Positions 1 through 64,000 of a DNA stretch of 64,000 nt are shown here, one piece after another. The DNA comes from Lutibacter sp. (lineage in GTDB: Bacteria; Bacteroidota; Bacteroidia; Flavobacteriales; Flavobacteriaceae), in the NCBI GenBank assembly GCA_002733665.1, contig NVWM01000029.1:21809-85808 (forward strand). Reading direction: 5' to 3'. Each line of letters begins with the position of its first letter. Position 1 is the stretch's first letter. The position numbers and the translations under genes are program-made. The notes beneath the pieces were generated by a model. The model made no database searches. It was given only the letters and a program-made list of their open reading frames with translations, and was not told where the DNA came from.

Positions 1-1
1 T

Positions 2-724
2 CCAGCAGAACTTCAAAATAAAGATTTACTCGAAATACTTCCTGAAGCAGAAGAGTTTGCTTTAAACTCATTGATTCCTGCATTGGCAAAAGGTGGATTT
101 ATATCAGAAAATGAAAAACAGCGTGTTGCTGAGAAAATGGCATACTATTCTGGAATGTCAAAAAAATCTATTTTACAAAATAACTTAGATGTAAGTACAG
201 GGTTTTTCTGGAAAGAATTATTGAGAAATTCAGGAAAAACCATAGGAAGATTAGATTCGCGTTATATCGGAATTGACAAAAAAGAAACAGGTTCAAGACC
301 AGACTACAATGCTGAATTGACTTCTTGGCTACACTCTTTTACTCCTGCAATTAATTATTATTTGAGAGAGCACTTAGACTACAAAACAGACTTAAAATAT
401 AATATGTTTGGTGATGTTCACCCTTGGGACAGGCGTAATAATAACACACGTGAAAACTTACGAAAAGCAATGGCAGAAAATCCATTTTTACATGTGATGG
501 TTCAAAGCGGTTATTATGACGGTGCGACAACTTATTTTGCTGCAAAGTACTCAATGTGGCAAACTGATCCAAGCGGAAAAATGAAAGATCGATTTAACTT
601 TCATGGGTATAGAAGTGGACATATGATGTATCTACGTAATGAAGATTTAAAATCTTCAAACCAACATATTCGTGATTTTATTAAAAAATCTACGCCAAAA
701 AAAGGACAATCTGCTAAGTATTAA
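2..724 (+). CDS. Serine carboxypeptidase-like protein (peptidase S10), 5' end outside window
   Basis: The frame is open from the left edge to a TAA at 722-724, so this is the C-terminal part (about 240 residues) of a longer protein. Two blocks resemble the end of peptidase S10: QSGYYDGATTYFAAKYSMW, where the Asp of YYDGAT fits the catalytic Asp, and GYRSGHMMYLR, where the His of SGHMMY fits the catalytic His. The Ser nucleophile and any signal peptide would lie upstream of the window. Bacterial S10 proteins are usually secreted enzymes of roughly 480-500 residues that remove C-terminal residues from peptides. The ATG at base 71 is internal, not the start. The family call is fairly secure; the substrate is unknown. 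Confidence 0.8.
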   Translation, partial: PAELQNKDLLEILPEAEEFALNSLIPALAKGGFISENEKQRVAEKMAYYSGMSKKSILQNNLDVSTGFFWKELLRNSGKTIGRLDSRYIGIDKKETGSRPDYNAELTSWLHSFTPAINYYLREHLDYKTDLKYNMFGDVHPWDRRNNNTRENLRKAMAENPFLHVMVQSGYYDGATTYFAAKYSMWQTDPSGKMKDRFNFHGYRSGHMMYLRNEDLKSSNQHIRDFIKKSTPKKGQSAKY

Positions 725-734
725 TTTTTTAACC

Positions 735-793
735 TCTCGACTCCGCTCGAGGAGACAATTCATTATTTTTTGTCTGTTCGAGCGGAGTCGAGA
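735..793. repeat. Hairpin repeat, possible bidirectional terminator
   Basis: Perfect 16-bp inverted arms, TCTCGACTCCGCTCGA at 735-750 and its complement at 778-793, are extended inward by AGACA/TGTCT (753-757 and 771-775). The element lies between two convergent genes, 11 bases past one stop and 12 bases from the other, so it could end transcription from both sides. It belongs to the dispersed repeat family seen elsewhere in the window; the closest copy is at 38478-38527. Confidence 0.8.
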
Positions 794-804
794 ACTATAA
801 CTCA

Positions 805-2076
805 CTAACTCTTTAACAAGTCATTTCCTATTGCGCACTGCAAACATTTTTGCTTTGCGCAATATTCGTTTTTCAATTGTAGTAATGCTTGTGATTCAAA
901 CGCATTATTCGATTTGATTTTGAGTGAATTAAACGTATCAATAATACCATTCTTCTCAGGTTTTAATTGCTGGATTAAACTCAGAATAACAGATTCATCT
1001 AATTTCCCAATATGTTTTAAATAGATAAATTTTAATGGAATTATTGTATTTATTAAAAGTAAATCAACAAAAGATTTTGTAAGTTTTTTAATACGTTTTG
1101 GAGATTCTTTTTCAAATGTATAATGTGTCTCCCAAAATTCAGACGTTGTAATTTCAAACAATTCATATACTTCTGCTACTGATTCTAATGACATCAATTT
1201 TGAAAACACGTTTTGGTGCTTACTATACAAACCAGCAAGTTGTGAAATTCTAATTGTAGGGAAATTCATCGGTCGTAATCTAAAATACTGAACAGAATCC
1301 CGATGAACAGTATCCAATTTATATTTTTTACTCTGATAATTATATTCTTTTTTTAATTTATTAAAATATTGATTGTCAATTGATTTGTTAAATATTCCTA
1401 ATTGACCAAAAAACAAACTCTCTAAATTTTGTTGACTACTCCACTCTTTTCTAACTATTGAAAAGTCTATTGAAGTTGCCATTTCAAAAAACGAATCAGC
1501 ATTTACTTTTAGTCCAAAATTACGAGTCAATAATTGAAATAAAACGGCTTCCCAATCAAAATTTGTTTTCTCTAATCGTTGTGTAATCAAAACTGATTTA
1601 CGTTCCAATCGCTCAAAATACAAACGTTCCAACCAATTGGAAACAATAAAACTGTCAACAGAAGAAATGTCTTGTTCGCAGTTAATCCATTTTTGAGATT
1701 TTGAAAATAATTTTTGATACTTCTGAAGTAAATCTTTTGAAACAAACTCTTTCAACTCCAATGTTGGAATTGCAGTATTCTCACTATTATGCACGTCTAT
1801 ATCGTGCTCCCAAACAACATGCAAAATCACATTGTCATAATTGCTATCATTCTCATGATTATGCACATACCAATCAGAAGATTTTATATGAATCTCAACA
1901 TTTCCTGCCCATAATTGTGAGCCAATTTTAATTTTTGCATTAAAAAAATCTGGTCCAGCATAATGGTTATGAGTTCCTACAGAAATTATAGTTATCTCGT
2001 CTCTTTCTGATGTTTTTATTGCATCACAAAAAAACAATTTATGTTTCCATAAATAATGAAGTAAATCTTCTTTCAC
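805..2076 (-). CDS. DUF2851 family protein
   Basis: A 423-residue protein with no signal peptide or membrane segment, so probably cytoplasmic. The N-terminal third carries the features I associate with DUF2851, a family common in Bacteroidota with no known function: GTHNHYAGPDFFNAKIKIG near residue 34 and WAGNVEIHIKSSDW near residue 56. The C-terminus has a small cysteine cluster, C-x4-C-x2-C in CAKQKCLQC, that could bind a metal. It stands alone, convergent with the S10 peptidase gene and separated from the porin gene by a terminator, so the context gives no hint of its role. The family call is secure; the function is unknown. Confidence 0.8.
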   Translation of the reverse strand: MKEDLLHYLWKHKLFFCDAIKTSERDEITIISVGTHNHYAGPDFFNAKIKIGSQLWAGNVEIHIKSSDWYVHNHENDSNYDNVILHVVWEHDIDVHNSENTAIPTLELKEFVSKDLLQKYQKLFSKSQKWINCEQDISSVDSFIVSNWLERLYFERLERKSVLITQRLEKTNFDWEAVLFQLLTRNFGLKVNADSFFEMATSIDFSIVRKEWSSQQNLESLFFGQLGIFNKSIDNQYFNKLKKEYNYQSKKYKLDTVHRDSVQYFRLRPMNFPTIRISQLAGLYSKHQNVFSKLMSLESVAEVYELFEITTSEFWETHYTFEKESPKRIKKLTKSFVDLLLINTIIPLKFIYLKHIGKLDESVILSLIQQLKPEKNGIIDTFNSLKIKSNNAFESQALLQLKNEYCAKQKCLQCAIGNDLLKS

Positions 2077-2166
2077 AGCAATTAAAAGATATATTTGATT
2101 GAACCATAAATATACGATTTAAATTTATCCAATAAAATAATCTCACACTAGATATTAAAAAATAAA

Positions 2167-2194
2167 GAGGACTACCTTTCTTACGGTAGTCCTC
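2167..2194 (-). terminator. Rho-independent terminator of the porin gene
   Basis: Perfect 10-bp stem GAGGACTACC/GGTAGTCCTC with an 8-nt loop, followed on the minus strand by a T-rich run (CTTTATTTTTT). It lies 36 bases past the stop of the porin gene at 2230. Confidence 0.85.
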
Positions 2195-2229
2195 TCTAAT
2201 GGTTCTTTCTAAACAAAAGACAATTATAA

Positions 2230-3519
2230 TTAGAAACTAATTACTGCTTCAAAGACAACTCCTTTAAAGTTTGCGTTTGTTAATGATCCTCCATAATTTT
2301 CATCATATGTTTGATTTACATATTCTAATTTTGTCAAAATGTTTTTAGACATAAACCATCCAGCACCAAGTTGAAATCTATCTACTTTCATTTCTTCAGG
2401 CTTAGTTGTTCCATTAGCATATTCACCATGACCTTTTACTGAATTATAACGAGTACCAACATATAATTGCTCCGAAGTTCCGAATCTATAAATTAACTCT
2501 GCTCCTATTTGTGTATATTTTCCTTTTTCAAATCCATCCTTAGTTTTAAGACCTTTTGTTTGCTCTAAAATACCAAAGAACTCCAATCCTTTATATTTTA
2601 CAAATGGATTAATTTGAAATGCTGTTTCATTTTTAAATCCTGGATTAACTCGTCCACTTCTAAAATTATCAGATCCACCTACCTCTCTAAAGATATTATA
2701 GTAACGAGATCCTGCTCTATCACCAGCATAAAGATGATTCCCATTTGAATATCCACCAGCAGTATAGTAAGACCCTGTAACACGAACTCTTAAGTCTTCA
2801 TCGATTTGTTTTTCAAATCCAAGTTTACTATAAAAAGTAACTTTATTATCAGTTGTTTCATCTTTCACGACAGTAGGATTTAAATATCCATTTGACAACC
2901 CTAATACAACAATCCAGCTCTTTGGCATTAAATTTAATTCCATAAACGCTTCTGTTGAATAAGAATCCATTAAGTAATTCCCTACGAACGGATTGTAAAT
3001 AGCGCTTGCATTATCAGATCTTCTAAAATGTGCATCTCCATAGTTAATTTCGTCAACACCTATTCTTATAGAAGCAATGTCTGTAAATTTACTACCAAAA
3101 CCTTCTTTAATAAAATCTAAGTTATCAATTTGTAAATACCCTCCTTTAACCCAAGATTCGTTATGGTGTCTTGAAGATAAATACGTTCTTAAATGTACAC
3201 GAACTCCATCAATTAATTGAGCATCAATATTTAAATTTGCTGTAGGTAAATTAACATTTGAACCAAGATCAACTAAATTATCCAGGTCATTTGAATGATT
3301 TAATCCTTGAAATTGAAGTGCAAAATCAGCACCCATTTTAACCTTTAGTCCATCAAATTTTACTGTGTCTTTTTTTGTTTCAAAAATATTTATACCATCA
3401 TATCCTGTAGGTCTAAAATTTTGAAGTTCTTGTGATTTCACCGTGACCACTTGCCCGTTTATTGTAATACAAGTCATTGCAAGTATTAGTGTTAGAAAAA
3501 TTCTTTTAATTGTTTTCAT
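2230..3519 (-). CDS. Outer-membrane beta-barrel porin-like protein
   Basis: 429 residues. A typical signal peptide (KRIFLTLILAMTCITINGQ) is followed by alternating strands rich in Tyr, Gly and Phe, and the protein ends in FEAVISF, a C-terminal aromatic as expected for an outer-membrane barrel inserted by BamA. Late strands such as LYVGTRYNSVKG and ILTKLEYVNQTYDENYGG look like porin hairpins. I cannot assign a substrate or named family; phosphate-selective or alginate-export-type porins are the nearest comparison. It lies 32 bases downstream of a YceI-like gene on the same strand and probably shares its transcript, which ends at the terminator at 2167-2194. Confidence 0.7.
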   Translation of the reverse strand: MKTIKRIFLTLILAMTCITINGQVVTVKSQELQNFRPTGYDGINIFETKKDTVKFDGLKVKMGADFALQFQGLNHSNDLDNLVDLGSNVNLPTANLNIDAQLIDGVRVHLRTYLSSRHHNESWVKGGYLQIDNLDFIKEGFGSKFTDIASIRIGVDEINYGDAHFRRSDNASAIYNPFVGNYLMDSYSTEAFMELNLMPKSWIVVLGLSNGYLNPTVVKDETTDNKVTFYSKLGFEKQIDEDLRVRVTGSYYTAGGYSNGNHLYAGDRAGSRYYNIFREVGGSDNFRSGRVNPGFKNETAFQINPFVKYKGLEFFGILEQTKGLKTKDGFEKGKYTQIGAELIYRFGTSEQLYVGTRYNSVKGHGEYANGTTKPEEMKVDRFQLGAGWFMSKNILTKLEYVNQTYDENYGGSLTNANFKGVVFEAVISF

Positions 3520-3551
3520 TTTTGATTTAATTTATAGTTTATTTATTTGTT

Positions 3552-4136
3552 TTAAAATTCGACTGAAAAGTCAATTGTTATTTCATTTCCAGTTTTTACA
3601 GTTCCAAAAAGAGCCGTCGGAGGATCAACACCATAGTCTGTCATTTTTAATTGATGGCTTCCTTCTAGAATAACTCTATTACCCTTTTTATTAATTACAG
3701 TCTCTATTGAGACCTTGTTCGTTTTTCCTGCAATTGTCAATTCTCCAATCAAGTCTAATTTCAACAATTCACCATTGTCATCAACAATAATTGCGTTTAT
3801 AAATTCATATTTAATTCTTGGGAATTCTTTTTCTTTTAAGGCTTTTCTAGTCAATTTATCCATTAAAGATGAACCTTTATTATTCTTAATACTCTTAACT
3901 TCTACAATAACATTTAACTTTTCAATTTGTGTTTCTTTATCATTCAAAACTATATAAGCGCTAGACTCTTCAACATTACTAGTCCAGTCATGCAAACTTG
4001 ATGTACCTTTAATTACTAATGCACTTTCTTTTAATTCCAATTTTTCCGCTCCATCCAATAAATTCTTATCAGCTTGAGAATATGCCGTAATTGAGATAAA
4101 CAATAGCATGAGATTAAACATTATTGAGATTTTCAT
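3552..4136 (-). CDS. YceI-like periplasmic lipocalin-fold protein
   Basis: 194 residues with a signal peptide ending near AYSQA. The body fits the YceI family: ALVIKGTSSLHDWTSNVEE (the usual GTSTLHDW block) and the later SSLMDKLTRKALKEKEFPRI (the usual D-x-x-L-K-x-x-EFP block). YceI proteins are periplasmic barrels that bind long isoprenoid or lipid chains in solved structures; the ligand here is unknown. It is the first gene of a pair with the downstream porin, which suggests a shared role in envelope traffic or stress. Confidence 0.85.
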   Translation of the reverse strand: MKISIMFNLMLLFISITAYSQADKNLLDGAEKLELKESALVIKGTSSLHDWTSNVEESSAYIVLNDKETQIEKLNVIVEVKSIKNNKGSSLMDKLTRKALKEKEFPRIKYEFINAIIVDDNGELLKLDLIGELTIAGKTNKVSIETVINKKGNRVILEGSHQLKMTDYGVDPPTALFGTVKTGNEITIDFSVEF

Positions 4137-4166
4137 AATTTTATAGATTTATTATTAAATATGCTG

Positions 4167-4174
4167 CAAATTTA
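4167..4174 (-). promoter_or_regulatory. -7 element upstream of the YceI/porin operon
   Basis: The minus strand reads TAAATTTG, matching the Bacteroidota -7 consensus TAnnTTTG, 30 bases before the ATG at 4136. I see no clear TTG at the -33 position, so this is a half-match. Confidence 0.4.
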
Positions 4175-4289
4175 TGCCCAGTTTTCATGTTAAAATATGA
4201 TTATTGTCAGTTATGTAAAAAAATCACTTTTTTTTACAAGCTATCTTTTCATTTTTTTTCCGTTCTTTACAATTCAAAATAGAATAGGT

Positions 4290-4922
4290 ATGAATAGCAT
4301 CGAAAGATTAGAATGGCGTTATGCAACAAAAAAATTTGACAGCACAAAAAAACTATCAGAAAATCAATTAAATATATTAAAGAGTGCTTTTACTTTAACT
4401 GCGACTTCTTATGGCTTACAACCACTTAAACTACTTGTTATCAGCAATCAAAAAATAAAAAATGATTTACTAGAGCATTCATATAACCAACAACAAGTAG
4501 TTGATTGTTCTCACTTATTAGTCATCTGTATAAAAACTACAATTGATAGTAATTACATTGATGAAAAGTTTGATTTAGAAAAAGAAGTTAGAGGAACTCC
4601 TGAAGAAACTATCAACGACTTTAGAGCATTTCTAAAAGATGAATTCAGCAATAAAACATCAGAAGAAATTGAATACTCATCTATCAATCAAGCATATATT
4701 GCGTTGGGAAATTTAATAACCGTTTGCGCTTTTGAAAGTATCGATTCATGTCCTATGGAAGGTTTTAATCCTGAAAAATTTGATGAAGTATTAGATTTAA
4801 AAAGTCAACAACTAAAATCTGTTTTAGCCCTGCCTGTTGGCTTTAGAAATGACGATTGTTTTATGAGTACACTAAAAAAAGTGAGGATTCCCATAGAAGA
4901 ATCTGTTATCAATGTTGATTAA
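4290..4922 (+). CDS. Nitroreductase family NAD(P)H-dependent oxidoreductase
   Basis: I place the start at ATG 4290 (MNSIERLEWRYATKKFD), where the conserved nitroreductase N-terminus begins; the frame extends upstream to 4197 but adds only a low-complexity hydrophobic stretch. The resulting protein of 210 residues has the typical RYATKKFD block, SYGLQPLKLLVI (flavin and dimer contact region), and a C-terminal VLALPVGFRNDDC that resembles the L-P-V-G-Y-R segment of NfsB-type enzymes. These are FMN-containing dimers reducing nitro compounds, quinones or flavins with NAD(P)H. It is a single gene between the divergent YceI gene and pepD. Confidence 0.85.
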   Translation: MNSIERLEWRYATKKFDSTKKLSENQLNILKSAFTLTATSYGLQPLKLLVISNQKIKNDLLEHSYNQQQVVDCSHLLVICIKTTIDSNYIDEKFDLEKEVRGTPEETINDFRAFLKDEFSNKTSEEIEYSSINQAYIALGNLITVCAFESIDSCPMEGFNPEKFDEVLDLKSQQLKSVLALPVGFRNDDCFMSTLKKVRIPIEESVINVD

Positions 4923-4925
4923 TCT

Positions 4926-5010
4926 GTCACTGCGATTCGTTTTAAGCGAAGTGGCAGTCTCACAATTTATCAAGAGATTACTTCGTCATAAAAAACTCCT
5001 CGTAATGACG
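4926..5010. repeat. Dispersed repeat, degenerate inverted arms
   Basis: Begins GTCACTGCGATTCG and ends CTCCTCGTAATGACG, with AGCGAAGTGGCAGTCTC and GAGATTACTTCGTCAT inside. The ends are imperfect inverted copies of each other. This type (GTCATTGCGA...TCGTAATGAC) differs in sequence from the other copies in the window but has the same design. It lies between the nitroreductase stop and the pepD promoter. Confidence 0.6.
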
Positions 5011-5033
5011 CTGTAAACCAACTCCATTTTCCC

Positions 5034-5041
5034 TACCTTTG
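5034..5041 (+). promoter_or_regulatory. -7 element of pepD
   Basis: TACCTTTG matches TAnnTTTG and lies 25 bases before the pepD ATG. No convincing -33 TTG is present at the usual spacing. Confidence 0.45.
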
Positions 5042-5066
5042 CTCAACAAATTTTAATACTATAAAA

Positions 5067-6518
5067 ATGAGTAAAGCCATAAGAAACCTAGAACCAAACA
5101 GAGTTTGGAATAATTTTGCAGATTTAAATGCAGTGCCTCGCGCATCAAAAAAAGAAGAACGAGTAATAGCCTTTATGGTTGCTTTTGGTGAAAAACTAGG
5201 ATTAGAAACTATCATTGACCCTGTTGAAAATGTAATTATCAAGAAACCTGCATCTAAAGGGATGGAAAATCGTAAAAAAATTGTGATGCAAAGCCATTTA
5301 GATATGGTGCACCAAAAAAATAACGATACCATTTTTGATTTTGATACAGAAGGAATTAAAATGTATGTTGACGGAGATTGGGTACGTGCAGATGGCACAA
5401 CTCTTGGTGCAGATAATGGTCTTGGAGTTGCTTCTATTATGAGTATTCTAGAATCAACCGATATTCCTCATCCTGCAATAGAAGCCTTATTTACAATTGA
5501 CGAAGAAACAGGAATGACTGGAGCAATGGGTCTTCAAGGAGGATATCTTGATGGTGAAATTCTTTTAAATTTAGATACTGAAGACGATGATGAAATTGGT
5601 GTAGGATGTGCTGGAGGTGTTGATGTTACTGCAACAAAAAAATATACTCAAGAAAATATTTCTTCCAATGCTATTGCATATAAAATTACTGTAAAAGGTT
5701 TGCAAGGAGGACATTCTGGAATGGATATCATAAAAGGATTAGGCAATGCAAATAAAATGATGAATAGAGTTTTATATGCACTTAATGATGAAGTTTCAAT
5801 TGCTGAGATTGATGGAGGAAGTTTGAGAAATGCAATTCCAAGAGAGAGTAATGCTATTATTACTACAAATGATGTTACTGCTTTTAAAAATGTCTTTGAC
5901 AAAGTAATTTCTGAAATTCAGAATGAATATAAAAGTGTCGAAAACGAATTAGAAATCGTATCAGAAGCAGTAGAAAACCCAACTTCTGTATTGTCACAAT
6001 CAGATCAAAAAGCGTTGATACATAGTCTTTATTCCGCACATAATGGTGTTTTTAGAATGAGTCCAGACATTGAAGATTTGGTAGAGACTTCGAATAATAT
6101 CGCAAGAGTTATTGTAAAAGATGGCGCAATAAAAATAGGTTGCTTAACACGTTCTTCAGTTGAATCTGGAAAATGGGATTTGGCATTTACATTAAAATCA
6201 ACTTTTGAATTGGGAGGGTTTTTAGTTGAATTTGGAGGCTCTTATCCTGGATGGAAACCAAATCCAGACTCTGCAATTTTAGTAGTACTGAAAAAGGTGT
6301 ATGAAGATATGTTCAATGAAAAACCAAACATTCTTGCTTGTCACGCTGGATTAGAGTGTGGTCTTTTAGGGACTCACTATCCAGAAATGGATATGATTTC
6401 TTTTGGACCAACTATCAAAGGAGCACATTCTCCTGACGAAAGAGCAAGTATCAGTTCGACTCAAAAATATTGGAAGTATTTACTAGAAATATTGGCAAAT
6501 ATTCCTGAGAAAGCATAA
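5067..6518 (+). CDS. pepD: Aminoacyl-histidine dipeptidase (cytosol non-specific dipeptidase)
   Basis: 483 residues, the usual length for PepD (peptidase family M20C). Metal-binding blocks are visible in order: QSHLDMVHQ (His77, Asp79), TLGADNGLGVAS (bridging Asp), TIDEETGMTGAMG (general-base Glu pair), LNLDTEDDDE, and near the C-terminus SFGPTIKGAHSPDE (final His ligand). The dimerisation lid carries LQGGHSGMDI. It hydrolyses dipeptides such as Xaa-His in the cytoplasm. It has its own promoter-like element and is followed by 135 non-coding bases before parA. High confidence. Confidence 0.95.
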   Translation: MSKAIRNLEPNRVWNNFADLNAVPRASKKEERVIAFMVAFGEKLGLETIIDPVENVIIKKPASKGMENRKKIVMQSHLDMVHQKNNDTIFDFDTEGIKMYVDGDWVRADGTTLGADNGLGVASIMSILESTDIPHPAIEALFTIDEETGMTGAMGLQGGYLDGEILLNLDTEDDDEIGVGCAGGVDVTATKKYTQENISSNAIAYKITVKGLQGGHSGMDIIKGLGNANKMMNRVLYALNDEVSIAEIDGGSLRNAIPRESNAIITTNDVTAFKNVFDKVISEIQNEYKSVENELEIVSEAVENPTSVLSQSDQKALIHSLYSAHNGVFRMSPDIEDLVETSNNIARVIVKDGAIKIGCLTRSSVESGKWDLAFTLKSTFELGGFLVEFGGSYPGWKPNPDSAILVVLKKVYEDMFNEKPNILACHAGLECGLLGTHYPEMDMISFGPTIKGAHSPDERASISSTQKYWKYLLEILANIPEKA

Positions 6519-6653
6519 TTACCTATTGCTATTTAACCTCTCAATTAGTTTAAAGTAGAAGATATGGCTCTAATTCTAACAAATTGTTAACATCTTCTAT
6601 TTTCAAAACTCATAAATAATTGTATTTTTACGTCTTAATACCTCACAATATAT

Positions 6654-7421
6654 ATGGGAAAAATAATCGCAATTGCAAATCAAAAAGGTGGTGTTGGTAA
6701 AACAACAACAACTGTAAATTTAGCGGCTTCATTAGGTGTTCTTGAGCAAAAAGTATTATTAATTGATGCTGATCCTCAAGCAAATGCTTCTTCAAGTTTA
6801 GGAATTGATGTTGACCAAGTAATCAAAGGAACCTATCAACTTTTAGAGCACACAGCCTCTGCCAAAGAAGTAATTGTAAAGACATCGTCTCCAAATGTAG
6901 ATATCATCCCATCACATATTGATTTAGTTGCTATTGAGATAGAATTGGTAGATAAAGAACAACGTGAATATATGCTTCAAAAAGCATTAGTGGAAGTGAA
7001 AAACGACTATGATTATATCTTAATTGATTGTGCTCCTTCACTTGGCTTGATAACACTGAACTCTTTAGTTGCTGCTGATGCAGTTATTATCCCAATCCAA
7101 TGTGAATATTTTGCACTTGAAGGATTAGGAAAATTACTAAATACCATCAAAGGTGTACAAAATATCCATAATAAAGAATTAAGTATCGAAGGTTTATTAC
7201 TAACAATGCATGATTCGCGCTTACGCCTTTCAAATCAAGTTGTTGATGAAGTAAAAAAACACTTCGATAATATGGTTTTTAAAACAATCATTCAACGAAA
7301 TGTCCGTTTAAGTGAAGCGCCAAGTTATGGTGAAAGTATTATAAAATATGACGCAACAAGTAGAGGCGCAGAAAATTATCTTAATTTAGCTAACGAAGTC
7401 CTTAAAAAGAATAGTAAATAA
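6654..7421 (+). CDS. parA: Chromosome-partitioning ATPase ParA (Soj)
   Basis: 255 residues with the deviant Walker A motif KGGVGKTT (residues 11-18), the LLIDADPQANASSSLG block and the YILIDCAPSLGLITLNSL Walker B region. Length and lack of a DNA-binding N-terminal domain fit chromosomal ParA rather than plasmid SopA types. It dimerises on DNA with ATP and is stimulated by ParB to move origin regions. Its stop codon overlaps the ATG of parB by one base, so the two are translationally coupled. Confidence 0.95.
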   Translation: MGKIIAIANQKGGVGKTTTTVNLAASLGVLEQKVLLIDADPQANASSSLGIDVDQVIKGTYQLLEHTASAKEVIVKTSSPNVDIIPSHIDLVAIEIELVDKEQREYMLQKALVEVKNDYDYILIDCAPSLGLITLNSLVAADAVIIPIQCEYFALEGLGKLLNTIKGVQNIHNKELSIEGLLLTMHDSRLRLSNQVVDEVKKHFDNMVFKTIIQRNVRLSEAPSYGESIIKYDATSRGAENYLNLANEVLKKNSK

Positions 7422-8284
7422 TGGCAAAAGCAACTAAAAAACAAGCTTTAGGAAGAGGCTTGTCTGCATTATTAAAAGATTCAACTACTGATAAACTAAT
7501 CGGAAGTATTATTGAGCTAAATCTTGATTCGATTGAGGTAAATCCATATCAACCAAGATTTCATTTTGATAGTGAAGCATTGCAAGAATTAGCAAATTCG
7601 ATAAAAGAATTAGGTATTGTTCAGCCAATTACTGTTCGTAAATTAGAAGAAAACAAATATCAATTAGTTTCTGGAGAACGTCGTTTTAGAGCTTCTAAAT
7701 TAATCGGCAATAAATCAATTCCAGCATACATTCGTACTGCAAATGACCAAGAAATGCTCGAAATGGCATTGGTTGAAAACATTCAGCGTAAAGATCTAGA
7801 TCCAATTGAAGTTGCGTTATCTTATCAACGTTTGATTGACGAAATCAATTTAACACAAGAAGAAATGAGTAAGCGCGTTGGTAAAAAACGTTCTACTATT
7901 TCAAACTATTTAAGATTGTTAAAACTAGATCCAATAATTCAAACAGGAATTAGAGATAAATTTATTTCTATGGGTCATGGTCGCGCAATTATTAATATTG
8001 ACAGTCAAGACGAACAACTAACAATTTACGAGAAAATATTAAAAGGAAAATTATCTGTACGTCAAACAGAAAATTTGGTTAAAACCATAAAAGAAGGTAT
8101 TCCTAAGACAGATCACACAAAAATACCTCAAGTCCCATTTTATGTAAAAAATAGTATTGGCGAACTACAGGAGCATTTTAATTGTAATATCAGAGTTAAA
8201 ATGATGAAAAATAATAATGGTAAGATTGTGATACCTTTTACTTCAGAAAAAGATTTTATTCGCATTAAAAAATTATTAGAATAA
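7421..8284 (+). CDS. parB: Chromosome-partitioning protein ParB (Spo0J)
   Basis: 287 residues. The N-terminus GRGLSALLKD is the usual ParA-stimulating segment. IEVNPYQPRFHFD and the ParB/Srx CTPase blocks LVSGERRFRASKL and EMALVENIQRKDLDPIE follow, then the helix-turn-helix EEMSKRVGKKRSTISNYLRLL. It binds parS sites and slides as a CTP-dependent clamp. It overlaps parA by one base and is followed after 2 bases by the DUF5683 gene, so all are probably co-transcribed. I saw no parS site in this window. Confidence 0.95.
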   Translation: MAKATKKQALGRGLSALLKDSTTDKLIGSIIELNLDSIEVNPYQPRFHFDSEALQELANSIKELGIVQPITVRKLEENKYQLVSGERRFRASKLIGNKSIPAYIRTANDQEMLEMALVENIQRKDLDPIEVALSYQRLIDEINLTQEEMSKRVGKKRSTISNYLRLLKLDPIIQTGIRDKFISMGHGRAIINIDSQDEQLTIYEKILKGKLSVRQTENLVKTIKEGIPKTDHTKIPQVPFYVKNSIGELQEHFNCNIRVKMMKNNNGKIVIPFTSEKDFIRIKKLLE

Positions 8285-8286
8285 TC

Positions 8287-8865
8287 GTGAAATATAAAGC
8301 ATTTTACATCCTTATTTGCTGTGTTATTTTTAACATCAATTTCTCTTTTTCTCAAAAGAATGATTTATACATTAGCGATACAATTCCGACAGTTGAAGAA
8401 GGAATAAATCCTCTTGCACCTTCAACTGCAGCATTTTATTCTGCTGTTATTCCTGGTCTTGGACAAGCATATAACAAGAAATATTGGAAAATTCCGATTG
8501 TATATGCAGCACTTGGAACTTCAACTTATTTCTATATTGATAATAACAAAAATTACAACCGTACTAGAACTGCATTTAAACTATTAAAAGCAGGAAAACC
8601 ACATGAATTTGACGGTTTAAACGGGAATGATTTATTAAGTGAAGAAGCACTTGTAAGAGCCCAAAAAGGATATAAAGAAAATCGAGATTTATCATTATTC
8701 ATAACTATTGGCTTGTATGTTCTTCAAGTTATTGAAGCGAGTGTAGATGCACATTTAATGCAATTAAACACGGATGATAACTTATCATTCAATCCAAATT
8801 TAGTGATAGATCCCATAACAAATCAAGTTGTTGCAGGCGTTTCAATTTCTTATAGTTTTAACTGA
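8287..8865 (+). CDS. DUF5683 domain membrane/secreted protein
   Basis: 192 residues starting at GTG 8287, two bases after parB. A signal peptide or N-terminal anchor (FYILICCVIFNINFSFSQ) is followed by the hallmark of DUF5683: NPLAPSTAAFYSAVIPGLGQ then YNKKYWKIPIVYAALGTSTYFY, a hydrophobic hairpin. A second hydrophobic stretch (LSLFITIGLYVLQVIEASVDA) lies near residue 140. The family is widespread in Bacteroidota, of unknown function, and habitually linked to parB and dapB. The context suggests a cell-cycle or envelope role, but that is inference only. Confidence 0.8.
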   Translation: MKYKAFYILICCVIFNINFSFSQKNDLYISDTIPTVEEGINPLAPSTAAFYSAVIPGLGQAYNKKYWKIPIVYAALGTSTYFYIDNNKNYNRTRTAFKLLKAGKPHEFDGLNGNDLLSEEALVRAQKGYKENRDLSLFITIGLYVLQVIEASVDAHLMQLNTDDNLSFNPNLVIDPITNQVVAGVSISYSFN

Positions 8866-8952
8866 TGAAACGAGCAACTAAAAATTTTATCCTAATTAAA
8901 ATAATTTATAGCGAACTGCTTATGCTACCAATAAAAAATATAATTTAAGCAT

Positions 8953-9654
8953 ATGAATATTGTACTTTTAGGATACGGAAAAATGGGAAAAGCAATTGAA
9001 AAAATTGCTCTAAATCGTGGGCATGAAATCGTTTTAAAAGTTGACACCAATACTACTTCTTATGATATTTCAATTGGTGATATCGCTATTGATTTTAGTA
9101 CACCAACAGCAGCATATAAAAATATTAGTAATTGTATAAACAATAACATTCCTGTTATTTCTGGCACAACTGGATGGCACAAAGATTATGATAAAGTTGT
9201 TGAACTTTGCAAAGAAAAAAAAGGTGCATTCATTTCAGCAACAAATTTTAGCTTAGGAGTTAATATTTTCTTTGAACTCAATGAAAAATTAGCCAAAATG
9301 ATGGCAAATTTAACAGCATACAATTGTGCTATTGAAGAAATTCATCACACAGAAAAATTAGACGCTCCAAGCGGAACAGCAATAACACTTGCTGAAGGTA
9401 TTATTAAAAATACCAACAAAAAAGAGTGGAAATTAAATGTAACAAATAGTGATGATTCACTACCAATAGTATCAAAAAGGATTCCTAACGTTTCAGGAAC
9501 TCATTCTATAGAATACACATCACCTATAGATACATTAGAAATCAAGCACACAGCGCACAATCGAGAAGGTTTTGCATTAGGAGCAGTTATTGCTGCCGAA
9601 TGGTTGCTTAACAAAAATGGAGTTTATACGATGAAAGATGTTTTAGGAATCTAA
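8953..9654 (+). CDS. dapB: 4-hydroxy-tetrahydrodipicolinate reductase
   Basis: 233 residues. It has the N-terminal dinucleotide loop LLGYGKMGKAIE, the ISGTTGWH block and the catalytic/substrate-binding signature EIHHTEKLDAPSGTA (His pair and Lys). It reduces hydroxy-tetrahydrodipicolinate with NAD(P)H in lysine and diaminopimelate synthesis, feeding peptidoglycan. It is shorter than the E. coli enzyme (273 residues), as is usual in Bacteroidota. It lies 12 bases upstream of the signal peptidase gene and probably shares its transcript. Confidence 0.95.
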   Translation: MNIVLLGYGKMGKAIEKIALNRGHEIVLKVDTNTTSYDISIGDIAIDFSTPTAAYKNISNCINNNIPVISGTTGWHKDYDKVVELCKEKKGAFISATNFSLGVNIFFELNEKLAKMMANLTAYNCAIEEIHHTEKLDAPSGTAITLAEGIIKNTNKKEWKLNVTNSDDSLPIVSKRIPNVSGTHSIEYTSPIDTLEIKHTAHNREGFALGAVIAAEWLLNKNGVYTMKDVLGI

Positions 9655-9666
9655 AAAATAAAAATT

Positions 9667-11244
9667 ATGACAGCAATACAGTGGCTTATATTTATACTAA
9701 TCATACAAGTAATTCATTTTTTAGGAACTTGGAAACTGTATGTAAAAGCAGGAAGACAAGTATGGGAAGCAGCTATTCCTATTTATAATGCTATTGTTTT
9801 AATGAAAATAATCAATCGCTCAAAATGGTGGGTGATTTTACTTTTTATTCCGATTGTAAATCTATTTATGTTTCCCGTTATATGGATAGAAACCATTCGA
9901 AGTTTTGGTAAAAAATCTCGATTAGATAGTGCTCTGGTTATTCTTACGCTAGGTTTTTATATTTATTACATTAATTATTTTACTGATGTTGAATATATTA
10001 AAGATCGAAGTCTCAAACCAAATAGTGCTTTTGGAGATTGGGTGAGTTCTATTGCTTTTGCCATTATTGCAGCAACAACAGTACATACGTATATTATGCA
10101 ACCGTATACTATACCTTCATCGTCATTAGAAAAATCATTATTGATTGGCGATTTCCTGTTTGTAAGCAAGTTTCATTATGGCGCACGAGTTCCTATGACA
10201 ACAGTCGCTTTGCCTATGGTACACGATACAATTCCTGTATTAAATAAAAAATCATATTTATTTAGTGATAATTTTGAGAAAAAAGAAACTTCATGGTTAA
10301 ACAAATTACAATTGCCATATATGAGGATTCCAGGTTTTCAAAAAATAAAACGAAATGAAATTGTCGTTTTTAATCAACCTGCAGATACGTTGCTCGATAT
10401 GAATGATTTTCAACCTGACAGAAATTACTACAAACCGATAGATAAAAAAACCAATTTAGTAAAACGTTGTGTAGGTATTGCTGGAGATTCACTTTCTATT
10501 GTAAATGGATATGTGCATATCAATGGAAAACGCACAGAATTACCTGACAGAGCAAAACCTCAATGGTATTTTGATGTAAATACTGAGGGGAAATCTCTGA
10601 GTGAAAATCTACTTGTAAATAAATTAAAAGTTAGAGAAGGTGGACGGTTACAAGACGGAAATTACGTTTTAAATCTAACAGACGAAGATGCAGCAAAACT
10701 TTCAAGAAAGCCTTCCGTAAAAGGTATAAAAAAACGTATCACTCCAAAAGGACAAGGTGAGTCTGCTTTATTTCCTCACGTTGATAATTTAGGATGGAAT
10801 GGAGATAATTATGGTCCTTTATACATTCCTAAAAAAGGAGCAACAGTAAAATTAGATAAAGAATCATTACCATTTTATAAACGCGTGATTTCAGAATATG
10901 AAAGAAATAATTTAACTGTTAATGGTGATGAAATTTACATTAACGGACAATTAGCAACAGACTACACATTCAAACAAGATTATTATTGGATGATGGGTGA
11001 TAATCGTCAAAACTCGTTAGATGCGCGTTATTGGGGCTTTGTACCTTTTGACCATGTTGTTGGAAAACCTGTGCTGATTTGGATGAGTTATGACGGCGGT
11101 ATTTTTAGAAATCCTCGTTGGGAACGTTTCTTTACAACTGTTCACGGAGAAGGAGTCGCAACTTCTTACCGTTATTTAGTCTTTGGAATTGTTATTGGTT
11201 GGATTGTGTATAGTAATTTTAGAAAGAAAAAGAAGAAAGCATAA
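9667..11244 (+). CDS. lepB: Signal peptidase I, long Bacteroidota form
   Basis: 525 residues, about twice the length of typical LepB. Residues 1-105 hold several membrane segments resembling DUF5684. The catalytic region follows: YTIPSSSLEKS, where Ser153 fits the nucleophile (the usual following Met is Leu here), and NLVKRCVGIAGD, where Lys266 fits the general base. YWMMGDNRQNSLDARYWG is the conserved box E (GDNRxNSxDSRYWG). An insertion of about 150 residues lies between the Lys and box E. The C-terminus has another hydrophobic helix. It cleaves signal peptides of exported proteins. It is followed immediately by wbqC with no gap. Confidence 0.93.
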   Translation: MTAIQWLIFILIIQVIHFLGTWKLYVKAGRQVWEAAIPIYNAIVLMKIINRSKWWVILLFIPIVNLFMFPVIWIETIRSFGKKSRLDSALVILTLGFYIYYINYFTDVEYIKDRSLKPNSAFGDWVSSIAFAIIAATTVHTYIMQPYTIPSSSLEKSLLIGDFLFVSKFHYGARVPMTTVALPMVHDTIPVLNKKSYLFSDNFEKKETSWLNKLQLPYMRIPGFQKIKRNEIVVFNQPADTLLDMNDFQPDRNYYKPIDKKTNLVKRCVGIAGDSLSIVNGYVHINGKRTELPDRAKPQWYFDVNTEGKSLSENLLVNKLKVREGGRLQDGNYVLNLTDEDAAKLSRKPSVKGIKKRITPKGQGESALFPHVDNLGWNGDNYGPLYIPKKGATVKLDKESLPFYKRVISEYERNNLTVNGDEIYINGQLATDYTFKQDYYWMMGDNRQNSLDARYWGFVPFDHVVGKPVLIWMSYDGGIFRNPRWERFFTTVHGEGVATSYRYLVFGIVIGWIVYSNFRKKKKKA

Positions 11245-11850
11245 ATGCTGTTTTTACCAACATACTTCGCTCCTATTTCTCAATATGTTTCTATTTTTGA
11301 TACTAAAAAAATAATTTTTGAAGTTGAAGATAATTTTCAAAAACAAACCTATAGAAATCGATGTAACATCTATGGTGCGAATGGTAAACTAACGCTTAAT
11401 ATTCCTATCATTCATAATGGAAAACAAAAAACAAAAGATATTCGTATTGACAACAGTGCCAAATGGCAACGTTTACATTTTAGATCGTTGGCTGCTGCAT
11501 ATAACTCTTCACCATTCTTTGAATTTTATGAAGATGACTTGCGTCCGTTATATGAGCAAGAACAAGTATTTCTTCTCGATTTTAACATAAAATGTCACGA
11601 ATTTATCATGACTGCTTTACAAAGTGAAATTAACTATTCTAAGACTGGTGAATATGATGTTGATCCAAAAACAAAAGACTTTCGAAATCTTGCTATAGCA
11701 AAAAAAGAACCGAATTACTCATTCGATTCTTATTTTCAAGTTTTTAATGATAAGCATGGTTTTATATCCAACTTAAGCATTTTAGACCTCCTTTTTATGG
11801 AAGGTCCTAGTACAGAGACTTATTTAAAAAATTCTGAACTATCTTGTTAA
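11245..11850 (+). CDS. WbqC family protein
   Basis: 201 residues beginning directly after the lepB stop. The N-terminus LPTYFAPISQYVSIF, the RNRCNIYGANGKLTLNIPI block and KDIRIDNSAKWQRLHFRSL fit the WbqC-like family. WbqC itself is encoded in O-antigen clusters, but Bacteroidota carry this copy in the dapB-lepB neighbourhood and its biochemical role is not established. Its last 12 bases overlap the 3' end of ettA on the opposite strand, with no room for a terminator between them. Confidence 0.85.
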   Translation: MLFLPTYFAPISQYVSIFDTKKIIFEVEDNFQKQTYRNRCNIYGANGKLTLNIPIIHNGKQKTKDIRIDNSAKWQRLHFRSLAAAYNSSPFFEFYEDDLRPLYEQEQVFLLDFNIKCHEFIMTALQSEINYSKTGEYDVDPKTKDFRNLAIAKKEPNYSFDSYFQVFNDKHGFISNLSILDLLFMEGPSTETYLKNSELSC

Positions 11851-13530
11851 CTTCTTATATTTAATACGCTTCGGCATTAAATCTCCTCCAAGCCTTTTCT
11901 TTTTATTCTCTTCATATTCTGAGAAAGAACCTTCAAAATAATATACTTGAGAATTGCCTTCAAAAGCAAGAATATGTGTACAGATACGATCTAAAAACCA
12001 TCTATCGTGCGAAATAACAACTGCACAACCTGCAAAATTTTCTAAACCTTCTTCCAAAGCTCTCAACGTATTTACATCCAAGTCATTTGTTGGCTCATCG
12101 AGTAATAAAACATTCCCTTCTTCTTTTAATGTCATTGCGAGATGCAATCTATTTCGTTCTCCACCAGAAAGTGTACTTACTTTTTTATTCTGATCAGAAC
12201 CAGCAAAATTAAAACGACTTAAATACGCACGAGAATTCACCATTTTTCCTCCCATCATTATCAAATCTTGTCCGTCGGAGAAGTTTTCCCAAATAGATTT
12301 ATCAGCATCAATATTAGAATGCGCTTGATCTACATAAGCAATTTTTGTAGTATCACCGACTTTGAATTCACCTTTATCTGGAGATTCCTGTTGCATTATC
12401 ATCTTAAAAATAGTCGTTTTACCTGCACCATTTGGTCCAATAATTCCAACGATACCATTTGGAGGTAAACTAAAATTCAAATCTTCATATAATAACTTAT
12501 CACCAAATGCTTTTGAAACACCAACAGCATCAATCACATTGTTTCCTAAACGAGGACCATTTGGAATGTAAATTTCCAATTTTTCTTCTAGTTGTTTTTG
12601 ATCTTGGCTCATCAATTTATCATAATTTGCCAAACGTGCTTTTGATTTTGATTGACGACCTTTTGCTCCTTGACGGACCCATTCTAATTCTCGCTCTAAT
12701 GTTTTTTGTCTTTTTGAAGCAGTTTTTTCTTCTTGCTTCAATCTATTTCCTTTTTGCTCTAACCAAGATGAGTAATTCCCTTTCCAAGGAATACCTTCAC
12801 CTCTATCTAACTCCAAAATCCATCCAGCAACATTATCTAAGAAATATCTATCGTGCGTTACTGCAATGACAGTTCCTTTATATTGCGATAAATGATGCTC
12901 TAACCAATGCACAGATTCTGCATCCAAGTGATTTGTAGGCTCATCGAGTAGTAAAACATCAGGTTGTTGCAATAATAATCTACATAAAGCAACTCTACGT
13001 CTTTCTCCTCCAGACAATACATTTATTGGAGTGTCAGCTTCTGGTGTACGCAAAGCGTCCATTGCAATCTCCAATTTCGTATCTAACTCCCAAGCATCTA
13101 ATGCATCAATTTTATCTTGCAATACTGCTTGTTGATTCATCAACTTCTCCATCTTATCAGCATCAGAATACACTTCTTCTAGCCCAAACATGTCGTTGAT
13201 TTTATTATATTCTTCAAGTACAGCAACAGTTTCTGCAGCGCCTTCTCTAACAATATCAATTACTGTTTTTGTTTCGTCTAATTCTGGTTCTTGAGAGAGA
13301 TAACCAACTGTTAATCCTTGATTAAAAGTTACATCGCCTTGATAGTTTTTCTCGATTCCTGCGATAATTTTCATTAAAGTAGATTTCCCAGAACCGTTTA
13401 AACCTAAAATTCCGATTTTCGCTCCATAAAAGAAACTTAAATGGATATTCTTTAATACTGCTTTATTTGCTCCAGAATAAGTCTTACTTACTCCGCTCAT
13501 CGAAAATATTATCTGTTTACCGTCACTCAT
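11839..13530 (-). CDS. ettA: Energy-dependent translational throttle protein EttA (ABC-F)
   Basis: 563 residues with two ABC domains and no membrane segments. The first has Walker A GLNGSGKST (residues 43-51) and signature LSGGERRRV; the second has Walker A GPNGAGKTT (about residue 350) and signature LSGGERNRL. Both have the Walker B LLLDEPTN. The linker between domains is positively charged (RQGAKGRQSKSKARL), as in the P-site tRNA interaction motif of ABC-F factors. EttA binds the ribosomal E site and regulates the first elongation step according to ATP level. Length and the C-terminal KKKRLGGDLMPKRIKYK fit EttA rather than Uup. Confidence 0.93.
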   Translation of the reverse strand: MSDGKQIIFSMSGVSKTYSGANKAVLKNIHLSFFYGAKIGILGLNGSGKSTLMKIIAGIEKNYQGDVTFNQGLTVGYLSQEPELDETKTVIDIVREGAAETVAVLEEYNKINDMFGLEEVYSDADKMEKLMNQQAVLQDKIDALDAWELDTKLEIAMDALRTPEADTPINVLSGGERRRVALCRLLLQQPDVLLLDEPTNHLDAESVHWLEHHLSQYKGTVIAVTHDRYFLDNVAGWILELDRGEGIPWKGNYSSWLEQKGNRLKQEEKTASKRQKTLERELEWVRQGAKGRQSKSKARLANYDKLMSQDQKQLEEKLEIYIPNGPRLGNNVIDAVGVSKAFGDKLLYEDLNFSLPPNGIVGIIGPNGAGKTTIFKMIMQQESPDKGEFKVGDTTKIAYVDQAHSNIDADKSIWENFSDGQDLIMMGGKMVNSRAYLSRFNFAGSDQNKKVSTLSGGERNRLHLAMTLKEEGNVLLLDEPTNDLDVNTLRALEEGLENFAGCAVVISHDRWFLDRICTHILAFEGNSQVYYFEGSFSEYEENKKKRLGGDLMPKRIKYKKLTR

Positions 13531-13639
13531 TTTATTGTAATTAAATGATTCAGAAATTTTAAATCTCGAATCGTATATTATTCATTTCACTTCCTTCAAA
13601 CTGCTTTATCCTTTGAGGCTTTGCATTTTGAGCTTATAA

Positions 13640-13822
13640 TTACACTCTTCCTTTGAGTGCATTAAACACCCAAGCAATCGCAAAAAACCCTACACCAACA
13701 GCAGCAAACCCCCAACCTGCAACTTCATTATATCTAAAAGCTCCAAGGGCTATAAGACCTAATCCGACAAAAATCATTATAAAAGTTGCCCAAGCAAGTA
13801 CCGTATTTTTATTCATTGCCAT
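13640..13822 (-). CDS. Small two-helix membrane protein
   Basis: 60 residues: two hydrophobic segments (TVLAWATFIMIFVGLGLIAL and GWGFAAVGVGFFAIAWVF) separated by a short loop, with a basic C-terminus (KGRV). It resembles a small conserved Flavobacteriaceae membrane-protein family, but no function is known to me. The start MAMNKN is the only plausible ATG; MNKN two codons later is an alternative. It lies between ettA and the FadH-like gene, both on the same strand, with gaps of about 110 and 56 bases. It is probably a real gene because codon use and topology are clean. Confidence 0.7.
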   Translation of the reverse strand: MAMNKNTVLAWATFIMIFVGLGLIALGAFRYNEVAGWGFAAVGVGFFAIAWVFNALKGRV

Positions 13823-13878
13823 ATATCTGTAGTTTTGTAAATTCGAAATACAAATATCGTTATTAATTTTGTTATTTC

Positions 13879-15915
<2,037 letters not shown>

Positions 15916-15924
15916 CTATATATA

Positions 15925-15938
15925 TTATGCGCGCATAA
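15925..15938. promoter_or_regulatory. Perfect palindrome upstream of fadH, candidate operator
   Basis: TTATGCGCGCATAA is a perfect 14-bp palindrome in an otherwise AT-rich spacer, 22 bases before the fadH ATG. Its GC-rich core stands out. Position and symmetry suit a dimeric repressor; which protein binds is unknown. Confidence 0.5.
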
Positions 15939-15970
15939 CACATTGCAAGATACACTATTTTATAAAATAA

Positions 15971-15994
15971 AAACTCAAGATTTCTCTTGAGTTT
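15971..15994 (-). terminator. Terminator of the DoxX-FMN reductase-marR-pirin operon
   Basis: Nine-bp perfect stem AAACTCAAG/CTTGAGTTT with a 6-nt loop, followed on the minus strand by TTATTTTATA. It lies 20 bases past the pirin stop and separates that operon from fadH. Confidence 0.8.
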
Positions 15995-16013
15995 AATTAA
16001 AATAAGAAGTGAA

Positions 16014-16889
16014 TTATGCAGGTAAAAAACCCATTTTTCCCATTTGATAATCTCTCATTGCTTCCATAATCTCTGTTTGTGTGTTCATCACATATGGGCC
16101 ATATTGCTTAATCGGCTCATTAATCGGTTCTCCTGACAAAATCAATAAAGTGCTTTCTGCCCTTGCTTCAAATTCTATCATATTACCATCGTGATTAAAA
16201 GTAACCATCTGAACTGCTCCATTTTTAAGACTTACTTCATCATTCACAACAACATCACCATCTAATAAATAAATTAAAGATTCATGTATTGTTGGGATTT
16301 CAACTTCCATTGTACCAGTTTGCTGTGTTTTTACTGTAAATACATTAACAGGAGTTTGTGTTTTAATCAAACCCTTTTTATTGGATTGCTCTCCTGCAAC
16401 AACTTTTAAAATAATCGTTTTCGCATCATTTTCAATTACAGGCATATCTTCACTTTTTATATGTTGATAATTTGCTGGCATCATTTTATTCTTTGCAGGT
16501 AAGTTTAACCATAACTGTATTCCCTCTAACTCACCACCTTTTTGGACAAATTCTTTTGTTGGACCTTCGGCATGAATTATCCCCAAGCCAGCAGTTGTCC
16601 ATTGTACATCTCCTGCTTTTACAATACTTTCATTTCCTAAAGAATCTCTATGTAATTGTTCTCCTTTAAAAAGTAATGTTATCGGCTCAAACCCTCTGTG
16701 TGGATGTGGTCCTAAATCAAACGGATTATTAGATTCACTAATCGAATAAGGACCATAATGGTGCAATAATATAAATGGATCTACATTCTCAATTCCATGC
16801 GAAGGTATTGGTTGGCGTAAGCGTATTGACCCCATATTTACCATAGGACTTCCTGTTTTATGTTGTATTGTTTTTAATATTTTTTTCAT
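16014..16889 (-). CDS. Pirin family protein
   Basis: 291 residues, two cupin domains. The N-terminal domain has the metal-binding set of pirins: HPHRGFEPITLLFKGE (two His), DSLGN, and TAGLGIIHAEGP (His and Glu). The second domain (ESLIYLLDGDVVV) lacks such a set, as is usual. Bacterial pirins bind a single metal ion, and some act as quercetin dioxygenases or redox sensors. It is the last gene of an operon with DoxX-like, FMN-reductase and MarR genes, 7 bases after marR, which points to quinone or oxidative stress handling. Confidence 0.9.
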   Translation of the reverse strand: MKKILKTIQHKTGSPMVNMGSIRLRQPIPSHGIENVDPFILLHHYGPYSISESNNPFDLGPHPHRGFEPITLLFKGEQLHRDSLGNESIVKAGDVQWTTAGLGIIHAEGPTKEFVQKGGELEGIQLWLNLPAKNKMMPANYQHIKSEDMPVIENDAKTIILKVVAGEQSNKKGLIKTQTPVNVFTVKTQQTGTMEVEIPTIHESLIYLLDGDVVVNDEVSLKNGAVQMVTFNHDGNMIEFEARAESTLLILSGEPINEPIKQYGPYVMNTQTEIMEAMRDYQMGKMGFLPA

Positions 16890-16896
16890 ATTTTTT

Positions 16897-17334
16897 TTAT
16901 CTAATTTTATCTAACAAATCACTTAAAACAAGTGCTTCTTTATTAGATAGATTGTTTAAAAAATCAATATTAGAGGAACTATCAATAGTGTCCAAAAGTT
17001 CCAATCCTTGTTTTGAAATAGTAATAAATACTACTCTTCTATCCTCATTACATCGTGCTCTTTCTATCAATTTCTTATCACATAATTTATCCATCAATCG
17101 TGTAGCATTAGGAGCACGATCTATCATTCTTTCTTTTACCGTTTGCGCTTTCATTGGCTCTTTAGAACCTCTTAGAATTCGTAAAATATTATATTGCTGT
17201 GGAGATATTCCGAAAGGCTTAAAAAATTCTATTTCGTGACTATTTAACCAATTTGCTGTATATTTAATATTGATTAAAGCCTTAACCTTATTACTTGAAA
17301 ACTTAGATTTTATATCTTTTGAAATATCACCCAT
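16897..17334 (-). CDS. MarR family transcriptional regulator
   Basis: 145 residues with the MarR winged-helix layout: an N-terminal dimerisation helix (KALINIKYTANWLNSHEIEF), ISPQQYNILRILRGSKEPM, recognition helix RAPNATRLMDKLCDKKLIERARC, and the wing EDRRVVFITISKQGLELL with the conserved D-R-R. A C-terminal helix completes the dimer interface. A cysteine (ARCNED) lies just before the wing, a possible redox or ligand-sensing residue, though this is inference. It is encoded 2 bases after the FMN reductase and is likely to control its own operon through the palindrome at 18354-18369. Confidence 0.9.
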   Translation of the reverse strand: MGDISKDIKSKFSSNKVKALINIKYTANWLNSHEIEFFKPFGISPQQYNILRILRGSKEPMKAQTVKERMIDRAPNATRLMDKLCDKKLIERARCNEDRRVVFITISKQGLELLDTIDSSSNIDFLNNLSNKEALVLSDLLDKIR

Positions 17335-17336
17335 AA

Positions 17337-17867
17337 CTACAACTTCTCTTTAAGATTTAGAACACATTCATCAATGTTTGCTTTAATTTCTTTATTACTA
17401 ATTTTTCCATCATTAAAATTGTCATAAAAACTAGGAACAGAAATCGAGCTCACAATATTTCCACCTAAATGTGGAAATGTGTTTTTTGCAGTTTCTAATA
17501 CTGATGCTCCTCCTCGACCTCCTGGAGAAGTGCTCATCAATAACATGGGTTTATTTGCCCAAACATCTTTGTCAATTCTTGACATCCAATCAAAAATATT
17601 TTTAAAAACTGATGCATAACTTCCATTGTGTTCTGCTAAAGACAATACAATACCATCTGATGTTTGAATTAAATTCAAAAAGTCCTGTGCCTTTTCAGGA
17701 ATACCAACTTTATTTTCATGATCTATCCCGTAAATTGGTAATTCAAAATCATTTAAATCTAATATCGTTACTTCAACATCTTTAAGTAAACCAGAAGTAT
17801 ATACTGCTAACTGTTTATTTATTGAAATTTTACTATTGCTTCCTGCAAATGCTATTACATTTTTCAT
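17337..17867 (-). CDS. NADPH-dependent FMN reductase family protein
   Basis: I place the start at ATG 17867 (MKNVIAFAGSNSKISIN); an upstream in-frame ATG at 17897 adds ten non-conserved residues. The 176-residue flavodoxin-fold protein has the FMN phosphate loop AFAGSNSKISINKQL, the segment DGIVLSLAEHNGSYASVFKNI (usual xxPEYNGS block with AEHNGS here) and STSPGGRGGASVLETA. These enzymes reduce FMN, quinones or azo compounds with NAD(P)H in the cytoplasm. It is the second gene of the four-gene redox operon. Confidence 0.88.
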   Translation of the reverse strand: MKNVIAFAGSNSKISINKQLAVYTSGLLKDVEVTILDLNDFELPIYGIDHENKVGIPEKAQDFLNLIQTSDGIVLSLAEHNGSYASVFKNIFDWMSRIDKDVWANKPMLLMSTSPGGRGGASVLETAKNTFPHLGGNIVSSISVPSFYDNFNDGKISNKEIKANIDECVLNLKEKL

Positions 17868-17956
17868 GTGTTTATATTTATTGTTTTTAATTGTCACATG
17901 TGTTCGCTAATAATAATTCCATTAGGAATAATATTTTCAACATGCTCGGTTCATAA

Positions 17957-18307
17957 TTAAATCTTTTTACTGAAAATATAAGAAACAACTAATAGTATCA
18001 TTGCTATTAATGCTCCCATTTGTTCTCCATCTCCTATCATAACATGTGCAAAGAATGCAAGTATAAATGCAAAAAAGAATCCTGCATATGCCCATTCCTT
18101 CAAGACTTTGTTTCCAACAAACCAAAGAGTAAAAATTCCTAAAATCTTTGCTATTGCATACGGATAAATGATATAAGTTGGATATCCAAAATTGGTAAAC
18201 ATTCCTGCTACATCTTCATGATTAAATAAATACATTTTTACTGAAAACATCATTAACAATGTTAATAATCCAGTTGCTACATAAAAAATAATTTTGTTTC
18301 GTTTCAT
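17957..18307 (-). CDS. DoxX-like family membrane protein
   Basis: 116 residues with four membrane helices: an N-terminal one (IIFYVATGLLTLLMMFSVKM), a YPYAIAKILGIFTLWFVG segment, AYAGFFFAFILAFFAHVMIGDG, and a last helix ending in SKKI. The pattern GYPTYIIYPYAIAKILG and the H-x-x-x-GD segment are typical of DoxX-like proteins. Members are often found with oxidoreductases and MarR or LysR regulators; the molecular activity is unknown. It is the first gene of the redox operon. Confidence 0.8.
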   Translation of the reverse strand: MKRNKIIFYVATGLLTLLMMFSVKMYLFNHEDVAGMFTNFGYPTYIIYPYAIAKILGIFTLWFVGNKVLKEWAYAGFFFAFILAFFAHVMIGDGEQMGALIAMILLVVSYIFSKKI

Positions 18308-18331
18308 CTTAATTTAGTTTTAAATTCGGTA

Positions 18332-18388
18332 CAAAGATATAATAAATTATTTTATTTTCCAAGGAAAATACTTCTATGGAAAATAAAA
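18332..18388 (-). promoter_or_regulatory. Promoter and candidate MarR operator of the redox operon
   Basis: On the minus strand TTGG (18359-18362), then 19 bases, then TATCTTTG (18332-18339) gives a full match to the Bacteroidota promoter, 24 bases before the ATG at 18307. The -33 element sits in the centre of ATTTTCCAAGGAAAAT (18354-18369, 7-bp arms around AA). A larger inverted repeat with 12-bp perfect arms (TTTTATTTTCCA, 18350-18361 and 18377-18388) supplies a third half-site. A repressor bound here would block RNA polymerase, so autoregulation by the operon's own MarR protein is likely. Confidence 0.65.
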
Positions 18389-18413
18389 TTAATTTAATAC
18401 TATAATTTTTAAT

Positions 18414-20102
18414 TTAGTGGTTTGCTTTTATCGAATCGATTTGTTGCTGCAATTTTTTAATTTCTTTGATATCCTTTTCAACTATAGAAATTAATTGAAT
18501 GGAGTCTATCTCTTGTTGCTTATTTTCTAAAATTATTTTTTCATCTTTAAAAAATTCATTTGAATTCTCACTTGATTTCCATGCTTCACTTAGTTGCTCA
18601 TAGACTGTTAAGTCCCATTTGCTAGGATGCTTAGCATCAATCCAAATTACATCACGATATTCACTATCTATCAATGCTAAATCTGGTGTTGCTGAACCAT
18701 CAAAAGTATTAGAGTCTTCTCTAATTGCAGAAATAGTTCCTAAAAACAACATACGTCTTCGTCCAGCAATATCTTTAATATAAGGTCTAAATTCTACAGG
18801 TTTATTTACTGACCAATCATATTCTTTACGCGATTCAATAACTTTTAATGGCATTGCCGAAACACCTGCATATCCTTCTTTTTTTGAGGCATGATCATAA
18901 TAATAAAGTTCATCTGTGCCATCTGCAGGAATAAAAACACTGTATGTCAAACTTGTTCGTTCATCTCCTATTGGTTCTAACCCAAACCAATGATACAAAC
19001 CACTATATGCATTAAATTCTGAATCTGAAAAATCAAAATCAGTTACAAAAGGCTGTGGATTTTGATCGTCTTCTAAATCTGGAATTTTTACTGCAGTTTT
19101 CATATTCCACGGCAAAGGATCTTTAAATCCGCCAATAAACTTTAATGATTCTGCTTGTAATCTTGACACCTTTTCAGACAATGTATTCTGTTTTGTGAGG
19201 TATGGATAGTTCTTCATTTCATCAGGAGAAATATAGGTTCCTTTACCAATAAAAATTCGTTCTACATAATCATTAAAATCATGTTCACCATTATCAACCA
19301 CCATTACACCTCCAAAAGTTGGATATGGAAATAAAAAGCCTTTCCACTTTATTAAACTTACAACTTGAACCCATTCATTAGCATCGTTTTTCATATAAAA
19401 CGTATCGCTTGGTTCCATCGTAAGCAATTGGAAAATATTAAACCGTTGAACTACTGCATTGTATGTGTTTCGGCTAAATTTTAATGATTCACCAATAGAA
19501 AATGTTACTGAAATTCGATTTTCACTTGAAAATCTTGGAAAAGGCGTTGTACTTGAAACAGAGAAAATTTCTTCAGTATTATCACTTATTCGCTGCCAAA
19601 CATACTTTTCTGTCGGCTGAATTGCCATAGTCCATTTGTTGACACTATCAATTCTAACTAAATGTGGTAAAGACACATCTTTTGTTTCACCAACACTCTC
19701 ATTAGCCATTGAAAAAATGTTTCTTAAAGGCTGAATTCGTTCATTTTGAGTTAGTGGTAACTTATTAATTTCTATACGATTTAGATTTTTGAAAACATTG
19801 TATGTTCTCATGTAATCATACATTTTATAATATCCTCCAACTACATATAGAATTCCAAAAAAAGCAGTTAAGCCTATCAATATTAAGATACGTTTTCCTG
19901 TACTTGCAGATTTCCTAAACTTATATAATCCAAAAAAGAGCACAATTAAACTCAATAGAATTATAAAAACATATTTTCTAACAAACAATAATGCTGGTTG
20001 ATAATCATCTCTCATTATGAATAGCATAACCAATAATATTATAGCAAGAATGATAGTAATTACCTTCTGCTTTCCTCCTTTGTTCCAGTATCTTTTAATC
20101 AT
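18414..20102 (-). CDS. Large membrane-anchored protein of the AAA gene cluster, unknown
   Basis: 562 residues; I do not recognise the family. Three membrane helices lie at about residues 14-29, 42-61 and 71-92. Basic residues before the first and between the second and third (KFRKSASTGKR) put the N-terminus inside and the remaining 470 residues in the periplasm. The soluble part is beta-rich with many aromatics (GLYHWFGLEPIGDERTSL; GRRRMLFLGTISAI) and ends in a short coiled coil (EIKKLQQQIDSIK). It is the last gene of the minus-strand cluster that starts at 27195, with 9 bases to the gene upstream. A sensor or envelope-facing scaffold is possible, but no activity can be assigned. Confidence 0.75.
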   Translation of the reverse strand: MIKRYWNKGGKQKVITIILAIILLVMLFIMRDDYQPALLFVRKYVFIILLSLIVLFFGLYKFRKSASTGKRILILIGLTAFFGILYVVGGYYKMYDYMRTYNVFKNLNRIEINKLPLTQNERIQPLRNIFSMANESVGETKDVSLPHLVRIDSVNKWTMAIQPTEKYVWQRISDNTEEIFSVSSTTPFPRFSSENRISVTFSIGESLKFSRNTYNAVVQRFNIFQLLTMEPSDTFYMKNDANEWVQVVSLIKWKGFLFPYPTFGGVMVVDNGEHDFNDYVERIFIGKGTYISPDEMKNYPYLTKQNTLSEKVSRLQAESLKFIGGFKDPLPWNMKTAVKIPDLEDDQNPQPFVTDFDFSDSEFNAYSGLYHWFGLEPIGDERTSLTYSVFIPADGTDELYYYDHASKKEGYAGVSAMPLKVIESRKEYDWSVNKPVEFRPYIKDIAGRRRMLFLGTISAIREDSNTFDGSATPDLALIDSEYRDVIWIDAKHPSKWDLTVYEQLSEAWKSSENSNEFFKDEKIILENKQQEIDSIQLISIVEKDIKEIKKLQQQIDSIKANH

Positions 20103-20111
20103 AACAATATT

Positions 20112-20447
20112 TTAATATTCATACTCATCATATAAATAAAATTTATTTTCTTTATTCTTTTTAAAGTGATATAAAATTAAACTTTCTTTTTTTTTATATA
20201 ATGAATCTCCAACAATTATCCTCTTCGGATTATTATCAAAAGAAAAATGCAACAAGTTTATAAATTTTTCATTTTTAAATTTTACTCTAGGATTTTCATG
20301 ACCATCATAATCTAATTCTGTGATTATACCGCTAAATCCCATATTCTTAGCCTGTTTTTTTGAAAGGTCATTTAAGAATAAAACGATAATAAGAAAAAAA
20401 CCAAAAAATCCTATTACTCTTAATAATATTTTATTTTTTATTTTCAT
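20112..20447 (-). CDS. Small single-helix membrane protein of the AAA gene cluster
   Basis: 111 residues, not recognised. One N-terminal membrane helix (VIGFFGFFLIIVLFLNDL) is preceded by lysines, so the roughly 80-residue domain behind it is probably periplasmic. That domain has alternating polar and hydrophobic residues (GFSGIITELDYDGHENPRVKF; LHFSFDNNPKRIIVGDSLYK), which suggests a small beta-barrel. It lies 4 bases from the gene upstream and 9 from the one downstream, so it is clearly part of the operon. AT content is even higher than in its neighbours. Confidence 0.65.
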   Translation of the reverse strand: MKIKNKILLRVIGFFGFFLIIVLFLNDLSKKQAKNMGFSGIITELDYDGHENPRVKFKNEKFINLLHFSFDNNPKRIIVGDSLYKKKESLILYHFKKNKENKFYLYDEYEY

Positions 20448-20451
20448 ATTA

Positions 20452-20976
20452 CTACAATAATCCTTTATCTTTTAGACGTTCACGAGCACTTTTTTCTTCT
20501 TTTATTATATTTTCTTTCTTCTCGACTGCGCTCGAAGTGACTGTATTGTCATTTTTATGCTGTAAATCTTCTATGAAATCTTTTCCTTTTTCTATCGTAT
20601 CGTGCACCAAATCTTCTAAAGAGTCTGACTTTTCATCAATCACTTCGCTAGATTTAAAGATCATTCCTGCAATATAAGTTCCTACTAAAGTTCCTACAAT
20701 CATTGAAGCGAAAATTGAAATTGTTGCTAAACTTATTGGAATTAAAAATTGTGTTACGACAATAGCAACTAAAAATAATGCCGAAATAAAAACCAAACGC
20801 AATAAAAATGATTGTTGATATACAAAACCTTTCTTATCAAAAGGTTTCATTTGCAATTCTTTAGAATTCATTAATTTATTAAAAAAACGATACACTCCAT
20901 TTCCGCTCGATTCTCTCCAATACAATATAATACCAAATAATACTGCCGCAATAAATATGATAAGTTCTAGTGTCAT
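20452..20976 (-). CDS. Membrane protein of the AAA gene cluster, contains an in-frame dispersed repeat
   Basis: 174 residues, not recognised. Three hydrophobic segments are visible: residues 2-18 (LELIIFIAAVLFGIILYW), about 56-77 (FLLRLVFISALFLVAIVVTQF) and about 81-107 (ISLATISIFASMIVGTLVGTYIAG). A hydrophilic C-terminal tail of about 65 residues is rich in Lys and Glu and ends RLKDKGLL. Part of the tail (NTVTSSAVEKKEN) is encoded by a copy of the dispersed repeat (20519-20541), so this segment is recent or dispensable. It lies 19 bases after the 411-residue gene in the same operon. Confidence 0.7.
   Translation of the reverse strand: MTLELIIFIAAVLFGIILYWRESSGNGVYRFFNKLMNSKELQMKPFDKKGFVYQQSFLLRLVFISALFLVAIVVTQFLIPISLATISIFASMIVGTLVGTYIAGMIFKSSEVIDEKSDSLEDLVHDTIEKGKDFIEDLQHKNDNTVTSSAVEKKENIIKEEKSARERLKDKGLL
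20519..20541. repeat. Dispersed repeat inside a coding sequence
   Basis: CTCGACTGCGCTCGAAGTGAC at 20521-20541 is a half copy of the arms seen at 735-750 and 38478-38493. It is translated in frame in the C-terminal tail of the membrane protein. Confidence 0.7.
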
Positions 20977-20995
20977 CTTTTTTGTTTAAAATTAG

Positions 20996-22231
20996 TTAAA
21001 TATTATTAGAAATCGTCTCAATTACCCAATCTTTCATTGAGTCATTCCAAGTTTTGTACCGTTTATAAAACTCTTCTTTATCATACCAATACAAAAACAA
21101 AACATCTTTTGGAGATACGTTTATCAATAACTTCCATATCAAATCTTGATGATTTGGCTTCAATGATGAATGTGGACTATGCAAAGCAAAGTATATCTGC
21201 TCGTCAATTATATCTTCAATTTTATATTGGCTATTTATTTTTAACTTTTCTAAATAGAGTTCTACACTCATCACTTTTTTCCGATCTTCAAGTGTGATTT
21301 TATTCAAATAGCTTTTGAACAAAACTGAATCATTTAAAATATCTTTTACAGGATGTTTAGGATCGTCTAAATATTCAGAAAATAAATATTTTTTAACTCT
21401 TTGATATTTTTTTGATGTTATTTCTTCTTGTATATCACAATCTATAACCTGATAACTTTTTAGTTTTTCTACTAATTCTGAATGGGAAATATGATACATC
21501 AAGACATCATGAATAGTATCTTTAATTGCAGACTTATATGTTTCTTCATCTTCAAAAATTAAAATTGGAGAAACAAAATCACGCAATAAATAAATACCAC
21601 CAAAGGCTTCTGTATAAAAGGAATCTGTTGCGAAATGAATATCACTCAATTCTAAATCTCTATTTCTTAAATCTCCATGTTTTTTTGCTGATGCTATTAA
21701 TTTCTCATGCAGCGTTTCGTCAATAAAATTATTATCTCGATTAAAAGTTCCTATCAGTTGTAACTGCTCCTCTTTTGCTTTACCTAAATTATCAATTAGA
21801 TGAAATCGAACTATAATATCTTTATACCTCAGCACGTCTAAAGACTCATAAAAAACATCAATTTTTTGGTCAAAATCAATACAAATTGCTGAATCGCGTG
21901 TTATATTTCTAATTCTATCTCCGTGTATTTTAAAGACTTCCTTCATCACATCTTTATCAAAAGAATGAAAAGGCATATATATTGGTGCATCTTTTTGCAA
22001 CGGAGTAATAATTATACAATGAGAATTTGCTTCACCATTGTTTAAATAATGTCTTTTGTTTTTCTCTTCTGATATTTCTGGACTCCAACCAATACCATCA
22101 ATAGAAAATGATGTCAATTTTGTTTCTGTAAAACCTAATTTCAACAGGCATTTATTATAACGCTCAACAAGCTTTCCGCTAATTGGAATTAGTTCACTCC
22201 TATATAGATTGGCCTCTTTTAGTTTTTGCAT
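20996..22231 (-). CDS. Unrecognised cytoplasmic protein of the AAA gene cluster
   Basis: 411 residues with no signal peptide or membrane segment. I do not recognise it with confidence. The N-terminal half is mixed alpha/beta (GFTETKLTSFSIDGIGWSPE; HCIIITPLQKDAPIYMPFHSFD, where the H-S-F-D segment looks conserved in character), and the C-terminal half is mainly helical with many charged residues, ending in a Trp- and Tyr-rich stretch (LFLYWYDKEEFYKRYKTWND). It follows the AAA ATPase gene after 89 bases that hold a hairpin repeat, so translation or transcript level may step down here. A substrate adaptor for the ATPase is one guess from context only. Confidence 0.7.
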   Translation of the reverse strand: MQKLKEANLYRSELIPISGKLVERYNKCLLKLGFTETKLTSFSIDGIGWSPEISEEKNKRHYLNNGEANSHCIIITPLQKDAPIYMPFHSFDKDVMKEVFKIHGDRIRNITRDSAICIDFDQKIDVFYESLDVLRYKDIIVRFHLIDNLGKAKEEQLQLIGTFNRDNNFIDETLHEKLIASAKKHGDLRNRDLELSDIHFATDSFYTEAFGGIYLLRDFVSPILIFEDEETYKSAIKDTIHDVLMYHISHSELVEKLKSYQVIDCDIQEEITSKKYQRVKKYLFSEYLDDPKHPVKDILNDSVLFKSYLNKITLEDRKKVMSVELYLEKLKINSQYKIEDIIDEQIYFALHSPHSSLKPNHQDLIWKLLINVSPKDVLFLYWYDKEEFYKRYKTWNDSMKDWVIETISNNI

Positions 22232-22234
22232 ATT

Positions 22235-22311
22235 ATTGCCGCGAAAGCGGTAATCTTATTATTGTTATATGAGATTCCTCGTCATTCGTTCCTCATTCTG
22301 TCGGAATGACA
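22235..22311. repeat. Hairpin plus dispersed repeat between AAA and 411-residue genes
   Basis: A tight hairpin ATTGCCGC-GAAA-GCGGTAAT (22235-22254, one wobble pair, GNRA-like loop) is followed by GAGATTCCTCG...TCGGAATGACA (22271-22311), a degenerate copy of the dispersed family. The block fills most of the 89-base spacer and may attenuate or stabilise the operon transcript. Confidence 0.65.
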
Positions 22312-22320
22312 AATCATTAA

Positions 22321-24282
22321 TTAATCTAATTTCCCAAACTGTTCTCTCGCCTCTAAATCAATATTCAATTGATTCACTCTTGAATCTACTTTTCGTTTAA
22401 AGTCAGTATCTGCAATAGTTGCTACATTGTCTAAATAACGAACAACTTCTTGTCTTCTAATCTCAGAAAAATCTAATCCTTTCATATTTCCTTTCATCAA
22501 TTCTTGAAGCATATCAAACTTAGTCTGATACTTCTGCTTAAAATATATTTCTGGATTCTCAAACCAATTTTTTTCTAAATCAAAATCCGTTAAACGCAGC
22601 GAAATTGCTGATTGAATATTACGAACATCTCGTGAAGAGAAAAACGGAAATATCTTCTGAATCTCTTTATACAAACCTGCATAAAATAAATGCTCACTTG
22701 TCTTATGTAATTTTTCAGCTCTTTCATACGCTTCAAAAACTCGCTCTTCATTTGGCTTTTCGATACTATTTAAAATTTCTCCCATACTTTTTGCCAGTCC
22801 TTGATCTTTTAAAAATTTGTAATCCGAAGGGTTTGCCATATTCACAAAATCTGGCATTGTTTTGTCCAACTTATTCCACCATAAATAATCTTGATCTAAA
22901 AAATCGTGTTCTGTTCTTGCTCCATCAATCTTAAAACGACCTTGAACTCTAGAAATCACTGCTTTATCAAGCATTTCTGGAAGATTGGTAAATAACCCTA
23001 TCGAACTGTTACCATAATTTACAGCGTAAGCACCTTCAGTATATCTTAAAAACACACCAATAACTTCTTTCACTCCAGCCGAAACACCTTGTGCAGTTCG
23101 CTCTTGCAAATTATTTTCAGCATCATCAATTGGTGCAAAAATTAAACGCGTTGGATCTTGCATTGGCTTCATCCATTCCACCATTTTTTCGGCAGAACCT
23201 CCTTGAAAAGTGCTTATCAAAGTATCTGGCATTGGATGAAATAAAAACGGAATATCTAAATTATCCGAATGTTCTTTTAACCGTGTTGCAATGGCTGCAA
23301 TTAACATACTTTTTCCTGTTCCTGGAATTCCATAACCCATAAAAACTGGCATAAATCCTCCTAATTCTTGAAACGGATTTTTCTTTTCTTCGAAATCATA
23401 ACTCAACATTCGCTCTGTCAATCTACGTGCAAAATGCTTCGCATCTTTATTTCCAACTATTTGTTCGAATTGAATTTTATTAAACTCGATACTCTTTGCA
23501 GTTCCAGAAAAAACATTGTTCCAGCCATCAACAGCAAAATCTGAATTTTCAAGTTTATACGTTCTATCTTCAATTGTTTCAGTATACTCTAATGCGCTTT
23601 TTCGAAGTTGAATTTCGTCAATCAATGCTTCAAAATAAACAACTGTAAAATCAATAACATCTTTGTCTGACTTGATAATTTCTGGATGTCCTAAATATTT
23701 ATCAAAATAAAATAAGCAACAAGAAATTCCTTTTAAAGGTGATAACAATGAAACTTCTGGAATTCCTGCAAATTTTTGTTTCATCACACTTAAATCATCC
23801 GAAGCATGTGGTTTTAAATCATGCAAAATCTTATACGCTGTTGAAAACAACATAAACGCAGTTGCAGTGTGCATCTTACTTTCATACTCGCGTTTTCCTG
23901 ATGTATCTAAAGCAGATTTATTCTCATTGAGTGTTGATAAACCAGACGCATCGTAATAATTATCCTTAATCCATATTCCTAAAGTAATCCCTTCTTGAAC
24001 TGCATACAATGTTTCGTTTAAAAATTTTGGAATGGCAATAGAATCTGGTAATAAGCGTTTTTTTAATGATAGAATAGTTTTAGAAACTGATGTTACTGTA
24101 GTATTACTCCCGTTATTTGCTCTTGACAAATACAATAAAATAGATTCGTCCTTAGCATCTTTATCTTTATTCTTTGCGCGTTGTCCTTGTTCCCATTGTA
24201 CACTTTTTAAATATGATGAGGCCTCATCTCGAAGCATATCAAGTTCATTTTGTTTTATTGGAAATGTTGAATTGTGTTCCAT
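22321..24282 (-). CDS. AAA family ATPase with a divergent Walker B
   Basis: 653 residues, cytoplasmic. The N-terminal 300 residues are helical and unrecognised. The AAA domain (about 300-460) has Walker A GYGIPGTGKS (Lys324), a pore-loop-1-like STFQGGSAEKM (residues 357-367, compare the GESEK motif of katanin/Vps4-type AAA proteins), Walker B LIFAPIDDAEN (380-390), and FTNLPEMLDKAVISRVQGRF (431-450), where Asn433 fits sensor 1 and Arg445/Arg449 fit the arginine-finger region. The residue at the catalytic Glu position is Asp387, which may slow hydrolysis. The C-terminal 190 residues are helical. It is the central gene of the cluster and likely remodels or unfolds a partner protein. Confidence 0.85.
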   Translation of the reverse strand: MEHNSTFPIKQNELDMLRDEASSYLKSVQWEQGQRAKNKDKDAKDESILLYLSRANNGSNTTVTSVSKTILSLKKRLLPDSIAIPKFLNETLYAVQEGITLGIWIKDNYYDASGLSTLNENKSALDTSGKREYESKMHTATAFMLFSTAYKILHDLKPHASDDLSVMKQKFAGIPEVSLLSPLKGISCCLFYFDKYLGHPEIIKSDKDVIDFTVVYFEALIDEIQLRKSALEYTETIEDRTYKLENSDFAVDGWNNVFSGTAKSIEFNKIQFEQIVGNKDAKHFARRLTERMLSYDFEEKKNPFQELGGFMPVFMGYGIPGTGKSMLIAAIATRLKEHSDNLDIPFLFHPMPDTLISTFQGGSAEKMVEWMKPMQDPTRLIFAPIDDAENNLQERTAQGVSAGVKEVIGVFLRYTEGAYAVNYGNSSIGLFTNLPEMLDKAVISRVQGRFKIDGARTEHDFLDQDYLWWNKLDKTMPDFVNMANPSDYKFLKDQGLAKSMGEILNSIEKPNEERVFEAYERAEKLHKTSEHLFYAGLYKEIQKIFPFFSSRDVRNIQSAISLRLTDFDLEKNWFENPEIYFKQKYQTKFDMLQELMKGNMKGLDFSEIRRQEVVRYLDNVATIADTDFKRKVDSRVNQLNIDLEAREQFGKLD

Positions 24283-24284
24283 AT

Positions 24285-24319
24285 TTTTAGTTGGCAGTAT
24301 TTAGTCTGCAGTTAGCAGT
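24285..24319. repeat. Array of five 7-bp repeats (NNNNAGT)
   Basis: The plus strand reads TTTTAGT, TGGCAGT, ATTTAGT, CTGCAGT, TAGCAGT in exact 7-base register, starting 3 bases from the AAA start codon. Only the AGT triplet and some flanking bases are kept. Two similar arrays occur at 24710-24730 and 25765-25799. Confidence 0.7.
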
Positions 24320-24334
24320 CAGAAAACACTATGT

Positions 24335-24694
24335 TTATTTAAATTTATTTGGGTTATTCACCATGTAATTAATGAGCTTTCCAATTTCTTCACTTTTATG
24401 TTGCAATTCTGTTCTCTTTTCTTCAGATATGTATTCACATGAAAAAGCAAAATCTAACCAAAGTTGAGTTTCAGAATTTTCACTATCTGCATCAGATAAT
24501 TTACTTTTAAAATGCTTTTCATATTCTCTTTTTCTATAACCTTCTGCAATATTTGAACAGACAGACCTACTAGACCTAACAATTTGTGACGTTAAACTAA
24601 AAAGTTCTGTCTTTGGAAAAGTCTTAGTGATGGTGAAAATCTCCATCGACAATTCAAAACCTTTTTTATATGCTAATAATGTTTTAAAACTCAT
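24335..24694 (-). CDS. Four-helix-bundle protein (23S rRNA intervening-sequence protein family)
   Basis: 119 residues fitting the four-helix-bundle/IVP family: an N-terminal LLAYKKGFELSMEIFTITK, then FPKTELFSLTSQIVRSSRSV with the conserved Q-I-x-R-S-S-x-S-V, CSNIAEGYRKR, then LSDADSENSETQLWLDFAF. These small basic proteins were first seen in ORFs within intervening sequences of 23S rRNA genes, and relatives serve as Avd in diversity-generating retroelements; I see no reverse transcriptase here. The gene interrupts the AAA cluster between the 353-residue gene and the ATPase, and 7-bp repeat arrays lie on both sides in opposite orientation, so it looks like an insertion. Confidence 0.88.
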   Translation of the reverse strand: MSFKTLLAYKKGFELSMEIFTITKTFPKTELFSLTSQIVRSSRSVCSNIAEGYRKREYEKHFKSKLSDADSENSETQLWLDFAFSCEYISEEKRTELQHKSEEIGKLINYMVNNPNKFK

Positions 24695-24704
24695 TCCACT
24701 AAAT

Positions 24705-25766
24705 TTATAACTGCTTACTGCCTACTGAAGACTTTAAATTACTTATTTGAAAAGGTGGTTTTGCCAATTCATCTAAAATTTCAGGTGTTTTATTGTGTAA
24801 TAATTGTATGATTCTGTGAGGTGCAAAAACATATTTTTGATTAAATACATCATTCCATTTTTGAAATACTTGTTTGGTAAAAAAACCTCCTTCTTTAAAT
24901 TCTTCTCCAGATTCTACTTCATCAATCTTTAAAGAAATCGCATACGATTCTAACGGAATTTCTTTTTTGCTAATCCCTTCTAAAATAGCGTGCGTAATAT
25001 CATTTTCATCTTTTGCAAATACATTATGTATAGGTCCTAAATCAATACGCTTTATCAATTTAGGCGACACTTTAGGTAAACGCCTGTCTATCGTATAAGC
25101 CATTGTATCTAAAGACATTTCTCTATCTGAAGTTGTTTTAAGCACTTCGTAAATTTCATCTTTATAATCATTTATTCGATTGCCATCATAATTAAAATAC
25201 ATAAAGCAGATAAATGGTCGATTGTGCGAAACATCATAAAAACTCCAGCTAATGAGTAAATCTCCTTTCGAATTTTTTGGTGCAATTATTATTTTCCCTT
25301 GTACAAATCGATTAAAAATATATCTTTGATTTACCGATCTATAATACACGATAGATGCTGCTTGAAACAACCTGTTTTTTTTGATTGGTACTTTTTTGCG
25401 AAGCAACGTATCTAAAAATTCTTCTTTTAATTCATCTTCATCTGTTAGTTTGCCTAAATATTCTTTACGAAGTTCTAGATCGTTGTATAGATACCTGAAT
25501 TCTAAATAATTAGGAAATCCAGAGTCTGTCAAATCAATCTTCATATTCTCTTCATCATCATACATGTACTTCACGCGCATTGCTTCGATTGAATAAAGCA
25601 ACAAATCACAATATTGCTTAAAGAAAATCACTTCTTCCTTATTGCACAATTGCTGTCGCTGAACATTTACAATCAATTCTTTGAGTGCAAAATCTACCAT
25701 TCTATGATAAAATATATATTGCTCTTTCGAATTAAGAAGTGCAGAATCTAAAGGTGTTACTATCAT
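24705..25766 (-). CDS. Unrecognised cytoplasmic protein of the AAA gene cluster
   Basis: 353 residues, no signal peptide or membrane helix. I do not recognise a family. The N-terminal 150 residues are helical and acidic (VDFALKELIVNVQRQQL; DDEENMKIDLTDSGF), the middle holds beta segments (GDLLISWSFYDVSHNRPFICFMYFNYDG), and a later part GFFTKQVFQKWNDVFNQKYVFAPHRIIQLLHN is probably helical. The last residues (SSVGSKQL) are encoded by a 7-bp repeat array (24710-24730), so the original C-terminus may have been altered when the neighbouring four-helix-bundle gene inserted. It lies 88 bases after the coiled-coil gene. Confidence 0.7.
   Translation of the reverse strand: MIVTPLDSALLNSKEQYIFYHRMVDFALKELIVNVQRQQLCNKEEVIFFKQYCDLLLYSIEAMRVKYMYDDEENMKIDLTDSGFPNYLEFRYLYNDLELRKEYLGKLTDEDELKEEFLDTLLRKKVPIKKNRLFQAASIVYYRSVNQRYIFNRFVQGKIIIAPKNSKGDLLISWSFYDVSHNRPFICFMYFNYDGNRINDYKDEIYEVLKTTSDREMSLDTMAYTIDRRLPKVSPKLIKRIDLGPIHNVFAKDENDITHAILEGISKKEIPLESYAISLKIDEVESGEEFKEGGFFTKQVFQKWNDVFNQKYVFAPHRIIQLLHNKTPEILDELAKPPFQISNLKSSVGSKQL
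24710..24730. repeat. Array of 7-bp repeats, inverted relative to the other two
   Basis: The plus strand reads ACTGCTT, ACTGCCT, ACTGAAG in 7-base register, opposite in orientation to the arrays at 24285 and 25765. It overlaps the last codons of the 353-residue gene. Confidence 0.65.
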
Positions 25767-25799
25767 TTAGTTATCAGTTCTCAGTCATCAGTATACAGT
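25765..25799. repeat. Array of five 7-bp repeats (NNNNAGT)
   Basis: The plus strand reads ATTTAGT, TATCAGT, TCTCAGT, CATCAGT, ATACAGT without a break. It begins at the start codon of the 353-residue gene, so it forms that gene's 5' leader in the minus-strand transcript. Confidence 0.7.
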
Positions 25800-25854
25800 C
25801 TATACTAATAACATAGAAATATGAATATTTATAATTTTTACTTGTGTAGTCTTT

Positions 25855-27195
25855 TTAACCTAACAAATCATCATCAGAATCATCTAGAGTTGTATCATTT
25901 GATGGTTCATCTCCTCCAGAAGGTGCATTAGCATCAGCACTATAATAATCTTCGAAAATTTCTTTCATATCGATACCATAGCGATCGGAAAAATTCTTTT
26001 GAATCTCTTTATCTTTTGTACGAATTTCTTGTAATGCTTCTGCATAACTACCATAAACACCTTGCATAACTTTTTCGTGTACTGGAATATTGTCCATCAT
26101 TGCCTGACGCGCTTTGGCACTTGCTGTATGCATAGATGCTAACGTTTCTCCAATATGCTCATCAGTTTTTACACCAAGATGCTCTAAAATAGCAGCAAAT
26201 TCTTGATCTGTTCTTGCTTTAAGCGCTACAACATAACCATCATAATATTTCAAACGTTCTTCAGTATCACTCTTCAGTTTTGCACGATGTGTCTGTAAAT
26301 TACTACGCAATGAAGTCAACACCTTAATTGTAAGATTATGCTTGTGTACAAAACTATCTTTACTTGCAGCCAATGTTGTATAAGCATTTTTAAGCCCTTC
26401 AAGTTCTTCTACTTTTTGTTCAATAGTTGTTACTTTAGACAACGCTTCAGAGTATGCAGCTGATTGTTTATCAGACACTTCTTCTAACGCTTGGCGTGCT
26501 TGTTTTAACAACGCGTATTGTTCTTCTAATTTATCTTCTGTTTCTTTCTTTCTCTCTAATGCTTTGGTATGATTTTTAGAAGCTTCTACAATAGCGTCTT
26601 TTAACTTTTCTTCTACTTCTTTAATCTCTACTTCTCTGTTTTTTAGTCGTGTAACTGCTGCTTGAGATTTGTAAGAAAGTTCGCTTAAAAGTGTTTGAAC
26701 ATCAGCACTTTCAATTCTTTCTTGGAACATTGCTTTTGCCTTATTATCTGCTCCTGCTCTTGTTTTTTGACTCTCTTCTAACTCAACTTGTGATTTTTTA
26801 ATTTTGCTTTTTCTTCCCCAAAGGTTGTTCCACCAAGTATCTGGCTTATTCTCTGCATCTTCCAATTTTATTCTTGCACGTTCCAATTCTTTCTGTGCAT
26901 CATCAATAACTTTTTGCTCTTTTGGATTAAGTGAAGAGAATTTTTCAAAAATAATTCCAACTTCATCTTGATAATCAGTTAAGTCCTTTATAGCATCTAA
27001 CAGTGAAGTCCTGTCTTTTTCTGCCATATCTACAACATTATCTAATGTTGCATTTAATATTTTTTGTCGCGATTGCGGATCGTCTTCTTTAGCAAGTCGA
27101 GACTTCATAGTATCGATTGCTTTTCCCCAATTCACATCAACTTTTTCAGTTTTCTCGTTAGAACTTGTTTCTAATAAATCAAAATCATCAGACAT
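25855..27195 (-). CDS. Long coiled-coil protein, first gene of the AAA gene cluster
   Basis: 446 residues, cytoplasmic, mostly coiled coil from about residue 85 to 300 (KVIDDAQKELERARIKLEDA; EEKLKDAIVEASKNHTKALE), preceded by a helical head with a Trp-rich hinge (DTWWNNLWGRKSK). After the coil comes a helical segment (LTIKVLTSLRSNLQTHRAKL), then an acidic disordered tail (DDSDDDLLG). The shape recalls TelA (toxic anion resistance) or PspA-type proteins, but I see no decisive motif. As first gene of the operon it may be the most abundant product and the assembly platform for the ATPase. Function unknown. Confidence 0.8.
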   Translation of the reverse strand: MSDDFDLLETSSNEKTEKVDVNWGKAIDTMKSRLAKEDDPQSRQKILNATLDNVVDMAEKDRTSLLDAIKDLTDYQDEVGIIFEKFSSLNPKEQKVIDDAQKELERARIKLEDAENKPDTWWNNLWGRKSKIKKSQVELEESQKTRAGADNKAKAMFQERIESADVQTLLSELSYKSQAAVTRLKNREVEIKEVEEKLKDAIVEASKNHTKALERKKETEDKLEEQYALLKQARQALEEVSDKQSAAYSEALSKVTTIEQKVEELEGLKNAYTTLAASKDSFVHKHNLTIKVLTSLRSNLQTHRAKLKSDTEERLKYYDGYVVALKARTDQEFAAILEHLGVKTDEHIGETLASMHTASAKARQAMMDNIPVHEKVMQGVYGSYAEALQEIRTKDKEIQKNFSDRYGIDMKEIFEDYYSADANAPSGGDEPSNDTTLDDSDDDLLG

Positions 27196-27386
27196 ATAGT
27201 ATTTTTTTAGTTTAATTAAAATTCAGAGTAGCAATTTCGTTAAAAATCTATTCAAAACAAAATCTCTTTAAATATATGTAGTAATTATTTAGTATTTGTT
27301 ACAAATACTGCGTTTTTAAATGTTTTTTCATCAAAACAAACAATTAAATTTTCTTATTTTAGCAACTCAATATTGAACACTCATAT

Positions 27387-29015
27387 ATGGACATCAACTT
27401 CAATAAAAACGAAGATTATAATAAACTTTTAGTATCTGATTTACGCAAGAGATTTGCCAAAGTAAAACTTGGTGGCGGACAAAAACGGATAGACAAACAC
27501 CATGCAAAAGGTAAATTAACTGCAAGAGAACGCGTTGATTATCTGCTTGACAGCAAGTCAAAAAGTATTGAAATTGCTGCATTTGCAGGTGATGAAATGT
27601 ATGCAGAACATGGCGGCTGTCCGTCTGGAGGAGTAGTAGTGAAAATTGGATATGTTTCAGGAAAACAATGTATTGTTGTTGCAAATGATGCAACTGTAAA
27701 AGCAGGTGCTTGGTTTCCAATAACCGGAAAGAAAAACCTGAGAGCACAAGAAATCTCTATCGAAAATAAATTACCAATTATTTATTTGGTGGATTCTGCT
27801 GGAGTTTATTTACCAATGCAAGATGAAATTTTTCCAGATAAAGAACATTTCGGACGCATATTTAGAAATAATGCAGTAATGAGTAGTATGGGAATTACGC
27901 AAATTTCTGCAATTATGGGCTCTTGTGTTGCTGGTGGAGCATACTTACCAATTATGAGTGATGAAGCCATTATTGTTGATAAAACGGGAAGTATTTTCTT
28001 GGCTGGAAGTTACTTAGTAAAAGCCGCAATAGGAGAAAGTATTGACAATGAAACGCTTGGAGGCGCAACAACACATTGTGAAATTAGTGGCGTCACCGAC
28101 TATAAAGCAACAGATGACAAAGATGCTTTGGATAAAATTAAAAATATCGTTGGCAAAATTGGTGATGGTGAAAACGCAGGTTTTAATCGTATAAAAACAT
28201 CAAAACCTAAAGAGAATCAAGAAGATATATATGGCGTTCTACCAAAATTAAGAACTGACCAATATGATATGAAAGAAATTATCAAACGTTTGGTTGATAA
28301 TTCTGAATTTGAAGAATATAAGGCAGATTACGGTAAAACTATTATTTGCGCCTACACTCGCATCGATGGTTGGGCAGTTGGTATTGTTGCCAATCAACGA
28401 AAAGTTGTTAAAAACGCCAAAAAAGAAATGCAATTTGGAGGTGTTATCTATTCTGATAGTGCAGATAAAGCAACTCGTTTTATTGCAAATTGTAATCAGA
28501 AAAAAATACCTTTAGTATTCTTGCAAGATGTTACTGGCTTTATGGTTGGTAGTAAATCTGAACATGGCGGAATCATAAAAGATGGCGCAAAAATGGTAAA
28601 CGCTGTAAGTAATTCTGTTGTTCCAAAATTTACGATTGTTATTGGCAATTCGTATGGTGCAGGAAACTACGCAATGTGTGGAAAGGCATACGATCCAAGA
28701 TTGATAGTCGCTTGGCCAAGTGCACGATTGGCAGTTATGGGAGGCTCACAAGCAGCAAAAGTATTATTGCAAATAGAGACGGCATCGCTAAAAAAACAAG
28801 GAGAAACAATAACTCCTGTAAAAGAACAAGAAATTTTAAAAACAATTGAAGAACGCTATGACAAACAAACTTCTCCATACTATGCTGCATCTCGTATTTG
28901 GACAGACGCTGTCATTGACCCTCTTGACACAAGAACTTGGATAAGTATGGGAATTGAGGCTGCAAACAATGCACCAATTGAAAAGAAATTTAATTTAGGG
29001 ATTATTCAGGTATAG
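27387..29015 (+). CDS. Acyl-CoA carboxylase beta (carboxyltransferase) subunit, methylcrotonyl-CoA type
   Basis: 542 residues, the usual size for MCC/PCC beta subunits. Two crotonase-fold halves are visible. The first carries GKLTARERVDYLLD, HGGCPSGGVVVKIG, FPDKEHFGRIFRN and MGSCVAGGAYLPIMSDEA (oxyanion region); the second carries PLVFLQDVTGFMVG, then VIGNSYGAGNYAMCGKAYDPR. FPDKEHFGRIF followed by MGSCVAGGAYLP is closer to methylcrotonyl-CoA carboxylase (leucine breakdown) than to propionyl-CoA carboxylase. It transfers CO2 from carboxybiotin to the acyl-CoA. The biotin-carrying alpha subunit is not adjacent. It diverges from the AAA cluster across 191 bases. Confidence 0.88.
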   Translation: MDINFNKNEDYNKLLVSDLRKRFAKVKLGGGQKRIDKHHAKGKLTARERVDYLLDSKSKSIEIAAFAGDEMYAEHGGCPSGGVVVKIGYVSGKQCIVVANDATVKAGAWFPITGKKNLRAQEISIENKLPIIYLVDSAGVYLPMQDEIFPDKEHFGRIFRNNAVMSSMGITQISAIMGSCVAGGAYLPIMSDEAIIVDKTGSIFLAGSYLVKAAIGESIDNETLGGATTHCEISGVTDYKATDDKDALDKIKNIVGKIGDGENAGFNRIKTSKPKENQEDIYGVLPKLRTDQYDMKEIIKRLVDNSEFEEYKADYGKTIICAYTRIDGWAVGIVANQRKVVKNAKKEMQFGGVIYSDSADKATRFIANCNQKKIPLVFLQDVTGFMVGSKSEHGGIIKDGAKMVNAVSNSVVPKFTIVIGNSYGAGNYAMCGKAYDPRLIVAWPSARLAVMGGSQAAKVLLQIETASLKKQGETITPVKEQEILKTIEERYDKQTSPYYAASRIWTDAVIDPLDTRTWISMGIEAANNAPIEKKFNLGIIQV

Positions 29016-29053
29016 GTATTGAGTATCTTTTTTAATACTTATATTTATACACT

Positions 29054-29785
29054 ATGAAAAAACTGCTATTTATACTTACGCTATTGATAACGCTGTCGAG
29101 CTTTGGGCAATTGGAGTTAAGACCTAACCCTTTTTTAAAGGGGGAAGTTATATTAAAAGATGGCACCATAAGAAATGGTGGAATTCAACTAAATGATTCC
29201 GCATTTCGAATTAGGTTTAAAGACAGTGCTAAGCAAAAAAAATCTGTGAAAATAGATTATAAAACTGTTGAAAAAATTATTATTAATATTGATTCTTTAA
29301 ATCCAAGAGAATTCTATTATAAGAAAACAACGAAAAATAAATTCTATTCTTTTGTAGAGTTACTTCAAACTGGAAGTGTTGATCTTTATAAAAGTTCGCG
29401 AAATAATTTAAACTTATTTTATGAAGGAATAGATAGGCGAACAACGTTAGAATGGATGAGTCATCTTCGTAATACAAGTCCAGACATTGCAAATTTTGAC
29501 AATTCTCGAACTGTAAAATTAAATGGTCAAAATGTTATACTGCCAACTCCCGCTAGAAGAAACACTCAATTTGCATATATAGAAATTGAATTTCCAGTAT
29601 ATTTATTACACAAAAAAAATACGAAAAAACTATTCTTTTTATACTCTAATAAAAACCTAAAAGAATTCACACTTGAGAATCTTAATAACTGCCCAAAATT
29701 GGTAGAGAAAATTCAATCTAAAGAATTTAGAAAACGTGATATTGCTGAAATTGTGGAGTACTACAACGAAAACTGTGGTGAATAA
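29054..29785 (+). CDS. Small secreted protein, unknown (first of three)
   Basis: 243 residues with a signal peptide LFILTLLITLSSFGQ. After it comes KGEVILKDGTIRNGGIQL and RIRFKDSAKQKKSVKIDYK, a short beta-rich segment seen in many uncharacterised Flavobacteriaceae exported proteins. The remainder (SFVELLQTGSVDLYKSS; LFYEGIDRRTTLEWMSHL; a C-terminal EIVEYYNENCGE) gives no recognisable domain. The signal-peptide region is nearly identical at DNA level to that of the next gene, whose ATG overlaps this stop codon by one base. The three genes to 31522 are probably one operon. Confidence 0.7.
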   Translation: MKKLLFILTLLITLSSFGQLELRPNPFLKGEVILKDGTIRNGGIQLNDSAFRIRFKDSAKQKKSVKIDYKTVEKIIINIDSLNPREFYYKKTTKNKFYSFVELLQTGSVDLYKSSRNNLNLFYEGIDRRTTLEWMSHLRNTSPDIANFDNSRTVKLNGQNVILPTPARRNTQFAYIEIEFPVYLLHKKNTKKLFFLYSNKNLKEFTLENLNNCPKLVEKIQSKEFRKRDIAEIVEYYNENCGE

Positions 29786-30642
29786 TGAGAAAACTACTAT
29801 TTTCAATTACACTACTAATAACGCTGTCTAACTTTGGACAATCAAAAGGTGATTCTAATACTTCAGATGAAAAAGTTGTATTTGTCAAAAAGAATAGTCG
29901 CCATTTGATTAATAAAAATAGCGAATTACTTATATTAGAGAATAATGATACATTAATTCTTACAAAACGATATATTCCAAAGTTTAGTTATCCAAAATTT
30001 TCATCAAAAAAAGAAAAAAATCGTTTTAAATTCAGATATTCTTATATAGCATTTGGAAGCTTCAATAATAAGTACAGTAAGAACAACTTTCCTATTAGAC
30101 AATGGAATGTTCCTATCAAAGTATATATTGATAAATCATTCTCTAAAGAAAATAGCATTCGTATAGAAAATTTTATTAAAAGTTTTTCTGTTTTAGAAAT
30201 TCCAAATTTAGAAATAGAATTGGTAAAAAATAAAAATACTGCAAACTATTACATTACAACTACGAATGAAATATTAAAAGTTTTAGATGAAAAAAAACTA
30301 GACCAATACAGTGATGAAAGGATAAAAAATAGATATAAGGACAATGCTAATTATTATTTAAAAAATGATGCTAATTTTAATATTTATTCATGCGTTTTAA
30401 AAGTAAATCCAAGTACATTTATTGACAAGAATAACATTATAAAGAAAGTTAAAATACGCTTTTTTGGCTCATTAGGTAGGTTTTACCCGACTATGTATCA
30501 AAAAGGAAGTTTATTAGATACAAAATATATAAACAATGATACTATCTCAACGTTTGACATCAACGTATTAAAATCACATTATAACTACATATATCCTTAT
30601 AAAGTAGATTTTAATCTATTTAAAATCATTGAAAAAAAATAG
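29785..30642 (+). CDS. Secreted DUF2927-like protein, unknown (second of three)
   Basis: 285 residues, signal peptide LFSITLLITLSNFGQ. A segment around residue 105 (RQWNVPIKVYIDKSFSKENS) followed by a helix (IRIENFIKSFSVLEIPNLEIE) and, near the end, FFGSLGRF and DINVLKSHYNYIYPY looks like DUF2927, a family related in layout to secreted metalloproteases. The usual glutamate before the L-G segment and any metal-binding His pair are absent here (KVRFFGSLGRF-like sequence). It is paralogous to the next gene. It starts with a one-base overlap with the upstream stop. Confidence 0.65.
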   Translation: MRKLLFSITLLITLSNFGQSKGDSNTSDEKVVFVKKNSRHLINKNSELLILENNDTLILTKRYIPKFSYPKFSSKKEKNRFKFRYSYIAFGSFNNKYSKNNFPIRQWNVPIKVYIDKSFSKENSIRIENFIKSFSVLEIPNLEIELVKNKNTANYYITTTNEILKVLDEKKLDQYSDERIKNRYKDNANYYLKNDANFNIYSCVLKVNPSTFIDKNNIIKKVKIRFFGSLGRFYPTMYQKGSLLDTKYINNDTISTFDINVLKSHYNYIYPYKVDFNLFKIIEKK

Positions 30643-30643
30643 C

Positions 30644-31522
30644 ATGAAAAAAATTATTACCTACATATTTATATTTCTCTTTTTTGTTGGCTATTCTCAA
30701 AAGCATGAACATAAAACTGACACTATTCGTAAAATTTATGTGCCACTAAAACAATATAAAAAGAATTATACTAAGCAATTAACAAAAGAAGATACTCTTA
30801 ACTTTAAGTTTAAAGATAATGACACAATGGTTATGGTTAATCAATATTTACATAAAGGAGTCTATGTTCCATATGAGTATAAAGATTCAGTTTTTTTAAA
30901 ATATTATAAAAAAATAGCATTTAATCATGATAACGGAAAATTTTCTTTTGATACAAAAATGAGGTATTGGAAAAAACCCATCAAAATATTTTTTTCAAAA
31001 AATGTATCTAAAAATGTACAAAGGGAATTAATGCGTTTCGCATCAGAAGTAAGTTCAGATATTGATTCACTTAATATATCACGAGTAAACAAACTCGAAG
31101 ATTCCAATTATGTCGTTTATTACAAAGGAGGTTTTGAGTATGAGCCTCGCATGCACAACTACAAAAACTCTTCTTTTTACGTGTATTGGAATGGAAAAAA
31201 TCAACTTTACAGAAATACAATAAGAATAAACACAGACAAAGAGTTTAGTGAGATATTAATAATAAATGAAGTTAAAAAATTATTTTTTCAATCTTTAGGT
31301 CGTTTTAAACTTATTGACGAGTTTGAATGTGAAAACTATTTTGCCGATTGCCACTCAAAAAACAAGAACTTTTCTAAGTTAGATTTGGAAATTTTAAAAT
31401 ATCATTATTCTTACGGCATCTGTAAAGGAACTGACTTATTAACATTTGAAGAACAACATGCTCAAGCAAAAGAGACTTTAAAATTGCACAATCATAAGGT
31501 TAATTTTATCCATACCGAATAA
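30644..31522 (+). CDS. Secreted DUF2927-like protein, unknown (third of three)
   Basis: I place the start at ATG 30644 (MKKIITYIFIFLFFVGYSQ), directly after the upstream stop, rather than at the in-frame ATG at 30629. 292 residues with signal peptide. It aligns by eye with the previous protein: RYWKKPIKIFFSKNVSKNVQ versus RQWNVPIKVYIDKSFSKENS, KKLFFQSLGRF versus FFGSLGRF, and DLEILKYHYSYG versus DINVLKSHYNYI. So the two arose by duplication. The position of a metzincin-type HE motif reads NEVKKLFFQSLGRF, with no His. A weak terminator follows. Confidence 0.65.
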   Translation: MKKIITYIFIFLFFVGYSQKHEHKTDTIRKIYVPLKQYKKNYTKQLTKEDTLNFKFKDNDTMVMVNQYLHKGVYVPYEYKDSVFLKYYKKIAFNHDNGKFSFDTKMRYWKKPIKIFFSKNVSKNVQRELMRFASEVSSDIDSLNISRVNKLEDSNYVVYYKGGFEYEPRMHNYKNSSFYVYWNGKNQLYRNTIRINTDKEFSEILIINEVKKLFFQSLGRFKLIDEFECENYFADCHSKNKNFSKLDLEILKYHYSYGICKGTDLLTFEEQHAQAKETLKLHNHKVNFIHTE

Positions 31523-31527
31523 ACAAA

Positions 31528-31552
31528 AACCCTAATCTCAACGAAAAGGGTT
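31528..31552. terminator. Weak bidirectional terminator
   Basis: AACCCT and AGGGTT form a 6-bp stem with a 13-nt loop, with A-rich sequence before and TTCTAATTTT after. It lies between convergent genes. Confidence 0.5.
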
Positions 31553-31558
31553 CTAATT

Positions 31559-32155
31559 TTAATCTTTCAGAATACTTATAATTTCTGGTGCCAAACCAAG
31601 TAAAGTCAATAGCACTATATTATTCTTTTTCTTTTTAGGTTTTACATTTTGATGAGTAAAACTGTTACCATTTACTTTCGCTGATGAACGAATCATAACT
31701 ACAGTATTAACAGCATCTTCATCAAAATTAGTATCTGCAATATCATAACCTAATTGAACTCCATCTTCAAACAGTTCTGAAATACTTGTATTTACATTAT
31801 CCAACGCATATAAAATTTTCTTTAACTCTTTGACTGAAGTAGATTTGAGTACTTCTCCATTAATTGCCGAATACACAACAAGTGTAATCATATCTTCCTC
31901 ATTTAATCTTCTTGATAATAACCGAAATGCTTGATTTAAAATTACACTTGTTTCATCAGTTGCACCAAGATTTGTTATCGGAATTAAAAAGGTAATATTC
32001 CTATATTTCTCAACATCTATTTCCTTCGGAAAATTGTTAACTACAAACGGAATAAATTCTTCTATTTGAACCGTTTTTGTAAAAATGTTGTTTTCTTGCG
32101 ATCTTACTTGTACTATAACGAATAGCAGAAATAAATTTGTAGTGATTTTTCTCAT
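31559..32155 (-). CDS. Secreted von Willebrand A-like protein lacking the metal site
   Basis: Start chosen at ATG 32155 (MRKITTNLFLLFVIVQVRSQ, a signal peptide); an ATG 42 bases upstream would put 14 extra residues in front. 198 residues. The body follows the vWA pattern: first strand NITFLIPITNLG (57-64), then a helix SVILNQAFRLLSRRLNEEDM, strand ITLVVYSAINGEVL, KELKKILYALDNVNTSISELFEDGVQLGY, and VNTVVMIRSS. The DxSxS of the MIDAS metal site, expected in the first strand, reads PITNLG. It ends with a hydrophobic helix (NNIVLLTLLGLAPEIISIL). Probably a binding or scaffold protein in the envelope. Confidence 0.6.
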   Translation of the reverse strand: MRKITTNLFLLFVIVQVRSQENNIFTKTVQIEEFIPFVVNNFPKEIDVEKYRNITFLIPITNLGATDETSVILNQAFRLLSRRLNEEDMITLVVYSAINGEVLKSTSVKELKKILYALDNVNTSISELFEDGVQLGYDIADTNFDEDAVNTVVMIRSSAKVNGNSFTHQNVKPKKKKNNIVLLTLLGLAPEIISILKD

Positions 32156-32285
32156 GGTAAGTGATTTTAAATTCAAAGTAAACTTATAATCAATCATTTA
32201 AATTTAAAAACGGTATTGAGTGAACAGGTTATCTGAGTTCGTAAAACTACCTTTTGAATGAGATAAATATAAAATTGACTAATAA

Positions 32286-32316
32286 TTGTAAATCAGTATT
32301 GTAATAATTATATTTG
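32286..32316 (+). promoter_or_regulatory. Promoter of yebC
   Basis: TTG (32286-32288), 20 bases, then TATATTTG (32309-32316) matches the Bacteroidota consensus, 28 bases before the yebC ATG. Confidence 0.6.
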
Positions 32317-32344
32317 CTATTCAGTAAAAAAAACGAATCAATAA

Positions 32345-33061
32345 ATGGGAAGAGCATTTGAACTAAGAAAAGGGCGAAAAATGAAACGTTGGTCTGCAAT
32401 GGCAAAAACGTTTACAAGAATAGGTAAGGACATTGTAATGGCTGTGAATGATGGTGGTCCAAATCCTGATGCAAACTCACGTTTGAGAGCTGTTATACAA
32501 AACGCAAAGGCAGCAAACATGCCTAAAGAAAATGTAGAACGTGCTATAAAAAAAGCCTCTGATAAAGATACTGCCAACTATAAGGAAGTGTTATTTGAAG
32601 GTTATGCTCCTCACGGAATTGCTATTGTAGTAGAAACTGCAACTGACAATAATAACCGAACTGTTGCCAATGTTCGTGCTGTTTTCAACAAATGTGATGG
32701 TAACTTTGGAACTTCTGGTTCTGTGATTTTTATGTTTGACCATACATGTACATTCACGCTAAAAAAAGAAGATATTTCTATTGATTTAGAAGAATTGGAA
32801 CTTGAATTAATAGATTTTGATGTTGAAGAAGTTTTTGATGACGAAGAGGGAATTATCATTTACGCTCCTTTTGAGCAATTTGGAGCAATTCAATCTTTCT
32901 TTGAACAAGAAAAGGTAGAAATTATTTCTTCTGGTTTTGAACGTATACCAACAACTACATCAAAACTCAACGAAGAACAACAAGCAGATGTTGAGAAATT
33001 ATTAGAAAAACTCGAAGAAGACGAAGATGTGCAAAACGTATATCATTCTATGGTAATGTAA
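32345..33061 (+). CDS. YebC/PmpR family DNA-binding regulator
   Basis: 238 residues, full length for the family. The N-terminus GRAFELRKGRKMKRWSAMAKTF, PNPDANSRLRAVIQNAKAANMP and VERAIKKASDKDTANYKEV are diagnostic, followed by EGYAPHGIAIVVETATDNNNRT. Relatives act as transcription regulators (PmpR), and recent work links some to translation of difficult peptide motifs; which applies here is not visible. It is followed after 3 bases by the broken MFS gene, so both were probably on one transcript. Confidence 0.93.
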   Translation: MGRAFELRKGRKMKRWSAMAKTFTRIGKDIVMAVNDGGPNPDANSRLRAVIQNAKAANMPKENVERAIKKASDKDTANYKEVLFEGYAPHGIAIVVETATDNNNRTVANVRAVFNKCDGNFGTSGSVIFMFDHTCTFTLKKEDISIDLEELELELIDFDVEEVFDDEEGIIIYAPFEQFGAIQSFFEQEKVEIISSGFERIPTTTSKLNEEQQADVEKLLEKLEEDEDVQNVYHSMVM

Positions 33062-33064
33062 ACT

Positions 33065-34348
33065 ATGGTATCAACTAAAAATAAACAACCGTTATCCATT
33101 ATTCTTTTTCTAATTTTAGCAGGAGAAGCAGTGTTTATTTTACCATTTGTACTGACACGGATTTTTAGACCTACTTATTTATAGATTTTTGACATAAACA
33201 ACTTACAATTAGGAACTTGCTTTTCTATTTACGGGATTGTTGCTTTCTTTTCTTACTTAATTGGCGGTCCATTAGCAGATAAATACCATCCAAGATATTT
33301 AATGTCATTAGCCTTGATACTAACTGCAATTGGCGGAATTTTCTTATCTACAATACCTGAGTACAATAACTTAAAAATCTTATTCGGATATTGGGGATTT
33401 ACAACCATTTTCTTATTATGGGCTGCGATGATAAAAGCAACAAGAATTTGGGGAGGAATTGAAAAACAAGGGATTGCTTTTGGTTTTTTAGATGGTGGAA
33501 GAGGATTGGTATCAGCCATATTTGGCTCTCTAGGAATATTAATATTTTCTATTATGATTGCTGATATTTCCCAAACTACGTTACTTGAACGCAAAGAAGC
33601 ATTCCAACAGATAATTTTAATTGTATCAGCTATTGTTGCATTTATTGGCGTATTGGTATTCTTTTTTCTAAAACATTTAAAGGTCAATGTAACAACATCG
33701 TCTTCTAAATCAAAATCTTTGACAAAAGCAGATTTTAAAAAAGTCCTAAAAATTCCTGCTGTTTGGCTTTTGATGATTATTATTTTATGTGCTTATTTTG
33801 GTTATAAAACAACTGATATTTTCAGCCAATATGCAAATGAAGTTATGGGATATGATGCTATTGAATCTGCCAAAATTGGAACAACATTACTTTATTTAAG
33901 ACCTATAACTGGTTTTACAATTGGTTTTTTAGCAGATAGAACAAGAGCATCTTTATGGCTTATCATTGGTTTTTTATTCACATTAATCACAAGTATAGTT
34001 TTTGCAACTGGAATTGTAAATTCTGAAACCACATTATTGTTTGCTTTATCAATTGGATTAATCGCTATTGGCGTTTATTCAGCAAGAGTTTTATATTTCG
34101 CAGCCATGGAAGAGGGTAATATTCCTGTCGAACTTACAGGAACAGCCGTTGGAATCCTATCTATTGTTGGTTATACTCCAGATATTTTTGCTGGACCATT
34201 AATGGGTGTTTTATTAGACAATTCTCCTGGAGAACTAGGTCATCGTCATGTTTTTATGGCTCTTGTTTGTTTTACAGTTGTTGGGTTGATTACTTCTATA
34301 TTGTTAAATCGACTTTCTAAAAAAAGAGAATTAAAACAGCAACACTAG
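33065..34348 (+). pseudogene. MFS transporter gene interrupted by one in-frame stop
   Basis: An ATG at 33065, three bases after the yebC stop, opens a frame that reads KNKQPLSIILFLILAGEAVF, then RIFRPTYL, then TAG at 33182-33184 (codon 40), and continues without frame change through FDINNLQLGTCFSIYGIV and GGPLADKYHPRYLMS into the long downstream frame to 34348. Without the stop it would be a 427-residue, 12-helix transporter. The downstream part keeps MFS features (GFLADRTRASLWLI; a clean hydrophobic pattern) and shows no other lesion, so the change looks recent. Readthrough, a sequencing error or a start downstream (33302 would lose two helices) are alternatives. Substrate unknown. Confidence 0.8.
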
Positions 34349-34371
34349 CATCTTTTTTATTAGATTTCCCC

Positions 34372-34395
34372 ATTATTATTATTATTATTATTATT
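34372..34395. repeat. (ATT)8 microsatellite in a promoter spacer
   Basis: Eight perfect ATT units end 23 bases before the ATG of the lipoprotein gene at 34419. Slippage could change promoter spacing. Confidence 0.85.
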
Positions 34396-34418
34396 GCAAT
34401 TAACAATAAAAACATACT

Positions 34419-35114
34419 ATGAAAAAAATTACACTTCTTTTATTAATCTTTGTATTAACATTTACTTTTTCTTGCGATTCTGAGGATGACACTCCTGAAA
34501 CGACTTATAAATTAGTGAAGCTTGAAGGATTTAATTCTGATGATGAATTAGAATTTTCATCAACTATTGAATACAATGAAGATGGATTTTTAAATAAAGC
34601 CATTGAAACAATAGGCAACGAAACATATATTACAAATTATATTTATTCTAACGGTAAGATAGTGACGGTTGATTATCCAGACTCTGATGAAACTGAAAAT
34701 TATACATATACAGATGATTTAATTACTTCATCTGTAACAGAAGAGGGAAGTCAAACATATAATTACACATATATGTATAATTCAAGTAATCAAATGATTA
34801 AAAAAACTAAAACAACACAAGGAAATGCTGTATCTGAAACGACTTACACTTATGACATTAACGATAATGCTCTTTCAGTAAACTATGGAAATTCAAATGT
34901 AATAACCTATACCTACGATACAAAAATTAATCCTCTAAGATTAGCTTTACCAAACGCATTGCTAAAAATATTCTCTATTGGACAAAATAACAAGTTGATT
35001 AGTAATCCAGATGTTAACTATACGTATGAATATAATGACAATGATTATCCTACTAAACAAAACTATTATCTTAATGGTGATCTAGAACAATACAATTTAT
35101 ATACTTACGAATAA
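34419..35114 (+). CDS. Lipoprotein with YD-type tyrosine-rich repeats
   Basis: 231 residues. A lipoprotein signal peptide ends in LTFTFSCDSEDD, the Cys being lipidated; the acidic residues right behind it resemble the surface-export signal of Bacteroidota lipoproteins. The rest consists of irregular repeats of the form TYxYNxxxxxxK (IEYNEDGFLNKAI; TNYIYSNGKIVTV; NYTYMYNSSNQMIKK; YTYDINDNALSV; YEYNDNDYPTKQ), similar to single units of RHS/YD repeats. It is likely a surface-exposed beta protein of unknown function. An ATT tract lies in its leader. Confidence 0.7.
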   Translation: MKKITLLLLIFVLTFTFSCDSEDDTPETTYKLVKLEGFNSDDELEFSSTIEYNEDGFLNKAIETIGNETYITNYIYSNGKIVTVDYPDSDETENYTYTDDLITSSVTEEGSQTYNYTYMYNSSNQMIKKTKTTQGNAVSETTYTYDINDNALSVNYGNSNVITYTYDTKINPLRLALPNALLKIFSIGQNNKLISNPDVNYTYEYNDNDYPTKQNYYLNGDLEQYNLYTYE

Positions 35115-35132
35115 CTCTAAACCTATTTTCTT

Positions 35133-36269
35133 TTAAAACTCAATCAAATCCAACGTCATTTTCCGTTGGATTTTTTTTGTGTCCGTTTCTACAAACTTTT
35201 CTACAAAGTATATTTCCTTAGGCATTTCATATTTTGTTAGCGACTTGAGATTCTTCACTTCGTTCAGAATGACACTTTTTTGGTCATAGAGTGAAGTCGA
35301 AATGACATTTCTAACTTTCAACTCCTTTGAACCTTTTTCAACTATCAAAATCAATTTCTCTCCTAAAACCGCATCTTTAATTCCAGTAACAAAAAATCGT
35401 TCTGAAATGATTTCTGCTAACTTCTCCTCTATTTGCTCTGGAATTAATTTAATTCCTCCAGAATTAATAATGTTATCAAAACGACCAAGCCATTGAAATT
35501 GGGTATCAGAAATTAACTCAACCAAGTCGTTGGTAACAACTATATTACTTGAAACTTTTGGAGCATCAATAACCAAACAACCTCTATTATCTTTTGATAT
35601 GGTGATATTCGGAAGTGTTTCATAAAAAGACCTTTCGATTCCGTTCAAGGTGACATCCTGGAAGTTGTTTAATTTTTTAACTGCTATGTGTGTAATCGTT
35701 TCAGTCATTCCATAAGTAGCAAAGACTTCTGTTTTTATTGTTTGCAGTTTCGTATCTAATTCTTTTGAGACTGCTCCTCCACCAATAATTAACTTCTTTA
35801 TTTTGTACAATTCATCCAACGAATGATGTACTTGCATTGGTACCATTGCGCAGAAATCATATACTTTCTCTACTCCATTTAACGGATTTGAACTTGGTGG
35901 AACTACATCTAATTGCCAACCTAAAACCATCGCTCGAACCAACATCATTTTACCTGCAATAAATTTCGGATTCATACACAACAATGCTGTTGTATTCTCT
36001 TTTAAATCAAAGAATTCTCCTGTTGCAAGAGCAGAATTTATCATAAATTCTTTTTTTATTTCAATCAGTTTTGGTTTTCCAGTTGAGCCTGAAGTTTGCA
36101 CGTTAACTGTTTCTGAATCTGACAAAAAATCAGATAAGAAAGAAAAAAGTTGAGGAGAATCTATTTTCAGTTTAGATTTAGATTCCGCATCAAGTGCGGA
36201 ATGACAAAAATCCTTTCTGCCAAAATGCTTGCCATTTAATTGAAAATTTTTATGGATTGAAAACTGCAT
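35133..36269 (-). CDS. menE: O-succinylbenzoate-CoA ligase-like AMP-dependent ligase, carries in-frame repeats
   Basis: Start chosen at ATG 36269 (MQFSIHKNFQLNGKHFGRK); the frame runs on to 36329 but adds an unlikely leader. 378 residues, short for MenE but normal for Flavobacteriaceae. The ATP loop VQTSGSTGKPKLIEI, the AFATYGMTETITHIA block (here VFATYGMTETITH), WLGRFDNIINSGGIKL and the C-terminal Lys region (ETDTKKIQRK) are present. MenE makes o-succinylbenzoyl-CoA in menaquinone synthesis. Two segments, CHSALDAESKS near residue 22 and VILNEVKNLKS near residue 340, are translated dispersed repeats. menC and menA are also in the window. Confidence 0.85.
   Translation of the reverse strand: MQFSIHKNFQLNGKHFGRKDFCHSALDAESKSKLKIDSPQLFSFLSDFLSDSETVNVQTSGSTGKPKLIEIKKEFMINSALATGEFFDLKENTTALLCMNPKFIAGKMMLVRAMVLGWQLDVVPPSSNPLNGVEKVYDFCAMVPMQVHHSLDELYKIKKLIIGGGAVSKELDTKLQTIKTEVFATYGMTETITHIAVKKLNNFQDVTLNGIERSFYETLPNITISKDNRGCLVIDAPKVSSNIVVTNDLVELISDTQFQWLGRFDNIINSGGIKLIPEQIEEKLAEIISERFFVTGIKDAVLGEKLILIVEKGSKELKVRNVISTSLYDQKSVILNEVKNLKSLTKYEMPKEIYFVEKFVETDTKKIQRKMTLDLIEF
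35247..35307. repeat. Dispersed repeat inside menE (C-terminal copy)
   Basis: GAGATTCTTCACTTCGTTC...AGTCGAAATGACA: imperfect inverted arms of the same family as 40503-40565. Translated in frame as part of the segment between the last two conserved blocks of MenE. Confidence 0.7.
36181..36212. repeat. Dispersed repeat inside menE (N-terminal copy)
   Basis: ATTCCGCA-TCAAG-TGCGGAAT hairpin with 8-bp perfect arms (36182-36202) followed by GACAAAAATC. Encodes the HSALDAE segment of the ligase. Confidence 0.7.
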
Positions 36270-36357
36270 GCTACAAAGTAACGAAAATAGACGCAACAAA
36301 TCTTTATCAAATAGAAAAATGAAATACATAGTAAAACTACTCTATTACTTATATGAT

Positions 36358-36448
36358 GTCATTCCTGCGAAGGCAGGAATCCACAAATAAATTTAGTATA
36401 GATTAACTTCGTTGAACCTAAAGGTTTATCTGCCTTCGCAGGAATGAC
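36358..36448. repeat. Dispersed inverted repeat, 19-bp perfect arms
   Basis: GTCATTCCTGCGAAGGCAG at 36358-36376 and its exact complement at 36430-36448, with a 53-base loop. With the promoter at 36531-36561 it accounts for most of the 309-base gap between menE and the divergent transglutaminase gene; the rest shows no gene or motif. Confidence 0.85.
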
Positions 36449-36530
36449 AATTATTTGGCATAACAATTGTTTATAAAAGATAGATAAAATATGTAAAGCC
36501 TTAAATTTTTCTTAATTCGCTATACAAACA

Positions 36531-36561
36531 TTGGTTAACTATTCATTAAACAATATATTTG
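36531..36561 (+). promoter_or_regulatory. Promoter of the transglutaminase-like gene
   Basis: TTGG (36531-36534), 19 bases, TATATTTG (36554-36561): a full consensus match, 17 bases before the ATG at 36579. Confidence 0.7.
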
Positions 36562-36578
36562 AAACTTAATACCAAAGC

Positions 36579-38465
36579 ATGAAAAAAATTGTAGTTCTAT
36601 TTCTATGTATCAGTCATTTTGTGATTGCTCAAAATCCTGTTGACTTTGATATTGAAGATTTTTATTATCTTAAAAGAAGTCAATCTTTAAAAGTGACTTT
36701 GAATAATGATAAATTTACAATTATCAATGAAGTTTATGAAAAGGCAAAGTACAATACTGCAAACAAATTATTTTTTGCAAATGATTTAATTCATTTTGAC
36801 AGTTTTACTGACATTAATGATATTGAAGCTTTTACAGAAAATGCTTCGTCAAAAATAAAAGTAGATCATTTTGAAACTAAAGACTCCTTTGGAGGAAGTG
36901 TGTTTTTTAGCGATCAACAGAGTATCAATTTTGTTTTTCCTGCAGTAAAAAAAGGTGCAAAAACAACACTTAGATATAAAGAAAATATTAAAGACCCGCA
37001 TTTTTTAGGTTCTTTTCGATTTGGCTCTTTTGTACCAACAAAAGAAGCCGTTTATACTGTTGAAGTTCCGAAAAATGTAGCATTAGGTTTTAAAACTTTT
37101 AATCTTGAAAAGGCAAACGTACAATTTGAAAAAAAGGAAACAAAGAGAACTACAATATATACATGGAAAGCCAATAATATTGGTGATTTCAGAAAAGAAG
37201 ACAAGAGTTTATCCATCTTAAAGTATTTACCTCATGTTATTGTTTACATAAAAAACTACAAAACAAAAGGTGTCGAAAAACCTGTTTTAAATGATGTCAA
37301 AGATTTGTATTCTTGGTATGTAACATTAAAAAATCAGGTTGATAAATCAAATTTAGAAGAAGTATTTAATATTACTGAAAACCTTGTAAAAGATTTAAAA
37401 TCTGATAAAGAAAAAGCAAAAGCGATTTTTAATTGGGTGCAAGATAATATCACTTATGTAGCCTTTGAAGACGGTCTTGGTGGATTTATTCCAAGAGGCG
37501 CAGCAAGTGTATGCAACAAGCGTTATGGTGACTGTAAGGACATGGCAAATATATTGTTTGAAATGCTAAATCATGTTGGAATAGAAGCGCACCACACTTG
37601 GATTGGCACAAGAGATAGACCATACTCTTATTATGAAGTTCCAACTCCAATTGTTGATAATCACATGATTACAACTGTATTTATTGATGATGAAATTATA
37701 TTTTTAGACGCAACAGATAGTTATGTTCCGTTTGGGATGTCTAGTTCTTTTACACAATCTAAAGAAGCCTTAATTGGCATTTCAGATGAAGAATTTAAAA
37801 TTGTTAAAGTTCCAATACAAGAAAAAGAAAAAAATACTTCATTGATTGAAACTACTATAACATTAGAAGAAAGTACTATAAAAGCATCTGAAAAGAGAAC
37901 GATGAAAGGTTATGAGATGGTTGATTTTATATATGACGCTAAGTATAAGAAAGATGATACATCATATGAAGAATACTTAAATAATAAGTATCAAATTGGA
38001 AATAACAAAACCGCTTACACAAAAATTGATTTAGGAGATTTATCTTCTAAAAACGACTCTCATTCAATTAGTTACGATATAGAAATCAACAATTACGCAA
38101 AGAAAATCGGTTCTAAAATATATTTAAACTTAAATTTAGAAAAGCCATTATCAACTGCTACTATACAAGCAGATAAACAACGTTTTGGGAAAAAGATAGA
38201 TCATAAGTACATCAGAAATTATAAAACAACATTTGTAATTCCAGAAGGATATGCTTTAAAAACTATTCCAAAAAATATTGCAAACGAATTAGACTTATAT
38301 GGCTATTCATTTACGTTTGAAAAGAAAGAAAATAAATTGATTGTAAATAAAATTATTTACATGAATACATTGGCGCTTGAAAACGAACAGTTTGAAGATT
38401 ATAACATCTTTATAAAAAGTTTAATAAAAGCGTACAAAAAGAGCATCGTTTTAGAAAAAATATAA
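36579..38465 (+). CDS. Secreted DUF3857/transglutaminase-like protein, intact catalytic triad
   Basis: 628 residues with a signal peptide (VVLFLCISHFVIAQ). Residues about 30-235 form a beta-rich DUF3857-type domain; residues about 240-400 form a transglutaminase-like (papain-fold) domain with all three expected residues: Cys319 in KRYGDCKDMANIL, His362 in VDNHMITTVF and Asp377 in IFLDATDSY. A C-terminal beta region of about 230 residues follows. Such proteins are periplasmic and may be peptidases or cross-linking enzymes, but substrates are unknown. A clear promoter precedes it, and a hairpin repeat separates it from a second, degenerate copy of the same architecture. Confidence 0.85.
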   Translation: MKKIVVLFLCISHFVIAQNPVDFDIEDFYYLKRSQSLKVTLNNDKFTIINEVYEKAKYNTANKLFFANDLIHFDSFTDINDIEAFTENASSKIKVDHFETKDSFGGSVFFSDQQSINFVFPAVKKGAKTTLRYKENIKDPHFLGSFRFGSFVPTKEAVYTVEVPKNVALGFKTFNLEKANVQFEKKETKRTTIYTWKANNIGDFRKEDKSLSILKYLPHVIVYIKNYKTKGVEKPVLNDVKDLYSWYVTLKNQVDKSNLEEVFNITENLVKDLKSDKEKAKAIFNWVQDNITYVAFEDGLGGFIPRGAASVCNKRYGDCKDMANILFEMLNHVGIEAHHTWIGTRDRPYSYYEVPTPIVDNHMITTVFIDDEIIFLDATDSYVPFGMSSSFTQSKEALIGISDEEFKIVKVPIQEKEKNTSLIETTITLEESTIKASEKRTMKGYEMVDFIYDAKYKKDDTSYEEYLNNKYQIGNNKTAYTKIDLGDLSSKNDSHSISYDIEINNYAKKIGSKIYLNLNLEKPLSTATIQADKQRFGKKIDHKYIRNYKTTFVIPEGYALKTIPKNIANELDLYGYSFTFEKKENKLIVNKIIYMNTLALENEQFEDYNIFIKSLIKAYKKSIVLEKI

Positions 38466-38477
38466 ACAACAATAAGG

Positions 38478-38527
38478 TCTCGACTACGCTCGACCAGACA
38501 AATGTGTCTCCTCGAGCGCAGTCGAGA
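38478..38527. repeat. Hairpin repeat between the two transglutaminase-like genes
   Basis: TCTCGACTACGCTCGA (38478-38493) pairs with TCGAGCGCAGTCGAGA (38512-38527) with one mismatch, extended by AGACA/TGTCT. Nearly identical in design to 735-793. It may act as a terminator or stabilise the upstream message. Confidence 0.8.
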
Positions 38528-38553
38528 GGTTTAACCTCAATAAAAGTAAAAGC

Positions 38554-40482
38554 ATGAAAAAAATATTCTCAATTGCACTATTATTAATTGCAACAACCTC
38601 ATTTTCACAACATTTCAAAACATATGATTGGAAAGAAAATCCGACGTTACATGAATTGTCAGAAGAAGAAAATGCGGAATCTTCAATAGCCATATTAAAG
38701 AAAAATATTGTTGAATTTAAGCAATCTGTCATTACAAATGACATTAATGTATATGAAACAACACACAATATTATTCGTGTAAATGATGATATTGGAATTG
38801 CTAAACACAATCAGGTTTATATATCTATGCGTAACGTGAAAAAGATAAAAAGCATCAAGGCAAGAACCATCAGTAAAGAAGGGAAAATTACCAATCTTGA
38901 TGAGAATAATATCAAACAAATAGAGAATGTAGAAGAGTATGGAGATTTTCAAATTTTTGCAATCGAAGGTGCAGAAAACGGTTCGGAAATTGAAGTTTTA
39001 TATACCGTAGAAAAAGAATTTTCTCCGTTTGGTAGTGAGACTTTACAATTTGATTATCCAATTAAGCGTTCGGAAATGGTTTTCATCACCAATAACCTAA
39101 CTGGAAATATAAAAACATACAATACCGATCAAACTTTTGATCGCACTTATCTTGAAGAAAAATTGGTTGAAGAGTTAGTTTTAAATGATATTCCTGCGAC
39201 TGTAGAAGAAGATTACGCAACAAGTGAAGCCAATAAGGTATATGTTGCATACCAATGTTTTGGAAATCCTGATTTAACACAAGAAAGTTTATGGAACAGT
39301 ACTATCGGTAATATTGCTAATGGATATTTCCCTAAATCTATTGAAAAAAGCGCCATCTCAGAAGTAGAAAATGTAATTTTAAAAGATCAAAAAAATGACA
39401 TTTCAATATACACCAAAGCAGCTCTTTTAGAGAATTATATAAAAAGCAACTTTACTGTTGTTGAAAACAGAAATGAGCAATTAAATGATATTGAATATAT
39501 TCTAAAGAACAAAACAGCAAGTGAATATAGTATCGTAAAGGCGTACGCTCAATTTTTAGAAGCCATGGAAATTGAATATCAGATTGTAATAACTGCAAAT
39601 AGATTTGAACACAAACTTGACCCTGAATTTTACAGTCCAAGTGCGCTAAGAGAATTTATGATTTACTTACCAGAAATAAAGCAATATATATCTCCTACAA
39701 GAATTGACTATCGCTTGAGTGAAGCTCCTTCTAATATTTTAGGGAATAACGGTATATTTATCAATAAAGATGTGGAATATTATTTTGCTAAAATCACTCA
39801 ATACGACCCAAATTACAGTAATATAAAGCGTGTTATGGATATTTCTTTTTCTGATGATTTTGACAAAGTGATTATTGATGAAAATCAAGAGTATTCTGGA
39901 CATTGGGGAATTCAGAATAGAGCAGTAATGACTTTTTTTACAGGTCAAGATAAAGAAGATTTTAAAGACCAATTAACTGGTTCTGGTATTGAAGATAAAA
40001 ATATTTTAAATTTTGAAGTCGGAAATACAACTATGAATCAAACTGAATATAACTTGCCATATATTGTGAAGAGTGTAACAGAATCTTCAGCATTATTAGA
40101 AGAAGCAGGAGATAGTTATATTTTTCAACTTGGGAAAGTTATAGGTGTTCAAAGTGAATTATATCAAGAAAAAGAACGAGTACATCCTATCGAAATGCAA
40201 TATCCAAATCAATATAATTACACGATTACTGTTGATATACCTAAAGGTTATACATTAGAAGGTTTAGAATCATTGGAAATTAACAAGAGAATGGAAGTTG
40301 ATGGAAAATTACTTTGTAAATGGCTTTCAGAATACGAAATAAAACAAAATAAATTGGTAATAACCATTGAAGAATCTTATTATATCAATGAATTTCCAAA
40401 AGAACACTATGAATCATTTAGACAAGTAATTAATGCTGCTTCGGACTTTAATAAAGCAGCAATATTATTTAGTGTGGAGTAA
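38554..40482 (+). CDS. Secreted DUF3857 protein with inactive transglutaminase-like domain
   Basis: 642 residues, signal peptide IFSIALLLIATTSFSQ. It has the same layout as the preceding protein, with an N-terminal DUF3857-type beta domain (about 55-220) and a helical papain-like region (about 270-400). Aligning YGDCKDMANILFEML of the neighbour with TASEYSIVKAYAQFLEAM here puts Glu324 at the catalytic Cys position, and the later His/Asp segment (PSALREFMIYLPEIKQYIS) also lacks the NHM and DATD motifs. So it is probably a non-enzymatic partner or binding protein. DUF3857 is named for the N-terminal domain; the role is unknown. Confidence 0.78.
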   Translation: MKKIFSIALLLIATTSFSQHFKTYDWKENPTLHELSEEENAESSIAILKKNIVEFKQSVITNDINVYETTHNIIRVNDDIGIAKHNQVYISMRNVKKIKSIKARTISKEGKITNLDENNIKQIENVEEYGDFQIFAIEGAENGSEIEVLYTVEKEFSPFGSETLQFDYPIKRSEMVFITNNLTGNIKTYNTDQTFDRTYLEEKLVEELVLNDIPATVEEDYATSEANKVYVAYQCFGNPDLTQESLWNSTIGNIANGYFPKSIEKSAISEVENVILKDQKNDISIYTKAALLENYIKSNFTVVENRNEQLNDIEYILKNKTASEYSIVKAYAQFLEAMEIEYQIVITANRFEHKLDPEFYSPSALREFMIYLPEIKQYISPTRIDYRLSEAPSNILGNNGIFINKDVEYYFAKITQYDPNYSNIKRVMDISFSDDFDKVIIDENQEYSGHWGIQNRAVMTFFTGQDKEDFKDQLTGSGIEDKNILNFEVGNTTMNQTEYNLPYIVKSVTESSALLEEAGDSYIFQLGKVIGVQSELYQEKERVHPIEMQYPNQYNYTITVDIPKGYTLEGLESLEINKRMEVDGKLLCKWLSEYEIKQNKLVITIEESYYINEFPKEHYESFRQVINAASDFNKAAILFSVE

Positions 40483-40502
40483 AATAATTCAAAATCCTTA
40501 AT

Positions 40503-40565
40503 TGTCATTTTGAGCGAAGTCGAAAAATCTCATCTTGAAGATTCTTCGTTTCACTCAGAATGACA
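40503..40565. repeat. Dispersed inverted repeat after convergent genes
   Basis: TGTCATTTTGAG (40503-40514) pairs with CTCAGAATGACA (40554-40565) with one mismatch; AGCGAAGTCGAAAAATCT and AGATTCTTCGTTTCACT continue the pairing. It lies between the convergent DUF3857 and CPBP genes, so may terminate both. Confidence 0.8.
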
Positions 40566-40570
40566 TTTTT

Positions 40571-41503
40571 TTAATCTATCACTTTATAATTATCATCAGA
40601 AGTTGAAATGGCAACAATTTTCCCTGTTAATTTTTCTTTCCAATTTGTCCAATTGTATTTTTTTGCAAAAACGAATAACAATATTGGGAATATCACCAAT
40701 ACAGGAATTAGAATATCAAAACCTGCAGATGGCTCAGACACATCTCTAAATATTGAATCTGTTTGAAAAGCAGTCCAATCTGAAGTTACCAAAAGTGCTG
40801 TAATCAAATTATTTGCGGCATGAAAACCAAGTGCAAGTTCTAAACCTTCATCCATCAAAGTAATAACACCTAGAAATAATCCTGTGCCTATATAATACAC
40901 CATAATTATTGGTCCTAACTTATCAACTTCAGGATTTGCGCCGTGCATCAATCCAAAAACAATAGAAGTAAATAATAGTGGAAACCACCTGTTTTTTACA
41001 ACTGTTGCCAATCCTTGCATTAAATATCCTCTAAAAAAGTATTCTTCAAAACTCGTTTGTATAGGAACTAACACTATCGCAATTGCGGCTAAAATCAAAA
41101 ATTTATTCCAATCTAAATTCCACACAAAATCTTCTGGAGTTAAATAATATGCAGCTATTGTCATTGCTGCTGTAATTATTCCCCAAAGTGTAAATGCAAA
41201 AAATATACGTTTCCAGTCGATTTTTTTTCTACTTGTTGTTAACGAAGTTATGGATTGTTTATGCACATATTTCACCCAAATAAATAATCCTGCAAGGAAT
41301 ATTGCCATCGGAATTAAACTCTCAAACAAAAACCAATTCGCACCATTTCTTTCAATTGATTTTCGCATCATTTCATCAACATCTAAATCAAGTAGTAGTA
41401 TCGCTACAAAATTTAGTGCTATGATACCAAAAAAGCCAAGAACAGGTAATAAATATTTCCATTTTCCGAGTTTTCCTGTATTTCCTTGTTGAATAAAATC
41501 CAT
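40571..41503 (-). CDS. CPBP family intramembrane metalloprotease
   Basis: Start chosen at ATG 41503 (MDFIQQGNTGKLGKWKYLLP); the upstream in-frame extension to 41554 (reading VAERSRSEN) is made by a dispersed repeat and is rejected. 310 residues with about eight membrane helices. The CPBP/Abi motifs are complete: FEEYFFRGYLMQG (Glu153, Glu154, Arg158), FGLMHGANPE (His187) and GFHAANN (His228). These are membrane-embedded proteases related to Rce1; some protect against bacteriocins or process surface proteins. It lies between menE and menC on the same strand, which may be a habitual arrangement in this family. Confidence 0.85.
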   Translation of the reverse strand: MDFIQQGNTGKLGKWKYLLPVLGFFGIIALNFVAILLLDLDVDEMMRKSIERNGANWFLFESLIPMAIFLAGLFIWVKYVHKQSITSLTTSRKKIDWKRIFFAFTLWGIITAAMTIAAYYLTPEDFVWNLDWNKFLILAAIAIVLVPIQTSFEEYFFRGYLMQGLATVVKNRWFPLLFTSIVFGLMHGANPEVDKLGPIIMVYYIGTGLFLGVITLMDEGLELALGFHAANNLITALLVTSDWTAFQTDSIFRDVSEPSAGFDILIPVLVIFPILLFVFAKKYNWTNWKEKLTGKIVAISTSDDNYKVID

Positions 41504-41517
41504 AAATATTATTTTTA

Positions 41518-41566
41518 GATTCCCGTTTTCACTTCGACTCCGCTCAGCGACCACACAGGAATGACA
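41518..41566. repeat. Dispersed repeat upstream of the CPBP gene
   Basis: GATTCCCGTTTTCAC, TTCGACTCCGCTCAGC and CAGGAATGACA are pieces of the dispersed family, arranged with the usual GACA end. It fills most of the gap between menC and the CPBP gene. Confidence 0.65.
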
Positions 41567-41587
41567 TTATTATTTGAAACCTCCATT

Positions 41588-42640
41588 TTACAAATTGAGG
41601 AGTCCCTTTTGATTAAAATTCCAATTTTTACTAATATTATAATGCAACGTTCCTTTTATTACTTCTAACGGACTCTCGAAATTATTGGTAAACAAACTTC
41701 CAGTTCCAAGACCTTGAGGCAAATCAACCCCTAAATTATAGGTGTATTGCGCAATCGCATTCAATCCAATATTACTCTCCAATGCTGATGTAATCCAATA
41801 GGCCACATTGTGGCTCTTACACAATTTTATCCATTCGTTGCTCCCTTCAAAACCACCAACCAAACTTGGTTTTAATATTATAAATTGTGGTTTAACTGTT
41901 AGTAGCAACTCCTCCTTTTTTGTTACATCAAAAATGCCAATTAATTCTTCGTCCAATGCAATTGGCAATGGAGTTTCTTCACACAATCGTGCCATTTCTT
42001 GCCATTGCCCTTGTTTTATAGGTTGCTCAATAGAATGTAATTGATAATCTGACAATCTCTTTAATTTCTCCAATGCTTCATTTGGCTTAAAAGCACCATT
42101 TGCATCAACTCTAAGTTCTATTTCGTTGGCAGTAAATTCTTTCCTGATAGACTTTAAGAGTTTTAACTCTGTATTAAAATCTATTGCACCAATTTTCATT
42201 TTGATGGTTGTAAAACCACTTTCCAACTTCTCTTTTATTTGCTGATGCATAAACTGTTCACTTCCCATCCAAATCAATCCGTTGATTGGAATTGAAGCGT
42301 TTCCTTTTGTAAAGTCTGACGGAAATAGTTCGAATTTATTTGAACTTTTTAACGACAATAATGCTTGCTCTAAGCCAAACTGAATAGACGGAAACTCAAT
42401 GAGTTCTGATAACAAGGTTTCTTTTTCAAGATTGATATTTTCACACAACCATTGCAGTTCCTCTTCGTAATTTGGTCTGTCATCAATACTTAGACCTCTA
42501 AAAAGTCCACACTCACCTACTCCTTCACTATTTTCATCAGAAATAAACAGGAAAAAGGTTTCTTTGGTGCGTAGTATTCCTCGTGAAGTACCACTTGCTT
42601 GCTTAAAATTGAGAATGTATTTTTGGAAAGTTGCTTTCAT
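41588..42640 (-). CDS. menC: o-Succinylbenzoate synthase
   Basis: 350 residues of the enolase superfamily. Catalytic residues are visible in order: the K-x-K pair in TTIKMKIG (Lys147, Lys149), metal ligands Asp179 in LRVDANGAF, Glu205 in HSIEQPI and Asp230 in IALDEEL, and Lys257 in IILKPSLVGG. The N-terminal capping domain has GVGECGLFRGLSIDD. It dehydrates SHCHC to o-succinylbenzoate in menaquinone synthesis, the step before MenE. Some members also racemise N-acyl amino acids, but proximity to menE favours the menaquinone role. Confidence 0.88.
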   Translation of the reverse strand: MKATFQKYILNFKQASGTSRGILRTKETFFLFISDENSEGVGECGLFRGLSIDDRPNYEEELQWLCENINLEKETLLSELIEFPSIQFGLEQALLSLKSSNKFELFPSDFTKGNASIPINGLIWMGSEQFMHQQIKEKLESGFTTIKMKIGAIDFNTELKLLKSIRKEFTANEIELRVDANGAFKPNEALEKLKRLSDYQLHSIEQPIKQGQWQEMARLCEETPLPIALDEELIGIFDVTKKEELLLTVKPQFIILKPSLVGGFEGSNEWIKLCKSHNVAYWITSALESNIGLNAIAQYTYNLGVDLPQGLGTGSLFTNNFESPLEVIKGTLHYNISKNWNFNQKGLLNL

Positions 42641-42682
42641 AAATTTCTACTGCGAAAGATACAAAAAAGTTATCGAGAAGCC

Positions 42683-43597
42683 TTAAAATATGGACAGTTT
42701 GGTTTTAGTTGTAAATTCTTCTAAGAATTTCATTCCCTTATAGGAATTCCCTTTTTTATTTAATTTTGGGCTCCATACAGCAATAGCATATTGATCTGGA
42801 TGTATCGCTATAATTCCTCCACCAACTCCACTCTTTCCTGGAAGTCCAACTTTAAAAGCAAACTCACCTGATTCGTCATAAAATCCACACGTTTGCATTA
42901 ACGCATTTATTCTTTTTGATTGACTTTCGCTCAGTATTGATTTTTTATTAGATATTCCTTGACCATTATTGGCCAAATACAGAAATAATTCTGAAAGTTC
43001 TTTACAACTCATCTCAAGAGAGCATAGATCAAAATAGAAATCAATAATATCAGAAGGTTCATTTTCAACACTTCCAAAAGATTTAATAAAATTACATAAG
43101 GCTATATTTCTGTATCCTGTAGTTTTCTCTGATTCAGCTATTCTATTTGAATATTCTAATGTTTTATTGTTTGATATACTACGAACAAACTCTAAAAAAT
43201 CTTCTTTTGGACTTTCTAGATTACTTAGAAGAATATCTGAAATCACAATTGCTCCTGCATTTAAAAAAGGGTTTCTAGGAATACCCTTGTCTGCTTCAAG
43301 TTGAATAAGAGAATTAAATGCAGTTCCAGAAGGTTCTACACCTACTCTGTCCCATATTTTGTCTCCAACAATAGCATATGCCAAACTTAATGAAAGTACC
43401 TTTGCTATACTCTGTATTGAAAATTTATCATTATAATTTCCAACACCAAAATCAAGCTGATTAATTGTTGAAATGTGCACTCCAAAATTCCCTGAATCTA
43501 CCTGAGCCAATTCAGGAATGTAAGAAGCTGTTTCTCCTTTATCATCTAAATTATTAATTTTTTGATAAGCCTCTTTAATTATTAGTTCAAAATTCAC
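42683..43597 (-). CDS. glsA: Glutaminase A
   Basis: 304 residues, the normal length. The beta-lactamase-like fold motifs of glutaminase A are present: IPELAQVDSGNFGVHI, the S-x-x-K nucleophile region FSIQSIAKVLSLSLA, NPFLNAGAIVISDIL, an E-S-E-x-x-T-G-Y-R-N segment (AESEKTTGYRNIALC), and KVGLPGKSGVGGGIIAI. It hydrolyses glutamine to glutamate and ammonia in the cytoplasm; in some bacteria it aids acid resistance. It stands alone between menC and the WG-repeat pair, with 164 AT-rich bases upstream in which I see no clear motif. Confidence 0.95.
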   Translation of the reverse strand: MNFELIIKEAYQKINNLDDKGETASYIPELAQVDSGNFGVHISTINQLDFGVGNYNDKFSIQSIAKVLSLSLAYAIVGDKIWDRVGVEPSGTAFNSLIQLEADKGIPRNPFLNAGAIVISDILLSNLESPKEDFLEFVRSISNNKTLEYSNRIAESEKTTGYRNIALCNFIKSFGSVENEPSDIIDFYFDLCSLEMSCKELSELFLYLANNGQGISNKKSILSESQSKRINALMQTCGFYDESGEFAFKVGLPGKSGVGGGIIAIHPDQYAIAVWSPKLNKKGNSYKGMKFLEEFTTKTKLSIF

Positions 43598-43761
43598 ATT
43601 TATAAATTTAAATTATAAAGAATATTAATTCACATTCATCATATTTCACCTTCACAATTACATTTCTATAATTATTAACATAATATACCAATACTTTACT
43701 TAGTCTAACAATTGCGTAGTTGGAACTTTAACAAAACTTACACACTTTATGAGAAAGTGCC

Positions 43762-45204
43762 CTAAAAAGTAGTCCACCAACTTTTTTTAATCCATCCATT
43801 CTTTTTGGCTTGTTTTTTTTCTTCTTTTGTTAAATCTTTCGATTCACAATCATCAAGGTTAAACTGTGTGCCTCTAAAAGAACATTCATATTTGCTTTTA
43901 CCAGCGTAGAGAATGACGATTCCAGTGTATTCGTTTTGCGTCCACAAAATATGATTATATTCATAAGGCACGCCATTTTTTTCGCCAGATACTAATTCAT
44001 GGTTCGAATTGTAGAGTGTTTGATCTCCAAAAGTACTTTCTACTCTATAAAAATAAGTTTGTTCTGAGTCATCATCTTGCATGGTAATCTTATTATATAA
44101 ACAATTTAATACCTCTTCACCATTTTGATCAAGTATTCCATATAAAGCGCCATATTTAACTCTAAATCCAAAAGTCTTATTTTTAGATTTTAGAGGTTTT
44201 ATATCATCATAAATAAATCCAGAATTGCCTTGTGATATGATAGATCCAGAATTACCAACAACTTTGTGAATTAATATTTGTTTTCCTTCTTTTGCTAGAA
44301 TAAAATATTCCGTGCCATTTTTAGTGATTGAGCTTTCATAAAAACTATCACAAATTGCATCCATAAGCTTAATGCCTTTATCAGTATAAATACCAATCAA
44401 CCCATCTTTTACTACGTGAAAATTGCCTTTATGCATCCCTATTTTGTCATACAACATGGGTACGATTACTTTTCCTGTTCTGTCAATAAGTCCTTTTTTT
44501 GGTTTAGGTAAATGAAATTCCCCATCAATAATACGTGGTCCTACATCCTTAGAAATATATGCAAACCCACTCTTTGAGAATTTTCCAGCAGACTCATACT
44601 GCAAAGGGATAACAATTTCGTAATCTTCATTTACATAACCAAATATATTTCTTGACTTTCCTTTTACACGAACTATAGCTAAGCCAAAATGAAATTCTCC
44701 TACATAATCAAATTTTGAACGCCGAATTTCTCTTTTTTCATCTGCCAAACGCTTTTCTTCATCTACTCGTAATCTTTCTTTTTCAGCTGCTTCTTCAGCT
44801 CTTACCCTCTTCTCTTCTTCCCATTTAAGGACAGCAGCTTCTTGTCGTTCAATCTCTATATTGTCTTCAATTGTTACGGTATATTTAGCCATTTCTTCAA
44901 TAATCTTTGAAGACAAGTTCATTTCTTGCAAAATATCTAACTCTTCTTGAGCAGTAATAAATTCTTCTAAATCTACATAAGTTTTTACTTTTAAATTTTG
45001 AACATTTGCAGATTTTACACCGTTAGAAAGCCCTTCTATTTCACCTATTTTAGTTAACACTTTATAGTACTCTTTGTTTGTATAAAAATCTTTGGCTGTA
45101 ATGTACTTTACCCTTATTTTATTTTTTGTTTTATTATCTAATTTTTGCCCGTAACTGTATTGTAACGTGCATAGTGCAATTAAAATAAATAGAATATTTT
45201 TCAT
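43762..45204 (-). CDS. Secreted WG-repeat protein
   Basis: 480 residues with a signal peptide (NILFILIALCTLQYSYGQ). A short helical charged segment (about residues 105-160, ERQEAAVLKWEEEKRVRAEE) precedes several WG (beta-hairpin) repeats: FHFGLAIVRVKGKSRNIFGYV, IVIPLQYESAGKFSKSGFAYI, KKGLIDRTGKVIVPMLYDKI, DGLIGIYTDKGIKL, KYGALYGILDQNGEEVLNCLY. These repeats are thought to mediate binding. It begins 4 bases after the stop of the next gene upstream, which also carries a WG-like unit, so the two are an operon and probably act together in the envelope. Confidence 0.8.
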   Translation of the reverse strand: MKNILFILIALCTLQYSYGQKLDNKTKNKIRVKYITAKDFYTNKEYYKVLTKIGEIEGLSNGVKSANVQNLKVKTYVDLEEFITAQEELDILQEMNLSSKIIEEMAKYTVTIEDNIEIERQEAAVLKWEEEKRVRAEEAAEKERLRVDEEKRLADEKREIRRSKFDYVGEFHFGLAIVRVKGKSRNIFGYVNEDYEIVIPLQYESAGKFSKSGFAYISKDVGPRIIDGEFHLPKPKKGLIDRTGKVIVPMLYDKIGMHKGNFHVVKDGLIGIYTDKGIKLMDAICDSFYESSITKNGTEYFILAKEGKQILIHKVVGNSGSIISQGNSGFIYDDIKPLKSKNKTFGFRVKYGALYGILDQNGEEVLNCLYNKITMQDDDSEQTYFYRVESTFGDQTLYNSNHELVSGEKNGVPYEYNHILWTQNEYTGIVILYAGKSKYECSFRGTQFNLDDCESKDLTKEEKKQAKKNGWIKKSWWTTF

Positions 45205-45208
45205 AAAT

Positions 45209-46435
45209 TTAATTTTGATATTGATTTAAAACTTGTTGTTTCCATACTACTGTTGCTCTTTCACATTTTGCTTCTTTTATACGTTCTTTTCGTTCTTTTT
45301 CTTCTTTTTCTCTTTTTGCTCTCCTTTTATTTGCTTCTATTCTGCGGTATTTGGCTTCATAGTCTGCTCGTGTCCATCCAGTTTCATCTACTGCATAAAT
45401 AAGTTTAAGAGAAGCAAAAGCATTATTATAATAAAGCACCCCAATAGTTTCAAAATCAATAGTGTATCCATCAATAAATTGAGTACTATTATCTACAAAA
45501 CCAATTTTATTAGCTTTGTGAGTCGTTCCGCAATCATCTTCTTGTTTTGTTAATAAAATAGAGACTTTAGCAATTCCATCTCTATATTCATTAATTATCC
45601 ACTTCTTATAAGGAATTAATATTTTCCCCTTATTGGAAACAACACCTTGCATTCCGTTTTTTTCGTCTATCTTATAATTGGGTTTTGAAGATTTTGATGT
45701 GTCATCAGATACAATATCATCTGTATTATTGTCATCTAAAAAATCGTCAAACTCTTTAACATTACCTTCATCTTCTTCTAAGAAACTATCTAAACTTGTT
45801 GAATTAGATGTTTGCTTATTTTTAACTACATTGCCTTTTTCTTCTAAAAAATCATCTAAACTTTTAGATTTTTTATGAGATTGGTTTAAGTTTTTTTTTG
45901 ATTGTGCTAATAATTGCTCTTCTTGTTCTAATTCGTTATCTAAATTAAATAGGGTGCTTTTATGCTTCGAGACTTCCCTTCCTTCTTTTTGTTTTTCACC
46001 CTCTATATTCTGTTTCTCTTTTACATCTTTTATTATTAGATTTTTTGCATATTCAATATTACTTTTAATTCTTTTGTAAGTATCATTTATCATACAAAAT
46101 CTAGTATTAGAACCTGTTGTAACATCTAAATCCTGTAACTGTTTGCATTTTTGTAATAACGTATTGAAGTTTATATAAGATAAATCCGTTTCGTTTCTGT
46201 TTAAAAAAGCTTGTATCTCATCTTTTCTATGATTTCTTCTAGAAGGATAATAAGTATAGGCATATTCATATACACCATTTGTTAAATCATTATATGCTTT
46301 TTCTAATTTTATTTTTTCCTCTTGTAACTTATCAAAATCAGGAGTAGTTTTTCTTCCTAAACCATCTTGAATTACTTTTTGTGAAAAAGTAATTGTTGTT
46401 GTACATATTAAAAGTAGGAATATTATTTTTCTCAT
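45209..46435 (-). CDS. Secreted coiled-coil protein with acidic repeats and one WG-like unit
   Basis: 408 residues, signal peptide IIFLLLICTTTITFSQ. The middle has a coiled coil (about 145-185) followed by three short acidic repeats: SLDDFLEEKGN, SLDSFLEEDEGN and EFDDFLDDNN. Then comes one WG-like unit (KNGMQGVVSNKGKILIPYKKW) and a highly charged helix ending in a Cys-containing tail (RRAKREKEEKERKERIKEAK). The repeats give many near-identical DNA stretches, a possible source of length change. It is first gene of a two-gene operon with the WG-repeat protein; function unknown. Confidence 0.7.
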   Translation of the reverse strand: MRKIIFLLLICTTTITFSQKVIQDGLGRKTTPDFDKLQEEKIKLEKAYNDLTNGVYEYAYTYYPSRRNHRKDEIQAFLNRNETDLSYINFNTLLQKCKQLQDLDVTTGSNTRFCMINDTYKRIKSNIEYAKNLIIKDVKEKQNIEGEKQKEGREVSKHKSTLFNLDNELEQEEQLLAQSKKNLNQSHKKSKSLDDFLEEKGNVVKNKQTSNSTSLDSFLEEDEGNVKEFDDFLDDNNTDDIVSDDTSKSSKPNYKIDEKNGMQGVVSNKGKILIPYKKWIINEYRDGIAKVSILLTKQEDDCGTTHKANKIGFVDNSTQFIDGYTIDFETIGVLYYNNAFASLKLIYAVDETGWTRADYEAKYRRIEANKRRAKREKEEKERKERIKEAKCERATVVWKQQVLNQYQN

Positions 46436-46464
46436 TTGGTTGAATTAATGCTAATGAGTTAAGG

Positions 46465-46496
46465 CAAATTTAGTTTTAAATGTCTTTATCATACAA
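46465..46496 (-). promoter_or_regulatory. Promoter of the WG-repeat operon
   Basis: The minus strand has TTG (46494-46496), 21 bases, then TAAATTTG (46465-46472), 29 bases before the ATG at 46435. Spacing is one or two bases longer than usual. Confidence 0.5.
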
Positions 46497-46534
46497 TACG
46501 TAAAGTTAACAAAACAAATTAAGAAAGTCTATTT

Positions 46535-47728
46535 TTATATAACTCCCAATTTCTTTCCAACTTTAATAAACGCAGCAATTGCTTTATCAAGATGTTCTTT
46601 AGTATGCGCAGCAGAAAGTTGCACTCTAATTCTCGCTTTTTCTCTTGGCACTACAGGAAAGAAAAAACCAATAACATAAATACCTTCTTCCAACAATGCA
46701 TTTGCCATATCTTGAGATAATTTGGCATCATATAACATCACAGGAACAATCGCAGCATCTGCACCAACAAGGTCAAAACCTGCTTTTTCCATGTTACTTC
46801 TAAAGTAGTTTGTATTTTCTTCTAGTTTATCTCTTAGGGAAGTGTCATTTGAAATCATTTCAAAAACCTTTAGAGAAGCACCAACAATTGCAGGAGCCAA
46901 AGAGTTAGAAAATAGATAAGGTCTTGAACGTTGGCGTAAAATTTCAACAATTTCTTTTTTTCCAGTAGTAAAACCTCCCATTGCGCCTCCAAGTGCTTTA
47001 CCAAGCGTTCCTGTGATAATATCTACACGTCCTAAAACATTCTTTAATTCAATCGTTCCACGACCTGTTTTTCCTATAAATCCTGAAGCGTGACATTCAT
47101 CAACCATCACCAAAGCATCATATTTATCGGCTAAATCACATATTTTATCTAACTGCGCTACGATTCCATCCATAGAAAAAACACCGTCAGTCACAATGAT
47201 TTTAAAACGATGTTGTTGCTTGTTTGCTTCAATCAATTGTGCTTCTAAAGCATCCATATCATTATTTGCATAACGGAAACGTGCTGCTTTACACAAACGC
47301 ACTCCGTCAATAATAGATGCGTGATTTAAAGAGTCAGAAATAATAGCATCTTCTTTGGTTAATAACGGCTCAAAAACACCACCATTTGCGTCAAATGCTG
47401 CTGCATATAAAATGGTGTCTTCACAATGAAAAAATTCGGCTATTTTCTCTTCTAATTCTTTATGAATGTCTTGTGTACCACAGATAAAACGAACAGATGA
47501 CATTCCAAATCCATGAGAATCTAATGTGTCTTTTGCTGCTTGGATTACTTCTTTGTTATTTGACAATCCCAAATAATTATTAGCACAGAAATTAATTACT
47601 TCTTCACCTGTTGATACTTTAATTACAGCATCTTGTGAAGTTGTAATAATGCGTTCAGATTTATACAATCCTGCATTTTTTATTTCTTGAATTTCTTTTT
47701 GTAAGTGTTCTTTTATATTTCCGTACAT
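46535..47728 (-). CDS. kbl: Glycine C-acetyltransferase (2-amino-3-ketobutyrate CoA ligase)
   Basis: Start chosen at ATG 47728 ([20 protein letters not shown]), the usual Kbl N-terminus; the frame extends 42 bases further without conserved residues. 397 residues. It is an alpha-oxoamine synthase with [54 protein letters not shown] (Asp/His around PLP) and the Schiff-base lysine in [14 protein letters not shown]. With PLP it splits 2-amino-3-ketobutyrate and CoA into glycine and acetyl-CoA. The second gene of the pathway, tdh, lies just upstream on the same strand, separated by a small membrane protein. Confidence 0.95.
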
Positions 47729-47764
47729 ATATCTATAATTAAGCATAAAAAATTGTCTAAAAAG

Positions 47765-47853
47765 TGTCATTCTGAATGAAATGAAGAATCTAAAAAAATA
47801 ACAAAATATAAATATTCAATTATTTAGATTTTTCGACTTCGCTCAAAATGACA
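47765..47853. repeat. Dispersed inverted repeat between kbl and the small membrane protein gene
   Basis: TGTCATTCTGAATGAAATGAAG at the left and TTTCGACTTCGCTCAAAATGACA-type sequence at the right form imperfect inverted arms, with TTTAGATT/AATCTAAA inside. It may terminate the upstream transcript before kbl. Confidence 0.7.
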
Positions 47854-47903
47854 ATAAAATTACTTTTTAGACAACCTCTTTAATATTTGTTAAAATTCTT
47901 ATT

Positions 47904-48299
47904 CTATTCAGTCTTTTTATTCATCATTCCTAAAACCATTGCTATAACAGCACCTGTAATTGCTGCAGTTACTACATTAATTAAAACATCTGTAGCGATG
48001 TTTTGGTAATTTACTGCTTTAGAGGAGTACATGAAAAAATTCATTGATAAAGCATAGAATAAACCAATTACGGCTCCTGCCTTTGCACCAGTCATCCAAG
48101 TGCTAATATTTGCCCATTTTGTAAAAACATAAGTCAATAACATTACAAAAAACAAACAACCTAAGACAATGAATGAATGATTCATATTATCATCCTGTGG
48201 ATAAAGATCAGTAAAAAGAACACCATAAGCCAAACCGCCTAATAAGTAGTAAACAATAGTTCCTACAATAGTTCCTGCAATAAAATTTGAAAGTTTCAT
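47904..48299 (-). CDS. Small membrane protein, unknown
   Basis: 131 residues with four membrane helices (about residues 5-27, 43-60, 72-90, 101-124). Small residues and an acidic loop (YPQDDNMNHSF) lie between the first two. It is not recognised; the pattern FIAGTIVGTIVYYLLGGLAYG recalls several small uncharacterised four-helix families. It lies between tdh and kbl, with about 70 bases to tdh, so it could transport a threonine-pathway metabolite, but this is speculation from position only. Confidence 0.7.
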   Translation of the reverse strand: MKLSNFIAGTIVGTIVYYLLGGLAYGVLFTDLYPQDDNMNHSFIVLGCLFFVMLLTYVFTKWANISTWMTGAKAGAVIGLFYALSMNFFMYSSKAVNYQNIATDVLINVVTAAITGAVIAMVLGMMNKKTE

Positions 48300-48337
48300 A
48301 AAATAATAAGTTTTAGTTAGAATTAATTATTCAGTCT

Positions 48338-48345
48338 CAAATATA
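48338..48345 (-). promoter_or_regulatory. -7 element upstream of the small membrane protein gene
   Basis: TATATTTG on the minus strand, 38 bases before the ATG at 48299; no clear TTG at -33. Suggests separate transcription from tdh. Confidence 0.4.
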
Positions 48346-48370
48346 GCGATTTTTTTAACACTATTTATTA

Positions 48371-49333
48371 TTACTCACTGATACATTGCGTTTTATACTT
48401 CTCGTTAAGTTTCTCAAGCATTGTTTTAGTCATCAATTTCAAATCATATTTTGGTTTCCAATTCCAATCTTCTCTTGCAGCAGTATCATCAATACTTTTT
48501 GGCCAACCATCTGCAATATCTTGTCTGAAATCTGGCTTATAATCAACTTTGAAATTTGGACATACTTCTTTAATTGCTGATGTAATCTCTTTAGGAGAAA
48601 AACTCATACTAGCAATATTGTAGGAAGTTCTCAGTTTTATTTTCTCTTTTGGAGCAGACATCAGTTCTATAGTTGCTCTAATAGCATCATCCATAAAAAT
48701 CATTGGTAAAACGGTATCATCCTTTAAAAAACAGGTGAAATCTTCATTCTTTGCAGCATTATGATAAATTTCAACTGCATAATCTGTAGTTCCTCCTCCT
48801 GGAAGTGATTGATGTCCTATAACTCCAGGATAACGTAATGAACGAATATCCAAATCGTATTTTAAAAAATAATATTGTGCCCAATTTTCTCCTGCAGCTT
48901 TACTCATTCCATAAACCGTTTCTGGATTTAGATATGATAACTGAGCTGTATTTTCTCTATCAACGGCATCTCCAAAAACAGCTATTGAACTTGGAAAAAA
49001 CACTTTTTCCACACCATTTAAACGTGACACTTCAAAAACGTTAAGCATCATAGTCATATTAAGATCCCATGTTCTCAACGGATGTTTCTCTCCGTTGGCT
49101 GATAAAATTGCCGCCAAATGATAAATTTCTGTAATATTATATTTACGAACTATAGTCTCTACAGCATCATAATCTGTTGCATCTAATAATTCAAAAATAC
49201 CATTAAAATGAGTGTTTGAATTTATATCGGAAGCGATAACATTATCTCTCCCATACAATTTCTGAAGTTCATCTTCTAAAACAGTACCTAATTGTCCATT
49301 TGCTCCAATTATCAAAATTGTATTTTTCTCCAT
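48371..49333 (-). CDS. L-threonine 3-dehydrogenase, epimerase (SDR) type
   Basis: 320 residues of the extended short-chain dehydrogenase family. The NAD loop is LIIGANGQLGTVLE; the catalytic set is Ser in FFPSSIAVFG and Y-x-x-x-K in VYGMSKAAGENW. Other blocks are RSLRYPGVIGHQSLPGGGTTDYAVEIYH, split here around a glycine-rich loop, and PMIFMDDAIRATIEL. These match the threonine dehydrogenases of the UDP-galactose-epimerase type rather than the zinc-dependent Tdh. It oxidises threonine to 2-amino-3-ketobutyrate, the substrate of Kbl encoded 640 bases away, so the pathway assignment is well supported. Confidence 0.88.
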   Translation of the reverse strand: MEKNTILIIGANGQLGTVLEDELQKLYGRDNVIASDINSNTHFNGIFELLDATDYDAVETIVRKYNITEIYHLAAILSANGEKHPLRTWDLNMTMMLNVFEVSRLNGVEKVFFPSSIAVFGDAVDRENTAQLSYLNPETVYGMSKAAGENWAQYYFLKYDLDIRSLRYPGVIGHQSLPGGGTTDYAVEIYHNAAKNEDFTCFLKDDTVLPMIFMDDAIRATIELMSAPKEKIKLRTSYNIASMSFSPKEITSAIKEVCPNFKVDYKPDFRQDIADGWPKSIDDTAAREDWNWKPKYDLKLMTKTMLEKLNEKYKTQCISE

Positions 49334-49490
49334 TTTTTTTATGATTTTACTAAAAAAAAGTATCGTAAATTAAATAATATTCAATTTACAAATTTAAAAT
49401 ATTGAACGATGATAATGAAATAATAAATTACATTTTTTTTAAACTTTATATCTTCATTTTTTACTGTAAATTAGCACCAAAATATTTTCA

Positions 49491-50396
49491 ATGCAAGTAC
49501 CAGAACTTCCAAATTTAATTCTTTATGCAATTCCATTTTTTGTAATTACATTACTTATTGAAGGATTTATTATTGTAAAACACTCGCCAAAAACATATGC
49601 TACTAAAGATGCTATAACATCTATTTTAACAGGACTTATAGGAAATGTAATTATCGGAAATCTAATCACTAAAATAATTCCTCTTTTTATATTTACATAT
49701 ATATGGCAGTATTATAGATTCACAACAATACCATTTGCTTGGTGGTCTTGGTTATTAATTTTTTTCCTTGAAGACTTTGCATATTATTGGAATCATCGAA
49801 TAGGTCATAGAAGTCGCGTTTTTTGGGCTTCTCATATAGTGCATCATTCTTCTGAAAAATACAATTTAAGTACAGCCTTAAGACAAACTTGGACAGGCGG
49901 TTTTTACGGTTTTATTTTTTGGACTTGGTTAGCACTTCTTGGATTTCATCCTGTAATGATATTTGCACAAATGTCTATCAGTTTGATATACCAATATTGG
50001 ATTCACACTGAACTTATCAATAAAATGCCAAAATGGTTTGAAGTAGTTTTCAATACGCCATCGCACCATAGAGTTCATCATGGAACTAATCCATTATATC
50101 TTGATAAAAATTACGCTGGAATTTTAATTATTTGGGATAGACTATTTGGAACATTCCAAGCAGAATTAGAAGAAGAAAAAGTTGTTTATGGTTTGACTAC
50201 AAATATAAAAACCTACAATATTCTTAAAATTGCTTTTAATGAATGGATTGCACTATTTAAAGATGCTTTTAGTGCTAAAACATCATTTATCAATAAATTA
50301 AAATATTTTATCAAGCCTCCAGGATGGAGACATGATGGCACAGGAACATTATCAGAAGATATGCTACGTGAATGGAAAGAAAAGAAATCTAATTAA
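49491..50396 (+). CDS. Sterol desaturase / fatty acid hydroxylase family protein
   Basis: 301 residues with about five membrane helices. The di-iron histidine motifs are complete and in order: NHRIGHR, ASHIVHHSSEKYN and SHHRVHHGTN, around residues 103-205. Members hydroxylate or desaturate sterols, carotenoids, fatty acids or alkylglycerols using O2. The C-terminal tail (about 60 residues, KPPGWRHDGTGTLSED) is typical of the bacterial alkylglycerol-monooxygenase-like group. No lipid genes are adjacent, so the substrate is open. Its last 8 bases overlap the end of a small convergent gene. Confidence 0.88.
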   Translation: MQVPELPNLILYAIPFFVITLLIEGFIIVKHSPKTYATKDAITSILTGLIGNVIIGNLITKIIPLFIFTYIWQYYRFTTIPFAWWSWLLIFFLEDFAYYWNHRIGHRSRVFWASHIVHHSSEKYNLSTALRQTWTGGFYGFIFWTWLALLGFHPVMIFAQMSISLIYQYWIHTELINKMPKWFEVVFNTPSHHRVHHGTNPLYLDKNYAGILIIWDRLFGTFQAELEEEKVVYGLTTNIKTYNILKIAFNEWIALFKDAFSAKTSFINKLKYFIKPPGWRHDGTGTLSEDMLREWKEKKSN

Positions 50397-50682
50397 ACTC
50401 TTGAATATCAATTTTTGTTATTTCATTATTATTATAAAAAATCTTCACTTCTTTATTCTTTAATTTAACATTATTAGTGCTAAAAAAAGTTAAAAATCTA
50501 AAGGAAGTTATCATTGGTCTAGAAATAAAACTATATGTATCCTTATTTTCAGAAATTTTAGTAGAAACTTCTAAATACTGTTTTTCACTAATTCTGTATC
50601 TAAACTTACCTAAATAAGATAAGTTCAACAACTTATGAACCCTTGATTTTTTCACACCTAATTCTGTCTTCAACATCATCAT
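50389..50682 (-). CDS. Small hypothetical protein
   Basis: 97 residues, basic, no signal peptide or membrane helix. The N-terminal part (MMMLKTELGVKKSRVHKLLNL) may be helical; the rest alternates as in small beta proteins (KFRYRISEKQYLEVSTKISENK; KEVKIFYNNNEITKIDI). Three ATGs in a row make the exact start uncertain. Not recognised. It overlaps the hydroxylase gene by 8 bases at the 3' end. Because length and codon pattern are plausible but nothing confirms it, I rate it below its neighbours. Confidence 0.45.
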   Translation of the reverse strand: MMMLKTELGVKKSRVHKLLNLSYLGKFRYRISEKQYLEVSTKISENKDTYSFISRPMITSFRFLTFFSTNNVKLKNKEVKIFYNNNEITKIDIQEFN

Positions 50683-50786
50683 TCTTCATTTAAAATTACT
50701 TGACAAATTTAAAAAAATAATTAACAAGCATAAGGAAAATCGATTTTACTTATTAACAATATAAAAAATAATTATACCAATGTAAT

Positions 50787-51464
50787 TTAAACTTTCAAAC
50801 TATCTCCTATTTCTAACAAAATCAATTCTTTTCCTTTGTTTGAAAACTTCCCTTTCGCTTCTTGATGATCAATTTTTATATAACCAAATGTATCATAATG
50901 AACACCAAGAACTTTATCACATTCAACAAAATCAGAAGCAATAATTGCGCTGTCAATTCCCATCGTAAAATTATCTCCTATCGGTAATATTGCCAAGTCA
51001 ATTTTGCATTGCATCGGAATTAATTTCATATCCATTGTCAATGCAGTATCTCCTGCAATGTAGATATTCCTTTCTGCTGTTTCTAATACAAATCCTCCTG
51101 GATTTCCACCATAAGAACCATCAGGAAAAGAACTTGTATGAACTGCATTGACATACGTTAATTTCCCAAAGTCAAATTGCCAACTTCCACCATGATTTAA
51201 TGGATGTCCTTCAATTCCTTTTGCGCCAAAATGCATTACTATTTCGTAGTTAGAAATAATTTTTGCACCTGTATTTTTGGCTATTGCTTCCACATCCAAA
51301 ATATGATCTTGATGTGCATGTGTAATGAGGATATAATCGGCTTTTAAAACTTTTATATCTATATCTTTAGCCAAGTCGTTTCCTGTTATAAATGGATCAA
51401 CAATAATATGCTTTCCAGCAATTTCGAGTTGTAAAGATGCATGTCCAAGAAAAGTAATTTTCAT
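50787..51464 (-). CDS. Metallo-beta-lactamase-fold metal-dependent hydrolase (UPF0173 type)
   Basis: 225 residues. The N-terminus ITFLGHASLQLEIAGKHIIVDPF and the metal motif THAHQDHILD (H-x-H-x-D-H) with NHGGSWQF, HTSSFPDG, YIAGDTALTMDMKLI and CDKVLGVHYDTFG (last His) give a complete di-metal site. This is the UPF0173/UlaG-like group of cytoplasmic hydrolases; the substrate is not known. It is divergent from the glpD operon with 81 bases between the start codons, and no promoter match is clear to me there. Confidence 0.88.
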   Translation of the reverse strand: MKITFLGHASLQLEIAGKHIIVDPFITGNDLAKDIDIKVLKADYILITHAHQDHILDVEAIAKNTGAKIISNYEIVMHFGAKGIEGHPLNHGGSWQFDFGKLTYVNAVHTSSFPDGSYGGNPGGFVLETAERNIYIAGDTALTMDMKLIPMQCKIDLAILPIGDNFTMGIDSAIIASDFVECDKVLGVHYDTFGYIKIDHQEAKGKFSNKGKELILLEIGDSLKV

Positions 51465-51545
51465 TTTTCAGTTGTTTTCTGCAATTTACAAAAAAAACAT
51501 CCTAGCCAATAAAATAATTTGTTTACCTTTATTACAAAACTATAC

Positions 51546-53108
51546 ATGACTCGAAAAAACTTCATCAACCAATTAGAATCAACCGATATTTGGGATGTTG
51601 TTATAATTGGTGGAGGAGCAACAGGCTTAGGTGCTGCAGTTGAAGCAACAACTAGAGGTTACAAGACTTTATTATTAGAACAATACGATTACACTATTGG
51701 CACATCAAGTCGTAGTACAAAGTTGGTTCATGGAGGTGTACGCTATTTAGCACAAGGAGATGTTAGATTGGTTTTAGAAGCCCTTAAGGAAAGAGGTCTT
51801 ATGTTAAGAAATGCTCCACATTTAGTTACGAATAAACCTTTTTTAATTCCGTCTTATAAATGGTGGTACAAACCATTTTATACTTTTGGTTTAACTATAT
51901 ATGATTTACTTTCTGGAAGGTCAAGATTTGGAACGTCAAAACCTTATTCAAGAGAAAAAACGCTCGAGAAAATTCCAACATTAAAAAAATTAAATTTAAG
52001 AGGAAGTATTTTATATCACGACGGACAATTTGACGATGCAAGATTAGGGATTAATTTAGTGCAAACAATCATAGATAATGAAGGAATTGCTCTAAATTAC
52101 ATGAAGGTGATCGAGTTTTTAAAAGAAGGTACTAAAATAAAAGGAGTTGTTGCTAAAGACGGTGAAACAGGAATTGTTTATAAAATCAACGCCAAAGCTG
52201 TCTTAAATGCAACAGGAGTTTTCGTAGATAATATTATCCAAAAAGACAATCCAACCGCAAAAAATGTTGTCAAACCAAGTCAAGGAGTACATATCGTTAT
52301 CGATAATAAATTTTTGCAATCAGACTATGCTTTAATGATTCCTAAAACAAGAGATGGTCGTGTTTTATTTGCTGTGCCATGGCACAATAAAGTAATTTTA
52401 GGAACTACAGATGTCCCAAAAGACGAGGCTTTAATTGAGCCAAGAGCAACTAAAGAAGAAATTGATTTTATTTTAGAAACTGCAGGAAGGTATTTAGAAA
52501 TTAAACCTACTAGAGCAGATATAAAAAGTGTTTTTGCAGGTTTAAGACCATTAGCAGCAACAAAAACAGACGCAAACGGAAAAACAAAAGAGATATCAAG
52601 AAGTCATAAGATAATCACTTCAGAATCTGGTTTAGTTTCTATAATTGGAGGAAAATGGACAACTTATAGAGAAATGGGTGAAGATGCAATAGATAAATTA
52701 GCAGCACTTTTTAAACTTCCCAAAAGAGAAAGTATTTCCGAAGAATTACATATACATGGTTATAAAAAAAATGTAGATTTTGAAAATCCATTATACTTTT
52801 ATGGATCAGATATGCTAGAAATTGAGAACTTAATGAAAATAAATCCAGATTTAAAGGATTGGATTAGCGAAGATTTAAAAATTAACAAAGCACAAGTAGT
52901 TTGGGCAGTACATAATGAATATGCTAGAAATGTAGAAGACTTTTTATCTCGCAGAACAAGAGCGTTGCTTTTAGATGCAAATGAAAGTTTGAAAATGGCA
53001 CCAATCGTTGCTGAAATTATGGCTAATGAATTAGGGCGTGATAAAAAATGGGAAGAAGATCAAATCAATAAATTTAATGAACTTGCAAAAGGATATTTAA
53101 TAAAATAA
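51546..53108 (+). CDS. glpD: Glycerol-3-phosphate dehydrogenase, FAD-dependent
   Basis: Start chosen at ATG 51546 (MTRKNFINQLESTDIWDVV); an upstream in-frame ATG adds nine residues. 520 residues. FAD-binding VVIIGGGATGLGAAVEATTRG, the RSTKLVHGGVRYLAQGD block, DGQFDDARLGINLV and VSIIGGKWTTYREMGEDA are typical. It oxidises glycerol-3-phosphate to dihydroxyacetone phosphate and passes electrons to the (mena)quinone pool at the inner membrane. It is the first gene of an operon with glpT (9-base gap) and a glycerophosphodiesterase (1-base gap). Confidence 0.95.
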   Translation: MTRKNFINQLESTDIWDVVIIGGGATGLGAAVEATTRGYKTLLLEQYDYTIGTSSRSTKLVHGGVRYLAQGDVRLVLEALKERGLMLRNAPHLVTNKPFLIPSYKWWYKPFYTFGLTIYDLLSGRSRFGTSKPYSREKTLEKIPTLKKLNLRGSILYHDGQFDDARLGINLVQTIIDNEGIALNYMKVIEFLKEGTKIKGVVAKDGETGIVYKINAKAVLNATGVFVDNIIQKDNPTAKNVVKPSQGVHIVIDNKFLQSDYALMIPKTRDGRVLFAVPWHNKVILGTTDVPKDEALIEPRATKEEIDFILETAGRYLEIKPTRADIKSVFAGLRPLAATKTDANGKTKEISRSHKIITSESGLVSIIGGKWTTYREMGEDAIDKLAALFKLPKRESISEELHIHGYKKNVDFENPLYFYGSDMLEIENLMKINPDLKDWISEDLKINKAQVVWAVHNEYARNVEDFLSRRTRALLLDANESLKMAPIVAEIMANELGRDKKWEEDQINKFNELAKGYLIK

Positions 53109-53117
53109 AAAATAAAC

Positions 53118-54473
53118 ATGTTCAATTTTTTAAAACAAACACCAGATAAAACACCAATTGCTAAAGATAAAGTTGATCAACTGTATAGTAAAATGCGTTG
53201 GCAAGTATTTTTTGGGATTTTTGTTGGCTATGCAGGTTACTATTTAGTTCGCAAAAATTTTACATTAGCAATGCCAGATTTAATAGAGCAAGGCTATACA
53301 AAGTTAGAATTGGGTTTTGCTTTATCAGGTGTTGCAATAGCATATGGTTTGAGTAAGTTCTTAATGGGAAATGTCTCAGACAGAAGTGATGCACGAAAAT
53401 TTATGCCAATAGGTTTGCTAATGTCTGGACTTATTATGATAACAATGGGATTTTTTCCATTTGCAACATCATCGGTAACCGTTATGTTCATCCTTTTATT
53501 ATTAAATGGATGGTTTCAAGGAATGGGTTGGCCTCCAAGTGGAAGAATAATGGTGCAGTGGTTTTCGATAAAAGAACGAGGCACAAAAATGGCATTTTGG
53601 AATACAGCGCATAATATTGGTGGTGGTTTAATTGGACCTTTAGCCATTTTTGGAGTTGCATATTTTAGCGATTGGCATGCAAAACTTTATTTACCAGGAA
53701 TTATTGCAGTATTTATTGCTTTGATTATTTATTTAACTCTTAGAGATAGACCACAAGTTGTAGGTTTACCTCCTATTGAAGAATATAAAAATGATTATCC
53801 AGATGAAATTGAAGGTGTAAATCAAAATGATTCAATATCTGCAAAAGAAATTTTTATAAAATATGTTTTTAAAAACAAGTTACTTTGGTTAATAGCCATT
53901 GCAAATATCTTTGTGTATTTGGTTCGATATGGTGTTTTGGATTGGGCGCCAACGTATTTAAAAGAAGTGAAAAACTTTTCTTTAAACGAAACTGGTTGGG
54001 CTTATTTTCTATATGAATGGGCAGGAATTCCAGGTACAATTATCGCAGGAATTATAAGCGACAAATGGTTTAAAGGTAAACGTGCTCCAGTAAGTATCAT
54101 CTATATGATTTTGGTGTTGATTGCAGTGATAATTTATTGGAAAAATCCACCAGGAAATCCTATGGTAGACAATATGGCATTAATTGCTATCGGATTTCTT
54201 ATTTATGGACCAGTTATGCTAATTGGTGTGCAAGCATTAGATTTAGTTCCTAAAAATGCAGCAGGAACTGCAGCTGGATTTACAGGTTTATTTGGTTATC
54301 TTGGTGGAGCATTAACAGCAAATATTGCCATTGGCTATTTAGTAGATAACTATAGTTGGGATAGTAGTTTTGTCTTACTTGTTGGTGCATGTATATTGTC
54401 TATTATTTTTATTGGCTATACTTGGATTATTGAAAACAAAAACCATCGACTAAAAGAAATAAATAAAATTTAA
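53118..54473 (+). CDS. glpT: Glycerol-3-phosphate transporter, MFS family
   Basis: 451 residues with about 12 membrane helices. The organophosphate:phosphate antiporter pattern is clear: YAGYYLVRKNFTLAMPDL (the Arg of YLVRKNF fits the substrate-binding Arg of GlpT), GLSKFLMGNVSDRSDARKFMP, QGMGWPPSGRIMVQWFS and WNTAHNIGGGLIGP. A second Arg region VRYGVLDWAPTYLKE follows in the C-terminal half. It exchanges glycerol-3-phosphate for phosphate. The position between glpD and a glycerophosphodiesterase supports the substrate. Confidence 0.9.
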   Translation: MFNFLKQTPDKTPIAKDKVDQLYSKMRWQVFFGIFVGYAGYYLVRKNFTLAMPDLIEQGYTKLELGFALSGVAIAYGLSKFLMGNVSDRSDARKFMPIGLLMSGLIMITMGFFPFATSSVTVMFILLLLNGWFQGMGWPPSGRIMVQWFSIKERGTKMAFWNTAHNIGGGLIGPLAIFGVAYFSDWHAKLYLPGIIAVFIALIIYLTLRDRPQVVGLPPIEEYKNDYPDEIEGVNQNDSISAKEIFIKYVFKNKLLWLIAIANIFVYLVRYGVLDWAPTYLKEVKNFSLNETGWAYFLYEWAGIPGTIIAGIISDKWFKGKRAPVSIIYMILVLIAVIIYWKNPPGNPMVDNMALIAIGFLIYGPVMLIGVQALDLVPKNAAGTAAGFTGLFGYLGGALTANIAIGYLVDNYSWDSSFVLLVGACILSIIFIGYTWIIENKNHRLKEINKI

Positions 54474-54474
54474 A

Positions 54475-55626
54475 ATGAAGATAACTAACTACATTATTTT
54501 AGCATTGGTTTTAGTGTTAACAGCCTGTAAGAAGGAGATCAAAGAAAAAACAATTATACAGGAAATTAATACAATAAGTCAAAATGCAAAAAAAGTACAG
54601 GATTATATAAAAAAAGACATCATAATTGCTCATCGAGGAAGTACCTTTTGGACACCTGAAGAAACAGAACCTGCTTATCGTTGGGCAAGAAATATTGGAG
54701 CAGATTATTTAGAATTAGACATTCAGCTAACCAAAGACAATCAACTTGTTGCTTTTCATGACGATGATTTAAAACGGACAACAAATATTAAAGAGATATT
54801 TCCAAACAGAATTAATGCTACAATCAATGATTTTACCTTAGTAGAATTAAGACAATTAGATGCAGGCACTTGGTTTAATAAGGCAAATCCCGAGCAAGCA
54901 AAAGAAAGTTTTAAAAACCTTGAAATTCTTACCTTACAAGATGTAATTATGATTGCTGAAGGAAACAGAATCCAAAGATTTAACGGAAAACCAGTTAAAG
55001 TAATAGTTGATGAAATCTGGAATGGAAAATATCAGTATGAAAAAGATCCAAATGATAATGAAAATAGACCTGGAATTTATGTAGAAACCAAGCATCCGAA
55101 ATCGAATATAGAAAAGTATTTAAAAGAAGAATTAACGCGTTTAGGTTGGAATATTAATGAAAATCCAAAAGAGATAAAAACAAAAGAAGGAAAGGTAGCT
55201 ATTGCCAACACAAATGCGCGCCTTATTTTGCAATCCTTTTCACCTGAAAGCATTTTAAATTTAGAAAAGCACTTACCAAACATTCCAAAGTGCTTTTTAC
55301 TATGGAGACCTGATATGAAAGGAGATCTAAAAGAAACTTATAAAAAGGCAATTAGTTTTGCAGTAGCAAACAATGTTCATATTATTGGCACAAGTATTGT
55401 TGGAGAACCAAATAATTACGAAGAGCTAACGGCTGATTGGATGACAGAATTAATTCATACAGCTGATTTATTAATTCACCCGTATTCCTTTGATACCAAC
55501 ATCCAATTTATGGAATATAGTAAAAGAGTTGATGGTGTTTTTACCAATAGAGCAGACTTGGCTTTAGAGTTTTACAAAAGAAATCACTCACATTCAAAAG
55601 ATATTTTAATTGAATTAGGGTACTGA
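54475..55626 (+). CDS. Glycerophosphodiester phosphodiesterase, lipoprotein
   Basis: 383 residues. A lipoprotein signal peptide ends LVLVLTACKKE. The GDPD domain follows: IIAHRGSTFWTPEETEPAYRW (catalytic His), DYLELDIQLTKDNQLVAFHDD (metal ligands Glu/Asp and second His), and a VDGVFTNRADLALEFY end. The insert between residues 115 and 210 (EIWNGKYQYEKDPNDNENRPG) is longer than in E. coli GlpQ. It splits glycerophosphodiesters, and the released glycerol-3-phosphate would be taken up by GlpT and oxidised by GlpD. It lies 1 base after glpT. Confidence 0.92.
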   Translation: MKITNYIILALVLVLTACKKEIKEKTIIQEINTISQNAKKVQDYIKKDIIIAHRGSTFWTPEETEPAYRWARNIGADYLELDIQLTKDNQLVAFHDDDLKRTTNIKEIFPNRINATINDFTLVELRQLDAGTWFNKANPEQAKESFKNLEILTLQDVIMIAEGNRIQRFNGKPVKVIVDEIWNGKYQYEKDPNDNENRPGIYVETKHPKSNIEKYLKEELTRLGWNINENPKEIKTKEGKVAIANTNARLILQSFSPESILNLEKHLPNIPKCFLLWRPDMKGDLKETYKKAISFAVANNVHIIGTSIVGEPNNYEELTADWMTELIHTADLLIHPYSFDTNIQFMEYSKRVDGVFTNRADLALEFYKRNHSHSKDILIELGY

Positions 55627-55743
55627 TTCACATCACAACTATCTGGTTTTCAGACTTTAAATTATTTTTTACTTCAAATATAATATTCACATTAAATAAA
55701 CGTTATTTTTTAATTTTATGCACTTTCAGTCAAATAAAATTTA

Positions 55744-55751
55744 TATATTTG
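55744..55751 (+). promoter_or_regulatory. -7 element of the T9SS-secreted protein gene
   Basis: TATATTTG, 40 bases before the ATG at 55792; a TTTC about 16 bases upstream is a poor -33. Confidence 0.45.
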
Positions 55752-55791
55752 ACACAATTAACTTTTTGAAAAAAAATAAAACAAATTCAAT

Positions 55792-57543
55792 ATGAAAAAA
55801 CTCTACTTTTTATTATCAACTATATTAATTACTTCTTTGTCTTTTGGGCAAACAACTGTTTTTCAAGAATCATTTGAAACAGGCAACTCTGCAACTGTCT
55901 CAGAAGACTGTAATGATGGATATGATTTTTTTACAGTATCTGACGGTAGCGATCTTCCTGGTACAGATTTATCAAATATGGATGGCACTTTCTTTTTTGC
56001 TGCACAAGATACTGATGGTGCACCATGTACTATGGCCATTGAAACAATGGAATTTACCGGTATAGATATTTCTACATATTCGAATTTATCCTTCGCAGTA
56101 TTAGTTGCTGAAGATGATTCTAGTGATGGAAATGAAGATTGGGATGCCGATACAAATGTATTAATTGAAGTAAATGTTGATGGCGCAGGATATACTAATA
56201 TGTTTCAATTCTCTGGTGGTGGTGCAACGAATACAGAGCCAGGACTAGATACAAACTTTGACGGAACTGCTGATAGTACACCTTTAACGTCAGTTTTTAC
56301 TGAATTTGTCGGAGCAATGACTTCGGGAAATAGTGCAGATATTAGAATTACATTTACTAATTTAAACGCTGGTGATGAAGACATAGCAATTGACAATATT
56401 AGAATTATTGATGGTTTTACAGTCTCACCATCAATTATTGCTGGACCTGCCGTAAGTGGATTAAATTACGTTGTCGGTGGAACATCATCTGAAGGTACCT
56501 TTACTGTTGAAGGTGCAAACTTAACAAACAACATTGTATTAACTGCTCCATCTGACTTTGAAATTAGAGAAGACGCAGGAAGTTTTGTAGCATCAATTAC
56601 ATTAACTCAATCAGGAGGAATTGTAAATTCTCAAACTATTCATGCTAGATTAAAATCAGGATTAGCGGTAAACAGTTACTCAGCTGATGTAGATGTTACT
56701 AGCACAGGTGCAGCACCTAAAACTGTTACTTTATCAGGTAATGTATTTAATCCTGCAACAAATGCTTTAGTAATTACTGGTGCTTATGATGGTCCATTAC
56801 CAACAGGTACTCCAAAAGGAATAGAGTTATATGTAATTCAAGATATCGCTGACCTAAGTATATTTGGTCTTGGTAGCGCTAATAATGGTGGTGGTTCAGA
56901 TGGACAAGAATTTACTTTCCCAGCTGATGCTGCTACTGCAGGTAGTTATATATATGTATCTACTGAAGCTCCAAATTTCACAACCTTTTTTGGATTTGCA
57001 CCAACTTATACAGATGGAGCAATGGGGATAAATGGAGATGATGCCGTTGAATTATTTGAAAGCGGTCAAGTAATTGATGTTTTTGGAACAATAGATTGTG
57101 ATCCAAATGATACAGGTTCTGCTTGTCCAGAATGGGAACATACTGATGGATGGGCTTATAGAAATACAGTAGGTCCAAGCACAACTTTTCTTCATACAGA
57201 ATGGGACTATAGTGGAGTTGGTAATTTAGATGGAGCAACAAATGGTCCGTCAACAAGTCCATTTCCTATAGGAACTTATGATGGATTATTATCAACTGTT
57301 AAAAGTAGTATTGAAGGTTTTGCAGTATATCCAAATCCTGTGAATAATGGAGAGTTTAGTATTAGTTCTTTTAATAACGCTACTAAGCAAATACAAATCT
57401 TTGATATGTTAGGAAAACAAGTTTATTCTAATGTGGTAAAAGCAAATGAAAATGTGCAAGTTTCTAACTTAAACACTGGTATTTATATCTTAAAAGTTTT
57501 AGAAGAAGGAAAAACAGCAACACGTAAATTGGTTATTCAATAA
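55792..57543 (+). CDS. Secreted protein with lamin-tail-like domain and T9SS type A sorting domain
   Basis: 583 residues. Signal peptide LYFLLSTILITSLSFGQ. Residues about 25-205 form a beta-sandwich with an acidic, Asp-rich sequence (ESFETGNSATVSEDCNDGYD; GDEDIAIDNIRIIDG). About 210-320 is an Ig-like segment of the kind that precedes such domains (GTFTVEGANLTNNIVLTAP). About 325-500 resembles a lamin-tail domain (GPLPTGTPKGIELYVIQDIA; GDDAVELFESGQVIDVFGT). The last 75 residues (FAVYPNPVNNGEFSIS ... LNTGIYILKV) are a type A sorting signal, so the protein crosses the outer membrane by T9SS. No catalytic domain is present. Confidence 0.85.
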   Translation: MKKLYFLLSTILITSLSFGQTTVFQESFETGNSATVSEDCNDGYDFFTVSDGSDLPGTDLSNMDGTFFFAAQDTDGAPCTMAIETMEFTGIDISTYSNLSFAVLVAEDDSSDGNEDWDADTNVLIEVNVDGAGYTNMFQFSGGGATNTEPGLDTNFDGTADSTPLTSVFTEFVGAMTSGNSADIRITFTNLNAGDEDIAIDNIRIIDGFTVSPSIIAGPAVSGLNYVVGGTSSEGTFTVEGANLTNNIVLTAPSDFEIREDAGSFVASITLTQSGGIVNSQTIHARLKSGLAVNSYSADVDVTSTGAAPKTVTLSGNVFNPATNALVITGAYDGPLPTGTPKGIELYVIQDIADLSIFGLGSANNGGGSDGQEFTFPADAATAGSYIYVSTEAPNFTTFFGFAPTYTDGAMGINGDDAVELFESGQVIDVFGTIDCDPNDTGSACPEWEHTDGWAYRNTVGPSTTFLHTEWDYSGVGNLDGATNGPSTSPFPIGTYDGLLSTVKSSIEGFAVYPNPVNNGEFSISSFNNATKQIQIFDMLGKQVYSNVVKANENVQVSNLNTGIYILKVLEEGKTATRKLVIQ

Positions 57544-57569
57544 GGATTATTAATATAAATAACATAAAA

Positions 57570-57596
57570 AATCCCGCAAATAGCGGGATTTTTTTT
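57570..57596. terminator. Bidirectional terminator between convergent genes
   Basis: AATCCCGC/GCGGGATT stem (8 bp) with a 5-nt loop, followed by eight T on the plus strand and with six A before it, which gives a T run on the minus strand. It serves the T9SS gene and probably the TonB receptor gene. Confidence 0.92.
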
Positions 57597-57630
57597 ATGT
57601 TCAAAACTTACAATTCATTAAATTTAAATT

Positions 57631-59898
57631 CTAGAACTTGTATTTAATATAGGTTGTAAAATTTCTTCCAGGTTCATAAATTTTTCCTGCTAATGTATTT
57701 GAATTAGCATAAGAGAAATTTAAATGCTCGTAATAAGTAGTATCAAAAATATTCAGAACTGCTGCTCCAATAGAAAATTTATTCGATGGCTCAAATCCAA
57801 TTCTAAAATCTAACGTTCCAAAGCCTGGAGTTTCCTGTTCTTTAAAGGTAGTTGAAATTCTACTTTGCATTGCCACTAATCTTGAATTTAAAGATGCCCA
57901 ATACTTATCTTCTTTAAACTGAATCCCTAAATTCGCCATAAAAGGCGGTACTTGAGCAAGAGGTTCGTTAAAGTCTAAATTTTTCGCTTGAGTGTAAGAT
58001 ACATCAGATGTAAATTTAACTTTTTCTGAAGCCTGTACATTAAATGAAAACTCAACTCCTGTTTGTTCTGCTTTATCAATATTAACAAATTGTTTTGTAT
58101 AAATAGGAGGAGTCGTAGCCATAAACTTCCTTGGTATATCGGTATTCACAAATGCAGTAATATAATCTCTAAAGAATGAATGGAAAACTGCTCCACCAAT
58201 TTCTATAGACCCCATCTTTTTAGTAAAAGACAACTCTATTTGATTATTAACTTCAGGTTTTAAGTTTGGATTACCTACATATTCATAAGGGTCAACACCA
58301 ACATTAAAATGATTTATATAACGCTCTACCATAGATGCAGTACGCACTCCTCTTCCAAATGCTAGTTGTGCTTGAAATCCATTTTTTTGAAATTTTAAAG
58401 AGGCATTAGCACTTATATTTGTTTCTGAAGCATCATTGATTTCTCCTCCATATAAACTTTCAAAATCCGCCGCGACATCATCAATCGATGATGATATAAA
58501 ATCTGATCTAACTCCAGTAGTTAACGTTGTGAAATCTGCTATTTTAAATTTACCCTCAACAAATAATCCTATATCATTTAAATTTGCGTCTTGCCATATT
58601 TTATCGACAAAAGCCATAGGAGTTGGCAACATCATACCATTCATCATTTTTACAACTCTAGTTCTATCTCCTTTTCTATTAATCAAGTTTGCATCAACTC
58701 CTGCATATACTCTTGAATTTCCTGATGATTTGAACACTACTTCTGCTTTCCCTCCATATAACCAAACCTCAACAGGAGATACTGATTCAACCATCAAAGA
58801 ATTAGGTCGACCTTCATTTGTCATTAAATGATCTACATACGAATGAAAAATTTTGGCAGAAAAACTTTCAATTTTTTCAGAAACATCATTAAATTTATAA
58901 TCCAATCCTACCAAAAAACTATCATCAAAAGGAGAATCCATAGGTAAACCAGCATGATCAATATCTTTACCAAAAGATTGCCTCCAACTTAATTGTAATC
59001 GTTGTTTCTCTGTTGGATTAAAACCAACTTTAATTGAATAATCCGTTGTAGTAAAAGATGATGGCACCTCAACACCGTCTCCATCTTTATAATTTCCAAA
59101 ATCACGATAAGAACCATTAACATTCACATCAAACTTCTCGTTAGCATATAACATTGATGCTCCTGTAACTAAATTATTACCATTTGATTCATAGCCTCCT
59201 TCAACACTCCCGTGAAATCCAAATTGATCTTTTGTTGGATTCTTTAAAACTAAGTTTATAATTCCTCCAAAATTTTGTCCGAAACGAACAGTAAATGGTC
59301 CTTTTACAATCTCTATTTTCTCAACTTCTTCCGGAATTATATGAGTTGTAATTGGATCCATTCTATTAGGACAAGCATTTAGGATTTTCATTCCACCATC
59401 ATACTGTATATTTAATTGCTCATACTTAAACGTACGAAACACAGGTTCAGAAGCATATGCTCCTTTTTTTACAATACCAAATCCTTTGATATCTTTAAAT
59501 AAATCACCTACACTTCTTGGTTGACTTATTCTTTTTGTTGCATCATTAATTACTGTAGATTGAGAAATATCTTGTAATGGATTTGCCGAAACAACAATTT
59601 CATTCAAATTTATCTGTGCTAATTCTAGTTTGACAACTTGCTGGTTTTGCAACTTAAAAATTACTGTTTTATATCCAATATGTGACACTTCGGCAAAGTC
59701 ACCTACTTTAGCAATTATAGTAAACTCACCTTCTTTATTAGAAACTGCAAATTCTTTACTGTCAACTGCTTTAATTGCTACATTTTCAATTTTTTTACCT
59801 GATTCACTATCTACAATTTTCCCTTTTATTTTTGTTGATTGCGCATACGAAGATGCAACGATCAACATTACTAAACAATTTAGTAGTACGTTTTTCAT
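57631..59898 (-). CDS. TonB-dependent receptor, OprC-like copper importer candidate
   Basis: 755 residues. Signal peptide, then a carboxypeptidase-like domain (about 23-95), a plug (about 115-220) and a 22-strand barrel ending in YIKYKF. In the plug, NACPNRMDP holds Cys176 and Met180 in C-x3-M. In the barrel, VDHLMTNEG holds His357 and Met359 in H-x-M. The two motifs are 181 residues apart, close to the 180 in Pseudomonas OprC, whose copper is bound by Cys143, Met147, His323 and Met325. A Met-rich loop (KMMNGMMLPTPM) lies near residue 420. So copper import is more likely than siderophore uptake. Confidence 0.85.
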   Translation of the reverse strand: MKNVLLNCLVMLIVASSYAQSTKIKGKIVDSESGKKIENVAIKAVDSKEFAVSNKEGEFTIIAKVGDFAEVSHIGYKTVIFKLQNQQVVKLELAQINLNEIVVSANPLQDISQSTVINDATKRISQPRSVGDLFKDIKGFGIVKKGAYASEPVFRTFKYEQLNIQYDGGMKILNACPNRMDPITTHIIPEEVEKIEIVKGPFTVRFGQNFGGIINLVLKNPTKDQFGFHGSVEGGYESNGNNLVTGASMLYANEKFDVNVNGSYRDFGNYKDGDGVEVPSSFTTTDYSIKVGFNPTEKQRLQLSWRQSFGKDIDHAGLPMDSPFDDSFLVGLDYKFNDVSEKIESFSAKIFHSYVDHLMTNEGRPNSLMVESVSPVEVWLYGGKAEVVFKSSGNSRVYAGVDANLINRKGDRTRVVKMMNGMMLPTPMAFVDKIWQDANLNDIGLFVEGKFKIADFTTLTTGVRSDFISSSIDDVAADFESLYGGEINDASETNISANASLKFQKNGFQAQLAFGRGVRTASMVERYINHFNVGVDPYEYVGNPNLKPEVNNQIELSFTKKMGSIEIGGAVFHSFFRDYITAFVNTDIPRKFMATTPPIYTKQFVNIDKAEQTGVEFSFNVQASEKVKFTSDVSYTQAKNLDFNEPLAQVPPFMANLGIQFKEDKYWASLNSRLVAMQSRISTTFKEQETPGFGTLDFRIGFEPSNKFSIGAAVLNIFDTTYYEHLNFSYANSNTLAGKIYEPGRNFTTYIKYKF

Positions 59899-59942
59899 TT
59901 TATAATATTTTATTTAATTATCGATTTTTTTACGATATAGAT

Positions 59943-59961
59943 TGATTAATAGAATTAATCA
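59943..59961. promoter_or_regulatory. AT-rich inverted repeat upstream of the copper receptor
   Basis: TGATTAAT-AGA-ATTAATCA, 8-bp perfect arms, 45 bases before the receptor start codon. AT-rich symmetry arises easily by chance, so this is a weak operator candidate. Confidence 0.3.
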
Positions 59962-59997
59962 TTTAATTTTTTACTCATATTAGTAGTTACTTTAATT

Positions 59998-60017
59998 AAT
60001 AAACATACATGTTTATT
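59998..60017. promoter_or_regulatory. Palindrome upstream of the copper receptor, candidate operator
   Basis: AATAAACAT-AC-ATGTTTATT, 9-bp perfect arms around two bases, 100 bases upstream of the receptor start and 63 bases past the end of the small Cys-containing gene. Size and symmetry suit a metal-responsive repressor. Confidence 0.45.
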
Positions 60018-60079
60018 ACTCATACATAAGGAATCTTATATAAAGGTGAAAAGTAAACACTCAAAAAATAACTGATATT

Positions 60080-60460
60080 TTAAGATTCGCTTTGCGGTGG
60101 TTTTAATAATGAAGTGTAAAAATCTTGAGAAGTAAATTCAATCACATGCAATTGCTCGGAATCAAATATTTTAAATTCTTTTGTGTTATAAGTAGTAAAG
60201 TCTAGAAGCGAAACAGGATATTTTGATAAATCTATTTGTGGAATTGAATGATTATGAGAATCTTGACTCTTAGATTCTTTAAGTCTTTTTTCTAAATAAC
60301 ACTTCCCATTACATGCCAATTCTGGTTTATTTCTATTCTCACAAAGCACACTAACTATGTATTCTTTATTAAGGTTATACTCAATTAAAGGCATAATAGG
60401 TTGCAGCATTGCAACTATATATAGCATATAAAAAAAAGTGCCTAAAAATTGATTTTTCAA
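60080..60460 (-). CDS. Small cysteine-containing membrane-associated protein next to the copper receptor
   Basis: 126 residues from a TTG start at 60460 (no ATG fits; the next Met is residue 12). A hydrophobic N-terminal helix (LGTFFYMLYIVAMLQPIMPL) leads to YNLNKEYIVSVLCENRNKPELACNGKCYLEKRL, with Cys at positions C-x9-C-x3-C and His further on (SQDSHNHSIPQ). Proteins with this CNGKCYL segment commonly stand beside TonB receptors in Flavobacteriaceae; their function is not established. The cysteines and His would suit metal handling, which agrees with the copper motif in the receptor downstream. It is 181 bases upstream of that gene. Confidence 0.7.
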   Translation of the reverse strand: MKNQFLGTFFYMLYIVAMLQPIMPLIEYNLNKEYIVSVLCENRNKPELACNGKCYLEKRLKESKSQDSHNHSIPQIDLSKYPVSLLDFTTYNTKEFKIFDSEQLHVIEFTSQDFYTSLLKPPQSES

Positions 60461-60476
60461 GTATTTTAATTTTTAG

Positions 60477-60484
60477 CAAAATTA
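60477..60484 (-). promoter_or_regulatory. -7 element of the small cysteine-containing gene
   Basis: TAATTTTG on the minus strand matches TAnnTTTG, 16 bases before the TTG start; it supports that start. No -33 TTG seen. Confidence 0.35.
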
Positions 60485-60520
60485 TAACTCCCTGTAAGTC
60501 TATTCTATGATATTTATCAC

Positions 60521-61474
60521 TTATAAAATAATTTGTCCCAATCCAAAAAGAATAGCAAACAAGAAAGTACTTAATGCCAATTTCTTTAATTCTGGGTCTA
60601 ATTCTTTTGGATTTTTATTTTTATATACTGTATATAAATGTTTGAAAATTGGAATAAATGCAATTACAAACAAAAAAGATTTTAATGAAACATATCGTTC
60701 AACAGTATAAATAAGTGCACAAATAAATGCACCAATCAATAAAAAATAATGATATTTTTTGGATGATGTTGCTCCAATTTTCACAACCAATGTGTTTTTA
60801 TTTGATTTCGCATCAGATTCTCTATCTCGCATATTATTAAGGTTTAAAACGCCTGCACTTAACAAACCAATAGAAATTGCTGGAAGAAAAACCATATAAT
60901 CTAAGTGTTTAGTATACAAAAAGTAACTTCCACAAACGCTTAACAATCCAAAGAAAAGAAATACAAAAACATCACCTAAACCACTATAACCATAAGCGTT
61001 TTTTCCCATTGTATATTTAATTGCCGCAGCAATACTTGCAATTCCTAAAAAGAAGAAAAGTACTGAATAACCAAAATTTTCTTTCCCGAAGGATACATAA
61101 ATCAACAATAAAGCAATTAATAAAGTTATAAATCCAGTAATATTAATAGCATTTAACATTTGCTTCGGTGAGATTGCACCACTTTGCAATGCACGCTTCG
61201 GTCCTACTCTATCATCGTTATCAGTTCCTTTTACACCATCACCATAATCATTGGCAAAATTTGATAGTATTTGAAAACCTATAGTTGTGAGGATTGCGAG
61301 CCAGAAAATTGCAAAATTTTTATTGAATATATAGTTTCCTCCAAAATTATGAATATTACCAAGTGACTGATAAGTCCAAACATTAAATTTTGCCAAACTC
61401 GAACCAACAATAATTCCAGATATAGAAAGTGGTAAAGTTCGTAAACGTGCTGCTTGAATGTAGTTTTTTAACAT
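60521..61474 (-). CDS. menA: 1,4-dihydroxy-2-naphthoate polyprenyltransferase
   Basis: 317 residues of the UbiA superfamily with eight or nine membrane helices. The first Asp-rich motif is ANDYGDGVKGTDNDDRVGP (about residue 75) and the second NMRDRESDAKSNKNTLVVK (about 215); both are typical of MenA. It attaches the isoprenoid chain to dihydroxynaphthoate at the inner membrane, giving demethylmenaquinone. With menE and menC elsewhere in the window it shows that the organism makes menaquinone. A dispersed repeat directly abuts its ATG. Confidence 0.93.
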   Translation of the reverse strand: MLKNYIQAARLRTLPLSISGIIVGSSLAKFNVWTYQSLGNIHNFGGNYIFNKNFAIFWLAILTTIGFQILSNFANDYGDGVKGTDNDDRVGPKRALQSGAISPKQMLNAINITGFITLLIALLLIYVSFGKENFGYSVLFFFLGIASIAAAIKYTMGKNAYGYSGLGDVFVFLFFGLLSVCGSYFLYTKHLDYMVFLPAISIGLLSAGVLNLNNMRDRESDAKSNKNTLVVKIGATSSKKYHYFLLIGAFICALIYTVERYVSLKSFLFVIAFIPIFKHLYTVYKNKNPKELDPELKKLALSTFLFAILFGLGQIIL

Positions 61475-61502
61475 GAGATTCTTCGTTTCACTCAGAATGA
61501 CA
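61475..61502. repeat. Half copy of the dispersed repeat abutting the menA start
   Basis: GAGATTCTTCGTTTCACTCA then GAATGACA, identical over most of its length to the right arm at 40539-40565. It sits immediately 5' of the menA start codon, so it forms the ribosome-binding leader. Confidence 0.8.
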
Positions 61503-61504
61503 AA

Positions 61505-62284
61505 TTACAAATTCTGTGATTTCGCAATCAACTCTGCAATATCCATCACCTCAACAGTTCCTTCATTATTAGTTGCTTTGATTCCGTCTGTCATCATTGT
61601 ATTACAATACGGACATCCTGTTGCAATAATTTGAGGCTTGGTTTCAAGAGCATCTTCTGTACGTAAAACATTGATTTCCTTATCACCTTTTTCTGCGTCT
61701 TTAAACATTTGTGCTCCTCCTGCTCCACAACATAAAGCTGTTGCTTTATGGCGTTTCATTTCAGTCAAATTCACACCCATTTTTCTAATAATCGTTCTCG
61801 GACTTTCATACTCACCATTTGCTCTTCCTAAATAGCAAGGGTCATGATATGTAACTCTTTTACCATTTAATACAGTGTCATTAACTGATAATCTACCTTC
61901 ATCAATTAACTTTTGTATGTATTGTGTATGATGATATACTTCGTATTTTCCTCCTAATTCTGGATATTCGTTTTTAAAAGTATTAAACGAATGTGGATCT
62001 GCAGTAACAATTGTTTTTACTTCGTATGCATTGAGTACTTCAATATTCATCATTGCTTGCATTTGAAATAAAAACTCATTTCCAGCTCTTTTAGCAACAT
62101 CACCTGTAGAACTTTCTTCGGTACCTAAAACAGCAAAATCAACATTTGCCTTGTGTAAAATTTTTACAAAAGCACGTGTTATTTTTTTTGCTCTATCGTC
62201 ATAACTTCCTGCTGCACCAACCCAAAATAATATTTCTGGTTGCTTTCCTTGTGCCATCATTTCTGCCATTGTTGGTACGTTCAT
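61505..62284 (-). CDS. (Fe-S)-binding protein, CCG-domain (heterodisulfide reductase-like) subunit
   Basis: 259 residues. Contains two cysteine-rich (CCG) units: VTYHDPCYLGRANGEYESPR ... ALCCGAGGAQMF and ATGCPYCNTMMTDG, with an earlier ADPHSFNTFKNEYPEL block. This is the domain found in GlpC, LutA and HdrB/D that bind or reduce clusters and couple to a partner. Its partner is probably the membrane Fe-S protein encoded upstream at 62772, with an HAD phosphatase gene between. The complex would exchange electrons with the quinone pool; donor unknown. Confidence 0.85.
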   Translation of the reverse strand: MNVPTMAEMMAQGKQPEILFWVGAAGSYDDRAKKITRAFVKILHKANVDFAVLGTEESSTGDVAKRAGNEFLFQMQAMMNIEVLNAYEVKTIVTADPHSFNTFKNEYPELGGKYEVYHHTQYIQKLIDEGRLSVNDTVLNGKRVTYHDPCYLGRANGEYESPRTIIRKMGVNLTEMKRHKATALCCGAGGAQMFKDAEKGDKEINVLRTEDALETKPQIIATGCPYCNTMMTDGIKATNNEGTVEVMDIAELIAKSQNL

Positions 62285-62338
62285 AATGCAGTTTATTTGT
62301 TTAATCGTTTATAATTTAAAGACTTATACTTAAAGCAA

Positions 62339-62782
62339 TTAATGTTTTCCGTCGTCAAAAACTTGAATGGTTACATGTTTATCTACCAAATCAGTAAACT
62401 TACCTCTAAACCTTGTTGCTTTCACTAAATGATTGTCTATCCAATGATAATTTCCTCCTCTTGGTTTCCCCATTAACAAACTATGATAGTTAAATCCGTT
62501 TTCTTTCAACCAAATTTCAGTATATGCTCTATGCTCTTCAGTTCTTGAAGTAAAAAAACAAATAATGTGTCCTTCTTCATACCATTTATTGAGTGTTATT
62601 AATGCGTCAGGATAAACAGCCGCAGTTAACATACGCTCTGGTTCTTCATTAGGAATGTCATCACAAACAGTTCCGTCAATATCAATCAAATAGTTTTTAA
62701 CGCCTTCTGCTAAAGCAGGACTTAATAAATTACCTTCTTTATCTTTTAATTCTTTTAACTCCTTGTTGTACTTATTCTTCAT
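62339..62782 (-). CDS. HAD-superfamily phosphatase-like protein
   Basis: 147 residues. The HAD motif I nucleophile is NYLIDIDGTVCDD (D-x-D-G-T), motif II is ICFFTSRTEEHR (Ser/Thr), and the later GKPRGGNYHWIDNHLVK holds Lys and Asp of motifs III/IV. It is a small cap-less HAD enzyme; substrate not identifiable. In Flavobacteriaceae it is sometimes annotated as a phosphoheptose isomerase, which the motifs do not support. Its start overlaps the end of the Fe-S protein gene by 11 bases. Confidence 0.75.
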   Translation of the reverse strand: MKNKYNKELKELKDKEGNLLSPALAEGVKNYLIDIDGTVCDDIPNEEPERMLTAAVYPDALITLNKWYEEGHIICFFTSRTEEHRAYTEIWLKENGFNYHSLLMGKPRGGNYHWIDNHLVKATRFRGKFTDLVDKHVTIQVFDDGKH

Positions 62783-64000
62783 CTTTCCAATTTAATCTAT
62801 CCTGTTGATTGTATTGCCATGGTGCGCCATTATTCTCGATATTTGTCATCATCATATTTAATTCTTGTGGTGCAGCAGACTGTTCCATCACTAAATATTT
62901 TCGCATTTCCATAATGATACCTAACGGATCAATATTTATAGGACATTCTTCAACGCAAGCATTACAAGTTGTACAAGCCCACAATTCTTCAGGTGTTATA
63001 TAATCGTTTAATAATTGTTTATTATCGTCTTTAAATTCTCCGTTTTTATCAATATTCTTACCAACTTCTTCAAGTCTATCGCGAGTTTTCATCATGATAT
63101 TTCTTGGTGATAATTCTTTTCCAGTAAGATTTGCTGGACATACAGAAGTACATCGTCCACATTCTGTACACGTATATGCGTTCATTAATTGCACCCAATT
63201 CAAGTCAGTAACATCACTAGCCCCAAATTTTTCAGGAACAGTTTCTTCTTCTCCTTCTGGTGGTGCTGCATATGGATCTGCATCTGGATCCATCATCATC
63301 TTTACTTCTTTGGTTACATTATTATCATTAGCAAATTTTCCTTTTGCTTCAAGATTGGCATAAAATGTATTTGGAAATGCCAGTAGAATATGCAAATGTT
63401 TAGAATAGTATAAATAATTTAAGAAAATTAAAATTCCAATAATGTGAATCCACCAAGCAGAACGTTCTATTAAGTGAACAGTTGTGGCGCTCATTCCTTC
63501 GAAAAGTGGCACTAAGAATTGGCTAATCGGATTTCCAGAGTTTAATTCTTGGTAATGAATATCTGTTGCATTCATAATTAAAAACAGACTCATCAAAACC
63601 ATTTCGAAATACAAAATATAAAGTGCATCATTTTTAGGAAAACCTTTCATTTCTTTATTCCAGAAACGAGGAATACGCACAATCATTCTACGAATCCAAA
63701 AAATTATTACTGATACTAATACCAAAAAGGCTAACACTTCGAAACTTCCTATTAAGAATGAGTAAAATTCACCTAAAAAACTAAGCACGCGATGTGTACC
63801 AAAAAGACCATCAATAATGATTTCAAGCACTTCTATATTGATGATAATAAAACCAAGATAAACAATAATATGTAACAATCCTGCAATTGGTCTGCGCACC
63901 ATTTTAGATTGCCCTAAAGCAATATTCGCCATGTTTTTCCATCGTTCAGGCTTATTGTCTGTTCGGTCAATATCTTTACCTAAATTTATATTTCGAGTGA
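62772..64000 (-). CDS. Membrane (Fe-S) electron-transfer protein, 5' end outside window
   Basis: The frame stays open to the right edge: upstream of the ATG at 63932 it reads DNKPERWKNMANIALGQSK without a stop, so the true start lies beyond base 64000. At least 409 residues. Several membrane helices (LLHIIVYLGFIIINIEVLEI; YSFLIGSFEVLAFLVLVSVI; MVLMSLFLIMNA; WIHIIGILIFLNYLYYSKHL) are followed by a ferredoxin-like region with two [4Fe-4S] motifs, CTECGRCTSVCP and CTTCNACVEECP. It resembles the DsrM/NarI-plus-ferredoxin fusions paired with CCG-domain subunits. Likely a quinone-linked oxidoreductase with the protein at 61505. Confidence 0.85.
   Translation of the reverse strand, partial: TRNINLGKDIDRTDNKPERWKNMANIALGQSKMVRRPIAGLLHIIVYLGFIIINIEVLEIIIDGLFGTHRVLSFLGEFYSFLIGSFEVLAFLVLVSVIIFWIRRMIVRIPRFWNKEMKGFPKNDALYILYFEMVLMSLFLIMNATDIHYQELNSGNPISQFLVPLFEGMSATTVHLIERSAWWIHIIGILIFLNYLYYSKHLHILLAFPNTFYANLEAKGKFANDNNVTKEVKMMMDPDADPYAAPPEGEEETVPEKFGASDVTDLNWVQLMNAYTCTECGRCTSVCPANLTGKELSPRNIMMKTRDRLEEVGKNIDKNGEFKDDNKQLLNDYITPEELWACTTCNACVEECPINIDPLGIIMEMRKYLVMEQSAAPQELNMMMTNIENNGAPWQYNQQDRLNWKDEE

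Follow-up and report, generated by a model that had tools for sequence, protein, structure and literature searches.

A conserved six-gene unit with an AAA ATPase and a coiled-coil protein in Lutibacter sp., and its four-gene core in Bacteroidota and Proteobacteria

Do eight closely packed genes on one strand of a Lutibacter genome form a single functional unit, and if so, what kind of machine might their products build? The genes lie in a stretch of 64,000 nt from Lutibacter sp. (GCA_002733665.1, contig NVWM01000029.1, positions 21,809-85,808 of the forward strand), which is called the window below and to which all coordinates refer. At 18414-27195, the open reading frames (ORFs) encode, in ascending coordinates, 562, 111, 174, 411, 653, 119, 353 and 446 aa; all are on the minus strand and are separated by 9, 4, 19, 89, 52, 10 and 88 bases, which bears out the eight minus-strand ORFs with short gaps (4-89 bases) reported by the first-pass annotation. 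That annotation considered only the ATPase and a four-helix bundle to be nameable, which turned out to be incorrect, as the 411-aa protein belongs to the family DUF6638. For the flavobacterial comparison, the best 80 of 347 relatives were kept, with the ATPase as the query, and the counts of loci in the following list refer to these.

25855..27195, minus strand: coiled-coil protein (CC) of 446 aa, encoded by the first gene of the unit and without a transmembrane (TM) segment; 80/80 loci
24705..25766, minus strand: protein B, 353 aa, no known family, structure model with a pLDDT of 88.3; 80/80 loci
24335..24694, minus strand: four-helix bundle of the 23S_rRNA_IVP/S23 type, 119 aa, an insert outside the unit; 110.6 bits against a cut-off of 33.8
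22321..24282, minus strand: AAA ATPase, 653 aa, PF00004 with 34.5 bits against a cut-off of 21.2; 80/80 loci
20996..22231, minus strand: protein E, DUF6638, 411 aa, 116 bits against a cut-off of 27; 79/80 loci, the miss being a contig end
20452..20976, minus strand: protein F, 174 aa, membrane protein whose C-terminal tail is charged; 79/80 loci, the miss being a contig end
20112..20447, minus strand: orphan ORF of 111 aa with one TM segment; 0/80 loci
18414..20102, minus strand: protein C, 562 aa, with three TM segments at the N-terminus and a large, predicted periplasmic domain; 78/80 loci, both misses being contig ends

Six of the eight genes form a real conserved unit. The order coiled-coil protein, 353-aa protein, AAA ATPase, DUF6638, 174-aa protein and 562-aa protein is kept on one strand in all 78 complete loci (among the best 80 of 347 relatives), and the arrangement is therefore beyond chance. 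What had been called an eight-gene operon is accordingly a unit of six with two extra genes, those for the 119-aa and the 111-aa proteins. The latter probably lies outside the conserved unit; none of the 13 other genomes of the genus that were compared contains a relative, and its GC content is 0.20 versus 0.31. The 119-aa gene is an S23-type insert between inverted heptamer arrays, and such a gene is found in 18 of the 80 loci (best 80 of 347). The arrays of the form ACTGNNN at this locus are as follows.

25769..25799, minus strand: heptamer array between the genes of CC and B
24710..24733, plus strand: inverted heptamer array at the opposite flank of the insert, within the 3' end of gene B
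24289..24319, minus strand: heptamer array in the gap that separates the ATPase gene from the S23-type insert

When at most one mismatch is allowed, nine array matches are found in the 64,000-nt window, where 0.59 are expected, and eight of the nine fall in the operon. By its profile the 119-aa protein is a member of the S23 family of 23S rRNA intervening-sequence proteins; unlike these, it is encoded not in a 23S rRNA gene but between protein genes, i.e. those of B and the ATPase, with short repeat arrays alongside. The other four S23 copies in the genome likewise lie between protein ORFs. The Coxiella S23 element is described as selfish and as cut out by RNase III (PMC4990558).

Conservation of the unit is also evident from the distribution of its proteins. 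The ATPase, DUF6638, 353-aa and 562-aa proteins have matches in the same five of 395 Bacteroidota genomes, and the scatter of homologues without their neighbours that would speak against a common unit was not seen, apart from a single further hit of the 353-aa profile, which is weak (21.8 bits) and partial. Furthermore, a four-gene core, CC-B-ATPase-DUF6638, is common to Bacteroidota, Gamma- and Alphaproteobacteria: it occurs in the same order in 10/10 Proteobacteria records, which represent only about four lineages, and the records with DUF6638 are exactly the ten with the ATPase. The CC proteins of Proteobacteria and flavobacteria belong to a single family (hhalign 96.7%, E 3.9e-10), and the S. 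meliloti partner scores 256 bits against DUF6638 (PF20343). It could be argued that the genes share no function and lie together only because this part of the chromosome is slow to rearrange, as flanking genes are often conserved too, with six flanking gene families recurring in 57-66 of the 80 loci (best 80 of 347). However, the core recurs in Vibrio and Rhizobiaceae with different flanks, and the proteins co-occur in the same genomes, so that this explanation is highly improbable. Gene order and co-occurrence thus strongly support the earlier suggestion that several proteins form a single unit around the AAA ATPase and CC, the mechanism of which we infer below.

The system is present in one of the 14 genomes of the genus that were compared (one of six near-complete ones) and in five of the 395 genomes of the phylum sample, and with so patchy a distribution it is therefore dispensable. 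Patchiness would also be in line with an anti-phage defence system based on the AAA ATPase and the coiled-coil protein, as would weak PADLOC matches, at the AAA level to IetA (E 6.4e-05) and in the coiled coil to JetC (E 4.3e-05). However, these matches are to parts of the proteins and not to their full length, the six include no nuclease or protease family, the recurring flanking families are unlike a defence island, and no relative of the ATPase was found in 50,697 phage records; we consider a role in defence very unlikely. IetA pairs with a protease, and identity with IetAS in particular was rejected, the IetA match reaching only 20.5 bits over residues 317-457 and no protease family occurring among the eight proteins.

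In the ATPase of the unit, four motifs can be located (counts of loci again from the best 80 of 347).

23308..23331, minus strand: Walker A, GIPGTGKS; pattern in 80/80 loci and 10/10 Proteobacteria
23194..23208, minus strand: pore loop, FQGGS; [FY]QG[GK]S in 80/80 loci and 10/10 Proteobacteria
23122..23130, minus strand: Walker B, IDD, with Asp at the classical AAA Glu position; [IV]DD in 80/80 loci and 10/10 Proteobacteria
22936..22950, minus strand: candidate arginine fingers, RVQGR; A[VL].[SQ]R..[GA]R[FW] in 80/80 loci and 6/10 Proteobacteria

The nearest PDB relatives of the AAA domain are the VCP-like, 26S Rpt, i-AAA/FtsH and Vps4 ATPases; the FQGGS pore loop aligns with the corresponding region of the VCP-like ATPases, and IDD aligns to their IDE. 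A Walker B of the IDE type, with the catalytic Glu, was found in 0/80 loci (best 80 of 347). In the four Vibrio ATPases the arginine-finger region reads ALRQRAITRF, with both arginines retained. Judged by its profile match and its other motifs, the ATPase is a variant of the AAA superfamily without the Walker B Glu. With Asp there, ATP would be hydrolysed slowly or under regulation.

The putative partner of the ATPase is CC, in which three segments stand out.

27169..27183, minus strand: N-terminal FDLLE motif in a stretch predicted to be disordered (pLDDT <50 at residues 1-20)
26818..26835, minus strand: WWNNLW segment followed by a basic stretch, seen in the alignment
25858..25872, minus strand: C-terminal DDLLG motif after a linker predicted to be disordered (pLDDT <50 at residues 405-446)

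CC is the most constrained of the six proteins, with 68% near-invariant columns (81 sequences) versus 63% for the ATPase, and within residues 261-380 every 20-residue block is 85-100% near-invariant, as one would expect where a protein assembles or meets a motor. Its structure prediction consists of long helices at low confidence (pLDDT 64.8), and the model does not show a polymerising fold. The FDLLE motif is found in 79/80 loci (best 80 of 347), the remaining ORF being N-terminally truncated, and the last five residues are DDLLS, DDLLG, DDMLS, DELLS, EDLLS or DDMLG in 80/80 (again of the best 80 of 347). Both DLL motifs are absent from CC in 10/10 Proteobacteria proteins, and therefore cannot be a universal handle for the ATPase. 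The WWNNLW segment with its basic stretch is a possible membrane-contact loop.

The first-pass annotation had also been reminded of the phage-shock (PspA) and tellurite (TelA) systems, but profile comparison reveals no kinship, so that the analogy is at most one of working alike. As a relative of PspA, CC was rejected at an hhalign probability of 1.2% with seven PspA proteins, and as a relative of TelA (PF05816) at 0.7% with five TelA proteins, i.e. at noise level, with no Pfam match in either case; the within-family positive control gave 96.7%. The host genome contains no match to the PspA or TelA family. A true remodelling polymer of the PspA/Vipp1/ESCRT-III type, in which CC would coat the membrane and be recycled by a Vps4-type ATPase, seems unlikely.

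Hydropathy indicates TM segments in the 562-, 174- and 111-aa proteins, in agreement with the three membrane proteins proposed earlier, and none in the 446-, 353-, 653-, 411- and 119-aa proteins. The 174-aa protein shows three overlapping TM peaks, or four windows in a second scan, and the 562-aa protein has no PDB relative by profile. The membrane module varies, comprising the 174-aa and 562-aa proteins in flavobacteria and DUF2333 in some rhizobia; DUF2333 follows DUF6638 in five of the ten Proteobacteria records. In the other five, four from Vibrio and one from Rhizobium, BLAST detected no DUF2333 and no 562-aa protein next to the core, and for one Vibrio and the Rhizobium locus a hydropathy scan showed no TM gene immediately adjoining the core and in line with it; membrane docking may therefore not be general. 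The suggested inner-membrane setting is plausible for flavobacteria, with their two conserved TM proteins, and for the five records with DUF2333. Were the system instead cytosolic and linked to nucleotides, the 353-aa protein would be an enzyme or binding protein resembling the T-fold, and a nucleotide or nucleotide sugar would be adjusted by Nudix partners of the NudK type, with the ATPase as an activator; we think this quite unlikely.

The unit is likely an undescribed ATP-driven machine. Our preferred, though tentative, reading is that the six genes build a membrane-docked AAA machine that remodels CC assemblies at the inner membrane. The ATPase, a classical AAA protein and predicted hexameric ring, would take hold of CC by the acidic-dileucine tails, and would thread or loosen CC assemblies on the cytoplasmic side of the inner membrane. 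CC would be the substrate and would self-assemble, the 353-aa and DUF6638 proteins may serve as soluble adaptors, and the 562-aa protein would dock the machine and carry a signal or load to the periplasm. A bolder version, which we regard as rather doubtful, sees here an independently evolved bacterial equivalent of ESCRT. The ATPases would be an AAA clade of their own, marked by the invariant Walker B Asp, and would drive a CC polymer without relation to PspA/Snf7; the 353-aa and DUF6638 families would be the universal adaptors, and the membrane modules would be interchangeable. Passed between phyla as a block, the system would reshape the inner membrane or transmit force into the envelope. 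The AAA domain is the only part of the unit with a known function, despite a gene order and a core so widely kept. If the system is indeed an ATP-driven remodeller of a CC scaffold, it would be a second, unrelated bacterial solution to the task of ESCRT/Vps4 and PspA, and, as rhizobia have the four-gene core, the idea can be tested in an organism that is easy to handle in the laboratory.

How, then, does the unit compare with known systems? With the classical AAA ATPases (VCP/Cdc48-like, 26S Rpt, FtsH and Vps4) its ATPase shares Walker A, an aromatic pore loop and an arginine-finger region, but it differs from them in the Asp for Glu in Walker B and in its N-terminal ~300 and C-terminal ~200 residues, for which Pfam gives no known family. 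The 411-aa protein is a member of DUF6638 (PF20343), a family without a function, which is here placed in a fixed four-gene core. The TelA/KlaB toxic-anion resistance proteins resemble CC as long helical proteins without TM segments that are encoded in an operon; unlike their systems, the eight genes include no xpaC-type family, and the profile comparison separates the proteins as given above. Compared with ESCRT-III-Vps4 of archaea and eukaryotes and PspA/Vipp1 of bacteria, the unit differs in that CC is without sequence kinship to PspA, no MIT domain was found on the ATPase (no Pfam match at E <= 1), the 353-aa and DUF6638 partners are additional, and Walker B carries Asp; what it has in common with them is a putative helical scaffold protein, a classical AAA ATPase and a plausible membrane setting.

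Eight ORFs occupy window positions 18414-27195, all on the minus strand as the first-pass annotation had it, with intergenic gaps of 9, 4, 19, 89, 52, 10 and 88 bases and a GC content equal to that of the window. In transcription order they are:

first, minus strand, CC, coiled-coil protein, 446 aa
second, minus strand, B, 353 aa
third, minus strand, four-helix-bundle protein, 119 aa
fourth, minus strand, AAA ATPase, 653 aa
fifth, minus strand, E, 411 aa
sixth, minus strand, F, membrane protein, 174 aa
seventh, minus strand (20112-20447), ORF of 111 aa with one transmembrane (TM) segment
last, minus strand, C, membrane protein, 562 aa

Pfam assigned the ATPase to AAA (34.5 bits, cut-off 21.2), the 119-aa protein to 23S_rRNA_IVP (110.6 bits, cut-off 33.8) and E to DUF6638 (116 bits, cut-off 27), a family for which no paper turned up in the literature library searched. 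The earlier view that the ATPase and the four-helix bundle alone belong to families that can be named thus fails for E and stands for the others, as CC, B, F, the 111-aa ORF and C had no Pfam match above cut-off. The four-helix bundle was alone among the eight proteins in matching NCBIfam above cut-off, and in PADLOC and PHROGs the other operon proteins gave weak, partial matches.

Scanning an ATPase alignment against 84,980 species, each represented by a single genome, yielded 347 relatives, and the best 80 were kept and examined. Most of these carry Flavobacteriaceae names or those of genera of that family, and a few are labelled just Bacteroidia or Bacteroidota; their ATPases are 81-90% identical to that of the window, and 63% of the ATPase columns are near-invariant. 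Among these best 80 of 347, CC, B and the ATPase are present in 80/80 loci, E and F in 79/80 and C in 78/80, the missing genes being due to two loci (L053 and L061) that end within the operon. All 78 complete loci, which measure 8.0 to 11.8 kb, keep the six genes in one order and strand. The co-occurrence across Bacteroidota that the annotation had suggested checking was also found: among 395 evenly sampled Bacteroidota genomes, the same 5 carry the ATPase, DUF6638 and C, and B occurs in those 5 plus one partial match (21.8 bits, in G355). Six of the eight genes are therefore one unit; of the proposed eight-gene operon, the part that falls away is the four-helix-bundle gene, present in 18 of the 80 loci, and the 111-aa ORF, an orphan (GC 0.20 versus 0.31 for the window) with relatives in 0/80 loci and 0/13 other genomes of the genus examined.

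The distribution of the unit is patchy. Within the genus the ATPase was found in 1 of 14 genomes (1 of the 6 near-complete ones), and 50,697 phage records contained no relative of it. It is an accessory system that keeps a stable position in the genomes carrying it: six gene families flanking the operon recur in 57-66 of the best 80 loci. Downstream, at window 16014-18307, lie DoxX-like, FMN reductase, MarR and pirin genes; of the 80 loci, 57-58 have the last three close to the operon and 22 have the first.

Other members come and go. A Nudix gene cluster occurs in 61/80 loci: in 60 it sits between the ATPase and E, and in one, at a contig end, it follows the ATPase. Two Nudix proteins taken from operons of this kind belong to the NudK-like YffH/AdpP type. 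This frequent yet dispensable member is missing from the window, and one Nudix protein used as a query had no match in the own genome. In two loci (L098, L099) a stretch of about 8-9 kb splits the operon between Nudix and DUF6638, carrying what we take to be two AraC-like ORFs and one CheB/CheR-like ORF of 1490-1618 aa. A small GIY-YIG gene (100 aa; e.g. L100:5650-5952) lies in intergenic gaps of the operon in 7/80 loci, 6 of the 7 times in the same two gaps as the four-helix-bundle gene.

On either side of the 119-aa gene lie arrays of the degenerate heptamer ACTGNNN, inverted relative to each other (insert and arrays, window 24289-24733); one of the arrays falls within the end of gene B. With at most one mismatch the window holds 9 matches versus 0.59 expected, 8 of them in the operon, and exact array matches number 137 in 78 loci (104 in the B-ATPase gap, 9 outside the operon). 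The own genome has 81 exact array matches versus 0 for a backwards control pattern (e.g. G000:C8:26462-26562, C30:23193-23321). It also holds four further four-helix-bundle copies (L118, L119, L120, L121) between other genes, each with its own short repeats; one sits between what are presumably groES-like and groEL-like ORFs. These 7- or 8-base flank repeats vary among the copies and are often inverted. Flank repeat periods of 4 to 11 were compared in 25 copies, 5 from the own genome and 20 from the 80 loci: the best was 7 in 23 and 8 in 2, versus 9 and 8, respectively, of 78 control pairs. Flank complementarity exceeded all 40 shuffles in 15 of the 25, including all 5 of the own genome, and did not in the other 10; 3/78 control pairs exceeded theirs (20 shuffles each). 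The fold of the whole insert stretch was not unusual (z -1.2). An excerpt of PMC5524665 lists a four-helix-bundle gene of Flavobacterium columnare between guanylate kinase and adenylyltransferase, and RNase III cuts out the Coxiella 23S intervening sequence (excerpt of PMC4990558). By analogy, the 119-aa insert looks like an mRNA-borne relative of that sequence. More broadly, the genes of this family that lie within unrelated operons resemble intervening-sequence elements of mRNAs that may be excised at the stem. Such gene/repeat-array elements perhaps deserve separate study.

A four-gene core crosses phyla. In plasmid records, tblastn with B retrieved 5 records (about 24% identity) and with the ATPase 10; DUF6638 of S. 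meliloti retrieved exactly the latter 10. These Proteobacteria records (four Vibrio, four Sinorhizobium, one Shinella, one Rhizobium) include several near-identical ones and represent about four lineages, and 10/10 carry CC-B-ATPase-DUF6638 in that order and strand. Judged by profile (hhalign 96.7%, E 3.9e-10), their CC proteins and the flavobacterial ones are one family. In the Shinella record and all four from Sinorhizobium, DUF6638 is followed by DUF2333, which has two predicted TM segments. The Vibrio and Rhizobium records gave no BLAST match to DUF2333 or C, and a TM scan of two of those loci gave no adjacent in-line gene with a predicted TM segment, barring one crude TM window in the mfd protein. 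Since DUF2333 is unrelated to C by profile comparison, the membrane module seems exchangeable.

A likely working scheme, by inference, is that a hexameric AAA ring, helped by B and DUF6638, would engage the flexible tails of CC and pull it either into or out of an assembly. This would take place at the inner membrane, with F and C (or DUF2333) as anchors. The aromatic pore loop of the ATPase fits a threading step, and the Asp in its Walker B fits slow, gated hydrolysis. Proteobacteria lack the CC tails (N- and C-terminal DLL motifs), so these cannot be a universal handle, and in half of the Proteobacteria records no recognised membrane partner lies beside the core.

The logic of the operon had been likened to the PspA and TelA systems. 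Taken as kinship, this likeness is not supported: profile comparison showed no relation of CC to either protein, and a search of the host genome for PspA and TelA gave no hit. Comparison of folds, which relied on a low-confidence model of CC, spoke neither for nor against it. Among known systems, PspA/Snf7 proteins with AAA ATPases are described in an excerpt of PMC11237479.
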